NCBI RefSeq assembly: GCF_019649055.1
Contig: NW_026570261.1
Span: forward strand, 248,001 to 312,000
From: Paramacrobiotus metropolitanus
Lineage: Eukaryota; Tardigrada; Eutardigrada; Parachela; Macrobiotidae
Length of the DNA: 64,000 nucleotides
Direction: 5' to 3'
Shown here: positions 1 to 64,000 of the stretch, piece after piece
Layout: each line of letters opens with the position of its first letter
Position numbering within the stretch: the stretch's first letter is position 1
Translations under genes and position numbers: made by a program
The notes under the pieces: model-generated
What the model was told of the DNA's origin: nothing
Seen by the model: only the letters and a program-made list of their open reading frames with translations
Databases searched by the model: none

Positions 1-988
1 GCTAATAGAAACACCTACACCATCGGTGACCTTTCTTTTATAACCGGGATTCGGAGTGCCAGCTGTTTATTACAAGTTCGAGAAGAAATATAACACCTTT
101 AAAACAGTTTTCGTTTATGTTTTGATAAAGTATATCGCAGAAATGCTACCTCGCGCGTACAGCTACGGACATCCTTATACATCACTTCAATCGGTATAAG
201 TGTATAAAATACACCTACATCTTGCATTACCATTATATAAATAAAGAATACACACTAAAAGTCTCGAACTTTAGACATCAGACATAATAATTTATATACT
301 GTTACAGGTTTTTGCTGTTAACAAATTTTAAATACATGTATATACACCCCAAACCACACAACGTAAAGGCATACCGAAATGGAAATGCCCACCGGAATTA
401 TCCTGTGTGTATACCAGCCGTCTCCTGCGATATACCGAAACTACCGAGAAACTGGCCTAATTAAAACTAAATAACCCCGCCTACTTTATATGTTTTTAAC
501 AGAGCCAGAGGATCTAATTCCTTACGGCTACCGGCATTTTAATCGTCAACGGTCGATTGCTTCTTAATTTGTCCAGGTACCTGGATTTCACCAAAAGTGC
601 TGAATCAACAGGCTTTACGGTGCTGTGTAATATGATGGCCAGGGTGCTTATTGATTTTCCTAGCACGAAAACAATGTTCTACGAGGATAAACAAATACGT
701 TTCCAACGACTACCATGTATATACGTGCTAAGCCAAGAGACAACTCTAACGTGCAGCGTCGTTGGGAATCCGTGTAATTAGCGGGAGACTCGCTAAATCA
801 CCATCCCGCAACGGCAACATCATTAAAGGGAAAATCCCCGATCCCCTGCATATACGTCGTGTTGCTGTTGACGGTTGGCACAAGCTGCGGGGGAAAATTC
901 GGTCAATCGCGCCGACTTAATCATCCTCTGTAAAGGGTACATTGGTCCTTGATTTCAGTTAATTAGGCGATAGCGTATTTTCCGATCA
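1..988. other. Left flank of the Polinton, no gene recognised
   Basis: This is host sequence left of the element. Open frames are short, lack a recognisable domain and show no convincing splice pattern. Nothing in it is supported as a gene. Confidence 0.5.
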
Positions 989-994
989 GATATA
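989..994. repeat. Target-site duplication, left copy (GATATA)
   Basis: The six bases GATATA lie directly before the AGAAGAAAAGAAGCG terminus and are repeated exactly at 15996..16001, directly after the mirrored terminus. A 6-bp duplication is the known integration footprint of Polinton/Maverick integrases. Confidence 0.9.
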
Positions 995-1130
995 AGAAGA
1001 AAAGAAGCGTTGAAATGGTCACCAAACAAACAACTGATGGCCAAACAAACAATAAACATCTTGTTTACAAACATACTGCATACGACGTGCATTTAACACA
1101 AACAATTCGGCGTCACAACACCACCTTATG
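995..1130 (+). repeat. Polinton terminal inverted repeat, left
   Basis: The first 29 bases (995..1023) match the reverse complement of the right end exactly. Similarity then continues imperfectly through CATCTTGTTTA (about 1057..1067) to AATTCGGCGT (about 1107). The left arm carries an extra block of about 19 bases in which an AAACAAACAA-like unit is repeated. Confidence 0.85.
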
Positions 1131-1450
1131 TTATTGATTTACGATACATCGTCCAACCCGGTGTACCCCATTTGTTTGTTTAAATTTTCCCCACCCATTT
1201 CACCCCTTTCTTTGATTAAATTTTCCCCTCCCTTTTTCTCCCCTTTTTTGTTTTTGCCAACATAACATGCATCATTTTTTTGAGTTTATCACTTTTTTTT
1301 GTTTTTTTGTTAAGCTTTAAAGTAACAAGTGAAACAGTTGTTTATCATTTTCCAAAAGTAGCCGTAGCACTGCAATACTGCAATCGGTATTTTTGACGAT
1401 TTGTGATTTTTTGGTTTTTGTTTTTCACGAATAATAGGTGAAACTTTACA
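1131..1450. other. T-rich non-coding stretch inside the left end of the Polinton
   Basis: The stretch has long T runs (CCCCTCCCTTTTTCTCC, TTTTTTTTGTTTTTTTG) and no open frame of note. It would be the 3' flank of the IAP-like gene, which ends at 1451, so it may hold that gene's untranslated region. Confidence 0.5.
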
Positions 1451-2295
1451 CTAACACAAAAAAACTCGGATTTTTTGAATCACCACAGTTCTGCAAACAG
1501 GACACTGTATCAATCTATCTGAACAGTTATTGCAGCAGGCCAGATGATTACATGGGCGGAATACAACTTGGACTTCATTGTCTAAGCTGACCTTACATTG
1601 CACTTTCTCCAGGGGGTTATTTTCTCTTTTCCTAGCCGCATACGCTTGAGATACCTTGTCACAGATCTGCGCTGATTCCTTTGCTTGCTTGGTCTGAACG
1701 TCGTAGACATACTGTTCTCCTTTTTGTGCTATGACAAATGGACATATGGGCGACGCTCTGGCGTGCTCTTCCCATGCTCCATCGGTGGGAACCCATCTTT
1801 CAAGCTCTCGTCCGCAGTGAAAGCACTGGACGCAATCACCGTTCCGTTATAAAACCAACCGGCTTGGGCCATGACCCTGGGATGCTGAGCTTTTGATTCA
1901 GGCCACTCGGCAAATGTAGAAAAACGAGCCTTGTAATCCATCATGTCTGGAAAGCGCACAGCGTAGCTATAGGTCCCCGGAATAGCAACTGGCGCTGACG
2001 CCCACACCTCCACGACGTCTTCTCCTTCCGCAGTAATGGGTTCAGGTGTTCTCTTTGACATTGGACAGTTTGGAAACAGTAATTGATGATGCCGCCTTGG
2101 GCTTCGGATTTTACCCCATCCGGACATAATACCGTCACAATATGCGCACTGAACTTCATCCCCGGTTCCACGATAAAACATTCCGGCTAAGGCCAAGTAC
2201 GTCGGTGGAAGTAAACTATTGTCCCAATTGGTGTGTTTAAACGTAGCCAGACGATGGATCACATTACGCATGTCCATTTTGCTGTTTAATGACAA
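1451..2295 (-). pseudogene. IAP-like protein (two BIR domains plus C-terminal RING), frameshifted
   Basis: The frame starting at ATG 2295 encodes a first BIR domain with the zinc ligands CxxC, H and C in order, then the beginning of a second BIR (FAEWP, AGWFYNG). Around 1840 the reading frame breaks by one base. The rest of the second BIR (CFHC ... EEHA ... CPF) and a RING continue in a different frame to a stop at 1451..1453. In the RING the first cysteine pair reads CKVS, so the second zinc ligand is serine, while the later HLxCC and CPVC ligands are present. IAPs bind caspases or their activators and act as ubiquitin ligases; in viruses they suppress host apoptosis. Divergent from the virion genes, sharing the 2296..2693 control region. 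Alternative: the frameshift is an assembly error. Confidence 0.85.
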
Positions 2296-2693
2296 AAAAC
2301 TGAATCAATAAAAGCCTGTTTCTAAAACCGAAATCTAAATTTTGCTTGACCATCGTAGTTTATATATAATACCAATAAGGACGAAGCTTCCCAAGTCTCC
2401 GCCTTTACACCTTCTAACAAGGCTTGCAGGGGAAAAAGGCGGAGCAAAATTATCGATTTTTCAGCCAATCGCTACAGTCTTGTGTTGGGAAAAGTTTGAC
2501 CAATGGAAACCATTGCTTTCCATAAAAAGGCGGAGTTTTGGAGGGATTTTATGCGAATCAAAATCCAACACTTTGCAGTCGCTGTAGTCGTGAGGATATA
2601 AAAGGCTAGCGGGTAAACCTTGAATTGTCAGTTGCTTTTCAGTTCCGTAAGAAAAATTGTTTGCTACTTGTTAGTCGCTTTTGCAATCAAAAA
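2296..2693. promoter_or_regulatory. Bidirectional control region between the IAP-like gene and the plus-strand genes
   Basis: TTTATATATAAT near 2360 lies about 65 bases upstream of the minus-strand start at 2295. TATAAAAGG at 2597..2605 lies about 95 bases before the plus-strand ATG at 2694. Between them, a CTCCGCCTTT box (about 2397) and two AAAAAGGCGGAG boxes (about 2433..2444 and 2524..2535) repeat in both orientations. The same box recurs near 10.5 kb and 15.2-15.4 kb in the element. Promoter function is inferred. Confidence 0.6.
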
Positions 2694-3153
2694 ATGGATT
2701 TTGCACGCACTTTGGAGATTTTGGGAGAGCTGAACGGATACATCATCTATAAGGTCAACAATGTGGTAAGTATGTTTTGGAACACGAAAAAGGTCAGTCT
2801 TGTTCTAGCTTTTGATCAGGAAACAGACGGTTACAAAGATCATGAAGAGGCGTTCCGGAAAGGAGTGCGTCTGGGATGTAGTGAAATTTCGGACGTCCTG
2901 AATAAGTTGAAAGCGGGAACTATCCAAGCAGCGATGGACAAGGCAATCACAAGCAAATCTGCGGAAAAGGTCACTCTTGCCGGACCTGCTTGTATGGATG
3001 TACTTCTCAGTATCCATCCTAAATATGGGCGGATGATCCGCTTTTCACAACCCGGGCGCTCTTTACAGATTCCATACCGAGGATTTTTTGGATGTAGCTC
3101 GCATTGTACAGGACAGCTTCTGGGGTCCTGAGGGAGTGTCCATGGATACGTAG
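2694..3153 (+). CDS. Polinton protein of unknown function, probably frameshifted near its end
   Basis: The ATG at 2694 follows the TATAAAAGG box. The frame reads about 145 codons to 3131. A better C-terminus (an acidic helix ending FWGPEGVSMDT) lies in another frame that stops at 3151..3153, suggesting a one-base break near 3050. The protein is helical, mixed-charge and contains no motif I recognise. It is the first gene of the plus-strand block and directly precedes the TBP-like pair, so an early or regulatory role is possible but not shown. Confidence 0.5.
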
Positions 3154-3330
3154 GCTAACAGCATTTGACTTGTGTAACATAATGCACTATTTCGATTTAC
3201 TATGTTTTTGGTCTTTTTACTAATGACAATCTACAGCTTTGTCTGGGATACTTTTAGGTAGCAAAAGAAAATTAAATAGGATAAAAAAAAGGGCTAATGC
3301 CTCTATTCGCGACAGACTGAGTAAGAAACG

Positions 3331-3339
3331 TATATAAAG
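3331..3339 (+). promoter_or_regulatory. TATA box before the TBP-like genes
   Basis: TATATAAAG lies about 40 bases upstream of the ATG at 3378, after an intergenic gap of roughly 180 bases. The spacing fits a core promoter with a short leader. Function is inferred from position. Confidence 0.5.
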
Positions 3340-3377
3340 AATTCGTGCTCATTCTGTCGCGATTAGTGTGTTCAGCC

Positions 3378-3605
3378 ATGGAGATACACAACGTTATTTT
3401 GTCCGTCAGGTTTGACAGAAGGATCGACTTGGACGCGATAACCCGTGTTTTCGGGAACGATGCTACTAAGATGAAAAACTTTAACGCCGTTAACCTTCGC
3501 TTGAATGGTAACACATTCTGTCAACTGTTTGCGAACGGCAAGGCCATCATAAACGGCGGTAAGTCAGTTGATGAAGCGGAGCAACTGCTGCTCTTTATAA
3601 GCTGA
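3378..3605 (+). CDS. TBP-like protein, first half-repeat
   Basis: This 75-residue frame matches the layout of the first pseudo-repeat of the TATA-binding protein core: a strand (HNVILSVRF), a helix with DLDAITRVF, then FNAVNLRL, a strand, and ANGKAIINGGKS, which parallels the FSSGKMVCTGAKS segment of TBP. It ends at a TGA that overlaps the ATG of the next frame as TGATG. The next frame holds the second half-repeat. Either one TBP-fold gene was split by a one-base frameshift, or the element makes two half-proteins. TBP binds TATA DNA and nucleates transcription; a TBP-like gene is not part of the usual Polinton set as I know it. Recognition is by eye from motif order. Confidence 0.7.
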   Translation: MEIHNVILSVRFDRRIDLDAITRVFGNDATKMKNFNAVNLRLNGNTFCQLFANGKAIINGGKSVDEAEQLLLFIS

Positions 3606-3904
3606 TGTTACTTCTGCATGATTTTACTTTGGAGATTAAGGTACGTAGTATAGCAAATATCGTAAGCACTTACCGTCATAGTACAAAAGTCAATCTTGCC
3701 AATTTATACAATAAAAGCAGAACAATACCGGAAGTAAGTAAGGCATTTTTTGAGCCTGAACTATTTCCAGCAGTTCAGATTAAATTTAAGTATTTAGGAG
3801 CCACAGTTAACGTGTTTCATACGGGTAACTGCGTTCTTTTAGGATGTACATCCGTTGTACAAGTGCAGGCAGTTGCAGAAGCGATAAAAACCTCCTGCAG
3901 TTAA
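3605..3904 (+). CDS. TBP-like protein, second half-repeat
   Basis: This 99-residue frame begins in the TGATG overlap with the first half. It contains FTLEIK..IANIVSTYR, then FFEPELFPAVQIKF, then VNVFHTGNCVLLGC. This is the order seen in the second TBP pseudo-repeat (DFKIQNMVGS, YEPELFPGLIYRM, LLIFVSGKVVLTGA). The EPELFP motif is the strongest single match. Together with the preceding frame it gives about 175 residues, close to the 180-residue TBP core. The phenylalanines that kink TATA DNA in TBP are only partly matched, so DNA binding is uncertain. The role could be transcription of the element's own TATA-box genes. Confidence 0.75.
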   Translation: MLLLHDFTLEIKVRSIANIVSTYRHSTKVNLANLYNKSRTIPEVSKAFFEPELFPAVQIKFKYLGATVNVFHTGNCVLLGCTSVVQVQAVAEAIKTSCS

Positions 3905-4027
3905 TTAACCAAAACTCCCAGTAATCGTAAAATTTTAGACTTTTCAACGGAAAATTTTCGGAATTTTGCGGATTTTACAGGTGTGCTGAACTAGCGGCTT
4001 AAGGTCGAATTATCTGAGGTTTTAGAA
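3905..4027 (+). promoter_or_regulatory. Short AT-rich gap before the packaging ATPase
   Basis: This gap of 123 bases separates the TBP-like pair from the tightly packed structural block and is the last sizeable space before 10.5 kb. It has no clear TATA box. A promoter for the structural block would be expected here, but no motif shows it. Confidence 0.3.
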
Positions 4028-4663
4028 ATGGAAAAAATCACTTTTGATTTTCGTTTTAAAACTCCTTGCACAATTTACATTTCAGGACCAACAATGTCTG
4101 GGAAATCAACGTTTACGTTGCAACTCTTGAAAAACGTTTCACAAAGTTTCACTCCCGTCCCTACTCGTATTGTTTACGCGTACGGTACGTGGCAAGAAAC
4201 CTTTTCAACTTTTGACGAATCTATTGAACTTGTACAAGGCATTGATTCCATTATTAATGACGAAAGCTTTTTCAGAAAAGGTGATACAACGCTGCTAATT
4301 TTGGATGATTTAATGGAGGAAATAGCATCTGCTACTAAGGCATCCGCGTTATTTACCCGTGATGTTCACCACAAAAACGTTTCTGTTGTTTTCATCTCAC
4401 AAAACCTTTTCAAGCAAGGAAAGAACATGCGTGATATTTCTCTCAACTCACAATATATGGTCGTATTTAAATCTGTTCGCGACACACAGCAAATAAAAAC
4501 GCTAGCGCATCAGCTGGGCATGCCACACTTGCCAGAAGCTTATAAAAAGGCTATAAAGGAACCGTTTGGATACTTATTAATTAACTTACGTCCGGAAACC
4601 CCCGACAAGGCCCGCTTACAATCGAATATTTTTGGCTACCGAAGAATCTATGTAGAAAAATGA
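4028..4663 (+). CDS. Polinton genome-packaging ATPase (FtsK/HerA, A32-like)
   Basis: The protein has 211 residues, the usual length for Polinton packaging ATPases. Walker A is GPTMSGKST (residues 20-28), Walker B is LLILDD (89-94), followed by VVFISQNLF, which parallels the conserved sensor strand of the family. These ATPases pump DNA into the preformed capsid. The frame is intact. Its stop TGA overlaps the start of the next gene as ATGA (4660..4663), typical of the packing in this block. Confidence 0.92.
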   Translation: MEKITFDFRFKTPCTIYISGPTMSGKSTFTLQLLKNVSQSFTPVPTRIVYAYGTWQETFSTFDESIELVQGIDSIINDESFFRKGDTTLLILDDLMEEIASATKASALFTRDVHHKNVSVVFISQNLFKQGKNMRDISLNSQYMVVFKSVRDTQQIKTLAHQLGMPHLPEAYKKAIKEPFGYLLINLRPETPDKARLQSNIFGYRRIYVEK

Positions 4664-4980
4664 AGCCAGAAGAAATTCTCAAGCTAATCGACGCTCTACG
4701 TTTGATGACACCCAGACAGCAGAGAGCGTTTTTTCAATTTTCTACTACTAAACAGGTCGCTGCAATTGAAGAAGCCTGCTTGAACCTTATTAAGCAACCA
4801 AAGGGGTTAAGTAAAACACATTTAGCGAAAGCACGTGCTCATGTTGGAAAAATAAAGCGACTAGCTGATCGGAATTTAACGCGTGAAAAAAAGAAAAAGC
4901 TTTTACAGCAAAAAGGTGGATTTTTAGGAGTTCTTCTACCAGTTTTGGGAACTCTTTTAACATCGTTCCTAACAAAATGA
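4660..4980 (+). CDS. Small basic Polinton protein with hydrophobic C-terminus
   Basis: This 106-residue intact frame starts inside the ATPase stop (ATGA) and ends in another ATGA (4977..4980). It has an N-terminal helix (EEILKLIDALRLMTPRQQRAFF), a lysine-rich stretch (REKKKKLLQQKGG) and a hydrophobic tail (FLGVLLPVLGTLLTSFL). A basic segment followed by a glycine pair and a hydrophobic tail is common among small accessory proteins between ATPase and integrase in invertebrate Polintons. QKGG-F resembles, but does not exactly fit, an adenain cleavage site. A core or membrane-active role is inferred. Confidence 0.7.
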   Translation: MKPEEILKLIDALRLMTPRQQRAFFQFSTTKQVAAIEEACLNLIKQPKGLSKTHLAKARAHVGKIKRLADRNLTREKKKKLLQQKGGFLGVLLPVLGTLLTSFLTK

Positions 4981-6185
4981 AGACTTACGTGTTAGTACCG
5001 GAATCAGAATTCGTAAGTGGCAAAAATAGGTCAGGTCCAACATCTACTTGGAAAAGGGCCCAAGAAATTAGCGATAACATGAATCAGCAGCTAATGGTGC
5101 GAGCCGCCTTGGAGAACCAACGTCCGGTTACGCGCCTGCCGGTTAGCGAGACACCAAACTATACCATAGAAAGCAATACCTTGCCATCGGAACTTTGCAT
5201 AAGCCAGCAACCGTGTCAAAATACGTTGAGGCAAAGCCGCTAATGCAAGATGCATTTTTCAAACCGGACCTTTGCTTGAGAGCCGTGGTATCCAGGTTAG
5301 TACAGCAACAAATGACCAGCAAATTCAAGCAAATTCGTCACCCCAAATTGAGTACGTACAGTCCGAGCCGTTGGTGCATTACGTACAAGTGCCCGCGGAC
5401 CCAATCGTGCACTATGTTCCTACAACCGTGCCGAGCGAACCTGTTGTCCACTATGTTCCAACCCCTTCGAAAACTTTAGTCAAACACGTATACAAATCCC
5501 CAAAAGTCCCACCAATAACTAAAAGCGTGGTGTTCCAAAAACTTCCCGTAACACCATGCCGAAGAAGAACCAGGCGCCAACTATAGAGTTTGCACCGACA
5601 CCACCAAGCATACAAGATGCACCGCAAGAACCACCAATTGTTGAGTTTCCTCCTGACGGAGTTCTGGATTACGAACCCCATGAAAATCCAGCACTGCCGT
5701 CAAATATAAATGCAAAGGCACTTAATTATCAACCAAATAAAGTCTCACTGCGACGAAGTACACGTAAAAATTCAGCGTTACCGTATGCTGGTACGCGACT
5801 AGCCATCGAGGGACCTTCCACCAGCTTACAGGTTTTAGGTAAGGCGTTGGCTCCAATTAAAACCGCGGTGCGTCGTAAGACTCGCGATAAAACTGCTCTG
5901 TTGCCGACGTCTACGCAACTGTCTGTTGAAAATGCCTTAACTGTTCCGGGGCTAACGGGCCCGTCGGCACCCATGCCAATTGAAGCAGCGCATAGAAAAG
6001 TTATAACATACAACCCACAGCCTGCGAAAACAAAAAATAATGTTCAGTTAAGTAGCCAAAAGGATGAAGAACAAGAAACCAACACATATAGGCGGAGAAT
6101 CGCTAGAGCCCCAACAAAGTTCTACGGACCACCACGTAAAAAACAGCGTACAACACAAACTGGAGGGTGGTTAAACTATGCTTAA
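4977..6185 (+). pseudogene. Proline-rich basic core-like protein with VHYVP repeats, several frameshifts
   Basis: Coding-like sequence passes through successive frames: the one starting at ATG 4977 to about 5190, a second to about 5270, a third to about 5560, then the first again to a stop at 6183..6185. At least three shifts are needed. The third segment holds tandem VHYVP-type units (VHYVQVPADPIVHYVP, then SEPVVHYVPT). The last segment is rich in proline and basic clusters (RRSTRKN, VRRKTRDK, PPRKKQR) and ends TGGWLNYA. Composition suggests a DNA-condensing or scaffold protein of the virion, but I recognise no domain. It is broken in this copy and overlaps the integrase start by eight bases. 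Confidence 0.6.
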
Positions 6186-7244
6186 AATGGTAACACTAGA
6201 TGAAATTTACCTGGATGCCGGGAACCCCGGTAGCCTTGGAGGAGATTGAACGTCTGTTTAAAGAAGCTCAAAACATAATTATACACGTCAGCAAGTTGAA
6301 CAATACTTACAGTCTAAGGACGCGTATACACAACATAAAGCATACCGCTCAAAGTTTAAACGAAGAAAAATTATATCAGTAAATGTAGGAGACCAACACC
6401 AAATTGACTTGATGGATATGCAAAAGTTTCGTAAAGAAAACGATGGTTTTAATTACGTGCTGACGTGTGTTGATTGTTTCTCCAGATATGGTTGGGCGGA
6501 GCCAGTGAAGTCAAAAAAGCCGCCAGAAATTGCTGCAGCGCTCAGCACAATTTACAAACAATGCAGTCCGCCACTGCGCTGTCAAAGTGATAACGGTAAA
6601 GAATTTGTTGGAAGAGAAATGCGTGCATTTTTTAAAGAATGTAATGTAACCTTTTTTACTACTCGAAATGATGATGTAAAATGCGCAATGGTAGAACGAC
6701 TCAACCGTACCATTAAAAACCGTATGTACGTATACATGACTGAAAAAAACACATATCGATACATAGACGTTTTGCCACAGATAATGCAAGGGTATAATAG
6801 CACTGTGCATTCTTCAACCGGTTATGCTCCAGAAAACGTTGGAGTAAACGAGAGCAACTCTATCCTTGAACGTATGCTCAGCGAACAAAAGAAATCAAAG
6901 GGGCCCGCATTTACAGCTGGCGACCATGTGCGAATTGCCAAAAGAAAAAACACGTTCGAAAAGGTTACGAAACAAATTACACGGAAGAAATTTTTAAAGT
7001 AGTCAGAGTTTTAAAACATAAAAGCCATTTTTTGTATGCTATCGAAGACCTAGCTGGTGAAGCAATCGACGGACACTTCTATGCTTCCGAACTGTCAAAA
7101 TTTGTAATGACTGAGAGGCCATACCATCGCATTTCTAGGATATTAAGGGAGCGCACACACAAGGGTAAAAAACAATATCTGGTACGTTGGTATGGCTACG
7201 GCCCCGCGTATGACTCTTGGGAAAACGCAAACGAATTAAAATGA
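6178..7244 (+). pseudogene. Polinton integrase (retrovirus-like rve core plus chromodomain), frameshifted
   Basis: The N-terminus at ATG 6178 (LDEIYLDAGNPGSLGG) is the conserved start of Polinton integrases, but an in-frame TGA follows at 6247 and local frame changes occur to about 6280. The catalytic core is open to 7002: a first Asp in IDLMDMQ, the second in SDNGKEF (about 6588) and Glu in VERLNR (about 6694), spaced as in DDE integrases. A further shift near 6970 moves into the frame that carries IEDLAGE and a C-terminal chromodomain (YHRISRILRER ... YLVRWYGYGPAYDSWENANEL) ending at 7244. Integrase inserts the element, leaving 6-bp duplications; chromodomains can direct insertion to modified histones. 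The stop overlaps the next ATG as ATGA. Confidence 0.9.
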
Positions 7245-7982
7245 GTTTTTACTTGACACTGCCATCTTCGGCGTCTCGTGATTTGTATCCAAAAAACTGT
7301 CCCGGACATTTCACAACTTTATTAGCCAGGGCAGTGGATCTGGACGGTACCTGGGAAGTTGCGTTATCAGAATTAATACTTCCTCCTATGCAGTTAAAAT
7401 TTAATAGCGGCTTAGTGGTTGGTATTGCGCGAACTAATTATCCCACTCGGGAGACTCGTTTTTTAAGTGAAAAGCATATCCGGACGAAAACCGGTTAATA
7501 CACGCTGTTAATGTGCTTTTGCGTGATGGCGCGACGGATGATGAACCAGTTTTATATGGTCATATCGTAGTCAGTGGTAACTCCTCTGAACTAAGTATCA
7601 GACCAGACACCACCCTGACGTTCCACGGTGCAGAGTATACCCGTGCTTTAGGTTTGCTGCAAGACTACAGTTATACGGGCAGTGATAGCCCTACTTATGT
7701 CCTCCACCCGGGAAACATAATCGCATTGTACACGTCTACTGTGACATCATTGAATACGGTCTAGTGGGGGATGCTATGGTTCCTTTGTTGCGCACGATAT
7801 CAACGCAAGCGAGCTCGTTTGAAGATACGTGCATCCGTTTTGAAAGCCCTCACTACGTACCTATAGCCCGTCATACGTTCCAAACAGTTGAAATTAAAGT
7901 ATGCGATGATTTAGGTAATGAAGTGTTTTTCCATCCAGGTACTGCAATAATCAAACTACACTTCCGACTGAAAAAACACTAA
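7241..7982 (+). pseudogene. Polinton minor capsid (penton-like) protein, frameshifted
   Basis: The start MSFYLTLPSSAS and the following LARAVDLDGTWEVALSELILPP match the conserved N-terminus of Polinton minor capsid proteins, which form the pentons of the predicted particle. The frame breaks near 7496. The middle part (RPDTTLTFHGAEYTRALG) lies in a second frame, and after another break near 7720 the C-terminal part (DAMVPLLRTI, SPHYVPI, ETVEIKV-like strand, LHFRLKK) is in a third. Gene order, directly before the core peptide and major capsid genes, is standard. Two shifts make it non-functional as it stands. Confidence 0.85.
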
Positions 7983-7984
7983 AA

Positions 7985-8356
7985 ATGGTACTCCAAGAAC
8001 TTAAATTCGATGAATCTCGCTACATTCAAATATTCAATCGTCAGCACGGTTACGGAATGCCCGTTTACCGCGGTGCACCAATGACGGGTGGCAGCTTTTG
8101 GGGTCGCATCATAGGATTTGCGCGGGGGTTGTTTAGTAAGGCTGCACCTCACATCAACAACATGATTGCTACCGCCCAACCACACATGAAGACATTTGCC
8201 TCGAAAGCGGTAGAATCAGCCATCGATAAAGCTGTCGAGCACGTCAGTGAAAAAATACGTCAACAAAGCGGCTCAGGCATTAAGGGACGAAAGAAAAAAA
8301 TAGTCAGCATTAATAAGAAGCAACGAGCAATTGACGCGATAAAAGACAAACTGTAG
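7985..8356 (+). CDS. Adenovirus pX/pVI-like core and membrane-active peptide precursor
   Basis: This intact 123-residue frame starts three bases after the minor capsid stop. GYGMPVYRGAPMTGGSFWG contains M-T-G-G|S at residues 33-37, which fits the adenain consensus (M/I/L)XGG-X. After it come an amphipathic segment (FWGRIIGFARGLFSK), helices and a basic tail (GIKGRKKKI). A cleaved leader followed by an amphipathic helix resembles adenovirus pVI and pX, which lyse membranes or condense DNA. The likely processing enzyme is the protease encoded two genes downstream. The role is inferred from this motif and the gene order seen in Polintons. Confidence 0.75.
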   Translation: MVLQELKFDESRYIQIFNRQHGYGMPVYRGAPMTGGSFWGRIIGFARGLFSKAAPHINNMIATAQPHMKTFASKAVESAIDKAVEHVSEKIRQQSGSGIKGRKKKIVSINKKQRAIDAIKDKL

Positions 8357-8358
8357 CA

Positions 8359-9705
8359 ATGGCGCTTATAGAAAACGGCTCAGAGCCATCAATGTTGTTA
8401 GAGAGTCACTTATTCTACTTACCTTCAACACTAACGGAACGATGGAATACCAGAGATTATTATTTGGGGCCCTCACAAGCCACGACCGACGAATCCAATG
8501 ATTTTTCATTTACTGTAGCTCCATGTCAGTCGGAATTGGTTAGCTTAGCCGATATTCGATTTACGTGCGATCTTCACGTTACTAATGCAGCTGGAACCAT
8601 ACCAACGGATAGCGACTGTTTGGCCCCTATTAACAACATTGTACACAGTCTTTTCGAGCAAGTTAGTGTTACTCTAGGCGGTCGCAGTATATCGGACAGT
8701 AGCTCGATGTATCACATTCGCGCTTATTTGGAGAGCCTTTTGGGTTATACAAAACAAGCGCAGCTAACCCAACTAAGTCTGGGTGGGTTCGCTATGGACA
8801 CTGAAATGTCCAAAGATCCGATTTTCACAGAGAAAGTAGACGGAAAATCATCTTTCCATAGTGAAGGTGCTGAAAAAAGGCGAAAGTGGATACAAACATT
8901 GAAGCCACTCCAGTTGTCAGGCAAGTTGCTCTGCGACTTGTTTCAGCAGGATCGCCCACTTATACCAGGCGTAGAGTTAAGCATCAAACTGATTCGTAAC
9001 CGAAAGAATCTAGCGTTTATTGCCGATAGCGACCTGGCAGCACCTAAAGTTGTAGCGATTCGGAATCCCCGATTGCGTATACGCAAATACGAACCAGCTC
9101 CGGATTATCTTGCCGCAATGACAAAGCAACTGGTTGGCAATAATGCAAAATATCACGTTGAACGCGTTGCGATGCGGCAGTGTACTCTGATATCTGGTCA
9201 GCAACAACACGTGTGGGCGAATATCGTGATTGGACAGCTCCCAAAGGTAATGTTCCTAGCCCTATCACCCAGTCGTTCTTTTGCTGGGGAATACAAGTCA
9301 ACTCCCTTTAATTTCGATCATTTTAACCTGTCTTATGTCCATGCCGAGATCGACGGCCAGCTGTTTCCCACTCGAGGATACAATTTAGATTATGAAAACG
9401 GGGCCACAGCCGAGGCCTACGAAGGACTTTTAGACACACTGGAGCGTTTAGGAGAAGGTCCGGGCGAGCTACCCTTTGATCGTTCGGATTACAATGCTGG
9501 TGGCTTTTGTATTTACGGCTTTGACTTCACTCGCGGACATACTGGCCGCGGGGCTCTTTCTCTAATTAGGCAAGGCAATCTTAACATTAATTTTAAATTT
9601 GCCAAAGCTTTAAAGGAAGGAGTGGTGTGTGTTGCAATGTTAGTCTTTGACAACGTTATCGAAATAAATAACAACAGACAGGTTTTGTTTGATTTTGCTC
9701 CATGA
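8359..9705 (+). CDS. Polinton major capsid protein (double jelly-roll, hexon-like)
   Basis: This intact frame of 448 residues starts two bases after the preceding stop. Conserved stretches include LVSLADIRFTCDL, PINNIVHSLFEQVSVTLGG, the FNFDHFNLSYVHAEIDGQ segment and YGFDFTRGHTGRG near the C-terminus, in the order seen in Polinton and adintovirus capsid proteins. It would form pseudo-hexameric capsomers of an icosahedral particle. It is the longest uninterrupted gene of the element although neighbours on both sides are frameshifted. Its stop TGA overlaps the next ATG (9702..9705, ATGA). Confidence 0.93.
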   Translation: MALIENGSEPSMLLESHLFYLPSTLTERWNTRDYYLGPSQATTDESNDFSFTVAPCQSELVSLADIRFTCDLHVTNAAGTIPTDSDCLAPINNIVHSLFEQVSVTLGGRSISDSSSMYHIRAYLESLLGYTKQAQLTQLSLGGFAMDTEMSKDPIFTEKVDGKSSFHSEGAEKRRKWIQTLKPLQLSGKLLCDLFQQDRPLIPGVELSIKLIRNRKNLAFIADSDLAAPKVVAIRNPRLRIRKYEPAPDYLAAMTKQLVGNNAKYHVERVAMRQCTLISGQQQHVWANIVIGQLPKVMFLALSPSRSFAGEYKSTPFNFDHFNLSYVHAEIDGQLFPTRGYNLDYENGATAEAYEGLLDTLERLGEGPGELPFDRSDYNAGGFCIYGFDFTRGHTGRGALSLIRQGNLNINFKFAKALKEGVVCVAMLVFDNVIEINNNRQVLFDFAP

Positions 9706-10525
9706 ACAGTATAGAAATCGACAATGCCCTTAGAAGGGATCCAATAGTTCGTGATATTTTTGTTGAGTCTTTCCTTGTGATAAAATTCCTGACAAAGAAT
9801 TTCCGGGTGCCTACATCGTGAATACGCAACCTAGCACTGCCTCGGGAGAGCACTGGGTCGCATTTTACTGCACTAAACCCGGTACAGTGGAAGCCTTTGA
9901 CTCGTTTGGACGAAACCCAGCAGAGTATTCTCCACACATCAAAGACTGGATAGGTCAAGACTACATTACCATGTCAAATACGATGCGACAAAGCATAGAT
10001 TCTACAGTCTGTGGTCAGTACTGTATGTTTTACGTACTTCTACGTTGTCGAGGGTATTCCTATGAAGATGTTATGTCCGCCTTAACCAAGCATAAAGGCG
10101 TGAATGACAAATTTATTCGAAAATTTATAAACAAGTACTTTAACCTGCACACTGCGCTACGAGACGATAATTTTATAAGGCAACTAATAAAAATGGATAG
10201 ACCCCAAAAAATAGCAACACTTATCTTCTGGGGTCTTATGATCTCCGTACTACTAATATTCAATGTTCTTGAGATATGCAATCATGTTTCCCGAAAAACT
10301 AACCTGACTCAATCCAATGAGATCACTAAACATGTCTTGAACTTGATGATGAGTGATGCCGAATTCAGTAATGGATCGGTGTTTGGTCACTCACCGGCCC
10401 TGCCGGTGAGTGCCCAAACACCCTGCCGCTCGCCGCCTCTAAACAAAGCTGTCCACATGATTCCTGACAACTTAGACTTGAACACAAGTCTGGGAGAAAA
10501 GGCGGTGCTTGCCGCAGTATTTTAA
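9702..10525 (+). pseudogene. Adenain-like maturation protease with extra C-terminal membrane segment, frameshifted near its start
   Basis: The frame from ATG 9702 gives the usual protease N-terminus (short helix, RRDPIVRDIF) but breaks near 9770. The catalytic part is open in another frame to 10525: His in GEHWVAFY (about 9851), Asp/Glu region in EAFDSFG (about 9899), Gln in RQSIDS and the nucleophile Cys in TVCGQYC (about 10010). This is the His-Asp/Glu-Gln-Cys order of adenovirus protease, which cleaves capsid and core precursors. After the fold, about 110 more residues follow, including a predicted transmembrane helix (ATLIFWGLMISVLLIFNVL). This may be a fused or separate small gene (internal ATG 10194). 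One frameshift inactivates the N-terminus. Confidence 0.88.
10380..10423. repeat. Near-perfect hairpin inside the protease C-terminal extension
   Basis: GTGTTTGGTCACTCACCGG is followed after five bases by its near-perfect reverse complement, giving a stem of about 19 pairs with loop CCCTG. It lies just before the end of the plus-strand coding block. It could act at RNA level as a transcript 3'-end structure or at DNA level; function is unknown. Confidence 0.75.
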
Positions 10526-10594
10526 CGCCGGTAGTAGTGCAGTTGGAAATGGAAAGTGATTGGTTGTAAAATGCAGCAACATGCTCCGCCTTTT
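10497..10594. promoter_or_regulatory. GGCGG boxes at the end of the coding block
   Basis: AAAAGGCGGTG (10497..10507) and, inverted, CTCCGCCTTTT (10584..10594) flank the stop at 10525. They match the boxes in the 2296..2693 control region. They may mark a promoter for the right part of the element or a symmetric replication or packaging signal. Confidence 0.45.
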
Positions 10595-13463
10595 CGGCTG
10601 CACATTATGTGTACGGACTTCAATGTGCTAAACGGTCGCAATATTTTAACTGAGAGAAATGTTTAGCTGCTAGTCTGGGGTACTTCAAATACTTTCAAAT
10701 ACCGGTACAATTCGCTTATCGAGTTGTATCCATGTAGCGTACCGTATCCATGTAAGTAAATAATATTTTAATTTTACAAGGTTTGAAAGTAGGATTTTTC
10801 TAATAAAAACGTATTCCTCGAGTGAGCGCAGATGCGAAAAAGTATATCTTTAATTCTTCATTCATGCAATGTCAATATCCTGAAGCGACCAAAGTGTAAT
10901 AGAAGGAGGGGGTAAATACACGGGATAGACAGGAAAAACGGCAATAATAAGGGATAACCATTCAGGTGTTGTGCACCATGGCCAGCCGCCAAGGGAAAGC
11001 AGTCCAGCGACACTACACAAAATTCATGCTTTGAGACCCGAGCTGCCTTCTCCGTAGACTCCTACGTTATACTCAAACACCTACGTCTTCGAGAATTCAG
11101 AATCAAACCGTGTAATCTACATCTTAAAGAGCAAGAAATAATTAACAAGATTTTCGATACCACGCAAGCCGTGATCTATGAGAAACAAGACAAGTTAGAG
11201 CCAATTAAGTTTCCCATAGACAAAGCAATGGAGCTCCGTGAAAACAAATCATCCAACTCCTATGCTTAGTCTACGAGAAACTCAAATGGTTCAGTCTTGC
11301 TTCAGTTTTAATTAGTGGCGAATTATTTCGTATCAAAAATCTTGTAAATTTTTTCTTGTTCTTTTGAGCTATCGATTGTGCGGATTAGTTCTGAAATATG
11401 CAAGACGAAGGTGGTTGTGTTTAACATAGAAGTCTACGGAGAAACAGCTCGAGACTGGAGTCTCAACGACTGATCTGCACAGTGTCACTAGAACTGCCTT
11501 CCTTGGTGGCTGGCCGTGTTGCACAACACGTGAAGGGTTATCCCTTATTATTGCCGTTTTTCTATCTTTCCCGTGTATTTACCCCTCCTTGTACCCGTAA
11601 TTCGTTAAGGTTTTATATACGAACATTTAACAAATTTCAGTTGGCAATACATCGATATGTATTAACACGGCTGTCGTAACTAGTTACACTCCATGAACTC
11701 AAACCTAACATTTCCAGTACACACAAGTCGAGCGCGGAGCGCGAGGCTTACCCTTCGTCGACCGAAGCGTAACGAAAGCCTATGTTCAAGAATAATGCAA
11801 AATGTGGTGTGTATATGCGTGGGTAACCACCAGCAAATGCACGTATGCACGATGGTACCTGTCACCAAATGCACAGCACGGTTGCCGTATATACTCACGC
11901 CACATATAACTCGTAGTGTCTGTACGTCGGTCACCGTCAGGAAATGCTAACATGCACGGTGATATTTGCACCCGGATGCCCACCTATGCACGGTAACCGT
12001 ATATATTGGCCGGTGGTAATCTCCCCGATATGATCAAAAGATTACTGCGTTTGCTTTTTGGTAACAATGGCAACATAGCGCTACCGAACGTTCGTGGGGG
12101 CATTATTACCTGTCACAAGCGATGGGCTTCATCACCAGTACTGGAATCGTTAGCCGATAGCGACAGTATCAATTTACCGGTTTCCGTTAAACATTTTTGA
12201 TTCAATATTCTAGTTTGGTGTTGCAGACACAGTCCAGTACCATAATACTGTTCCTGAAACTCTTTTCTTGACACCCACTCCGGACTTCTGACATTGTACA
12301 ACATAACAAAAACTAAGTAACGAAATAATACTAGAAAAACCCCAAATTGTGCAATTTCCGGCAAATATGTCCCCACAGACATTTTTGCAGTGCCCCATTA
12401 GCGAACCAAACAACCCTGTGCGATAAAAAAATCAAAACAAATTAATATCCCGGTTATTAACAAGTACCTTCTAGAAAACTGCCTAATCGGAATAGCACTC
12501 CGTTAGCATTACTAAGGGCAATTTCGTGTAAATGGTAGCCCTCCGGCCAAGTCGGTATCACCAGATTTTGACATGATAGACCTATACGGGAACGCTGCTT
12601 TTCAGTTCAGTTTTTAGTTTTCTATAAAACGTCACCAGCGTTACTAAATCCAACCCCTCCTACCGCATTCAGCAGATTTACTGTGCCATTGACTGCTTTG
12701 CATATTATGTGCATATTGTGGCGGTGACCTTCCACAGCACTGTATGAACCGGCATAAATTTTTCCACTAGAGTTGAAGAAATTATGATTTTTGTGTACAG
12801 TGTCGAAACATGTATTCGAAACACTTACGTAATTGCGAAATTTTATGTAAATGCTTACCGGCGCCTGAGGCCGAGATTTCACTATTGTCATTGTACTAAA
12901 ATTATACCAGCTGGAATGAGAGCATTAAATAATCGAAAAAGAGTGCCCACTGTAAAACGGGGTGTCATCATTTAGGATATAGTCCTGCTCCGCTTCGATC
13001 CTGCAGTGCGCGCAAAAGCGAGTGCACTTTTCTAGTATGTAGTACACAATACTAAATACTTATTTTGTACATTTTTTATTTTTGCGGTATAGATTTACGA
13101 GCTGTACACTCTTCAGGCTGCGCAAGGCCGACCTCGCGCAAAAATTGCACAATAAGGTCACAAAAGAACAGCAACAGATAAGGTATTGGAGAATAAAAGC
13201 ACTGACCTATTTTTACCGCGTGTGTGTCACTATTCCGGAAGCAGATGGTTGGTTTGCAAACAAAAGAGTACACTTTTGAGAAACATTTGAAGGAACTATG
13301 ATGCAATACTGTTTTATTTTACCTTTACTCATATTCTACGTTTTAATTAGCACGCAGATCAGATTGTGCATATCCGGAATAAAGATCCGTACAAACCACT
13401 ATTTAAATCTCACTGTCCCCTAACAACCGCATTAATCATTTTATAATTTTCAAATTGTAACAG
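10595..13463. other. Mostly non-coding right part of the Polinton, left portion
   Basis: No capsid, polymerase or integrase sequence is visible on either strand. It holds the 10902..11595 inverted-repeat unit. On the minus strand near 12640..12890 there is a short open stretch with possible splice signals (donor GTAAGC near 12858), but no recognisable domain. The rest is AT-rich. Confidence 0.5.
10902..11595. repeat. Long inverted-repeat unit (MITE-like) nested in the Polinton
   Basis: About 165 bases at 10902..11066 match the reverse complement of about 11427..11595 at roughly 80-85 percent identity. The shared blocks include GGTAAATACACGGG, AACGGCAATAATAAGGGATAAC and TCTCCGTAGACT. The 360-base centre contains an open frame of about 70 codons without ATG (about 11067..11270, ending NKSSNSYA), possibly the remains of a gene. 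No target duplication is clear. It could be a nested non-autonomous transposon or a foldback structure. Confidence 0.7.
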
Positions 13464-14125
13464 AATGCCGCACGGTCGCGTAGCGAAAAAACTAGAGGTA
13501 GAGCCTCTCCCGCTCCAGGCGAGCCGGTGCAATACTGCCGGTTGGCCGTATTCACCAGGCTATGATTCAGGGTAGCCAAACTGAAGAATCCGCATCTGTA
13601 TTCATGGCCGGCGTTCTAGAGTATTTGGTTGCCGAACTCCTGTTCCTTGCTGGAAACGTGGCAGAAGTTGCACGTGCCACCGACATCAAGCCGGGTCACA
13701 TTGATCAAGCCATTCGTGACGATCCGGAGGTAGGTTTTGTAAATACATATGCTACTTGCTTATTACGGTCGCATAAATATTATCATTACACCCTTATTAA
13801 AAATTATCATTAAATATCATAAATATAATATTATAAAATTTGTAATTATAATATTTAATATTATCATACTCCCTTATTAAATATTACAAATATTATCATA
13901 CACCCTTATTAAATCCGGCAATTATTATTATCTACAGGTACTGCAAGTCATGCTGGTATGCGACAACGCAAAAGCTATCTAAAATATTTATAACGCTCAT
14001 ATCTGTATAGACCTATTTGTTGATATTACGTATATGAAATCATAATAATACTTTCTTCTTCGCAGTTTACAACGCTCTTGTGGGGTGTGCTCCTGGGATG
14101 GTGCGATCGCCATAACCGCCGCTAA
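13464..14125 (+). pseudogene. Divergent histone H2A-like gene with an intron, N-terminus out of frame
   Basis: The stretch 13506..13729 encodes SRSRRAGAILPVGRIHQ, then FMAGVLEYLVAELLFLAGNVA and IKPGHIDQAIRDDPE. These align in order with the H2A histone fold (RAGLQFPVGRIHR, AAVLEYLTAEILELAGNAA, PRHLQLAIRNDEE). A donor (GAG|GTAGGT) follows and a pyrimidine-rich acceptor (CTTCGCAG) at 14058..14065 leads to a 20-codon exon beginning FTTLLWGV, parallel to the LNKLLGGV segment, ending at 14125. The ATG at 13464 is in another frame, so a frameshift near 13505..13520 or an unseen exon is needed. H2A packages DNA with H2B in nucleosomes. The copy lies inside the Polinton boundaries and is very divergent, with a shortened tail. 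It may be captured cargo or a host-derived pseudogene. Confidence 0.7.
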
Positions 14126-15226
14126 TAGATTTTGCTCGAGATGTCGTACTGTCTGCTGATGTGCTAATAAAAACTTGTTTTCCTCATGAATTTTGAAATG
14201 TTAACAATATTAAAAAACTAAACTTGCTTTAGCTAGTTGAGTGGAATCTATATTCAGTGGAATGTGAATGTTATCCCGTACTTCTGTTTTGGAATAAAAT
14301 AATTTTCAGGTGTCTCCCACACCTGACAGTCTCGTAGTCCATCAGGACCACATCATAATAACTGAACGCGTTACCAAGCCTGTCACAATAAACTGCCTTT
14401 GACAGCAAAAAAATCCTGCCGACTTTACAGTAAGCAGTAATATTTTCAGTCACTGACATTAAAATTCGGGCAATACTGTATCTGCACAGTCATCAATGAG
14501 AATCTATGAGAACTTAAGTGAGTGTATCAATGAGAAGTTGTGCACAGTCTATCAATGAGAACTTAAGTCGAAATACAGTTGGCTACCATACAACACAAAC
14601 CGCATCGAAATAGTCAGTAGTAGGTACCTATTTTTACCGTATAGTGTAGAATAACGACGTAGTTGTCCGAAAATCCAGTTCAATAAGATCAAGAAAAAAA
14701 CCCCTTGGGTGCCGTATCCTTAGCTTTTCCAGCATCAGTTATCAGTTTCCAGGGTGGTACAGCAACCGTGTTCTCCCTCACAATGTAACGTACCAGGATC
14801 GAATACGCTTTATTAGACTGTCCACTAGCCATGTAAAACCGACGTCCCACAAAATACAGTATGAGTACATTGCTAAGAGGTGTACGTCCATTTGGACCCC
14901 GCCAAACAATCTCGTGAGGCCCCAGGGCTTAACTTTTATAATAATTATTAGAATGATAGCCAGTATGAGTATGATAGAATGGGTATGATAGCCTGCTCAT
15001 TACACAAAAAATTGTAAACATACGGTGAACTACAGCAATAAACAGATTACTGTACATACAAAATGCATACACAGTACGTACACAGTATAACTATACGAGT
15101 ACATACATAAATTAAACAGACAAAGCTACTGTGTAGAAAATTTATATACAGTAGTCATTATCGTTGCACAAAGTGGTTCTCGTGCAAGCAGTTCTTAGGG
15201 CGTCAGTTTACCGATCTGATCATCGC
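14126..15226. other. Non-coding sequence of the Polinton right part
   Basis: The sequence is AT-rich with frequent stops and short repeated phrases (such as TATGAGTATGATAGAATGGGTATGATAG near 14965, and CTATCAATGAGAACTTAAGT repeated near 14500 and 14550). No gene is supported. Confidence 0.5.
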
Positions 15227-15401
15227 CACGCCTTATCGCACCTGTGATATACTGTGGAGAGACAAAAGGGGAGTGTAAACATTCCGATTTTACAGCCAAT
15301 GAGTGCCCATCTCAGCACATAGACACTATTGGGTAGAAAATACGGTGGCCAGCACCGCCTTTTCATCTCTCGCAGTGTATCACAGGTGTGATAAGGCGGA
15401 G
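15227..15401. repeat. Inverted repeat bounded by GGCGGAG-type boxes
   Basis: CACGCCTTATCGCACCTGTG (from 15227) is mirrored at about 15366..15401 (CACAGGTGTGATAAGGCGGAG). The arms are about 36 bases with a few mismatches. An extra CACCGCCTTTT lies at 15353. The outer bases are the same GGCGGAG-like box found in the 2.3-2.7 kb control region, so this may be a second control or replication site. Confidence 0.65.
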
Positions 15402-15450
15402 TAAGGTAACAAAACGGGCGTCCAGCATTAACTGATTGTTATAACTATGT

Positions 15451-15567
15451 GTATGGTGCGTCGGGAGACATTCCATGAAAAAGTAGGTCACCGGACAGCG
15501 TCATGCTGAATTAGGTCGGCATATGAATAGGCAGTCCATCTCAAGGAATGTCTCCCGGCGCGCCATG
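15451..15567. repeat. Imperfect hairpin near the right end of the Polinton
   Basis: The arms GTATGGTGCGTCGGGAGACA (15451..) and GGAATGTCTCCCGGCGCGCC (about 15545..) are inverted copies around an interior of about 65 bases, sharing the core CGGGAGACATTCC. Function is unknown. Confidence 0.6.
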
Positions 15568-15861
15568 CACAACTTCACTCGAAATCCAACAGCCGACGTC
15601 TGGATACTTAGTGTGAACAACACCACTGCACTAACATCATTATAATTTACTTAAACTAAACTACTTTATGGTAACATTAATCATAGTTAAATACAGAATA
15701 CTATTGCGATAGTTATTATTATTGTTTAAGAATTTAAGTTAATAACGTAATTTACTGTTAGGATTATGATTATAACCATATAGCTAACTAAATAAAAACA
15801 TAAGTTTGTTGTTGTAATGGGTTTAACGTTGTTGTAATTATAGTCGTAATTATTGTTGTGT

Positions 15862-15995
15862 TCCAGATGTTATTGTTTATTGTAGCTACGCCGAATTATT
15901 GATGTTTAGAGTGTTTGTAAATAATAATATGTCTGTTATTCATAAACAAGATGTTAATGTTTGTCCGGTGACCATTTCAACGCTTCTTTTCTTCT
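15862..15995 (-). repeat. Polinton terminal inverted repeat, right
   Basis: The reverse complement of this end starts AGAAGAAAAGAAGCG and matches the left end exactly for 29 bases. Similarity resumes at ACATCTTGTTTA and at AATTCGGCGT. The element ends at T15995. Confidence 0.85.
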
Positions 15996-16001
15996 GATAT
16001 A
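15996..16001. repeat. Target-site duplication, right copy (GATATA)
   Basis: This is an exact copy of 989..994 directly after the right terminus, fixing the insertion boundary. Confidence 0.9.
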
Positions 16002-19000
16002 CAGCAGCAGCAGGAATATCTGCAGCAGCGCCTGCAGCGCCGATGGTATGGGCTGGTTGCCATAATAATCAAAATAATAATTTTTTAATGGATTAATATA
16101 CTGATTACTGAGCATAATAATTCTGACTTTGGAAATATTTTATTTTTATTAAATATGGCCTTTGCTAAATTTAAAGGTGCTGTATAGGAAAATATAAAAA
16201 TCGCAGTAGGTGGTACTAATTTCCCGGTATTGCTGTTTATTTTTTTATTACAGAATTGCCGATGTGTGTGGTTAGTACTTACTGTTCTGGTTGTCTGGTT
16301 CAGAGTTGTAATATTAGTAAAACTGTATTTTATGTACAAAAAGTTTCCAAAGGCTCGGACAATAACCTGACGGTTGCTGTGCACATTCAGACAGTGCATT
16401 TTAAATTTTGTTTTAATTGCCATATTACTTTCAGCATCCGGATGTTGCGCTCCCAAATGTGTAGTTACGGTCCGGTTACAAGTCAATATAGACAAATGTG
16501 TTGGCTACACGTATACATGATTTAAAACAATGCAAAAATATTTCGAGACGGGCGAAAACGAAAGGTTTCGTTGAATGTATACAAAGCTGTGCCGGGCCAT
16601 TTCCTTGAACAAAATCTGTACGAAGTATGGGACTTTCTAGGATCTTCGATCCTATAATTTGGTCGCGCGTTGCCGGAGTCATCCATCAGTGTAGTTACCG
16701 GTGCTGTCGTGTTAGCAATATATGCGGCATCTATCCATAACAAAAACCTTTCCGGTAATCGAGACTACTGCACTTTTTGACAGCATTATATCATGACAAT
16801 GTTTAGTACTAGTATCGTACGACATAGTAATTATGGCCGATTTGTGACGACTCTGTAGTATTTTATGCACTGCTACTTATTATACGAGGTACTGATTATC
16901 CAAGTGCCGTTATTATACGAATATATTTTATTTCACGTCGGCTGATGTTTGGCCGCTGCTGAGGTGCAACCGATTTGTTCGTTTTCGCACCGTGGTTGAT
17001 ATACATATGTTTCGAGTGGGTTTCGGAATATTATACATTCATCTACGCGTCGACATTTTTCCGCACTACACCGCTTACTGCCGCCAGTAATTCCGCATAT
17101 CTGTGTAAAATATATTCCGTATATAATTACTGTGTGCATGTAGATATTCTATAATACTAGATTACTGAATAATGCATCGAAACGCAAGCTATAGCGCTCC
17201 CTTACCATCGCTTTAATGTAACCACATTCATGCTTTTTTTCCCCAAATTCGTTAGGCTGCCTACACAGTTACGAGTTTTCGTATATTTGTTTATTTTATG
17301 CATCCTCAGATTCACCGGATATATGTTGTAGTACGAGTACAGTTCATGGGAAAACATGCAAAGCTTTTCGATATTTTTCCAGCGTTACTTTGCTCAATAC
17401 AGGCCGTTGCTTATTACCAAAATTATTATCCATTAATGCGCGGTATCTGTACATCTACGAGTAGTGATTTTTTGTTCACCCAATGCAGATACAATTTATT
17501 CTCTGTTAATTTTATTACAGTTAATTTTAACATAAAAAAGTACAACTACATATTTCTAATTTCGGCCGGTGCCGACAAAAGGTCATAATTAAAACTTTTC
17601 AGCGCAAAGCTTAATGTAAATAAATTCTTCAGCTTTCGCACTGGGGTGGTGGTCTGATTGTGCGGTACATGTAAAAGATCGCGTCCGCCACGAGCGGCTG
17701 GACGCTTCACATTCTTACAAGCACAGTAGCGTCACAGTACGTACTTTTGTGGCTTATGTGGAAGCGAGCGGTTCGGTATACCACCGGTTTTTTAACCAGT
17801 TTGCGCGTTGTGCTTTATTACGGGGAGAAATACATATATTGTACCGATCTAACGTACTACAATAAATTATTATTGTCGTAAATTGTTTCACGATATTCAC
17901 GTTTTATCGAATGACTGTGTGTACTATGGACTAGCATCGTACTACAATATTTAATCTCATGATCGGTACGAGTTTGACCACTGACAATGGGTGCAGTGTA
18001 GCTTATTTATAAGCTGCCACGTTCCATCATACACGTAACAACTGCTTGTGGGAAGTCGTACGTGATTGATCTACTTCCTGCGGCGATGGATGCCGGTACA
18101 ATTGTGTGCGTTGCAAAGTTCCGCCACGAATAAACTGCCGAAAAACGGCAATCATGCATTGAGCGCCATACGGGTTACATGCTTCATAGTTCATACAATA
18201 CAGACGACGGAGAAATCGATCGCCGCTGGCATATATGTCGATCTCGCAGCTAGACAAAAATTATTCCGAAATGTAAAGCGGATAAAAAGAAACCTTGATG
18301 CGTGGTTATGCGTGACACTTGGAGAGATCGTTAAGGTTTTTTCATTAAGTGGAGTGGTGCTGCACGTTCATGGCAATTACATACTGTTGCAGTTAGCCCA
18401 AACCGGTAGTGATTAAAGTTCATCAAAATTTTCTATTCTAGTAAGTATAATATATTACTGTAATTCTGGAACACGATACCTAATTATGTAATACTGTCAA
18501 TTTTTTTTAAAAATATTTTATAACATGCGCTGTAAGGAATTTAAATTTTGTTGGCGGTATTTTTGTCATCAATCAACAGTAATTTATACAATTATGTATT
18601 TATTCGTAATATTTTAAAATTCTTTATTTTGAATATTTTTCTATTACAGTACAATCAAACGAGTGAATTTTGTACCAGCGATTTTCAAGTTATTGATAAT
18701 GTTACGAATGGTATCAAATAATTGCAAATATTCGTTCGAATAATAAAGAAAAACCAAGAAGAATACTCGTATTAAGAAATAAATATAATAAAAAAAATTG
18801 TTATTTTCAAGTTTTTCGCTAGTGGAAATCAATAAAATCTACGCCCATATTGTTAAATAATCGCTGCCTTATTTAGGCCTGACAATTCCCGTTAGCGGGT
18901 TGGGCACGGTTTCCCGGAACCCCGTTTCCCGCAGTAGGCGTTGCATAACGGCGGCCTAATCCGGTCCTTTATTACCCTGTAATAAGGTGCCTGTCATTCC

Positions 19001-19853
19001 CACCGTGTCTGTTACACGGTGATTAATCAGCCTCCGTCGGCGATGGTACATTCACTAACCCGCGGATACACCGTGCAACCGGTAGTACTGTGGATGACTA
19101 TACAACAGCATCCTTTGCGGAAACCGCGAAGAAGACGGCAGCAGTATGATTACAACGCCGGTACGTACAGTACACGCTGTGTATATGCCGGCAGCTGATT
19201 ACGAAAATGCGCACGTGGCGCTGCAAGATAACCTGTCTATCCACACGGGCCACGGCCGATATTGACATACACACACACGCAAATATGCGACGGCCGACGC
19301 ACACACATATATACACACATAGCGTTGCGGATTTATCGGCGTTTTACTGCATCGTGTACTGCAGTATTCCGTAGTTGGACCCACAAATTTTTATTATTGG
19401 TAAACTTCTTCTTCATCGTCCCCGGTTCGGGTGTTTAGCACTCGCGGTGTGTGTCTCTCGCGGTTTGTTCAGCGAGAGCTACCGTGGTATGTGCTAAATA
19501 ACAGGAAGAACGGCAACAGGGACCGCTGTGATCCAGAGCTGTTTATCAGATAATTATTATACAAAGCGCCCACTCATTGCTTTCAACCATGTTCTAGTCA
19601 GCCCACAACCAGGGGCCACAGATCTTGTTATTCCCGGGGAACGGTGTGTGTATTATTATGTCTAGTGGTTCCCACCTCCGCACATGGATGACCGGACCTT
19701 CGCCAAGCCCCTCCCCCATCCGTCCAGCCCCCGTCCGCGTGGGCCCCTATCAACAAGCAGCAGCAGTCGCTATCCGGACTTCCCCGCCAGCCCCCGCACT
19801 TCATTAACCCCCTCCCGTCCTTCTCCCCTCGTCCCCCCGACCCGGAGGTCGCC
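16002..19853. other. Intergenic region, no gene recognised
   Basis: The region is AT-rich with many short frames and no domain. It includes one copy of a dispersed repeat (16380..16625). A stretch at 18870..19080 is more GC-rich with small inverted motifs but no gene. CA-type runs occur at 19260..19320. Confidence 0.5.
16380..16625 (+). repeat. Dispersed repeat, copy 1
   Basis: It shares CCGGATGTTGCGC and a following block ending GGGCCATTTCC with 22530..22725, with many substitutions between. Related segments also occur at 39840..40115. This is an old interspersed repeat family of unknown class. Confidence 0.5.
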
Positions 19854-20474
19854 ATGCCCCCCTATCAGCCCGTGACGATCATGGGCCCCATCGGCTATTA
19901 CCATTCGCGTTTCTATGGCCTCCCGACCTTCCCTCCGGACCGCTACATCAACAGCATGGAGCCGGCGCCCCCGATTCTTCCCCTGTGGAATCTCTACCCG
20001 GTCCCGGCCAGCCCCGAGTCGCCCGCGCCGCGCAACCATACCAGCGTCATCTGCCACACGGACAAGACCAAACTCTCGCCCAGTATTATCCAGAAAGCCC
20101 CGTCCTTTCCGACGTCCCCGGGACCCTCCCGGGGACCGGAAGTCAACGGCCCCGGACACCGGCGTCGGCGTGCCCTGAAGCGGAAACACAGCGACGCCGG
20201 GTCCTCGTGGTCCAATTCCCATACGGATGAATCCGGTGGCCGCTCGACGTCGCACGCCGTGTACGCCAAATTCAACCGGGAACGCCGGAAGAAATACATC
20301 GGCGATATGGAGTTGTATCGAATAAGTATGCGCAAAGCCATCGCCGAGTCGCGGGTGCGCATGGACCGGATGCAGGGCGAGAAGCGGGTGCTGGACGCGG
20401 AGATTGGACAGCTGCGGGAGAAACTCGCCGGCAATGACCAGCTCATGGCCGTCTTGAAAAATCTCACTCGGTAA
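19854..20474 (+). CDS. Proline-rich protein with basic region and C-terminal coiled coil (bZIP-like)
   Basis: This 206-residue frame begins at ATG 19854; the frame is open upstream to 19688 without another ATG, so a 5' exon could join. The N-terminal half is proline-rich (PPYQPV, EPAPPILPLW, PASPESPAP). A basic cluster follows (HRRRRALKRKHSD). The C-terminal 70 residues are a basic segment (KFNRERRKKYIGD) running into a long charged helix with leucine spacing (RVLDAEIGQLREKL), as in bZIP or related DNA-binding coiled-coil proteins. The classic bZIP NxxAAxxCR signature is not present, so the family is uncertain. The gene is a GC-rich island in AT-rich surroundings. AATTAAATTTTATTTTTTT follows the stop. 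Confidence 0.65.
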   Translation: MPPYQPVTIMGPIGYYHSRFYGLPTFPPDRYINSMEPAPPILPLWNLYPVPASPESPAPRNHTSVICHTDKTKLSPSIIQKAPSFPTSPGPSRGPEVNGPGHRRRRALKRKHSDAGSSWSNSHTDESGGRSTSHAVYAKFNRERRKKYIGDMELYRISMRKAIAESRVRMDRMQGEKRVLDAEIGQLREKLAGNDQLMAVLKNLTR

Positions 20475-23142
20475 AAAAAATGCGGACTGGTTTTTTTATA
20501 TATGTACATAATTAAATTTTATTTTTTTGGCATTGATGTATATATTTCCATGACCGGAGCAGTATCATAGAAAATTAATTATGAAGATGTTCCAACAACT
20601 GGAGTGGCATTTTTACTGGCATCACCGGATCGATTCGGTATTGATTTTGCAAGGCATGCCGTGCACGCATCGTAATTACGGTATCGAGCTTTTTGCCTGT
20701 ATAGCTCCGATTAATTCCATCAGCAGACGGAGGCGTGCATGCTTCAACGATTTTTGCCGGGATAATTTCGTTGTTTTGATGTTTGGATATTTGTTTTTAT
20801 TTTTTTTCTGTTCAGTGTATATATTTTTTTATAAAAGAGCACAAGTGAAAACACGCACAGATTTTCTATAAAATTGACCAGTTACCAACGCTGCAATGAT
20901 TGGAAATTAAAGGAAATCTGAAGTCCCATCGGGTATAATTTCGTGGTTATGTATATGTCGAGGGAACTACCGATTACTGTAACTGAAATAACGTATAATT
21001 TCTCACTGTGACGTAGAAATACAATTACATTAATATTTGGCTAAGAGCTACCGGGAAAATTGGCAAAACCAAAATACACCGCTGCGATAGAGCGGCACTC
21101 AACCAGCGCCGTGCTTTATTGGGACAATTAATAGAGTGCAGTAGGACCGCAATAAATTATTATGATCGATCGGATAGTAAATTACCTACGTAGACATGGA
21201 AAAAATTCAACACGCGATTAATGCAGGCTAATGGAAATTTCAGCAACAAAATTATCACATACGGCGGAGCGTATTTTGCCGGTATAATAACATTCTAATT
21301 CGCAGATACATGGCTCTGATTTCTTCTTAATGCAGAAACCAAAGGTAAGCTTAAATTCTATGCATATAATAATAATTCTGGTTAGCCGTTCTTTGATACG
21401 TTAGTTTTTGTTAGTAAATTTCATTTTATGAGTATATTTTTTATATTTTATTCCATACTCTGCTGCGTCATTAAACTCTCCCAAATAAAATATGCTTCAC
21501 CCTAAAGTCTCGTCATGACTTTTGAACGTTTGTATAACGAAAATACTCTGGACGTTTTGCAGTTAATTTTTAAATTATTTCTGTTGGTCAGTAGTTAAAG
21601 TGATACTTGAAATTATGTGCGTATTTGAGGTTTCAGTAGGCGTGTTTTATAAGTATTTTTAATATGGTTGCATTTGATTGGCCACGTTTAAAAATGATGT
21701 ATTTACGAAGTATACATGTACAGTTGCATGTAAAATAAATCATATTATCTTTATCGAGTTAAATGACCATACTTTCTGTATAATTTGTGTGAAAACGCAC
21801 TTTTTGCCACCAGACATTTTAATTTAAGAACTTTACATGCCGACAGACATGCTAGCACCTGGATCAAGAGAATGTTCAAAACATTTCCCAGAAACCTAAT
21901 ATAGTAATGCTGCCTAGAGAAATCTGGGGCTGAAAATTCCGAGTATCTGGAAAATATACATTACATAGATTTGTTAATGCATGGTTGACTAACATTTCCT
22001 TCAGCGCAATTAACTGCATGTCTAATACGCAGCCGAAATGTTGGCAAACGGTATTACGATACGCAAGTGTACGACCGCGTGAATTAAGCGAATATTGCCA
22101 AATTTTGAATCAAAAATGCCGGGATACTGTATTTTGTACTCGTATACGTATCTGTTGCACAATATAACACGTAGACTCGTATACATAGTGTTTTGCGTAC
22201 GCATATGAATCACTCCCAGTTCGATAAAAAATTTGCGGAAATATTTAGCTTTACTTTAAATACATATTTGACCAAACGGAACATTCTTGTTCCTTGCCAA
22301 TCTTACGGAACACACTGGCATTTTATTGTGTTAATTCTGGCATTTTTTCCAATTTTAAAATAAATTTTAAAATTTTGAAATTCATTTTAAAATTTGAAAA
22401 ACACCATGGAAACCTGGACGTTGAGTGTTAAAACTTTCTTTATACGTATGTGCCTTTTTCTGCAAAATTTGAAAGAGATCGGTTCACAATGAGGCTTTTG
22501 GTACACCTTCTTGCATCTAACCTTTTCGGAATCATATTTCACTTCATAATTTCCCAACCGGATGTTGCGCGCACAACGATTTTCGCACCAACGTGTACTA
22601 ATCATTTGGCTAGAGAATGCAACAAAACGATGCATAAAAGTGTTTGGGTGTGCGCGAAAGTGGAGGTTTTCGTATATGGACTCAAACTGGCACAAAAATG
22701 TAGCGGGCCATTTCCCCTAATATGGAGAAATACAAGTCCGACACTACCTGCAAAATTCGTAGATATAGTTTTTATTCGGCAACAGCCCGTACTCAATGAC
22801 AAAAAGCCTGCGCAGATTTAAACTAATTAAAATGATTGAATTTTAAAAATGATTGAATTATTCGTAGATATTGATCTGTATCAAATGTCATTGGGAATTT
22901 GCAAAGATTATTAATTTAGAATGCAGTGTTTTACTTCTCCGTCTTTTTAAGACGATTACCCGTTGGTTTCATTTTCATCCAAGTTGTAATCAGCATTTTC
23001 TCCTAGAAGCATGTGCCCAAAAGGTTTTACGCACCTAACGTAAGTGGTTGGGGAATTTTTGTGCGTACCGGCTCAGCGTTTTCACGCAAAACACTAATTG
23101 ATCCTTTTATTGCGGTGGTTAAACTATGGCGTTTAGAGCTGA
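20475..23142. other. Intergenic region, no gene recognised
   Basis: The region is AT-rich, with frames under 100 codons without motifs or convincing splice sites. It contains the second copy of the dispersed repeat (22380..22800). Confidence 0.5.
22380..22800 (+). repeat. Dispersed repeat, copy 2
   Basis: The phrase GAAAGAGATCGGT..(A/G).AATGAG.CTTTTGGTACA at about 22470 recurs near 40012. The distal part (22530..22725) matches 16380..16625. Its open frame of 123 codons looks accidental. Confidence 0.5.
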
Positions 23143-23214
23143 GGGCGTATGGTGTAGCGGCTAGCACGTCGGACTCTGAATCCGTCGACCCGAGTTCGAT
23201 TCTCGGTATGCCCT
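23143..23214 (+). tRNA. tRNA-Gln (CTG)
   Basis: A full cloverleaf is visible. Acceptor GGGCGTA pairs with TATGCCC (one G-U), the D arm is TGGTGTAGCGGCTAGCAC, anticodon loop CTCTGAA has anticodon CTG, and the T arm is CCGAGTTCGATTCTCGG. A T run immediately after (from 23216) is a Pol III terminator. Confidence 0.93.
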
Positions 23215-25125
23215 CTTTTTTTGCTTTTTTATGTGCCAAAACCTTTCCAGATAAATGTTTTTTGTAAAGGATCAGTTATAAACCTGTTTTGTGCAAGATT
23301 CATTAAGAAATTAATTGGATACCGCCCGTTCTTCCGCATCCACAGCTGTACGCGTGTATTGCGCATACCCGTTCTGTGCATGGTATGTAGGTACAGTCAC
23401 TACAGTGATACGGTACGTACTATCCGTCTATGTACTATCTTTACGTACTATCCGTACATACTGGAGATGCGAATGCAGTTTAAACGTTGCATTGACTTCA
23501 TAATTATTCAAATACATGCTATCAAGCTTAGATATTGCGCACTGCACGTCTGCACTCTGCACACTGTCTATCACAAAAATGCTCAATTCAGTGTTTTTCC
23601 ATGTTTAAGCGCCAGGTACATATTTACTATTGGTAGATTAAAAACATTTGAAAAATCGAAGTCATCTATAAATCATAGAAATCTTCATTTATTAGGCCAC
23701 AAAGCCATCAGTACAGATACTTAAGGCAAAAAGACAAAAGCAAAAAAAGTACAGCAAACAGGTAAATATTGCAGAAAGGTGCATTCGCGAAATGCGACTT
23801 ATTAAAATGATTCGAATTCAAATCTGGCATCGTAAAGCAGCGCCATATTCTGCCATTTAAACACGCTCCAGCCGGGAGACGGCAGCAGTACAGGGAACTG
23901 GGAAACCGATCGAGTAAAGTGGTTTTCCCTCCTACATAAAAAAATTTAGGTTGGCGGAAGCACCATTTGTCTTATTTATTACACGTTACAGTACCTCTAA
24001 ATCGCTGTGCAGTTGTTTCTGTTTACAGAGGTCGTGACAGTGGCACATGTTAGATGATCCAGCCGATTTTCCTAATAAAAGCATATGTCACGCATATCAT
24101 ATTAATTTATGTTAATATCTAGTTTATTATATTAAAATTTTTTTAAAAAATATAATTATAAAAAAAATCTGTTAAATTTATTACAAGCATTAAGAAAGGT
24201 AAAAAAAGATACCAGGAATGAAACTCACCGAAGAGTGCCTACACTGGGACAATGTACAAAATGTACCGCGTGCATGAAGCATGAAGTATGTTTTCGCTTC
24301 GTCATAATACTGCAGAATCGCCTAAATTACAAATAAAAATAAATACGGTTTCCTGCTGTGCCTGGCTATGCAGAACAAAGGTGACCTTTAGCTGGCTTAT
24401 CTAACAATTGCCGCGTTGTTCCGTATACATATTATTATATATAATTGCTGTTAATAATTGTGGTCATACTGATTCCATAAAACTATATCAAGGACACCGA
24501 GAGCAAGGTTAATACATCCGTGCACTGCGATACGTGAGCCAGCAACGGTATGGCAACTGGATGCGAATGCACGGCAGACGGCATCTCCAACTTGTGATAT
24601 TTAAGTAATTGATCCTGCATTCCTGCTTCCTGAGCCGACCAGCTGATATAACGATCCGCGGTATTGTGATTAAAACGTTCCCAACCAGTCTCCATGGGAA
24701 GTGTTCCAACATCATTTCCGGATTACTCATAATCTAATAAGGAACGGAAAGGTCACCGCATGACCGAGCCTTCGACAACAACTCGAAGCATCACATGCGC
24801 TACGTATTGTGATTCAAACATGTAGACACTGGCTTTGGTTAAGGAAATGGCTTGCTTTGGTTAGTTCGGTTGTTAACTTGCCTGGAACAGACCAACTTGC
24901 ACAAACGAAAGTACTGTACTGTTACCCTGCACTTGCCGAAGTTTCGTACAGTGTGCGCAGTTAGGTGCTGTATGCCGTCTATGTGAAATTGTGAATCGTG
25001 ATAGCGATTGTACAACGTACGCCTCGCTGCACCACTGAAACTTTCGGCAAGTGCAGGGTAACAGTACAGTAACGAAACCTTCCACAAGAAATAATATATT
25101 TGTCAACAGCCTGCATCTGTCTTGG
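23215..25125. other. Intergenic region, no gene recognised
   Basis: The region is AT-rich with short frames only. The only structured sequence is the inverted repeat near 24.9-25.1 kb. Confidence 0.5.
24906..25074. repeat. Inverted repeat upstream of a secreted-peptide gene
   Basis: The arms at 24906..24945 and 25036..25074 (core ACTGTTACCCTGCACTTGCCG and its complement) are nearly perfect over about 36 bases, separated by 90 bases. It may be a small foldback element or a hairpin within the promoter of the next gene. Confidence 0.7.
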
Positions 25126-25133
25126 TATATAAG
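25126..25133 (+). promoter_or_regulatory. TATA box of the secreted-peptide gene
   Basis: TATATAAG lies 107 bases before the ATG at 25240, a plausible distance for a core promoter with a leader of about 80 bases. Confidence 0.5.
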
Positions 25134-25239
25134 CGGACGCGTGGCCCAACTGCGGCAATATGCTACAGAGTCAAACGTCATTTGCTAGCTCTCTTCCGCA
25201 CTTAGCAGTTCCGCTGCCTAAACCTCTACCGACGACAAA

Positions 25240-25594
25240 ATGCAGGCTACCTATCTCATTGTCTTGGCCTTGTTCTTCTTCGTCGTGTGCGTCTCCGCCG
25301 CTTATGATCTGGTTCGGGACCCCTGTTTCAAAGCTCCCTGCACTGATAAAGTCCAGTGCCCTAATATTAACTCGTGCGGTGGCTCCCAGGGTGCTTCCGT
25401 GTCCCTCTTCCCTGGCAGTGAATCCTGATCGTGTCGTCGAAATCTCCGACAGGATGCACCTGGCTCCGGCGTCCATGGGGGTTGCTTCGGGATGCCCACG
25501 GGTCCGTTGTCGAGCCGGCAGTTTCAACGCGATGAAGCGCGTCACTCTCGATCAGAACTATGCACCCATAGAGATGTACAGAATGCATCGCATC

Positions 25595-25660
<66 letters not shown>

Positions 25661-25672
25661 GGCCGGAAGTAA
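25240..25672 (+). CDS. Small secreted cysteine-containing protein, two exons
   Basis: Exon 1 (25240..25378) starts with a clear signal peptide (QATYLIVLALFFFVVCVSA, cleavage before AYDLV), then CFKAPCTDKVQCPNINSC. A 40-nt intron (25379..25418, GTGGCT ... CCTGGCAG) keeps the frame: exon 2 continues VNPDRVVEISDRM ... GCPRVRCRAG. Total length is 130 codons plus stop. The last residues are a run of alternating Tyr-Ile translated from a TA microsatellite, ending LGRK, so the original C-terminus was probably lost or replaced. No family is recognised. It would be an extracellular protein with disulphides. If the intron is not spliced, the protein stops at 25428. Confidence 0.6.
25598..25656. repeat. 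TA dinucleotide microsatellite
   Basis: About 29 uninterrupted TA units lie exactly at the junction between the secreted-peptide gene and the orphan TENT4 exon. Confidence 0.95.
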
Positions 25673-26080
25673 AAAGCGCTGCGAGGTCTTCCCGCCGTTT
25701 TCTCCAGTATCCAGCCGCTCATGGGTGCAGCGAAACTTCCTCGGCGCATCGCGTAGTAGGCACCGCAGGTCCTGCTGAATGACAAACGTTCCATCGGATA
25801 CCAAAAGGGAATCCGCTTTGTAGTCCAGCTCCTGGCCGAAGAGCTGGAGAAATCCCAGTAAATAACTCGCCCAGCTGTCGGTTCGCTGAAGGAAACTAAT
25901 GACCATTAGTGATACGATGTACGAGTTGCAGCTGCCGATGTTGTTATTGGTTAGGTAACGACGTCGGATGAGCTCTTTGAGAACGACGAGGAGGCGAGCG
26001 AAATGAGGATAGGCACGGACAACGGACTGGATCCATTTTCTGTTGTGGAGTCCCCGGTGCAGAATGTACTGTACTGCACC
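25660..26080 (-). pseudogene. Orphan second exon of a TENT4-like poly(A) polymerase
   Basis: From an acceptor (TTGTTCTAG) at 26081 the minus strand reads HRGLHNRKWIQSVVRAYP ... VVLKELIRRR ... LMVISFLQRTD ... FLQLFGQELDYK ... HERLDTGENGGKTS. It aligns along its length with exon 2 of the complete gene at 28416..28997 without a stop. It lacks a recognisable first exon, which holds the catalytic GS and the three aspartates, and ends at the TA microsatellite instead of completing the domain. This is a 5'- and 3'-incomplete duplicate, most likely a pseudogene. Confidence 0.75.
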
Positions 26081-27356
26081 CTAGAACAAGGAGCCAGCAG
26101 CTCGTCAGCAATATAATGTAGCCCGTTACTTTTCGTAAGCAGCGTTTCTTTTGGATGTTACCTGTGGGTAACGGAAATGTCACTTCTGTGTTGGGCACTT
26201 TGCTTTTTTACTCGAGGCGAGATAAAGGTTTTGATTTTTTAATATTCCCTGTAGTGATGGTAGCTCACTTCCTGATGCTCGAGTACCTAAGGCTCAGTAA
26301 AGGAGACAGAGTCAGTTTTACAATTCTGCGATTAGGTGGTTAAAATTTCACAAAACAGCCGCAATTTTCTATTGTCCGGCTTGTTGTTTCAGCGTTTATT
26401 AACGTACTCCGCAATTTATTAATCAGATATAGAGATATAGAGATATAGAATCAACTGATGCCATGCTGAAGAAACCGAAGGAGCCGGTAGGACGGTAAGA
26501 CCAATAAGCTGATAAGGTTCGCACTGCTATCGTTTATTTACTCATGAGTACGAAAAGGTTGCTAAAAACATGCTGAGTGCGCTTCATGCATGCAGAGAGA
26601 TGCAGGCGCACAGGTACAAGTTCTGTAATCAAATGTGCAGTACAATACCATAGGAAATAGCCCAGGATCACGGATTGGATTAGGCAAATAGAGACGGTTA
26701 TATTTATATATGACTTAGATCATACATTTGTATTTGTTCATACATACGCTCACTTGACTTTGGGGCGAGTTATGAATATATACAAGTAAATTATCGGTAC
26801 AACAATAGTTTTGAAAAATCTGATGACCATTTTATGCTTTTTTGTGGTTAATAATTATTAAGTGCTTTGAATGATTTGGTAACTGGTTAAATGGTTTTGT
26901 CTGAGATCACCATTCTTGTACGAGGTTTGCCTGCGAACGGTAAAACTACTTCGGTTCGGCATTAAAGTTAAAAAAAAGTATAATACAGCCAAAGGACACT
27001 GCTTTTTAATAAGATGGGATGGGAAAACACCAAAAATATTGGCTTCGTTTTCGTGTCTTTAAAACTTGCATGCACAACGAGCAGTAGCAATTTCCATTTG
27101 TAGGAAGCAAAGGCCTGCCGCTTGTTAGGCAAACTGAGCATTGGCATAACAGCGTCATATGATGACGAACATAACTTTAAGTAAACACTGGTAGGTAAAA
27201 CATGCGAGCCGTGAAGCTATCGTACAGAATGCATAAAACACATTATACATGAATAATTATAAATTTATAATATACGTGAGTTATTTACAGTATACGTGAA
27301 TTATTTATCTATACAGTGCACACATCGCCAACCGAAAATAAACGCTGCGACCTCCT
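26081..27356. other. Intergenic region, no gene recognised
   Basis: There are only short frames. I searched the minus strand for a first exon of the TENT4 copy and did not find one. Confidence 0.5.
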
Positions 27357-27587
27357 TCATCTGGCTTTCAATAATGACCGCATAAGGGAGCCGCTCATCT
27401 CGATGGTAGCATTGACCTTTTCAACTGAAGCATTGAATGATGCGGTAAAATCATCGGCATTGGTGCGATTACTCCAGCAGATGGACGTTTGTGGCTGTCC
27501 CACAACACACACAATCTCGATGCAGATCAACAGCAGCCATGCCGTGCTCAGGAAACCACAGGTGACAACAACATACTGCCACAACAT
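27357..27587 (-). CDS. Possible small secreted or membrane-anchored protein
   Basis: This 76-codon frame from ATG 27587 begins with a strong hydrophobic segment (VVVTCGFLSTAWLLLICIEIVCVVG), then a short region with Cys and N-glycosylation sites (NRT, NAS, NAT). The size and layout resemble the first exon of the secreted gene at 31366..32335, so it may be one exon of a relative, but no second exon is clear. Coding is uncertain. Confidence 0.35.
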   Translation of the reverse strand: MLWQYVVVTCGFLSTAWLLLICIEIVCVVGQPQTSICWSNRTNADDFTASFNASVEKVNATIEMSGSLMRSLLKAR

Positions 27588-28415
27588 AGCTTTTCTCGAT
27601 GAGAATGCTGAACCGTTTAAATTCGGTAACTGCTAACTCTCGTAACAATTAGCCCGTGCTGGTATAAACTAATTAAAACTATTCCGAATAAAGTGCAAAA
27701 TGTAGTACGAATGCTGCAGATTTGCCGGAGATTGGTTTGTAAAATTAATGGAAGCATGTAAAGAAACTTGGACCGTTAATCCGCATAACTGCAAGTTACG
27801 GTGCCGGCTTTTGAGCTTTTATCGCCGCACAAAGCAGTACAGTCAGGATACCGACAAATTGCACTACAGGTGTGATCATAAATAAATTCAGTAAATGTGT
27901 TTACTGCGAATATCACAAAGCCTGACACTGCTTGAAAGTGGTAAATCGTAACAGTACATTATTGAATTATGGCGCGCTACTCGGCTGCGCTTTCATACTT
28001 TACAGCAGGAAATCTGGTTTTTGATACCTTATGAAAATATGCTGCCAGGCAGAATTTAATACAGATACCGTTTTTTACCGGCACTGTCAATATACGGCAC
28101 TAAATTATCGTCGCGTTCTCGAAGTGCGTGAAATCATATTATTACTCTTCCCGGCATTATGGAATGATCTGGCAGAGACAACACTTTTTATTAGTAACGC
28201 GCAAGTGCTGACACGAACAATGCTTATTAAAGACACTAGCGAACATTCTGGCAAATCAAAGAAAATTATATATAGTCGATAGCGAATAACGAACGGACGC
28301 AATCAAGGAAAGTATAAAAAGCGTGGTTTCAAAGCAACAATTACTCAAAGAATTGGCGACAGCGTATCTTAATTAAGAACAGCACAAAAAAGGCAGCCGA
28401 AGCTAGATGCTTATG
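27588..28415. other. Intergenic region, no gene recognised
   Basis: Nothing beyond short frames is visible. This is the 3' side of the TENT4-like gene. Confidence 0.45.
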
Positions 28416-30471
28416 CTATAATGGACGGCTTAATGTAAAGCCGCATTTATTCTCTGAAAACATTTCGCCAAGTAAGTTGCTGCGAATAGTATTGTAGTAC
28501 CGATCGTGCGCTGCCGGAATCAGGCGATTCAGCCGGTTGTACGCATCCGAGAATATGGCTTTAACCGCCAGAACGCCGCGCTCCGATGTCTTCGCAGCAT
28601 CTTTTCCGGCATCCAACGGTTCCTGGATGCAGAGCAGCGTGCTGGGTTCCTCGTCCAGCACGCGCCGTAAATCGGATTTGTTGACAACGTCCCCATCCTG
28701 CGCCATCATGATAGCGTGGTCGCGGTAGTTGAAATCCTGTCCAAAGTACTTGAGAAATCTCAGCAACAGATCGCCCAGATTGTCGCCGGTGTTTTGGCGC
28801 TTCATGACAAAGCCAACGACCATCAGCGTCAGGACGTAGGAGCTGATACCGCCGGAGTTGATATCGGTGCGCTGGTGACGCCGAAGCAGCTCTTTCAGCA
28901 CAACGACCAGGCGGGGCACGCTGGGGTACTGGCGGATTCGGGACTGGATCCATTCGGTGTTTTGCAGTCCGCGGTGCACGCTTCCTTCCTTCATACACTA
29001 TGTACGTACAAGAAAATCAGAGTCAGGACAGTGAATTAAATGGGACGTTCACGTCATAAGCTACTGCTGAGTGGATTACATTACTGCATACAAAATAAAG
29101 GGAACCTACAGCGCTGTACACAGATATGGACAACAAGGTCATGAGCGTAATGCTGTAGATGTTTCGCAGTGAAGTACGAGTACATGTAGTGGTACTAACT
29201 GAGAATCTTGGCTGTACCAAAAAGTCGTGCTAGTGTTGTTGCAAGAGAAACATTTATGAGCTTCACCTCCGAAGCACGACAGTGCAATTTGACCGTTTCC
29301 GTCGCAAATTGAACAAACTGACCGTTTCCGGTCCTTACAGGTCTTACATTCTGGTTGTACTTGTAATCGTCCAAAAAGAGACTGCATGTCAAACACTTAT
29401 TTAGAAATTCAATATCTGAACGGTTCATATAAACGACTACCGTGGCAACAACTTTATTCCAGTACGGTGGTAACTGGTTACTGGTTAGTGGTTACCGTGC
29501 ATTGAGTACGTGGCATTACGCGCAAAAGGAGTGAAACGGTTCAGAACAAGAGAGTCATACAAGAACGCAAATTATGCCAAAATCCTATTTCATTTGACAG
29601 GGAAATCTAACCGATGCGCAGTGCTAAGACATTTCAGTGCTAAAACGCTTAAAAATCATATAATTATAAAAAAGACCAATACAGTGTGTAACGGATTTGG
29701 GCAGTTATAGCTTCACCATTTAACTGAACGCTGGTTTTTTGCGGTTCATTGAGTTTTGACGTTAAACTCTGAAGCGTAACTCGCTACCAAAAAAACTTAG
29801 CTCTAATGTAGCTCTCATAAAAATTATGTATATTGTGACTATTGCCTATGGTAACGTGGCTTGCGATATAACTCTAAACTCGGCTGACTTGCATGAATGA
29901 ATAGCGTATCTCCTAGGGTAACTTGCACTCTCCCTGTAACGCTAAACGCTAACGGGGTGCGCATTTTCCATAACTGCCCAGGTCTGGACTGTACAACAGC
30001 ACCAGTTATCTGCTATCATCGCAAATTCTCAATCATAACCCGACACCGACCGACCCTTACCGAAATGTCCAGTGTCAGCTGCGTCCGTTGATCCCGCACT
30101 TTCAGCACCGGTACGTTGGCACTGCTGATCAGGTTTACCGGGACCAGCGCGTAGGAATTACCGTTCGACATGACGCTCTGAAATGCTCGCAGGCAGCCGG
30201 CAGGATCGGATGCGTTACTATACCGTGTCGGCACCACGACCACCACATCAACGTCACTGGATGGTAACCCGCTCTCCGTCACGGAGCTGCCAAAGGCCTC
30301 CACCCTGATATCAGACCAGTTGTCGGTGAAGAACCGGCGCAAACGCTGCACCACCTCCGTTCGTTTGGTCTTTTCGCTGGCGTACCCGTGGATGTTGTTG
30401 TAGAAGGCGCTGATTTCGCCGTCAAGCGCACGGGTGAATGCCGCATAACCCTGATCGTTATAGCGTGCCAT
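28416..30471 (-). CDS. Non-canonical poly(A) polymerase, TENT4/Trf4-like, two exons
   Basis: Exon 1 is 30471..30061 (137 codons) and exon 2 is 28997..28416 (193 codons plus stop). The donor is TCG|GTAAGG and the acceptor ACATAG|TG, phase 0. Exon 1 carries the nucleotidyltransferase signature: FGSSVTESGLPSSDVDVVV gives the GS motif and two catalytic aspartates, and LTLDIS the third. Exon 2 is the PAP-associated domain: WIQSRIRQYPSVPRLVVVLKE, GGISSYVLTLMVVGF, LGDLLLRFLKYFGQDFNY, LCIQEPLDAGKDAAK, YNRLNRLI. These enzymes add short oligo(A) tails to nuclear RNAs for surveillance or modify mRNA tails. At 330 residues it is essentially the catalytic core without the long termini of vertebrate TENT4. 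All key residues are present. A start at 30534 is possible only with a non-ATG codon. Confidence 0.88.
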
Positions 30472-31365
30472 AGTCACAACGGAAATAGCGCAACTGTACG
30501 TAGTAAAGACAAAATTTCTTACAATGAATTCCAAAACCAGCGTAAGCTAATGTAACGACATGTACCACACTGGCACCGGTATATATAGCTGTAGTGTTGC
30601 GACCGACCGCAATTATGTCTTCCACGTCTTATGGAACATTTCTGGTCAACCGCACAATGCACAAAAATATGCAAACTGTGTCTTTCTGGATCAAAATGAA
30701 ATCATAAGCAATCACGTTTACTCATTTTGCGATTAGAACGGCATGTGTTGTGTAGTGCATTCCTCCTGCTTCTTATCTTGTCTGTTGTCATGTCTGATAA
30801 GCTTCGCCGCTGTAACGGTTAACAAGACCAACAAGCCGGCAGCCGTTTATTGTATCATTTTGTCACGTACGAATACACATTAGAGACGGATGAATGATTT
30901 TTCCGCCTTTATCAGGGCATCATGAAAAAAAGCGGCGTAAATTTTCCGGCGCCACTTGGGTAGCGCTATCTCCGTAGTGTGTATGTGACTTGCCACGCCT
31001 TTCATTTGCTACAAGAAATTAGTGCTTGTAAAAAAATTAGGGTTTACAAATCATAGAATAACAAAACAGAAATCACAGAAAATATTAAAATTTTATATAA
31101 GAAATCACACTCATTCAGTTGTAATGAGATGAATTGACAATTAGACATAATTAGAATAATTGCACTTTGGTTCTACAGGTTGCTACCGGGAAATAAACCG
31201 AATAAACTCGTCTTCCTTAGGAAATCCTTTATTATGCTTTATTCGAAGCAATAAAAGAAAATCAAAAAACTGAAACAGTTACAGTAGTTATCAAAAATTC
31301 TGTAACTTTTATGTACGCATTGTAGTAGAACGACCGCACCGCCGCCTTCTCCGCGACAGGCTTAT
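30472..31365. other. Intergenic region between TENT4-like and secreted-protein genes
   Basis: It contains a TATATATA at 30580..30587, about 110 bases upstream of the TENT4-like ATG and a candidate TATA box. Otherwise it is AT-rich without genes. Confidence 0.5.
30580..30587 (-). promoter_or_regulatory. Candidate TATA box of the TENT4-like gene
   Basis: TATATATA lies about 110 bases upstream of ATG 30471 on the minus strand. The assignment is by position only. Confidence 0.35.
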
Positions 31366-31561
31366 TTAGACGTGGCAGGACAAGACCTCTTGCATTAGTG
31401 GTTTCAACGTTGTATATGTGGCACCAGCACCTTCGCCACATGTCGCCTTAACGATATCCAAGGTATACGTCTCCATTAGACGACGATACACTCTGTAAAA
31501 AAGATAGCCAGTCGGCTGTACCTATGTGGATTTCGATCACATGTTAAGCATGTAAGAGAAG

Positions 31562-31592
<31 letters not shown>

Positions 31593-32335
31593 GCTCATTA
31601 TGTAATGGGGTTTGTACTTTGTAGATAGCGTTGACACATTAGCTTTAGTAAGTGACTTATTTACCGGCACTGCCAGTCAAGGGAACTCGCAACGGTTTCG
31701 TGCGAAGGTTGTGCGCCAATCTCACTCAGCAGGCCATCGTTTCTGATAGTGGAGACGTTTGTCAGCGCTTTTTTGCATTCAACAATGCGGATTAATTGTT
31801 GATCGGGGTGCGGAACGCGGCACATTTGGTGAAGGAAGCCGGTGAGATTGAGGTGCTCCCAATAAAAAGGCATGTGTCGTGACCCTTGGTAAGGACACTC
31901 ACGGGGTGCATTGGTTAAGCAGCTAACCACGCCAGCAACCGGGCTACAACGGATAAGTAAATATTTGGCATTAATTCAGACCGAATGCTTTAGTGTCAGT
32001 TGAAAACTTCAAACATAAACTTGAGATCGCTGACACTCTCATACTGGCATAAACAAAGTTGCCTTTTGCGATTTGGCTTACCCACAGAAAAATTCAACTA
32101 TAGCTGCGGCAGTGGTCTCGTTAATGAAATCTGCGAAGATCGCTGATTGCACCATTTGCATTTTTAGTGTGCTCGTCTCTATCAGTGAGTCGAAGGATCG
32201 CGCGCATTGCTCGGCCCCTCTCTGACTTTCCGGTGTACAGGTGCTTTGCGACCCCGTGGCTGCAAGTGATACTCCCAGGTGGCTTCCTGCTATTGCAATA
32301 ACCATACATAGTGTAAAACGAAAACGGAAATCCAT
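31366..32335 (-). CDS. Secreted cysteine-containing protein, three exons, lineage-restricted
   Basis: Exon 1 is 32335..32082, exon 2 is 31943..31665, and exon 3 is 31492..31366. Donors are GG|GTAAGC and CG|GTAAAT; acceptors are TTGTAG and TTTACAG. Lengths sum to 660 nt (219 codons plus stop) with matching phases. The start DFRFRFTLCMVIAIAGSHLG is a signal peptide. The mature protein has spaced cysteines (STCTPES, EQCARSF, FFCG, VSCLTNAPRECP, QMCRVP, VECKK, ATCGEG, LSCHV) suggesting a helical disulphide fold. I do not recognise the family. Without the last splice it would stop at 31661. Confidence 0.7.
31562..31592. repeat. TA microsatellite in an intron
   Basis: About 15 TA units lie in the second intron of the secreted-protein gene. 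Confidence 0.85.
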
Positions 32336-33223
32336 AGCTGTCAAGCAGTCCTTGGGTCAGGAACAAAATCCGTTGCCGCTGACGGGTAACCGAATGTTGT
32401 TAATGTGAAAATACCACCGCTGCAGCGTAATGTCGAAGAAATTTATAGGCAGACTTATGCGAGCAACAAACATGATGGTTCCCGAAGGTTGTGTAAGCTT
32501 ATCGCGGCAAAACATCTTCCAAGAAATTTTGTGAAATCGAAGATCGGATATCGAAAAAATTTAAGGCACTGCGGCAAACTTATCCGAGCAACAAACATGA
32601 TGGTTCCCGAGATTATGCAAGCTTATCGCGGCCAAAAGATCTTCCTTTAATTTTTAGAATCAGTAAGACTTCTTGCAGTCAAAGTAATCAAATGCGGCTG
32701 TACTCTGTCATCAGAAGTTGTTTTGTAGTTTGACATTTCAGTAACGCAGGAAGTGTATTTTATAAATAATAATTTTACCTACATAGCTCTTTTTCGTTGA
32801 TCAGCACCCTGTAACTACATAATAATATGGTTTTCCTAGATGAACCGGAAATGACTATTTTAGTGGATTAAAAACGTTTTGTAAGAAATATTTTGTAGGA
32901 AACATGTAAAAGTGTGCTGCTTAGACTTGGTAGTGCCTCAAGGGTTTGTCTGCTCAATGAATAACCTAAACCAAACGACAAACATGACCGACAATAGCTG
33001 ACAAAAAAATCGGAAGCATTAACGTAGTGCAACGTGCCCGCTTCAGCGCTATCATTCGCTACATGGAAGTAACGGATAAAGTGTATCGGTCGACGCGTCA
33101 CTGAACAGCCGTTCCTTGAAACTACAATGGGCAAAATGTGTGATAATTATAGTTATTATTGGTAAAGGTCACCCTGCCTCACGATCTACGCTCCGTTTGC
33201 AGATAGTATACCACCTACTCGCA
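32336..33223. other. Intergenic region with a local tandem duplication
   Basis: It contains the tandem duplication described separately. No gene is supported. Confidence 0.5.
32431..32650 (+). repeat. Tandem duplication, period about 125 bases
   Basis: GAGCAACAAACATGATGGTT at 32461 recurs at about 32586, followed by CCCGA ... TGCAAGCTTATCGCGGC in both. The copies differ by small changes. Confidence 0.85.
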
Positions 33224-34546
33224 TCAGTTTAGGCATATATCATAAGCGCGTGCAAACTGGTCAGGGAAAAAGGTAGCCCGACAATCTTGGCAGTGGAAGT
33301 CGGCTTTCACTCTGGGTCTCAATGTATTTGGTCCACAAAACTCTTCTGCATGTCTTCCGCAAATGTATTCCACCTTCACGATATGTTTTCGGTCATGTGC
33401 CACCCGCAGTAGAGATTGCAGATGTTGATTGGCGCAAAGATCTCTATTGGCTGTTAAAGGCATTCCTTCGAAGTACAAGCTTATAGGAGTCGTGACATTC
33501 TGCAGAAAGCGGATCAGTTCGTCCGGCAGCGCGATAAAGTTGTTATGTCCAAGATAAACCGTGTCCAGATGAGGAAGATTCAGGGCTGAGGAAGCCTTGA
33601 GAGTGGTAATATTGTCCGATTCTGCACCGAGCTCCTACATATGGAACAGTAAGCCTGCTGTGTGGCTATAAGAACATGCCTGCGATGTTCAGTTACACTC
33701 TACATAACAAAGGAAATACATGCAAATTCTGTTCTCGGTTAAAATATTGCTTGACCTGTTATTCGGTACTCCATCCTTTAGGGAGTCATTTTGTGCAGAA
33801 CCGGCTTTACCTATAGCTTACCAATAGCAGTTGACTATTAATTTTGCCTCAGTGCCGAAACGTTTAAAACCGGTATTCGGGCTTGTTTGCAGGGTTTTCA
33901 TACCGTAAACACCATTAAATGGGACCATTAGTGTTATCTATAGGGTTGTTAAAAAATGTACTTGTACATGGAAAAACACGCTGATGAAGAAAGTTCAGAA
34001 ACCAACCTGCAGAGTGGCCGGTAAGATAGACAGATCGAATTCCGGCATTTGGTTGTCGGTTAATTTAAGCCATTTTAACACCGGCGTCCCGTCAAACGAT
34101 CCCGGGGCAATATGAGCCAAGCCGGTACGTATAACTTCTAAGCCCTCTAAACGATCAAAACCCTGAAACATTCCAGCGTTAAGTGACAGAAACTGTCCGT
34201 ATATGAACGCCAAGGACACCACTGTGCTTCTGATATTGATCAGAAATGACTGGATGATACCGGTGTCGTTGAAGATGAAGGTCTCGAAGTACAGATTGCG
34301 TATATCATGTAGATAATGAGGTAAAGCTGGAATATTTTCCAAATACGACTTGTTAAATAAATTGCCCAGGGTCAGCTGCGCAGTCTCTTTGGGAAGAAGG
34401 CTAGCGTTGAACAGGTCAGCTACGGTTGCAACTTCGCAGTAATACGTCTGGTCATTGAGCTGACAATGACTCCCCGTTAACGTTAATTGTACTGTGACTT
34501 GTACAAAAGCGTAAAACAGAAACAAAACCAGTATCTGCCGACTCAT
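33224..34546 (-). CDS. Secreted leucine-rich-repeat protein, two exons
   Basis: Exon 1 is 34546..34007 (180 codons); exon 2 is 33634..33224 (136 codons plus stop). The donor is CTGCAG|GTTGGT and the acceptor ATATGTAG, phase 0. The N-terminus SRQILVLFLFYAFVQVTVQ is a signal peptide. Degenerate LRR units follow (VVSLAFIYGQFLSLNAGMF, LEGLEVIRTGLAHIAPGSF, LKWLKLTDNQMPEF, LDTVYLGHNNFIALPDEL). A cysteine-rich C-terminal cap has CANQHL, YICG, EEFCG and FHCQDC. Extracellular LRR proteins mediate adhesion or recognition; the partner is unknown. It resembles the gene at 37578 in layout. A TATATTTAAG at 34628..34637 lies about 85 bases upstream. Confidence 0.8.
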
Positions 34547-34627
34547 TTTTACAAAGGAAACAAATTTGACGTTGATATCACCGCAATACACAAAGAATTA
34601 CGTATAAATGACAGCCTCGAATACTTC

Positions 34628-34637
34628 CTTAAATATA
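34628..34637 (-). promoter_or_regulatory. Candidate TATA box of the minus-strand LRR gene
   Basis: TATATTTAAG on the minus strand lies about 85 bases before ATG 34546. Position only. Confidence 0.35.
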
Positions 34638-34646
34638 CACGAAAGG

Positions 34647-36225
34647 AAACTGTCGGCGTTTTTCTACAGAGAAACAGACCGGAGACCTGTTAGGTGCAGT
34701 TGATATTCCGCATACATATTATGTACTGAGAACCAGGTAAATTGCAGCCCTAAGGCTGCGTGCGGGTTGGGATTTGCAGTACGGAACTGTCATGATAAGG
34801 CAAAAATGCGGCTTGTAATTATTAATTTTGGCAACCGCTGCTGCCACTTTGAACGATAATGTTATAGTAGTAAACAAATGACACACATCTGACACACAAT
34901 TATTGTGCGTACTGTACAAAATTGTCCCGTAATTTCTAGCATCACGGGTTTAACGGAAAGGTTGTGCTATGAGCGCTCGAGCCACTACACCACGTCTACC
35001 ACAACGACAAAGTATTCCTCTCAATAGTTAACGTAACTTAATAAAAGAGCAAACTGCAAAGTTTATGTTTCAATAAATTAACATGTTACCAACAAATTTA
35101 CTGTACAAGCTTGCCCCCAAAACTCCCACGGATCAGTATCGCGAAATATATACAGATTCATGGGTTACGCCAAGTTACATAATTATAATATGCGCGCCGC
35201 CACACTATTCGCGTACATGCAGCGGTCCATGCCGGGTTTGTATCGTAATCGATATAAAATTAATAATATCATAAAAATAATATTTACAATATTTTAAACA
35301 TATTTATGTTATCACAAACGTATTATAAACGTATTTTGCATGGCTGATCACTTAATGTTGGTAATACACGCCTCTGGTGGTGTTAACTTTAGGCTACCCT
35401 TATACTGTAGATTAATGACAGTAAACTGGTGATTTGTGGCATACATTTTTTCTCAAAATAATTACTGTAATAATCAGTCTGGCGTAATTAAAAGGCATTT
35501 CTTAAAAACTTTGTAAGTGGTAATCAAATTTGCATGCTTTCTATGATGCCTTTAATTTAATTACACCAGACTGGTCAACATTAAGCAATATAGATATAAG
35601 CAAGTACGTATTGTACATACTAGCTTAACTGTAGTACGCCGTATAATGTAACGCATAATTAGCAATTTACGCATAATTAACATGTAGCCGCGTCAAGACG
35701 TAGTAAACAAACTACTTGTAGTTTGTAGTTCAATTCGTCCTGGGTTCTGAATTAAAAACAACTACATAAGTTACAGAAGTGATGCCATTGTCTCCATTTA
35801 GTTAATCACATATCCACGAAGTCGATTAAATTTTTATCAGCTGTATGTAATTATGGATTACTTAAAAATTTGTAACCTGATAAATGTACATGCTTTTCGG
35901 ATGCGCGATAAATGGCAGCTGATTTTGTTCGTTTTCGAGGCCAAACCGCTTAATAAGAATTCATTGCATTCTGTTATACAGCGCGAACATTAGACGCGCG
36001 TCCCGCGATAGCTGACGCCTGTCATTGTCATGGTGGAGGTTCTTCAGTGTCCAGCCAGCTGGACTGACAACCCTTTCTGTCGGCCTGCACATTTGCCGGC
36101 ATCGTCCAGCTGGCTGGCAGAAAGCGGCCATCTTTGGGATGGCATCAGGTGGCCGCACGGAGAACATCCCGTAGGCATGCCAGCGGCCTATTAACGAGAG
36201 GGTCTCTGGCGGCTACACGGAGGCC
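34647..36225. other. Intergenic region, no gene recognised
   Basis: The region is AT-rich. GC-richer sequence near 36.0-36.2 kb has CCAGCCAGCTGG-like inverted motifs but no gene. Confidence 0.5.
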
Positions 36226-36875
36226 GTGCATTTCGCATCGGGCAACGTCCCGTTGTGCGTTTGACCCTGGGCATAATATCCACAAAGTCCACGTATTGGT
36301 AGTTGATATCTATGTAGTCACCGCGAAAGGGATGCGGAACCCTGTAGAATTGCAGGAACTTGAAAATTACATACAGTAAGACAGCCCGCAACATCGGCTG
36401 TCTTGGGAAAGGTCACCGGTTTATACGTACGTTTTTGGGTAGGTGATCTTCTTGCCCAGGAAGATGGAGCTGGCGGCTGCTTTCTCCCGCATCCGACTGA
36501 TGGATGTCAGATCAAAGCACAGACGATACTTCCGGCACTATATATTAAGTAATAATAAAAAAATACCTTTACCGAATAGCCGACGTGAAAACTGTTTGAA
36601 CACCGCAGCTGACGTTACAGACTACGTGTCCGTTTACAGCGTTGTGAAGAAATTACTGCTTATCTGTGGAAGGAAAATCGAAAGAATATTTTGATAAAAA
36701 ATCGGATTTATAACCCGCCATGGGTGGAAAATATCCCTGAGTGTGAGTATCAGACTGGTCATCATAAGAAAGGACGGACTGGGCGGCCAGCGGCCCAACG
36801 CTGGTCCACCGGCGGCATGGATGGCTTAGGTGTCGGAGTAGGAAGAGCGGGAATTTGTAGCGCTGCACAAAAAGT
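36226..36875 (-). pseudogene. Duplicated myosin I tail exons
   Basis: Three segments match myosin tail exons of the gene at 41735..54488 in the same order and strand: about 36704..36870 (copy of 43750..43881, frame disturbed by insertions), about 36436..36541 (copy of 43416..43522, intact, SISRMREKAAASSIFLGKK), and about 36228..36345 (copy of 43197..43332, with its middle deleted). Flanking intron sequence is also shared. They lie 5 kb beyond the last real exon, so they are a partial segmental duplication and unlikely to be translated. Confidence 0.85.
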
Positions 36876-37577
36876 ACTTGTTCATTATTTTTTAGTTTAT
36901 ACAGCCATTTAATTTCTTCATTTGTAACTAGGGCGGCAAATGAGAATTAAGGACAATTTTTGTGTCTACTATGTTAAAATAGGTATGTACGAGTATTCAA
37001 TATCAGATGAGTATAAATAAAAGAAAACCATCCATACTGTATTTAAACGGGAACATCTCGGTCCGCAAATTGTCGGGAAGCAAGGAGAACTGATTAGATT
37101 GACGGAGGTTAGAGAATTGATGAGTTACCGCGGTTTACATAGCAATGATAGCATAGACCAATCTGCACGGCAGCAAGGTTTAAGCGGCTTCTTTGTTCGT
37201 ACACCATTTACCCGTAAACCTTCCCGCCGCGGCTGCATGCGCCAGTTATGTTACAACCGTCTTGCAACAAAAGAGCACATTGGCAGGCACACAGCAATAA
37301 AGCCAGGCAAATACGATAGTATCTAATCGGTATATGCAAGCGCAGGAAGATGTTTTCCGATGATAAGAGAGTAACCGGCATTCTTTCGACAAGCCGCATA
37401 GCTGGAACTTGCGAATTTGGACGCCGTTAGCGGACACGCAATTGCCACTAGTGTGCAACCTTGGATTTTCTTGTTGTAGGTTTTCGCTGGAGTACCAGCT
37501 CGTTAAAAGCGTTTCGAGTCAGACAATTTTCCAATACATTATTGGCATTACATAAGCATTTTTCAAATAAATCAAAA
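36876..37577. other. Upstream region of the plus-strand LRR gene
   Basis: Short frames only; nothing recognised. Confidence 0.4.
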
Positions 37578-38755
37578 ATGCTTTTTTGGGTGTTTCTTCT
37601 TTTTGCATTTCATGGAATAGCTTCAACAGCCCACGGCGGCTTGACTGGTAAAAAATGTCGAAATTTAGGTTACGCATTATTGTGTGTCGTTTTGTCAAAT
37701 GCTATGCTCGAGCTTGATCAGAAGAACATCATTCTTTACTTTTAGGACTGCCAACAATTTCCACGGATTTAGAAACAGACTGCAGCCCGCAGCCACTGCC
37801 AGCACCGAATGACCAGTTGTCAACTGCGGTCATCTTTCCTTTCCGAACAGACTTGCTAACTGCTGCAGAATGCGCCGCCTATGGCCGCCACTGGATGCAC
37901 GACATCACGTTCTGGGAACCAGACCAGTGCCAAGACCCTGGGACCGCGACGTCCAGCTTCAACCCACGCAGGATAACATATGTTCCTGTACGCTTCATCG
38001 CCGGCACCAATGCCATCAACGCCACCCGCTTGATTAGCACAATAAGTCCAACCCGCGCCGTTACCGTCACCGTCGAATGTAATGACCTTCTCCAGTCTGA
38101 ATTACTCAGCCCCGCAGAAGACGCTCTGCACACTGATGTTTTCCAGCCCATTCGGCGGCAAGTGGTGGAGCTGTCGCGCCGACACTGCAGCACGCCCGAT
38201 GCGACATACAAAATGTACAGCGTGGGTCTGCTGCCTAGCCTCATCCGACTCGAAATGCGCAACTGCTACAATATGACAATTAAAAAGAGGGATTTCGCCC
38301 TGATGCCACAGTTGCGGGTGTTCGAAGCCATAACTTCATCGATTGCGGAAATCGAAGCGCACACCTTCACCGATCTGGTTAATCTGCGCAGTTTAATGTT
38401 AGAGCGCGGCCTTTCTGATCTACTGTGGTACGGCAAAACCGGGCCAGTGTCTCTTCGTACACTGCCCAGCAAGGCCGATATGGAACACATGCGGCGACTG
38501 CACTGTGACTGCTTCTACGCGTGGCTCCGCAACTTCCTTAAAACGAAACCGTATCTTCTGCAAGACAGAGGCGACGGCGAAGTGGCCATTGTTGGGAATT
38601 ATCGCACGACTGGATTTGGTGTGAAGGGAGAATTCCGTCCTTATCTGAATGTTGATTGCTCTCTGCCGTTAAACTTTGCAAACCTTCCCAATGTGCCTCC
38701 CGGCGTGGCTGCACCATTTGCTTACAACATGCAGTGCTATAATTTGACTTGCTAA
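37578..38755 (+). CDS. Secreted leucine-rich-repeat-like protein, two exons
   Basis: Exon 1 is 37578..37647 and exon 2 is 37746..38755. The 98-base intron (ACTG|GTAAAAAA ... TTACTTTTAG) gives a continuous frame of 359 codons plus stop. Exon 1 is the signal peptide (LFWVFLLFAFHGIASTAHG). The body has an N-terminal region with paired cysteines, then LRR-like strands (LIRLEMRNCYNMTIKKRDF, LRVFEAITSSIAEIEAHTF, LVNLRSLMLERGLS). A C-terminal cysteine cap follows (RRLHCDCFYAWLRNFLK ... VDCSLP ... MQCYNLTC), typical of LRRCT domains. It is extracellular; the ligand is unknown. Layout is similar to the minus-strand LRR gene at 33224..34546. Confidence 0.8.
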
Positions 38756-38860
38756 CTACAGCGTGTACGTATGGCTAACAGTCCAAACTGTAAGCTGTTA
38801 TTTAACTTTTAATAAGTATCATGGTACGAGTACAAACTATGCACCACAACAAAACGGCGC

Positions 38861-39622
38861 TTACAAAAGAAACACTTCCTCTATGCTATCCTGATCGGGG
38901 ATCGTACCCATCACACAAATCGCGTTTCCCCGTTGTATTTGCATAGATATTCGCTGTTTAAAGAACTCTTTCGCCCGCTTTTGTCCAGTTGAAGTCGCTA
39001 TACCGTTTCCAACCGTTTCTACTAGCTTTTTAGTACCGTCTCCAAAAGGTCCGTAAATTTCGAAGGCTGCAGCAACAAAATCGTATCTTGTTTGCATCCA
39101 TGCGTGTTTCGCCAGTTTCTTTCTTTCAGCAAGTTCGGCTGCTGCGCCGGCGTTCACGGAAGTGCGGTCGATGTACGAGGCCGCCAGCGTGTCCACGCAA
39201 ATCACATCCACTGCCAGCGGTTTTCCGCGCTTCCACGGAATGAGGGTGATCACATCCGGCCTCTTCTTATCTTTCAGGGATAGACCTTTTGGTTCCATTC
39301 TCGAAGGAAAGCCAGTTGATTTCAGGCCCCGAGTGAATTCCGCGCTGATTCCGTCGTGTCGTGGTAATCTTCCGGCAGACCGCTTACAACGAAGTCCGTG
39401 CCGGCCGAACTCGTCGACCAGCGCACCACAAACGCATACGTGCGGAGTGACGATCGGAGCTCCCAGACGCAGCGCGACACTTATGCGAAAAGCGTTGTCG
39501 TCTAACAGATTACCGAGGCAAGCTGCCGGCAATGCGTGAATCCACACGCCTGCTTCCGGGACTGATACCGCCTGCCGCTTTGCGCAGGTTTGACCACCTA
39601 TTTGCCATTTTAGTGAAAACAC
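38861..39622 (-). mobile_element. 5'-truncated non-LTR retrotransposon, C-terminal endonuclease-like end
   Basis: An open frame of about 250 codons with no reverse transcriptase before it. It carries the cysteine-histidine knuckle (PHVCVCGALVDEFGRHGLRCKRS) and RHDGISAEF, then EPKGLSLKDKKRPDVITLIPW..GKPLAVDVICVDT. This is the layout of the zinc knuckle and restriction-like endonuclease at the C-terminus of R2/NeSL-type retroelement proteins. Truncation at the 5' side is typical of target-primed insertion. The end near 38861 lies 100 bases from the LRR gene stop, on the opposite strand. Confidence 0.75.
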
Positions 39623-41734
39623 ATTCCTTATTGCGATACAACAGTGCGGTTACCCTATCATTGGTATTAAAATTACATTTCCAGCTCTCTGGCATGTTTA
39701 TGGCTTGTGTCTATTTTGTTGTTTTCGGGAGTACACTGTATTACTCTTTTCTCTCGTAAATTTTGACCCAGCTTTTCAGCATACTCTTACCGACATGCTG
39801 GTCCATATTTAGTAACTTGGGTCAACCGGTTAAAACTTTTGACTAAAGGGAAATAGCCCGGTACATGGTGCCAAATTCGTGCACATGCACGGAAACTTTC
39901 ACTTTCGGGCACTCTCAAACATATTTTTGTTTCGGTTTATGACATTCTGTAGCCAAATGATTTTTATACACTGGCGTTCTTCGTGGCTATGCGCATTTAC
40001 CGTGCAATGTCGGAAAGAGATCGGTCCGTAATGAGACTTTTGGTACATCTGAATGTCCTTATTTTGGTAACTTTTTGGAATTTTCGAACAACCGTAACTC
40101 CCGAACCGGATGTTCATAACAGGCGACCCTTAAGCGGACGTCAACGGCGAACAACCCGAATTCTTTGGCCCGAAACCCAGTACCGGGTCGGAACCCGATT
40201 TCACCGATCGAAACCCCACATTAACGGTCAAATTCAAAATTTCACCGGTGAAAGCACCGACTGCCTTGGTCAAGACGAGGGTACGTCGAGGCAGGTCAAC
40301 GTACCATTGCCCAGCAGCACAGGGAACATCGCCTTGTGCCAATCAAGACCGTCCGCTCGAAAACGACACTTCCGGCGCCACCGCCGATGTTCGGGCCGAA
40401 ATATCGGGCAACGAGAAAACGCCGTCACCAACTGACGACATGAGGCGCCTACTCGACGTATCCTGGAAGCGGCGCATCCTGCCAGTCCGGAGGGATTCCT
40501 CCGGATACTAATGCCGATAAAGCCAGATGGAGCCATTAGGGGTTAAACGGCCTTCCCATCGGCACGGCGGATTAGCAGTTCTCGGGGACTTCTTCCCAAA
40601 CTCTCTGGGATTTCTTCCCACACTCTTCCCGAAAACCAAACCCGTCCCGAAAGCATCACCGATGTCAACATTTTACGGCAGGGAGCGGAAACGGATCGTA
40701 GCGGAAAAGCAAATCGTCAGCTCAACGGAGAACAAGATGGGAACCCCGGACTACCTGCCCCTGCGGCACACTCGATGCCGCAGGTGGCTCAGCCTCCACG
40801 ACCGAATCCCGACCTAAAATGTGGCCGGTGGGAGGGCTGTGAACAGGGCCGAGATCGTTTTCAGGAAAATGCCCCAAAGGCGGTTGTCCGCCGTCACCAG
40901 GCCGATCTGTCGAAATGCAACGGCGACCGCGCCCAACTGGACCGATTGATAAGCAAAATCCGGCGTCTAAACCGCCCAGGAGCGGATACCAGTGAAACGG
41001 ATGCCGAATTCATGCCAAAATAAAGCGTGCTCTCTCCGTCCCGGTACGCGGTTGGTACCAACACTAGTCACCACTGAAACCGGAAGCTGGATGGCCCGGG
41101 AGCGTGCGGTTCGAAGAATCCGAGGAAGTACGTGACTGTTTTCTCCTCGCAGTTAGTGAATGCCAGAGAGGTAGTTTAAGTTACTACTTTTTAGGTTTTT
41201 ATGTGCGCCCGCAGATCATCAGAAACGCGAAGGCAAGTCGAAGCTGTTTTTTTATGCGCGTGTAATCTGATGGGCCGACGATTACATCATAATCATAAAG
41301 TGACCACAGTAATAATTATTACGTATAGTGACCGCCCAGCTGTATAGTTTAGTAAACATTTGGGGTTGTCAACAACTACTGTAGTGGAATGCTTGTAAAG
41401 CTGTAATATTCGCGATAAATCTCTTTATTAGTCAAAAAACCGTACAAATAAAGAAAAACAACAATAATTATTTTAGCTCCAAATAACTTCAATAATCTCT
41501 CTGCTAACCGTCATAAATACGGCTGGAAAACGACAATACATTAAATGCGGCCGTTATCCGCGCCAGAAATGGCAACCTTAGGGAAGCCTGTGGATTTCTC
41601 GAAAGCCTAAACAAACCGGTACGAAAATATGAACGTGTGCGAATCAGCATTATTGTTTAGTGTTGCCCGGACTATCGACCGCCAACTGCCTGCATGTTTT
41701 CGGTCAAGACGCCGCCGATATGTATTGCCTTTCT
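39623..41734. other. Intergenic region with repeat remnants
   Basis: 39840..40115 carries rearranged pieces of the dispersed repeat. 40110..41030 is GC-richer with a plus-strand open frame at 40775..41023 encoding a possible Cys/His cluster (CGRWEGC ... RRHQADLSKC) that could be a retroelement N-terminal finger. It is not convincing as a gene. Confidence 0.4.
39840..40115. repeat. Dispersed repeat, copy 3 (rearranged)
   Basis: The inverted part near 39840..39940 (GGGAAATAGCCCGG ...) mirrors the end of the 16.4 kb copy. The direct part from 39983 (GAAAGAGATCGGTCCGTAATGAGA) matches 22.47 kb, followed by CCGGATGTT. Confidence 0.45.
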
Positions 41735-44700
41735 TTAGCCGCTCTTGTCCAGACTGAGAGAGATCTCCATGCGGTTGTTCTTCCGGGCGACTTTCACCGA
41801 GCCCGGCGGGGTGACGTCCGGCGTCATGTCGGGTGTGCCCTGTGAGGCATTGGCGTCAAAATGCACTAACAGCATACTGCTGCCGAAGTACACAGGAAAC
41901 CTAAATAAAAGCATTGTTTTTTATTCACCGATAGCCAGCTTTAATACGAAAAAAGATGCCTGCATTAATACACATTAATTAAAATAATCCGAATTTCAGC
42001 AATGTAGTACTTTATTTCCAATCGGTTTGGGAAAACTGCTTCAAAACCAATAAATAAACTAAAAAAATTCAGGACTACCTACTAGCACTTTTTGGGACTG
42101 ATTCTCCCTACCGTTTAATAAATATTTAATTACAGCATTTATTTTCACAATATGCACTTGTAACATGCTAAAGATAATTTATTAGATAACACATTAAGTT
42201 TTGTCCTTATTTTCCGAAATAATATTAGTATAGAATATTAACATGCACATAATTATGTGCATGTTAATAATTCATCATTCCCATATTATTATTAATATTT
42301 ATGGGAATAATGAATATTATGATTTGTTTTTTAAATTAACAATATTATTGTAACAATTGTGAATATAATTCTTTTGTACTATTATTACGATATTAAAATA
42401 ACTTAATGTTATTTTATGAATTATTTGAGCATGATTTATTAGAATACGTGGTACGTACTCGGGCGCTATCATAATTTCCGGCGGTTTCTGCGTGATATTC
42501 TGCACAACCAGGCACAATTTGGTCACCATTTCAATCACATGGGCGCACTGGAACATGAAATCCCCTTTGCGCTTAAACAGTTCTCCCTGAAAATATTTGG
42601 CCTTATTATGCAAATTCTATCTGTATTTAATCTACTGGTTCTTTAAATCCAACGAAGCCGGTACCGGTTTCAAGTGGATGACCACTATATCATCCGCATA
42701 GGGACTGACGGATATCCGGGCAATATCGCCGGCCTGGATGCGATATTTGACGATCATAGTCCGCTGGTCGATGACCAGGAAGGCTTTGGTGGATATCACG
42801 GAGAGCACATAGCTCGGCTGCACAAATTAATAAAGGGTTGTATTTAGAATTCATTACTAAATAATAGTTCGGTTGTACGAGAACATAAACTGTACACATT
42901 TTATTCGCAATTTATTTGCCAGATAATTTCCGGATAACACGACTGCAAATTAAAATTATATGAACTTTATTTGGAATTTATTAACTGGGTAACTTCCGTT
43001 AGCTCGGTTACAAAATAAATTCTATATGTTTTAGTTTGTATTTATTTACTGAATCACTCTCCGAATGCCCCGACGGTTAAATAAATTCTACGCATTTTCT
43101 TTGGAATTTGATTATGCAATTTATGCGCCTTCGACTCAGAATTTATTAGCTGGATAATTTCCGGTAGTTCGTGTTTATGTTAGCCATTTGACTCACACGT
43201 CCGGTTGTCCGGTTGATCTTGGGCATAATATCCGCAAAGACCACGTATTGATCGTTGGTATCCGCCGCTAATTTCCGCCATTTGACATTCTGCCGCAAAC
43301 GCACATAGTCACCGCGAAAGGGATGCGGAACCCTGTAAATTGCAGCAACTTATTAACGATATCAGACAATCCGCTACATCGGCTATCTTGGGAAAGGTTA
43401 CCGGTTGACACTTACGTTTTCGGATAGGTGATCTTTTTGCCCAGGAAGATGGAACTGGCAGCCACTTTCTCCCGCATCCGACTGATGGATGTCTGATCGA
43501 AGCGCAGACGATACTTCCGACACTACGTTAATAATACGAAAAAAATACGCTACTATACAATTTATTAATAATCGAAATAAAAGACTGTTTCCACCGCGCG
43601 GCTTTTGCTCTACAGAGTACATGCTCGTATTATGCGGACGATTTATACTGGTTATTTTGTGCTTTGTAAATTATGTATCTGAATGTAAAGTTGAATTTAG
43701 ATAGAAGTTGAAAACTTTTACTGAAAAAGATTAAGTAAATGATGATTACCCGCCATCGATGGAAAGTATCCCTGAGTATCAGATTGGTCATCATAAGAAA
43801 GGACGGACTGGGCGGCCAGCGCTGATCCACGGGCGACATGGATGGCAGATGTCGGAGCAGGAAGAGCAGGAATTTGTAGCGCTGCAAATGACATGCATTT
43901 ATACGTAGCAACTTCGTGATTTTTTCAATATATTGCCACGGTTTTAAGATAGTTTATAAACATTTTACGATGATATTTCCCGGGTTTTAATTATTATGGC
44001 GCTCTGCAAGCTGACTTATAGCTGCATTTCCTAATTTTTATAAGCTACAAAGTATTCTGTATTTTATATAAGCTACAGAGTACAAAGCAATATTTGCAAA
44101 AGCCATTTTGCAAAGAGGAGAACAGCTCCAAAATGTAAACCTGCTCTGTTGTGATAATTGATAGTTGCTATCGGGTATGCATATGTACACGCTAATAACA
44201 CGCATGTACGTTTAGACATTTACTAACTGTTTTTTTATGAGCACTTTGAAATAAACTTCCCAAAGTTCATAATATAGAGCTGTAAAGAACAATTACCACT
44301 CGTTTATACGCTGATGGATTAAAAAAAAAGTAATAACTAACTGGTCGTAAGTTAATTTACAGCAGTTGATTCCTGACACTGGTGTGCGTGTACATGTACA
44401 TGGATAGTGTCCTTGTGAAGCATGCCTCTACACTACGTTCGGTTAGTACCACATGTGCTCATAATTATAGCAGTACTTACTTTGCAGCGCTGTAAGTACT
44501 ACAAACCAGAAAAACGGATAAATGCTTCAAACGTTGCCCATATCCCAGCTCAGCATTAATTCTTTAAATTAAACTGCTGATCGTGTACGTATAATGGTAA
44601 TCCACCAGTCACTAATCAACTAATCGTGCAAGGATAACGAAAGATTTCATCAGCCTTCACAATAAACATCATAGCAGATGTTATTATTGTTACTAAACTA

Positions 44701-47700
44701 CGGTGCCCAAACCCCACTAAATTTTCATGAAAATATCCGACTTCTGTTGAAAACCTTGTTAACATTAATTTAGAAGATTTCCATTGTCTTAAGTTGATTG
44801 TATATCATTTAAGAGAAAAACGCTCCCTACCGTACAGATTCGAACTATCGAATCCAAGGCATATACAGTTGTAACGCAAAAATCATTACTTAGTGATGAA
44901 AAGTACAAACATTGTGCTTAAATTTTATGCCATCCAGGCTGACCCATTATTTAATTCAAGTTACATAATAATATTACTGTATGGAAATGCGATTTACGCG
45001 GTTAAATGGAGCTGTCCAGATTGTCGATTGATATGCTGATAAACTACACATTCAAGCCAGCGCATCGCACACCAAACGGTAAACACAACACGAATGTACA
45101 GCAAGATAGGCCGCGTGGCCCAATGGTTAAGGCGCCTGACTACGAATCAGGAGATTGTGGGTTCAACTCCCACCGTGGTCACTTTTTTCTTTCTAAACCT
45201 CGTTTTTTTAGTCAAACCATAACTAGATATATCGAATATCGATGACTCTTATTTCTATAATTTCTGAATAATAAACTTCAAAAATCTGGTAATTAAAAGC
45301 AAAACAAATGAAATTACATTAAATAATGTTTAAAAAACATCCAACCAGTGTTGCTGTATACAGCGTGCTTACATGATAATTTCGGCAGCACTCCGTGATG
45401 CGGCGGGCGGCCTCGTTGGGATCCAGCCGACGGTCAACGCAGTTGCCGATGGTGGCGGTCCGCCTCATGGGCGGGGGTGGTTTACTCCGTGGAATGCTAT
45501 TAATGCTCATCGACGGGGTGATCTTGGGCTTGGGCGGCACGGGCGGTGGTGGCGTGGGATTGACGAAGGCCACCGGGGTGAAGGGGGCTGGGGCGGCGGT
45601 GGTGGCGGCCACGACGGCGGAGAGGATGGCGGCCGCGGTGGGGGGCGGAGGATGCGGCGAGGTGGCCACCGACACGGCACTCGGGCCAGCCGAGGTGGAG
45701 GTGCCGATGGTGGCGGTGTGGATGGCGGAGGTGGCGATGGTGGTGGGGGTGATGGTGAAGGGCATGGCCGAGGGGTACTGGCTGATGTTGTTGCAGATGG
45801 GCGTGTACGGGACCGACTGGGAGGAGTCCATGGAGGAAGACACCGACGAGTGTTGCTGAGCCAAAAAAAGAAGACACTCGTAGATATAACACTTTTAATT
45901 ACGACTGATAGGTTGTCGAGAACAAGTGTCCACACTACTACAGTTATGCATATTTGTACCATATTTTGATAATTATATTTGAGGTGCAGTATTTCAGCTT
46001 TGGTATTACGTAAGCGCATATATTAATAATTTAGCTTCGATAAACTGTTGATTGTTGGCTTGTCGGCTGCCGTTATAACACGCGCTTATTATAATTATTA
46101 GTTTTACGTTGCGTCAACCGAAGCGCATTTTGGGATGTCGGTATTTAGCGCTAATCGAAAATGTCCTTTATCTGTTCTTCGCAGCCACTTCTTGCATTTT
46201 CCTAAAGCGACGGTACATATCAGCACGGTTTAGGTTAATCTGCGCATAAATGAACTGGATAAGCAAAAAAAATTTACCAACAAACCGCAGGGAGACGAAA
46301 CACCATTATTAAACAATTTAAAAAAATGATTACCAGAAAACAACAAAACGATAAAAAATTATACGGACGGGTTTGCACGAGTATTTGTCCGCCGAAAAAT
46401 AGCCTACGGACCGCTAAATGTGGTTAGTGGTTACGTTTTGCAACTATTGTAATGTCATTATGCCCAATTATATTGTATTTTCAGACTTAAATAAAGCCGT
46501 CAGTATTATAATCCTACAGATATAGAAATTACTGACTGCGGGACGAAAGAAAATAGTCATTACTCATTAAAATTAACAAAGCCCATAACATTACTTAACT
46601 GAACATATTGGCACCAATTGTGCAAAGTCATTGACAGCTCAGATTTTTTGCGCTGTTTTAATTTAGCGCTCGCAGTAGACTAGTGCACTATCGTAGTCTT
46701 TAGATTTTTTTTTGTAGGGTAAGCATGGTTCAGCCGGACATTATGGCAAACGAATTAAGATTACTTTTCTGTGTGCCCTCGGAAAATGCAATACAAACAT
46801 CATAATGCAATGCAATACAAACACCAACTCATACGAATGCAAAATGTACAGATGCTCACGTCATTGCAGAGCGACCGGAGCAATAGTTTGGACAGTCTCT
46901 CCCCGCGGCGGCCGCTGTCCTTTGAGCTTTGACTGGAACTGGGTGCTGAGTTAATGGCCATGAGCTTGAGATGTTTCCGTGTGCGATACCCACGGAAAGA
47001 CTTTTGTATCAATACTGCCACATCCTGTAAGGCCGCGCGCCTGAGATCATCCAACCGGTTTATCTGCCCACAAAAACATCCATCCGGTAAGCCGTCGAAT
47101 TGTTTCCCAGTGAAACAGAATGTAACTATCCAAATTTCACTAACCGTTTCATAAAATTTGATGTACACTTTGGTCCTGCCGATAATGTATTCCATCTTGT
47201 TCATGGCCAGCGTTAAGAGAATCAGCCGCACACCATCCTTGGCATCACCGGGATACAGTGGCCATGTTAACGACGTCAGCATCTTGTAGTGGCGCATGAA
47301 ATTCTCGAAGGTATCACGGTAGGCGTAGCCGGCACGCCGCACCTGCACTTGATCCACCAATCTACAGGCATACCCGCGCAATTGTATGTATGGTCGATAA
47401 TTCCAATCGAAAAAGGTTCGGAATTTTTTTAATTTTATAAAATGACTTCTATTTTTAATTTTATACTTATATATTGCAGCTTGTATAACTGTACTCAGAA
47501 ATCGGTTACAACTCTGCACTTCTCAGCTGAACGTGTTTTTTTAAAAATTTTGCTGTTCTAGACTGCAGGAAACAGGCAATAATGGTACCTCATGTAGCGA
47601 ACTTGGTGTTTGACGCGTTCTTCATCGAAAAACCCCGGTCGTTTACTGTCGTTGGGTTTAATACATTTGATGAGCGTGAAACTCCTCCCGGACAGTCCAC

Positions 47701-50700
47701 TGAGCAATGCCGACAAGGAAGCCTGCAACACAGTTTCTTCTAGGCAAAAGCTTTTCAACGCAAACCTTTAGGATAACTGTACGCGTAGGCTGGCCGCCAT
47801 AGTCAGTGGCCGCTTGGCAATGGTCCGCGCTGGATTTCCTATAAGACAAACCAATTGTTTACAGCGTTGCTAGATTTATCTTTGATCCAGCATTACCGTC
47901 GGGAAAGAGCTCCTTAACCAACGGCATCCGGCACGAGTGCATAACCTCGGCGACACTGCGCGGCAGGATATCCAGGTTCTTCTCCGCAAAACCCCGCGAA
48001 TGGTAGGTGACGGTGCCGGCAAAATGGCGAATCTTGAATTGGTCCATGGGAACGTTGTTGCCGGCGCGCTCCTGGGGCGGCTGAAAGACCGACTCGGCGC
48101 CCTGATGACGGGTGAACTTGTGCAGGAGGTGCTCATCACTGACGGAGTCCTCGCGCAGACACACTTCGTCCAGGATGGCTAACAGGCTGTGATGGCCCTA
48201 ATTATCACCGATGCTATTAGATAATCGTCACCCCAGTGAAAGATCAAAGCATTCATGTAAAGTCACTCCACAGCCTACAGCTTTAATAAAATCAGCAAAT
48301 ACTGTGCAAGAGCACATTAAACTCGCATACAATGCCAGCGCTGGTTTCAGAAACAGAAGCTTTTATTTGCGCAAAATGTGTTAGAAGATTGTTTTTAGTT
48401 TTACGTTGCAGTTGCTTGAATGATCAAGCTAACCAGTTAAAAAGGCGGTTTAACGGTTATTAGGAAGATTTAAAACGCCTCTCAATAAGCCGGCTTTATT
48501 TACGGTGAGCTTTGGATACATGTTTGAGCTTTATTTGAGAAACTACGTGTATCAGACAAAATTAACAATAATTCAACCGCTGCGATTTTCGAACAACCTT
48601 TATTTCTATGATATCACAAACTTTTTCTTTACTACCTTTTCCACGTACCTTTTCTATGATATCACAAACTTCGCTATTCGTTGTATAGGGCACATTATTC
48701 CAGGGCAACCCCTCCCGAATGTATTCCTCTTGTTCGTATTTCAGTACCAGATCCATAACGAAACAGTGCAGCTTCTCGGATGCGTAGTTGATGAGGAACT
48801 GCTCGAATCCATTGTGCTGCAAACACACCGGCAACCCACCAATCAGCAACCATATACGAATACAACAGCGCGTGCCAACGTACTTCCAGATTCTCGAATC
48901 CGTACATATCCAGTACGCCGTAGAGCGAGCGACTGCTTGAGCTAAGGTATGAAAGGCCACTGTTGATTTTGGAGATGATCCACGTTACCAGGCGGTTGTA
49001 GAGGGCTTTACACAACTGATCCCGCAGTGCGCTGGCCTGCACGGAGCAGCGGTTTTTTAGAATACCAAATATTGTATGTACCGTACACCGCAAAAAACAG
49101 AAATGTTGATGGTGAATCCGTACCTCTTGTGCGCTGAGTGTCATCTCCATCTGTTCGTCGCGCAACTGAATGGATCCCTTGTTCAGCACACGTACAAGTG
49201 ATTTGACATCAGGACACTCCAGTAATTCGGCGACATCTCCCGCTTCTATAAAGGTCAAGCCCGGTAATCAAACATGTGAGAAACAGCGTTCTATTGAAGA
49301 TTACAAGCGTTTTACATAAGTAATTTAGTCCCACCGACAAAGCGATATACGTCACTTGTTAGTGTCAAGCACAAGGCAACACTGTGACTCGCACGCGATT
49401 ATACGTATAATAGAAAAAATGTGAAAACAGTAAACTTTTTTCAGACTTGTGACTTTCGGATTTAAGTAGCAGTACAATGGAGACCTTGTAAACGCTGTAT
49501 TGCATTTGCGACTGCTCAAAGCACTATTTTACCGTGTTCATTGAGCATTGTGGCAGATTCCGTCCCATCGACATTGGTCTTGGGCAGGAACTGGATGTTG
49601 CCTAGTTTTAATACCGCGGCAACAATCTGAAAGACACACTGGCATTCGGCAGCTGAGAATCCGAGGATCTCCAAGGCTTCCTGTTCAAGCACAACGCATG
49701 CTGTTACCGTACCGAACGCTTCTGATTGGCTGGATCATGTATAGTGTAGCGAGCTGTTACCTTTGTAATCACAAATTCTCTCTTCTCATCAAGGCCCTCA
49801 AGTTTATATACCCCGCTGAAGCGGAGAATACTGTATTTCTCAACGTTTCGTTGTAGTTTTAAAGCTTCTGTAGAGCGAAAAAGAAACAAATAACGGTTAA
49901 CAGTGCAACGAGGAATACAGTGGAAAGAGCGAATAAGCGGAGACTGACTGAGTAAATGTACATCTGCACCGGCAAGGATTTGGTAGAAGACATGGAAATT
50001 CCGCTCACGCGGATTCTGGAAGATTACGCGCGACTGCAAGCGACACCATACAAATCTCTCAGTAAATCTCCGATATACAGCTCCACGAATCTACGACGCT
50101 TACCTTATCCAATTGATCTGCAATGCAGATAAACAGCAAATTTAACGCTTATAATGTTCACATAAAATCGCATTTTTTTGGTACGTACAAGCAGTTAAAT
50201 TGGCTCCTAACGTATCACCATGAGAATCAAAGGCAATATCGATGTATTTTCCCTAAACAGGAGAACATCGCGCAGTGTTTATAATTGTCATGAAAGCACA
50301 CTTTCGCATTGACGTCAGATTGCAACTTACAAATCTCGAAGCGTTGTCGTTCTTCTCCGTCTTGGCATTCCCGAACGCTGTAAACAACAGATTGGCCTTT
50401 GTCGAGCCCCGGTTAAGTGGCGCTAGTTGACCGCACTGTAATTACCTTCGAGTACTTGGTTGAACTGCAGCAAGCGATTAGTGACCTTCTCCGCCTCCTT
50501 CGTATTGGATGCCAGCGACGCCACCGTATGGATGATGAGCTTCGTGTTTTCTGTAGATAACGTACCGTTTTAGCTAAGAAACACAAGCATTATAACTGAA
50601 TGAATAAAAATCTGTTTTATTAAAACACCGATTTTCGTCATTTCAAACAAGCGATTACGGAATCATGTTGATATGACGTTTGAATTGTACGTAAATTAAA

Positions 50701-53700
50701 AGATTGTTTTTGATACACGGAGAGCACGAAAGTAAAGGTAGTAAGCCGGTCCGCGAAAAATTTTGCAAAAAAGTATTTAAAATTATAGAAATTATTCAAA
50801 ACTGAAACTGCCAAATTCAACAAGTAGTAAAAGTTTTTTCTACAAGATCCTTTACCTGTCTTTCCCGAGCCGCTTTCTCCGGTAAGGAGTACCGCTTGAT
50901 TAAGGCCATGCAGAGTGAGCTCGCGGTATGCCGCACCGGCCACCCCAAAACTACAAACCAAATCCAGTAAACTTTGTTTAACATCGAAGTCCAGTTAAAT
51001 TGGATAATCGATGATAATAATGGCATACATGTGCGGTGGCAGATCGGTGATGCGCTGATGCCGGTACAGCCTGAGCGTCTGTTCATCATAGAGGTTCAAG
51101 GGCCGGTACGGATTAAGCGACAGAATCAGGTTGCCCATCGACGTCTGCAAACCAAACCCGGAGTGTAAATACAAACGATCCATTTCCCAAATAAATCCCG
51201 CCATGACTGCGTCATGGCTGACAATAGCTCAATAACGTTTATCATCTTGCGTTGAGCATTTTCATTTGCAATTTTTTATAAGTACCGTCATTTTTTGTTT
51301 TTAAAAGTACGTAATTTTGCAAGCGATTATAAATGTCTATTTGGCTGTTGATAGGACAATTACTCATCGTTGCCGGCTTGTAAAGGCCGCACCGTCATTA
51401 CCAACACGGAGAAACTAAATCGCAGCCGGATAGTTAATTACAGCTGACACATTATTGGGCCAACATTCCGCCGCCGCCGGAAAAGCTGGGGCAATCATAT
51501 CCGGCGTCGACCGTGAATATTCTTCACGGATTTCTGGCGGCGCTGATCGCGACCATTTATCATCCCACGCCCGCTCACCACGGGCGTAATTAATTTTCAT
51601 AAAAAATCTTGAGCTTTATATCGAAGAATTTCCCACAAAAAAAATTCGTTCAGTTTCTACATAATAAATTAAAAATTCAGAGGGTTTTGAAGACGGACAA
51701 TTTTCCGGGCATAAACGGCCAAAAGCGATCAGTCTTCGATCCGCGCTTTATGCCGGGTGTGGACATGGATAGTGTGCGTTTGTGTGTACAGTTTCTGAAG
51801 AGCTCTGGTAACCCCCCCAACATTATTTATCCATGCAGACGCGACAGAAAAAGCCGGAGCGAGAGAGGAAGCGAGAGAGAGAGAGACGCCCGAGAACCGG
51901 CAGCAGGAACGAGACAGCAAAAGGGGGAGATCAATAAGGAATCGTTCAAATGCCAAAGAATAATATTTTCTCTACAAATACAAAATTTGATTAACTCTCC
52001 CCCTTCGCCACTTGTCCGCTGCATACTCCCTGCAATCCCGGCTTTTTCGTGGATGTGCACAGAGTGACGTGCAAAACGCTGCCGTGGAGAATTATCCTGT
52101 GTTGGTGGCGTGCGGGCAAAACACGCAAGGTCATTTCGTGGGATATTTTCTGCCACTTGCCAACCACCGACATTTCATGTGCGTGTTATTAACGGGGAAC
52201 GTGGAAGGGAAAACTTGTTACATAAAGCCACACACATGTGCAGTGTATTTATTTCTGACAACACGGAATATTTACATAGCTAAAAGCACCCGGCGAAATT
52301 GTGTTAGCGCTTGTCGTGTTCTGACGAAAAACACGCTGCCTACGCTGACGACAAATTACAGCAGTAATAAAAAAATTTAGGAATGACGATCGAACTATCA
52401 GGCTAACTGTGCCCAAGAAAAAATGTCTTTCGGAGAAAAAAGTTCTCTGAGAAGCCAGCAAAAATTGCTGCGCTGTGGACAGAAAATGACGTTGGCAACT
52501 GTACGCTTTATCGCAGCACGAAAACCCTGGAAATTTCTCTCGCTAAACATTTGCCCGTTAATGGGCATCTCTAAGGTTTTGCCGCGGCCGTTTGCCCAAT
52601 AACCGGGCTGTATAAGTGTATATTAATTCGTTCAATCAGGCGCAGATTTCTCCTCGGCCAATTTTCTGCCCGAACAAACCCGAACGGCGGCCGGCACTCT
52701 ACCGGAAATAATCCCGTCCCTGTCAATGTTTCTCCTTGCTCTCTCGTTCCATTGCCTCACGTGACACACACTCTCACTCCCGCTGCCAAATATTGCGGGG
52801 CATGGTGTGCAAACACACAGAGATCTTTGATGCCTGGTACTTTCTCTCTCTCTCGTGCGCCAACCAACGACCTGTCAATCACAACCCGCTTGCCGGTTGG
52901 CCAAAAAAGGTCATTAAGAAAACGACAGCACACACACGTTTGGCTGGTCGCCAGAGTACCGCGAAATATCTCAGCGGTTCATTCACAAGATGTGGCTGGC
53001 TCACGTGAGGAACCCTGGGTGGTTTTTAGGGAGCGGCGCACTCTCTCACATGTACATTCATACATTTCGCCGATTCCACGACAGCTGGCACATATATAGC
53101 CTTGCGCTGACATTGGCTAAAAATGGCAGTGCATGTGTGTGAGAGACTCTGAGTGAAAGACACGAGAGAGGAAGAGAGCGGGAGAGAGAGACAGCGCAGA
53201 CACGCTAATTCTTCAATTTCTAGTGCACACACGTGGCGTCCATTAGGAGCGGCCCAGCATGCTATACTTCCGTCCGCGTGTTCCGGAATAGATTTGTCAT
53301 ATACTGTACGAAGGAACCTACGCCCGCGGTTGGGAGAAACCAGCGCGCGCTGAATGGTCGCCGAGGGGGACGGAAAGGCGGCAATGGTGTCATTAACGGC
53401 GTGCTGACCATTAACGCTCTTAGTTACGCGGTGATGGCCGCATACACACACACTGTCACCGCGAACGACCAAGCGAGAGACTGATGCGCGGTTTGGTAAT
53501 GGTTCGCGCCACGGCTTTCCGGGCCGTTTATGGCGCTGCTTTTGTCGGGCCGGGTATTATTCCCCGGGTTTCTCATGCGTGCACGATTAGCGAAGTGTGG
53601 AAAGTGACTTTTTTTGGGATGTGAATGAAAAGCGGTTAATCCTTTTCTTTTCTATGGAAAAGCCCAGTAATCTGGTCATTGCGCATACCGGCATACGCAC

Positions 53701-54488
53701 AGAAAGTATCGAATACAAAGGCAAGGCAACAAATCTCTTTTTATAACAAGCAACAAGGCTCCGACTATTTTTTTACGTATTTCAGGGTTGTTAAAATCTT
53801 TAAGATTTATTTTAAATCCTACAAAAAACCGCTACAAACAAAATTTTGATCCGGTATACTAACGACCATCGGTGAACTCTAACTCGGCAACAAAAATGTT
53901 GCCCACAAAAATGGTTTTCACGCCAATGGTTGTCTACAAATGGTTGTCTACAAATGGTTGTCTACAAATCATTTGGCTACTGAATCAAAAATCGAGGCAA
54001 AAAAGTATTTAGATGCGCGCGAAAACGAAGCTTCCCTGCATGTACGCGAATTTGCTACTATGTACCGGCTCACTTCTTTTCAAAAAATGCGTAACGCTCA
54101 ACAAAGTTGGGATGCTCAAACAGTATCGACTAAAAAGCCCTCACATAGTATCGACTAAAAAGCAGCCCGAAAAGATTCCTCTACACTGTGCCCAAAAGCG
54201 AAAATATGATTACCGGGATTATTTTTGGGAGCAGCCATTATACGAGCACGTGCTCGGCCGCGGTTGGGCGAGCACGGGCTGCTGCGCCTGACTGCATTAC
54301 GCGTAAGGCGTGGCATGAATGGTCTAACTTACATAAATCTTATCAGCATGGAAGCGGCGACGGAGATTGTCGATGAAGGACTGCTCGGTTAGCGGCTCCA
54401 GGAAGAGCAGATCACTGATGCCGATATCTTCGGTGGCGTTGACGGCGGCGGCGGCGGACTGGGGGCGCGCCTGCAGGCCATCGGACAT
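41735..54488 (-). CDS. Class I unconventional myosin, 26 exons, complete
   Basis: Exons in coding order: 54488..54333, 51144..51029, 50950..50856, 50550..50446, 50377..50331, 50252..50189, 50117..50104, 50033..49949, 49867..49761, 49680..49533, 49245..49124, 49036..48884, 48816..48649, 48197..47897, 47838..47783, 47722..47589, 47361..47145, 47063..46860, 46239..46189, 45855..45373, 43881..43750, 43522..43416, 43332..43197, 42817..42665, 42586..42459, 41900..41735. The sum is 3,648 nt (1,215 codons plus stop). The motor has P-loop GESGSGKT, switch I NDNASRFGK (first Ser of the usual NSSRFGK is Ala), switch II DMYGFE, IKCIKPND and VRRAGYAYR. An IQ motif (VLIQKSFRGYRTRKHL), a 161-residue proline-rich exon and a TH1 membrane-binding tail (FHRWR, VPHPFRGDY) follow. 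It is a single-headed actin motor linking membrane to actin. Subclass uncertain, perhaps Myo1D-like. Confidence 0.92.
42236..42316. repeat. Two adjacent palindromes in a myosin intron
   Basis: 42236..42269 is a perfect 34-base palindrome (TATTAACATGCACATAA and its complement). 42270..42316 is a second hairpin (ATTCATCATTCCCAT / ATGGGAATAATGAAT, one mismatch). It is AT-rich and may be a MITE remnant or cruciform-prone site. Confidence 0.85.
45109..45181 (+). tRNA. tRNA-Arg (ACG)
   Basis: Acceptor GGCCGCG pairs with CGTGGTC (two G-U). The D arm is GGCCCAATGGTTAAGGC, anticodon loop CTACGAA has anticodon ACG, and the T arm is TGTGGGTTCAACTCCCAC. A run of T follows at 45183. It lies on the plus strand inside the myosin intron between 43881 and 45373, antisense to the myosin transcript. 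Confidence 0.93.
48603..48672. repeat. Tandem copy of a myosin exon end and donor region
   Basis: TTTCTATGATATCACAAACTT occurs at 48603 and again at 48652, period about 49 bases. The second copy is the 3' end of the exon at 48649..48816; the first lies in the intron, so the exon end was locally duplicated. Confidence 0.85.
51858..51887. repeat. GA-rich tract
   Basis: GAGAGAGGAAGCGAGAGAGA-type purine tract in myosin intron 1. Confidence 0.75.
53925..53966. repeat. Three tandem copies of ATGGTTGTCTACAA
   Basis: The 14-base unit ATGGTTGTCTACAA is repeated three times in a row in myosin intron 1. Confidence 0.9.
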
Positions 54489-57400
54489 GGTTCTTGTGCA
54501 GCCGATTCCGCGGGCGGGGGCGGTGCAGCACCACGCGCTCTCAGACGACAGGCAGGAGCACGACGCCGGCAATCATCCGGCCAGGTGCCGGCATTGACAG
54601 CCACGCCGGGCGCAGTGCGATGCCCGCCAGGATGGGCTGGGCTGAGGAACGGTACGACGCTGTGGGTTGCAGGATAAACAGGGAGATCCCGGACTGCGTA
54701 GTACCCAATCTGCAAGACACACTGGTGTAATTGGTGGATTTACAGTGTGAAGCAGTAGATATTTAGTTTGGTGCATGAGTATTTTATTGCATCGTGAAAA
54801 TGTCAACTGCCAATTACGTCTGTATCGCCTACGTGTCGACCGCTTAGAACTGGCGCCGCTTTTCTAGACAGGAGGATCATTGTTCCTGTCTACATCACTG
54901 CAAACTTGTCAAAAGATTTTAGATTCTGCTTTAAGTCGAGTATCATATGAAAGTTTTATTTTTGATTATGCGAACGAGGAACGCGACGATCTCGAAGTTC
55001 TGATTGCAGAAAACACATGCCAAAACCGGCCCGCCAAATTTCTTTGTAATACGTAGAAACAATTTAAAAGACATCTCTGTTTCGAAACAATTTTTTGATC
55101 AGGAAAATTGGGGCATTTCGTGTATCGGGATTTTAGTATTTTCGAAATTAGTGGTGAATAGTGAAAACAACGTTTATACTGGTAGTCGACAAGAGCGGAT
55201 GAAAATATTTAATCAGCGCTGCCAGTCGATGCGAAAGTAAAGCACGCGGCATCGTTCTCAACGCCGGCGAAAAAAATTCTGTTTGGTCTCTGCATGCTAT
55301 GTCCCCGTACAAGCAAAAAAACCACCGTTCCCTCCGCTGCCTCTCCACCATCGGGTGTGTTCTTCCTGTTTCGTATACCCGGCATCGACACAACGACAAC
55401 AGCGGATACTAATCTATCGTGTGTGTATACACACTGGTACAGCTGGTGAATGGGGCGCAATTCAGCGCCAGTTGCGGCATTAAATCAATCTGGACTGATT
55501 CCCGTCTACCCACACATACACACGATACAGTCTACACACACACAGAGTGTGCATGCAAATTTGCTGTTTTGACAATGAATTTCCTATCAAGTGCACTCTA
55601 GCTGGCCCATCATCATCATCATTCCAGCCCGCAACGCGCAGGCTCGTCATCATCATCACGGGCCCATATCAAAAGCCCGTCATGTGCAGCACACACACAT
55701 CCATACAGCGACTGTAGCCACCGCGTGAGGGGAGGGGGGCCCCGTTAAAGTGCGATCAGATACTGTAATTAACGGCCATTCAAGCGTATATAGACTGCGG
55801 TCGCAGCGATATACTGGCCCGGCCGGCAATAAAACCGTCAATCATGATTCATGTGTATATATTTATAGGGATAAACATATAGGCATGTACGATCTTCTTC
55901 CCTTGTACCGCACCGTGGCACTCCACCACTTCCGGCGCGGGCAATTTGCACAAGGGGAATATTTCGGGGAATTATGTCCGAATATAGCCACGGCCTGATT
56001 GCGTTGTGGTGTACGTGTACCGAGTGTTTTTTCCTCTGGTGTGTTGGCTGGAAAAGAACATGTGGTGGAGTTGTTCTCGGCGGTCTTGTAAACTAATTTC
56101 ATTGCGCTGTGCGGCTGCGCTCCGGCATCTATAGTATAGATATACCGAGGCGCGCGCTGCGGCCCAGGAAAGAGGACGAACAACCGGAAATGAATGTCGA
56201 GTTGCTGGTGCATAATCTCCTGTCACAATCTCCTGGGAATGCCCCGGGAAGCGCGCGCGTTGCACTGTGCTGTTATGGACAGCGTAAAATGCAGCGCTGC
56301 TTTTTATGCAAAAATTGCAATATGTTTTTTCCGGCCGTATAGCATCCTGTATTTGTGGAGAAAACCTCGCTAAACCCTGCTGAAAAAACACGTATACTTT
56401 TATAAAAAACGGCGTAATAAAAGCTGTGCGAAGATCGCATAATATTATATCAGCAGCATGAAGCTGTTTACAGCGAACAAAAAAACAGCTCCATTGGTTT
56501 CTGGTCGTCGTTTCTTCGCACGGCCATTTCCAGCGTCATAAACGCGGGTTTCATGAGCCCCAGCACATAATCCAGCCGACTTCCGGCTGGCTCAACCGGC
56601 GCATTTTCTGCCGTAGCCCGTAAACCGTGCAGTCCGCGTATGCTTGGTTACACACCACTTTTTCTCCCTCATTCCATTTCTCTCTCTCGGACTGAGCAGT
56701 GAGCGTTGGCGTTTTCCCCCAGCAAAATTCAATTGTGGAGAACTTTTAACGCCCGCTCCATAATGTGCAGCGCGCCCGCGTTTAAGGCGCGTCCATGGTG
56801 CAGGGTACGCGAGCGAGCAGCGCGGCAATTAAGCGGACGCGGGAATATATATCGCGGGATATGCCCGGGGGCGCCGTGTGTCCATATTATATACCCACAG
56901 AAAATCCTGCCAAGGATTCCTGACTGAACGCACTGGGAATGCGTATAGTGATCCGTATACTATGCACTGTTCAGGACAATATTCCGTTTCCGCCTCATAT
57001 TGATGCTTAAAGCGCAACAAAGTAATTCTGCGTTCATAAGGAAGCGTACAATATAGGACTAGATAAGCAGGCAACTCGTTTTAGCGCTCATAAAAAAAGC
57101 GTACAAAACAGTATCTGTAAATACTCGTTTTAAGGCCTCTGCGCCAACAAGCGCCTCTCTGTTCGAACCCTTTGGCGACTGTGCATCCACTGCACAATGT
57201 TTTTTGATTTTTGTTATTGTATTTTTTTAACCACTGGCCGACTGGTTTTTTTAGTTCTACAAAGACCGTTTTTTTTTAGGAAAACACTAAAAAAACCGCT
57301 TTCATCGAGCGACCAAAGTGGACGCCGGCTTGACCATTCAGTTTTTGGTCAGTTGTACGACTGACATGATAGAACAATGTCTTGGAATGCCAGATACCTT

Positions 57401-60400
57401 ACAAGCAGTGCTTTTCCTATTCCGCGCACAGGCTTGGGCCACAATCCTGCCCAACCGTGTCCAATATTATCGACAAGTCAATCCGCTGAAAATCACTTGC
57501 CAGAAAAATCGCTGCGGCTGCAGGGCGGCACGCTGCTGCTGCTGCTGTTGGCTGCAGTCAGTCGTCGATGGAGGGGAAAAAATCCGCATGTACAGCGCTG
57601 CGGGCCCGCCGCCGATCTCATCTGGCATCGTTAATGTAATTATCCCAAAAACTTGTAGCACACTGCGTCTATAATACTATATCAACTTCGGCACTGCGGG
57701 TGCGGCTGTAATGTAGCGTATCTTTGACAAAACCATCACTAAATTTTTCAAAAGAACGTTAACCTCTTTTTTACACAGGTACAACGTACACACAGCTTTT
57801 TTTACAAAGAGAACTCCTGTTAATTCCACGAAACCTTATAGCGAAAATACAGGTTTTAAATATATCACACTTTTGTGCATTCGCTGCAACGAATTTGCTA
57901 AAATTTTTTTGGTATAAACACGTGATATACGTAGCTGTTACTGCCCACTGTATACCAGATCGACTTCATTAAGACAAAACTGCGGGAACATCCAGTTTTG
58001 ACCGGGGTTCGATGGGAGCATTTATTCCGGCAAATGTGGAATCTGTTTAGTATAAGTGCTGGCGATAAGACGACGCGATTGCACGAGAGAGAAAAACGAG
58101 AGAGAGAAACAGAGAAGACCGCGCAGGCCCACACACACATCTATCCCTCCTGACACAGCGACAAGCATCGCGATCCGGTGCGCGCAGAAACGAGCCGGGC
58201 CGTGGCATGGTGTGGCCGTATACCCGCAAGATGATAAGCAGTGTGTTGACTGACACCCGTGGAATTAATTTTTCCCGGCCGTGTTGTCCGAAACTATCCG
58301 CCCCCACGTCCCCGCCACCAGGGGCAGGCACAGAGAGATCTGATTAGGATTAAACGGGGAGCTTTACTGAGATTCCCGGGCGCTGCGTTGCCCGACTGCG
58401 CCGTGATCAGCATACATACCCACAACACAATGTTGGACTAAAAAATGTTAGATGTTCACGCATATCGCGCAAAAAAGCGCTTCGCCCACTGTCTGCTATT
58501 TTATTATATTTTTTAACTGGCAAATTTTCACGGTTTTGGTCCTACATAGTAGATATTGTTATGGCGCTTACGTAACGGCGGCGCTCGCATAGAAACGATA
58601 CAAGAAAATGACAAAGTTCCTTGACATTTGAAAAGCCGGACATTATGATGTATCGGTGTGAGAGAGTGGCGCAAAGCGTCTGGGTTAAACGTGTGGCGGC
58701 GGCGGTTTGTCTGTATACATGTATACACATAATACACCTCAGCTACGGAGTGTCCTTCGAACGAAGGTCAAACGCCGGGCAATGGCAACAGTGGCAGTCG
58801 TGCGCGCGCCGCGCAGTCTGATGGTAACCTTCAGATACTGCGGGGACCACAGTGTGTCTCCAGTCTCCGCAACACAGCTGGGGTCTGCGTCTACACGCCA
58901 TCATCATAACCGACACGCCGGGGAAAATGTATACAGATATGCGGCTAATCTACGAGATGGATCTATAAGACAATTCCAGCAATTCGTCCCCGGGAAGAGG
59001 GACACCCGCAAATCGATACCCGATAATTTATTAAAATATCCGCTGCTGTGTAATGTTTTATCGGTGATGTGTATTCTTGACACCTTACGATTTTGCCATT
59101 GGAAAGGAATACAGACGCAGTGCAAAGTAATTGGCGATATCGGCGCTGTAGTTTTTTTTTCGGTAGTCGGGTGGAAATAAATCAAATGCCCTGTCAGTGC
59201 TAAGCTGGTTAATCAAAAGAAATGTGTTGCACTTTTTCCCATAGAGAGCCGGCGCGTTGCGCGCGCGCGGCTCGGGCCCGCGTTAAACAGCACAGCCAGC
59301 ACGCCGGCGCAGCACGCGTTACGTAAGACATCAAGTATCCATATCGATTACAAAGTGATTGTGAAATGAAGTTTGACAGGAGAACAAGCAGTCAAATTCC
59401 CGGATAGCGGCTGGCGTGATCAACGTTTCCCGGGCCGCGTAATACACACAACACACACAGCATTCTGAATGTATATAACGCACACTTTTCTACCTGCCAA
59501 TAATACACTCAATCTACGCCAATGTATGCACAGGATATTAGGTGATCGTTAAGCAGCAGGATATCATGTTGACACATCCCTGCTATTTTTACCGCAACAC
59601 TCCGGCGTTTGACGCCGTACAATGGACACTCTATTAATCCCCGATGTCAAAGGCACCTTTTGCACTATACGCGCACACTGTGCTTTACCTGGTCACGTGG
59701 CCCAGCGCAGTGTCCTAATGGCGGTGCACGGACTAATGGAGTAATGAGCGATCAGCGCGCCTAATGAATTATTCATATCCCTCCGTTTTAGGCACACAGC
59801 CACGCATTCAGGCGGTGCGCGCCGCAAATAGCAAATCCACCAATTTTCAACACAAGCCCGGTTATGGTATAATTATTTATCCGCGTATTACAATACCCGC
59901 TTCCATGGCGGATGTGGGAGATTAGCAGGACACAGTGGTGATCAGCGTTGATCGGTAATCATGATGATCAGTGAACGCGCCGCGGAAAGTGGCGATAAAA
60001 CACCGACACATACACGGTTCCTCCAGCGCACGACGACGACACGCAAAGGATATATGGGTTATTGCGGGGAGAGATATTGCACACAGCCGCGCGCGCGAGA
60101 TGAGGATAGGTTGTGTAATTTTCTCCGAAGGAAAATTATGTATTAGGTCGGAGAGTTTGCCGATATATGCGCTCGTGTTTGTGTGTGTAGCAGTGTGGGC
60201 AAGCGAGACACGAGAGTAAAGAAAGAGAGGAGAGAGAGGAAGAGAGCAGAGAGAGAGGAGAGCATGGAAGTGATCTAGTGATCAAGTGCCATGCCGTTTT
60301 CTTGTAGCGTTGGATGCTGGCGGAGTGTGTGTGCCACTGTACGTACGCCGGCTGGAAATGACGCCGGGAAAAACACTGTTGCGGCTCATACACTGCTGTG

Positions 60401-61634
60401 CATACTTCATCCCGTGTTTTGCAACTTGGTGTAGTGCGGCGCGCAGTATCCGCCATTCACAGTCCGCTGCATGATTCAGCTGGATGGTAGTGTGTGTTGC
60501 GCATGCTCCCACTGCAACTGACTGACTGCTCAGACGCAGCGTGCCCGCATGATACCGTGGTGCACGGTGGGTGGGAAAGGATCACCACTCGTGAACGCAA
60601 AAAAAATTGCCTGATGTTGGTATTATTAATTGTTATAAACGGTTCCGACTTACACTAAAACACGCTTTGGAAAAAAAACTTAGGAATGATAAAATAAAGT
60701 TTTCTATTGAGATTTTTCCGCAGTGAAATAAATTTAGCGGGCACGTTTGCTAGGCCATGTGGCTACATACGAGTTGACGAGCGATGACTTGTTGTCGCTT
60801 TTCATTCTTCAACAAAAAAAGACGGAAAGATATGACCCTGATGTTTCGCGGTAACAGTTTAACACTGGTCACAATATGGACGATATTTGACTACACGTTA
60901 TTAGGCGCGGAAGACGAGGTTTCCATGCACCACTGTTAGTTTACTGCGTTTAGTATGCTAAAGGCTTTGGTACCGTAACTGTAAGAAGTTTAAAGATTCA
61001 ATTCTACGCTCCTTTTCCCTGACGGTTGACTCTGTCTTAACCAGTTTGGCCCGGGATCATTTGTCTGTCTGGTGAGCGGGGTATGTAGCAGGATTATAGA
61101 TGCGGAAGAGGAAGTGAGTGGCGGTTACGCCAGTATCAGTGCTCGCTCGTACGGGGAGATGTACCAACCAATGTCTATGCTCGCCAGTACATGTATCCCG
61201 ATTTGAACGCACAACTCGTACGGATTGGTCTGCACTCAGCAGTACTGTGCAAGCAGCAACATCTCGTACAGGGGTGGTCAATTGCTGTAACAACGCGCTT
61301 GGAAGCTGCAGTACTGATAATGTACGCGGTACAACACAGTGTCATGGGGATAATGAATTATTATTATTATTATGACATGTATTCGGCGATTACTTCGCTG
61401 GTGTATAATTGTTATGTACGAGTATTAATGAAGTACGTAGCGAACCAACAAAGTTATAGTATCATTTAAGCAATAATCTGTACTCATCTGTAAGTTATTA
61501 AACTGCCGCGCAAATCTGATGGGTGTCTTGCTACGCACAGAATATGGTCAAGAACAGACATGTACGTATGTGCTCCTGTGGTAAATCACACTATCACAGT
61601 ATATGTCTGTAATGCATGCTATCCGATCGTACTT
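54489..61634. other. Upstream of the myosin gene, no convincing gene
   Basis: The myosin promoter should lie in the first part. The region has CATCATCATC runs (55607..55660), CA-rich tracts, GA tracts (58085..58110, 60204..60263) and GC-rich GCGCGCG patches (59250..59270). Open frames are under about 160 codons, overlap on both strands and show no motif or splice logic. Nothing is supported as a gene. Confidence 0.5.
60204..60263. repeat. GA-rich tract
   Basis: About 60 bases of almost pure purine GA repeats (GAAAGAGAGGAGAGAGAGGA). Confidence 0.8.
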
Positions 61635-62243
61635 TATTAAATAAATATATTAAATAAATATATTAAATAAATATATTAAATAAATATATTAAATAAATAT
61701 ATTAAATAAATATATTAAATAAATATATTAAATAAATATATTAAATAAATATATTAAACAAATATATTAAATAAAATAAAACAATAATAAAATATATTAA
61801 ATAAATATATTAAATAAATATATTAAAATAAACATAATAAACAAACATATTAAATAAATATATTAAATAAACATATATTAAATAAACATAATAAATAAAT
61901 ATATTAAATAAATATATTAAATAAATATAATAAAATAAATATATTAAATAAAATATAAATAAACATAATAAATATAAATAAACATTAAATAAATATATTA
62001 AATAAATATATTAAATAAACATAATAAATAAACATAATAAATAAACATATTAAATAAATATATTAAATAAATATATTAAATAAATATATTATTAAATAAA
62101 TATATTAATAATAAATCTATATTAATAAATATATTAATATAATAAATATACTAATAAGTATATTAATAAATATCTAAAATTAAAAATTAAATATTTAAAA
62201 TTTAAAATTAAATTAATTAAATATATTAAAAGATAAATATATA
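61635..62243. repeat. AT-rich minisatellite, unit about 13 bases
   Basis: Tandem copies of ATATATTAAATAA run for about 600 bases, regular at first and increasingly degenerate towards the right (AATAAACATAATAAATAAAC variants). Confidence 0.95.
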
Positions 62244-64000
62244 AATATAAATATAGTCTGTATAATATCCAAAGGCATACACAAACTGACCACTGAAAGA
62301 TCACTGATTAAAAGAAGGTAAAAGATGATTCCAAAAGACTAGAATAGCCATCAGATGAGCGATGGGCTGATGTTGTACATGTACGAGTATTTCCAACCTT
62401 CACGAACCAAGACAGCTGAAAACAACTGACAATGAAGATGATTTTGCGACATTCTTGAACCCAGCAAACAGGAAGACCGACAAAAAAACGAGTACGAGTA
62501 TTTAGTTAAGTATACTTCTGTAGCTGTTCAATTCGAATTGTAATATTCAGCTGTGTTTCGGAATCTCGGGGCATCGAATAAAATCCGGTTAGGGATGGCT
62601 TGGTCAGCTTTCGAAAATTCTGCCCCGAACTGGTCAGAAACTGGCAGTTACAAGGTTACCAGCTTAGACACGTTTTTTTCTGCTGTAATTTCTAGAGCAG
62701 GCGGATCACTGCCCATTATCTGGAGATATCAGCTGACCTATTGTTGTGATGTATGTACTTGTAGCGGCGGCGTATACCTTATTAATACGACTGCCCGCTA
62801 CGGAGCCAACCAGGCAAGTAAACTCTGAGCATGCACAACAACAACACTGGACATTTACTATCCCGTTGCTACGGCGCACTATCCTCAGGACATCTTTTCA
62901 AATTCACGAGATACTCGTACAACCTTTGTACGAGTACTTACATGCACTACAAATTTCGAGAGCCGGCGGATCATTGTCCATTTACCCCATGTCCATGTAT
63001 CTGGAGATATCAGCTGACCTATTGTGGCCACTGGGGGGCAATCAGACCTGTGACGGGTTTGTAGCAAAAAAATAGGGCCTCATGGGTAATGTCACCACGG
63101 CCGGCATTGCACAATCAAGAATTGAAAAACAACCAAAATCACCAATAGCATCAAGTTTGTCCGTTCCCGGTAAAGTTCCTAAAACCGATTGTAGCATTTT
63201 TGTACTGCACTGAGAGCTACGTGGGCGCTGTTTTTTTTTAACTACTAGCAAACCCCCTTAGTTCCCAAAATTTGTGTTACATAGACTGTCATAGAGTACC
63301 TCGTATATTATCTATACGGCTGCCGTTCTTTTATCGAGTTATATGCCCAGGTGTGCACTCGCAACCGCAAATCTTTGGTAGACCTGCCCGCATACTATTA
63401 GAATAAATACGGTAACCCAGTTTTCCATGCATCTGATCAGCGTGAGACTGTAAATAAGAATTATCGTCTTGTCTCCGGGATACCCGGTTCGCCAGGTAGC
63501 ACTTTTTTGAAGTGTGTTGTGCAGACCCGAGACGTGACGGGGACAGTATGTTTAAGTAGAGTTATCGCGCAATGTTTGACGTTAATTGGTACGTCCGGAG
63601 TACGTAGACTACGTAAAATTACAACGAAATTGTTACAATTAAAACGCATCCGTCCTGGCTCCGTATTTTGACGGTGCTCGGCACATCTAATCCATGAATG
63701 CCTTATTACGAAATCGAACCGGGATAGTCGCTTAAAAAAAATTGTTTCGTCGGATTCGTCTGTTAATAAAAAAAGTGGGCTCGGTAGAGTATATGTGGAG
63801 ATTTGTGCTTAAGGAAAGTGGTAACCGTATAGCATACTTTCAGGCGATCCCAAGAGTTGTAAAATTCTCTATTATTTTGCAGTTGTAAACATAAATACAA
63901 ATTTATTGTTCAAACTACAATCGCCTGTATCAGGGCTATTGGTTGCAAATGGACGCATACAATATTCACAGACGTGGACGAGGACTTACTTTGCATAAAC
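62244..64000. other. Right end of the window, no gene recognised
   Basis: It holds short frames and a local direct repeat only. Confidence 0.45.
62695..63026 (+). repeat. Local direct repeat
   Basis: AGAGCAGGCGGATCACTGCCCA ... TCTGGAGATATCAGCTGACC at 62695..62744 recurs as AGAGCCGGCGGATCATTGTCCA ... TCTGGAGATATCAGCTGACC at 62958..63026, with an insertion of about 20 bases in the second copy. Confidence 0.8.

Follow-up and report, generated by a model that had tools for sequence, protein, structure and literature searches.

Polintons, or Mavericks, are considered close to the origin of many DNA viruses of eukaryotes, and their transcription is believed to rely on the host nucleus. Genes for a TATA-binding protein (TBP) or for PUR/PC4-type proteins are not known to belong to the standard Polinton gene set. 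Viral proteins with a TBP fold are found in other settings: they include TBPs of the Nucleocytoviricota, such as that of Heterosigma akashiwo virus 01, and the B263R homologue of an asfa-like virus. Giant-virus TBPs reside in large genomes. A mirusvirus TBP gene cluster is recorded for 59% of mirusvirus genomes and 0% of Nucleocytoviricota, and mirusviruses are described as large, with a genome of 431.5 kb named (PMC10132985); their capsids are described as HK97-type (PMC10675990, PMC10132985). As regards Polintons themselves, no report of a TBP was found in a search of open-licence papers, and TBP, TATA and transcription factor receive zero mentions in the main text of PMC11071308, PMC4642659, PMC11071296 and PMC10120064.

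In the tardigrade Paramacrobiotus metropolitanus, positions 3378-3904 of the 64,000-nucleotide stretch of DNA analysed here (the window) constitute a TBP gene that belongs to a Polinton-type element. The element and its features are the following.

995-15995, + strand: Polinton-type element with TBP gene, 15,001 bp, with inverted-repeat ends and a 6-bp target duplication, GATATA, at 989-994 and 15996-16001.
1729-2295, - strand: BIR-domain (IAP-like) gene inside the element (PF00653, E 4.2e-21).
2597-2603, + strand: TATA box of the gene before TBP, in 18 of 21 distinct homologous upstream stretches.
2694-3131, + strand: gene before TBP, of a family with a predicted PUR/Whirly/PC4-type fold; the 3' end of the window copy is unlike that of its relatives.
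3307-3362, + strand: covarying inverted repeat (hairpin) of 15 bp just before TBP, whose 22-nt loop contains the TATATAAAG motif (from 3331).
3378-3605, + strand: first TBP pseudo-repeat, 75 amino acids from the ATG at 3378, stop codon at 3603-3605 (PF00352, E 1.4e-9; PDB 1mp9, E 2.1e-8).
3605-3904, + strand: second TBP pseudo-repeat, 99 amino acids, with the EPELFP stirrup (PF00352, E 5.9e-12; PDB 1mp9, E 1.6e-5).
4028-4663, + strand: A32-type packaging ATPase (weak Pox_A32 match, E 2.6e-4, 21.0 bits against a cut-off of 22.8).
6409-7002, + strand: rve integrase core (PF00665, E 3.7e-12).
7032-7244, + strand: chromodomain (PF00385, E 6.1e-10), in relatives the C-terminal part of the integrase.
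8359-9705, + strand: putative major capsid protein family gene, 448 amino acids; its relatives occupy at least 93 merged loci and are also seen on environmental contigs.

With animal Polintons/Mavericks (adintoviruses) this element shares an rve integrase with chromodomain, a putative capsid-gene block, a packaging ATPase, inverted repeats and the 6-bp target duplication, and related TBP-bearing elements share the DNA polymerase B (PolB), protein-primed in Polintons, as well; TBP and the PC4/PUR-type genes are what the tardigrade elements possess in addition. The inverted-repeat arms at the termini are 43 nt long and 93% complementary, and the same left end recurs in seven other insertions with differing flanks. 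The chromodomain occupies the same frame as rve in the related locus L046, and also in L047, where it falls below the cut-off. The ATPase of the window is just under the Pox_A32 threshold, which its homologue in L047 passes (E 8.4e-9). The gene at 8359-9705, for which Pfam and PDB sequence searches returned no match, presumably encodes the major capsid protein, a name given by homology and position; in Polintons this protein is of the double-jelly-roll type. Pfam domains of an integrase are present in the neighbourhoods of L046 and L047, and those of a polymerase (PolB, PF03175) in the TBP-bearing relatives L041 and L046. Searches of the window element with the PolB of two relatives as queries gave no match, and because no PolB was found the window copy is classed as a Polinton-derived, PolB-lacking element and not as a complete Polinton: it is probably without autonomy and may be defective. 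Compared with giant-virus TBPs, to which the likeness comes from a fold match (the best named match in a viral structure library has E 1.6e-13), the TBP described here is accommodated in a 15-kb element with an integrase. Mirusviruses, likewise DNA viruses with a TBP, differ by their large genomes and HK97-type capsids.

The TBP gene of the window is distributed over two adjacent frames, the stop codon of the first overlapping the ATG of the second. The landmarks from which the original prediction had recognized both TBP pseudo-repeats, namely NGKAIINGGKS, EPELFPA and GNCVLLGC, are all present and in the order described. The family profile search that it had proposed for the separate frames placed each of them above the curated PF00352 cut-off of 22.9 bits: searched alone, the first aligns with positions 3-74 of the 85-position profile at 38.1 bits and the second with positions 3-78 at 45.7 bits. 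A PDB sequence search matched the first frame to 26 distinct TBP-containing sequences (best E 2.1e-8) and the second to a single TBP (E 1.6e-5). Six unbroken relatives score between 81.7 and 133.8 bits against PF00352 with two matched stretches apiece. Fold matches likewise show the two-repeat saddle of the TBP family. In the window the gene is broken where its two repeats meet. Unbroken homologues in related Polintons, for which the prediction had suggested a search, occupy the same place in contigs C31 (L015), C103 (L016), C298 (L018), C57 (L019), C32 (L020) and others.

The genome searched amounts to 169.8 Mb, and the TBP, ATPase and capsid searches scored part of the candidates, so that all counts refer to the matches listed. 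The Pfam TBP search yielded at least 150 matches (150 of 493 candidates scored), and the second-repeat frame at least 113 other matches, some of them overlapping. Merging resulted in 197 TBP loci among the matches listed, fragments and the host gene included, 131 of which lie no more than 12 kb from a listed ATPase match. Conversely, a TBP is found within 12 kb of 129 of the 150 listed ATPase loci, compared with about 2% by chance; this count set 150 Pfam TBP matches and 113 of 114 second-repeat matches against 150 of 151 ATPase matches. Homologues beside the ATPase, whose absence from related Polintons would have refuted the original prediction by its own terms, are abundant, and at 50 loci among the matches listed the ATPase is situated less than 300 bp downstream of TBP on the same strand, as in the window. 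Analogously, 82 of the 93 listed merged capsid loci have a TBP within 12 kb, chance being about 2-3%. The capsid count employed all 103 capsid and all 10 PC4 matches together with a partial set of TBP matches, from which second-repeat duplicates and weak matches were left out, giving 213 TBP loci, a total that counts fragments and the host gene. Element-borne TBPs hence adjoin most listed ATPase and capsid loci of the P. metropolitanus genome, and the earlier claim that the pair of frames is the element's own is confirmed by the element ends and the many further copies. By eye, the neighbours of L039 and L045 look like integrase and capsid-region genes.

Relatives are also found beyond this genome. 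Four environmental contigs longer than 9 kb, matched by equal size, are common to the TBP set (14 contigs) and the capsid set (15 contigs), and a control with jittered sizes gave at most 2 shared contigs, with a mean of 0.013. It is therefore very likely that TBP-bearing relatives exist outside the P. metropolitanus genome. One of the four, of 21,688 bases, harbours two overlapping partial TBPs. Two TBP profiles and a single protein used as queries against the viral contigs of IMG/VR found no relative. In a phage collection queried with one environmental relative, the sole match was the TBP of Halorubrum virus HRTV-9, a virus of a haloarchaeon, at 29% identity. A capsid relative, P0173, is present in the tardigrade Hypsibius exemplaris, and similar elements may reside in that second tardigrade.

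Of 17 pairs of unbroken TBP genes compared, nine had a dS below 1, and their dN/dS ratios were 0.12-0.37; seven had a dS above 1, where the ratios of 0.06-0.16 are poor estimates, and one pair gave no value. These ratios indicate that the element TBP family evolves under purifying selection. Residues were examined in 39 distinct full-length copies (representing 68 loci), 62 environmental proteins (150-260 amino acids, among P0001-P0064), the piece of host TBP and 10 references, which also make up the tree. The wedges, the minor-groove Asn, the Arg as TFIIA contact and the EPELF stirrup as TFIIB contact are taken to act as in the TBP literature. The conservation table was divided by eye into two groups, A and B, a division consistent with the tree. 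All 39 copies have aromatic residues at the four wedge positions, one of these being Tyr in all 19 members of group B, and 37 and 38 of the 39 retain the first and the second Asn, respectively; Tyr in group B aside, the DNA-contact set of four wedge Phe and two Asn is therefore retained by the family. The stirrup residues are kept in 20/20, 20/20 and 19/20 copies of group A and are loosened in group B to 6/19 (the first Glu), 16/19 and 10/19. The TFIIA-side Arg is absent from all 39 copies, in eight of them by a gap. Most cellular TBPs, eight of the ten references, have Thr at a second-repeat position; Leu is found there in 39 of 39 element copies and in 60 of 62 environmental relatives.

Element TBPs are 21-27% identical to the TBPs with which they were aligned and are separated in the tree from cellular TBPs (PF00352), eukaryotic and archaeal. 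In this unrooted tree of 112 rows the cellular TBPs, namely archaeal, eukaryotic and the host's own, fall on one side of a branch with support 100/98. Group A, the family of the window, comprises 20 tardigrade and 11 environmental members (100/99), and group B comprises 19 tardigrade and 51 environmental members (98/95). Besides the host's, the references include one animal TBP and a long-branched mite protein, and no TBP of a giant virus or mirusvirus. The host TBP, on contig C4, pairs with the animal reference, snake TBPL2 (99/79), and the element TBPs are therefore not recent copies of the host gene. A single origin of the element TBPs is compatible with the tree, which is unrooted and for which the tool warned of meeting long branches.

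The TATA motifs that the original prediction had placed at 2597 and 3331 both exist, and its proposal that the TBP pair has its own TATA box gains from the frequency of the motif, which exceeds chance in the group to which the window copy belongs. Among 43 distinct upstream stretches, 24 have TATAWAW in the 120 bp that precede the TBP ATG, compared with a mean of 1.7 and a maximum of 5 in shuffles and 0 on the opposite strand; 22 of the 24 are located at -46 or -47, all in group A, and no TATAWAW is found within 120 bp upstream of group B TBPs (0/18). The gene upstream of TBP is preceded by TATAWAW in 18 of 21 distinct stretches, the ATPase in 0 of 28 upstream stretches, which were not made distinct. 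As related copies are not independent, all these counts overstate the number of events. The reading of a Polinton-encoded TBP-like fold, with possible transcription from the element's own TATA promoters, is thus supported. Upstream of group A ATPases, where TATA is missing, GGAATTTT/GAGTTTTTG-like stretches recur by eye some 70-80 bp before the ATG and are a possible late-promoter motif.

The TATA motif before TBP is enclosed in a hairpin-forming repeat. A rigid dyad axis was rejected for this repeat, at most 57% of cells fitting it, because the spacing varies by one base between subfamilies, and a gapped alignment was therefore used, covering 13 of 14 distinct stretches with L011 left out and with L029 lacking the TATA motif. 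In this alignment 99.5% of 195 cells form standard pairs and seven pairs are changed on both sides, a covariation reached by 0 of 500 shuffles, and slid structures reach 27-50% pairing; a single aligned row served as the model for the structure, a choice that favours it. RNA folding of the window strand across the repeat gives a z of -5.0. Group A hairpins contain an invariant GTATATAAAG loop (L012, L015, L016, L018-L020, L022, L027, L030-L033 and L035), and no Rfam family matched the hairpin around the TATA motif. The repeat may be an operator dyad in DNA or a hairpin in RNA.

The gene before TBP (window 2694-3131; L016:2244-2699) belongs to no sequence family. Its predicted fold matches the PUR/Whirly/PC4 type slightly above background, and comparison with PC4-like proteins revealed no sequence link (hhalign probability 1), which makes the predicted fold a lead only. 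PC4 domains are located 1.07-1.54 kb from TBP in all nine non-host matches listed. These PC4-domain genes lie beside group B TBPs at nine places, including L003:2520-3230 on contig C81, and weaker PC4-like relatives occur beside group B TBPs at L047:6907-7737, L041:5637-6374 and L007:2663-3169. A strong PC4 match (81 bits) at G000:C41:233819-233977, 17.6 kb from the window TBP, is probably the host's own PC4 gene.

The explanation that we favour, and hold to be rather probable as a whole, is that the element's own TBP would be an initiation factor that recruits host TFIIB and Pol II and operates an early-to-late switch with feedback. The host would first read two TATA-containing early genes, the PUR/PC4-like gene and TBP. 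An unbroken element TBP would then bind and bend promoter DNA via its four aromatic wedges, use its conserved EPELFP stirrup to bring in TFIIB and Pol II of the host, and cooperate with the PUR/PC4-type protein encoded next to it, a putative binder of single-stranded DNA. With central TATA contacts altered relative to cellular TBP, it would feed back on its own promoter and switch on a TATA-less late block starting with the ATPase, a block judged solely from the ATPase upstream stretch. We infer these steps from sequence. The main reason for the early-to-late reading, which is probably the role of the element TBP, is the replacement of the second-repeat Thr by Leu, as a change at this central contact may mean that a different sequence is targeted. 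What the model says about TATA is limited to group A because group B combines the absence of upstream TATAWAW with a Tyr wedge and a loosened stirrup.

A more far-reaching and decidedly tentative proposal is that an animal Polinton lineage has its own initiation module, consisting of a TBP whose central TATA contacts are altered and a PUR/PC4-type single-stranded DNA-binding partner. Host-readable TATA promoters would make viral TBP, which would then select TATA-less late promoters in an early-to-late programme, and the conserved hairpin around the TATA box would make TBP production self-limiting. Like giant viruses and mirusviruses, these small elements carry a portion of the transcription machinery, and the possession of a TBP by most element copies checked suggests that they bring their own gene switch. 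The question of when and how DNA viruses gained initiation factors of their own becomes testable, and the element TBPs, 39 of them read as distinct full-length copies, offer dozens of natural variants with changed DNA and partner contacts as a resource for TBP specificity.

Two other accounts concern the origin and the state of the window gene. A host TBP gene or pseudogene duplicated by chance near or into the elements would be in keeping with the 66 of 197 merged TBP loci situated more than 12 kb from any listed ATPase match, one of which is the host gene itself; yet the host TBP groups with cellular TBPs apart from those of the elements, synteny extends to ATPase and capsid genes, environmental relatives exist and two of the 'far' TBPs (L039 and L043) adjoin, by eye, genes resembling those of the integrase and capsid regions, and this origin is extremely improbable. 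The split of the window gene could also be functional, the overlapping stop and start permitting reinitiation and the two half-TBPs forming a heterodimer reminiscent of a one-repeat TBP ancestor. Each half in the window stays open and spans its own repeat, and the same broken form is common to C41, which is the window copy, and five other insertions at different sites (C50, C10, C56, C90 and C158), the copy in C54 being broken further. These copies and that of C31 share the left end and differ in their flanks, and they are therefore separate insertions. However, C31, the closest unbroken copy at 99% identity, and more distant relatives have one frame, the ATPase is likewise broken in some of the same copies, and none of the environmental proteins looked at displays a clean half-and-half split, the two pieces on the 21,688-base contig overlapping. 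Moreover, the eight copies compared differ over 3.1 kb by 8-29 gap events against 2-19 substitutions, an excess of gaps that fits decay or assembly indel noise, and no argument is therefore built on the break. A functional split is very unlikely. Gaps outnumber substitutions in most pairs of these near-identical copies, and the excess may be assembly noise, which would affect other 'broken' genes too.

Two further accounts accept a true TBP and interpret its role or its upstream motif differently. One of them, somewhat short of an even chance, holds that the TATATAAAG motif is the loop of a leader-RNA hairpin that tunes TBP translation or RNA stability and is not a promoter. Its 15 pairs, the covariation and the folding z score agree with this account, and the single-side events, by our reading seven of G-U type against one A-C on the + strand, favour RNA over symmetric DNA; but seven against one is a small sample, the structure comes from one aligned row, a dyad operator around TATA would covary as well, the loop reads as a TATA box without mismatch, 47 bp upstream of the ATG, and the ordinary TATA boxes of the neighbour gene suggest that the element uses such boxes. 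Rather unlikely is a TBP directed at the host, which would sequester TFIIB or occupy host TATA boxes (host shut-off), or one that would bend DNA for replication or packaging. The retention of the group A stirrup alongside the absence of the TFIIA-side Arg, the position of the gene next to packaging and capsid genes and the BIR gene in the same element, suggestive of host manipulation, would suit such roles, whereas a pure decoy would not need the wedge and Asn residues that are kept, two genes of the element itself have conserved upstream TATA boxes in group A and a PC4- or PUR-type gene lies next door. The switch model described above remains the reading that we prefer.

Some minor features accompany these elements. 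Rfam at gathering thresholds detected no family in the window element, and PHROGs gave matches at chance level only. The interval 10525-15995 of the window, about 5.5 kb, is devoid of any recognised gene or PolB, and inside it lies an 82-nt inverted repeat (10933-11014 and 11481-11562). Directly before group B TBPs there is a conserved gene of unknown family ('LDADWF...'), present at L007:1679-2227, L040:7419-7895, L041:5248-5772 and L047:7972-8592.
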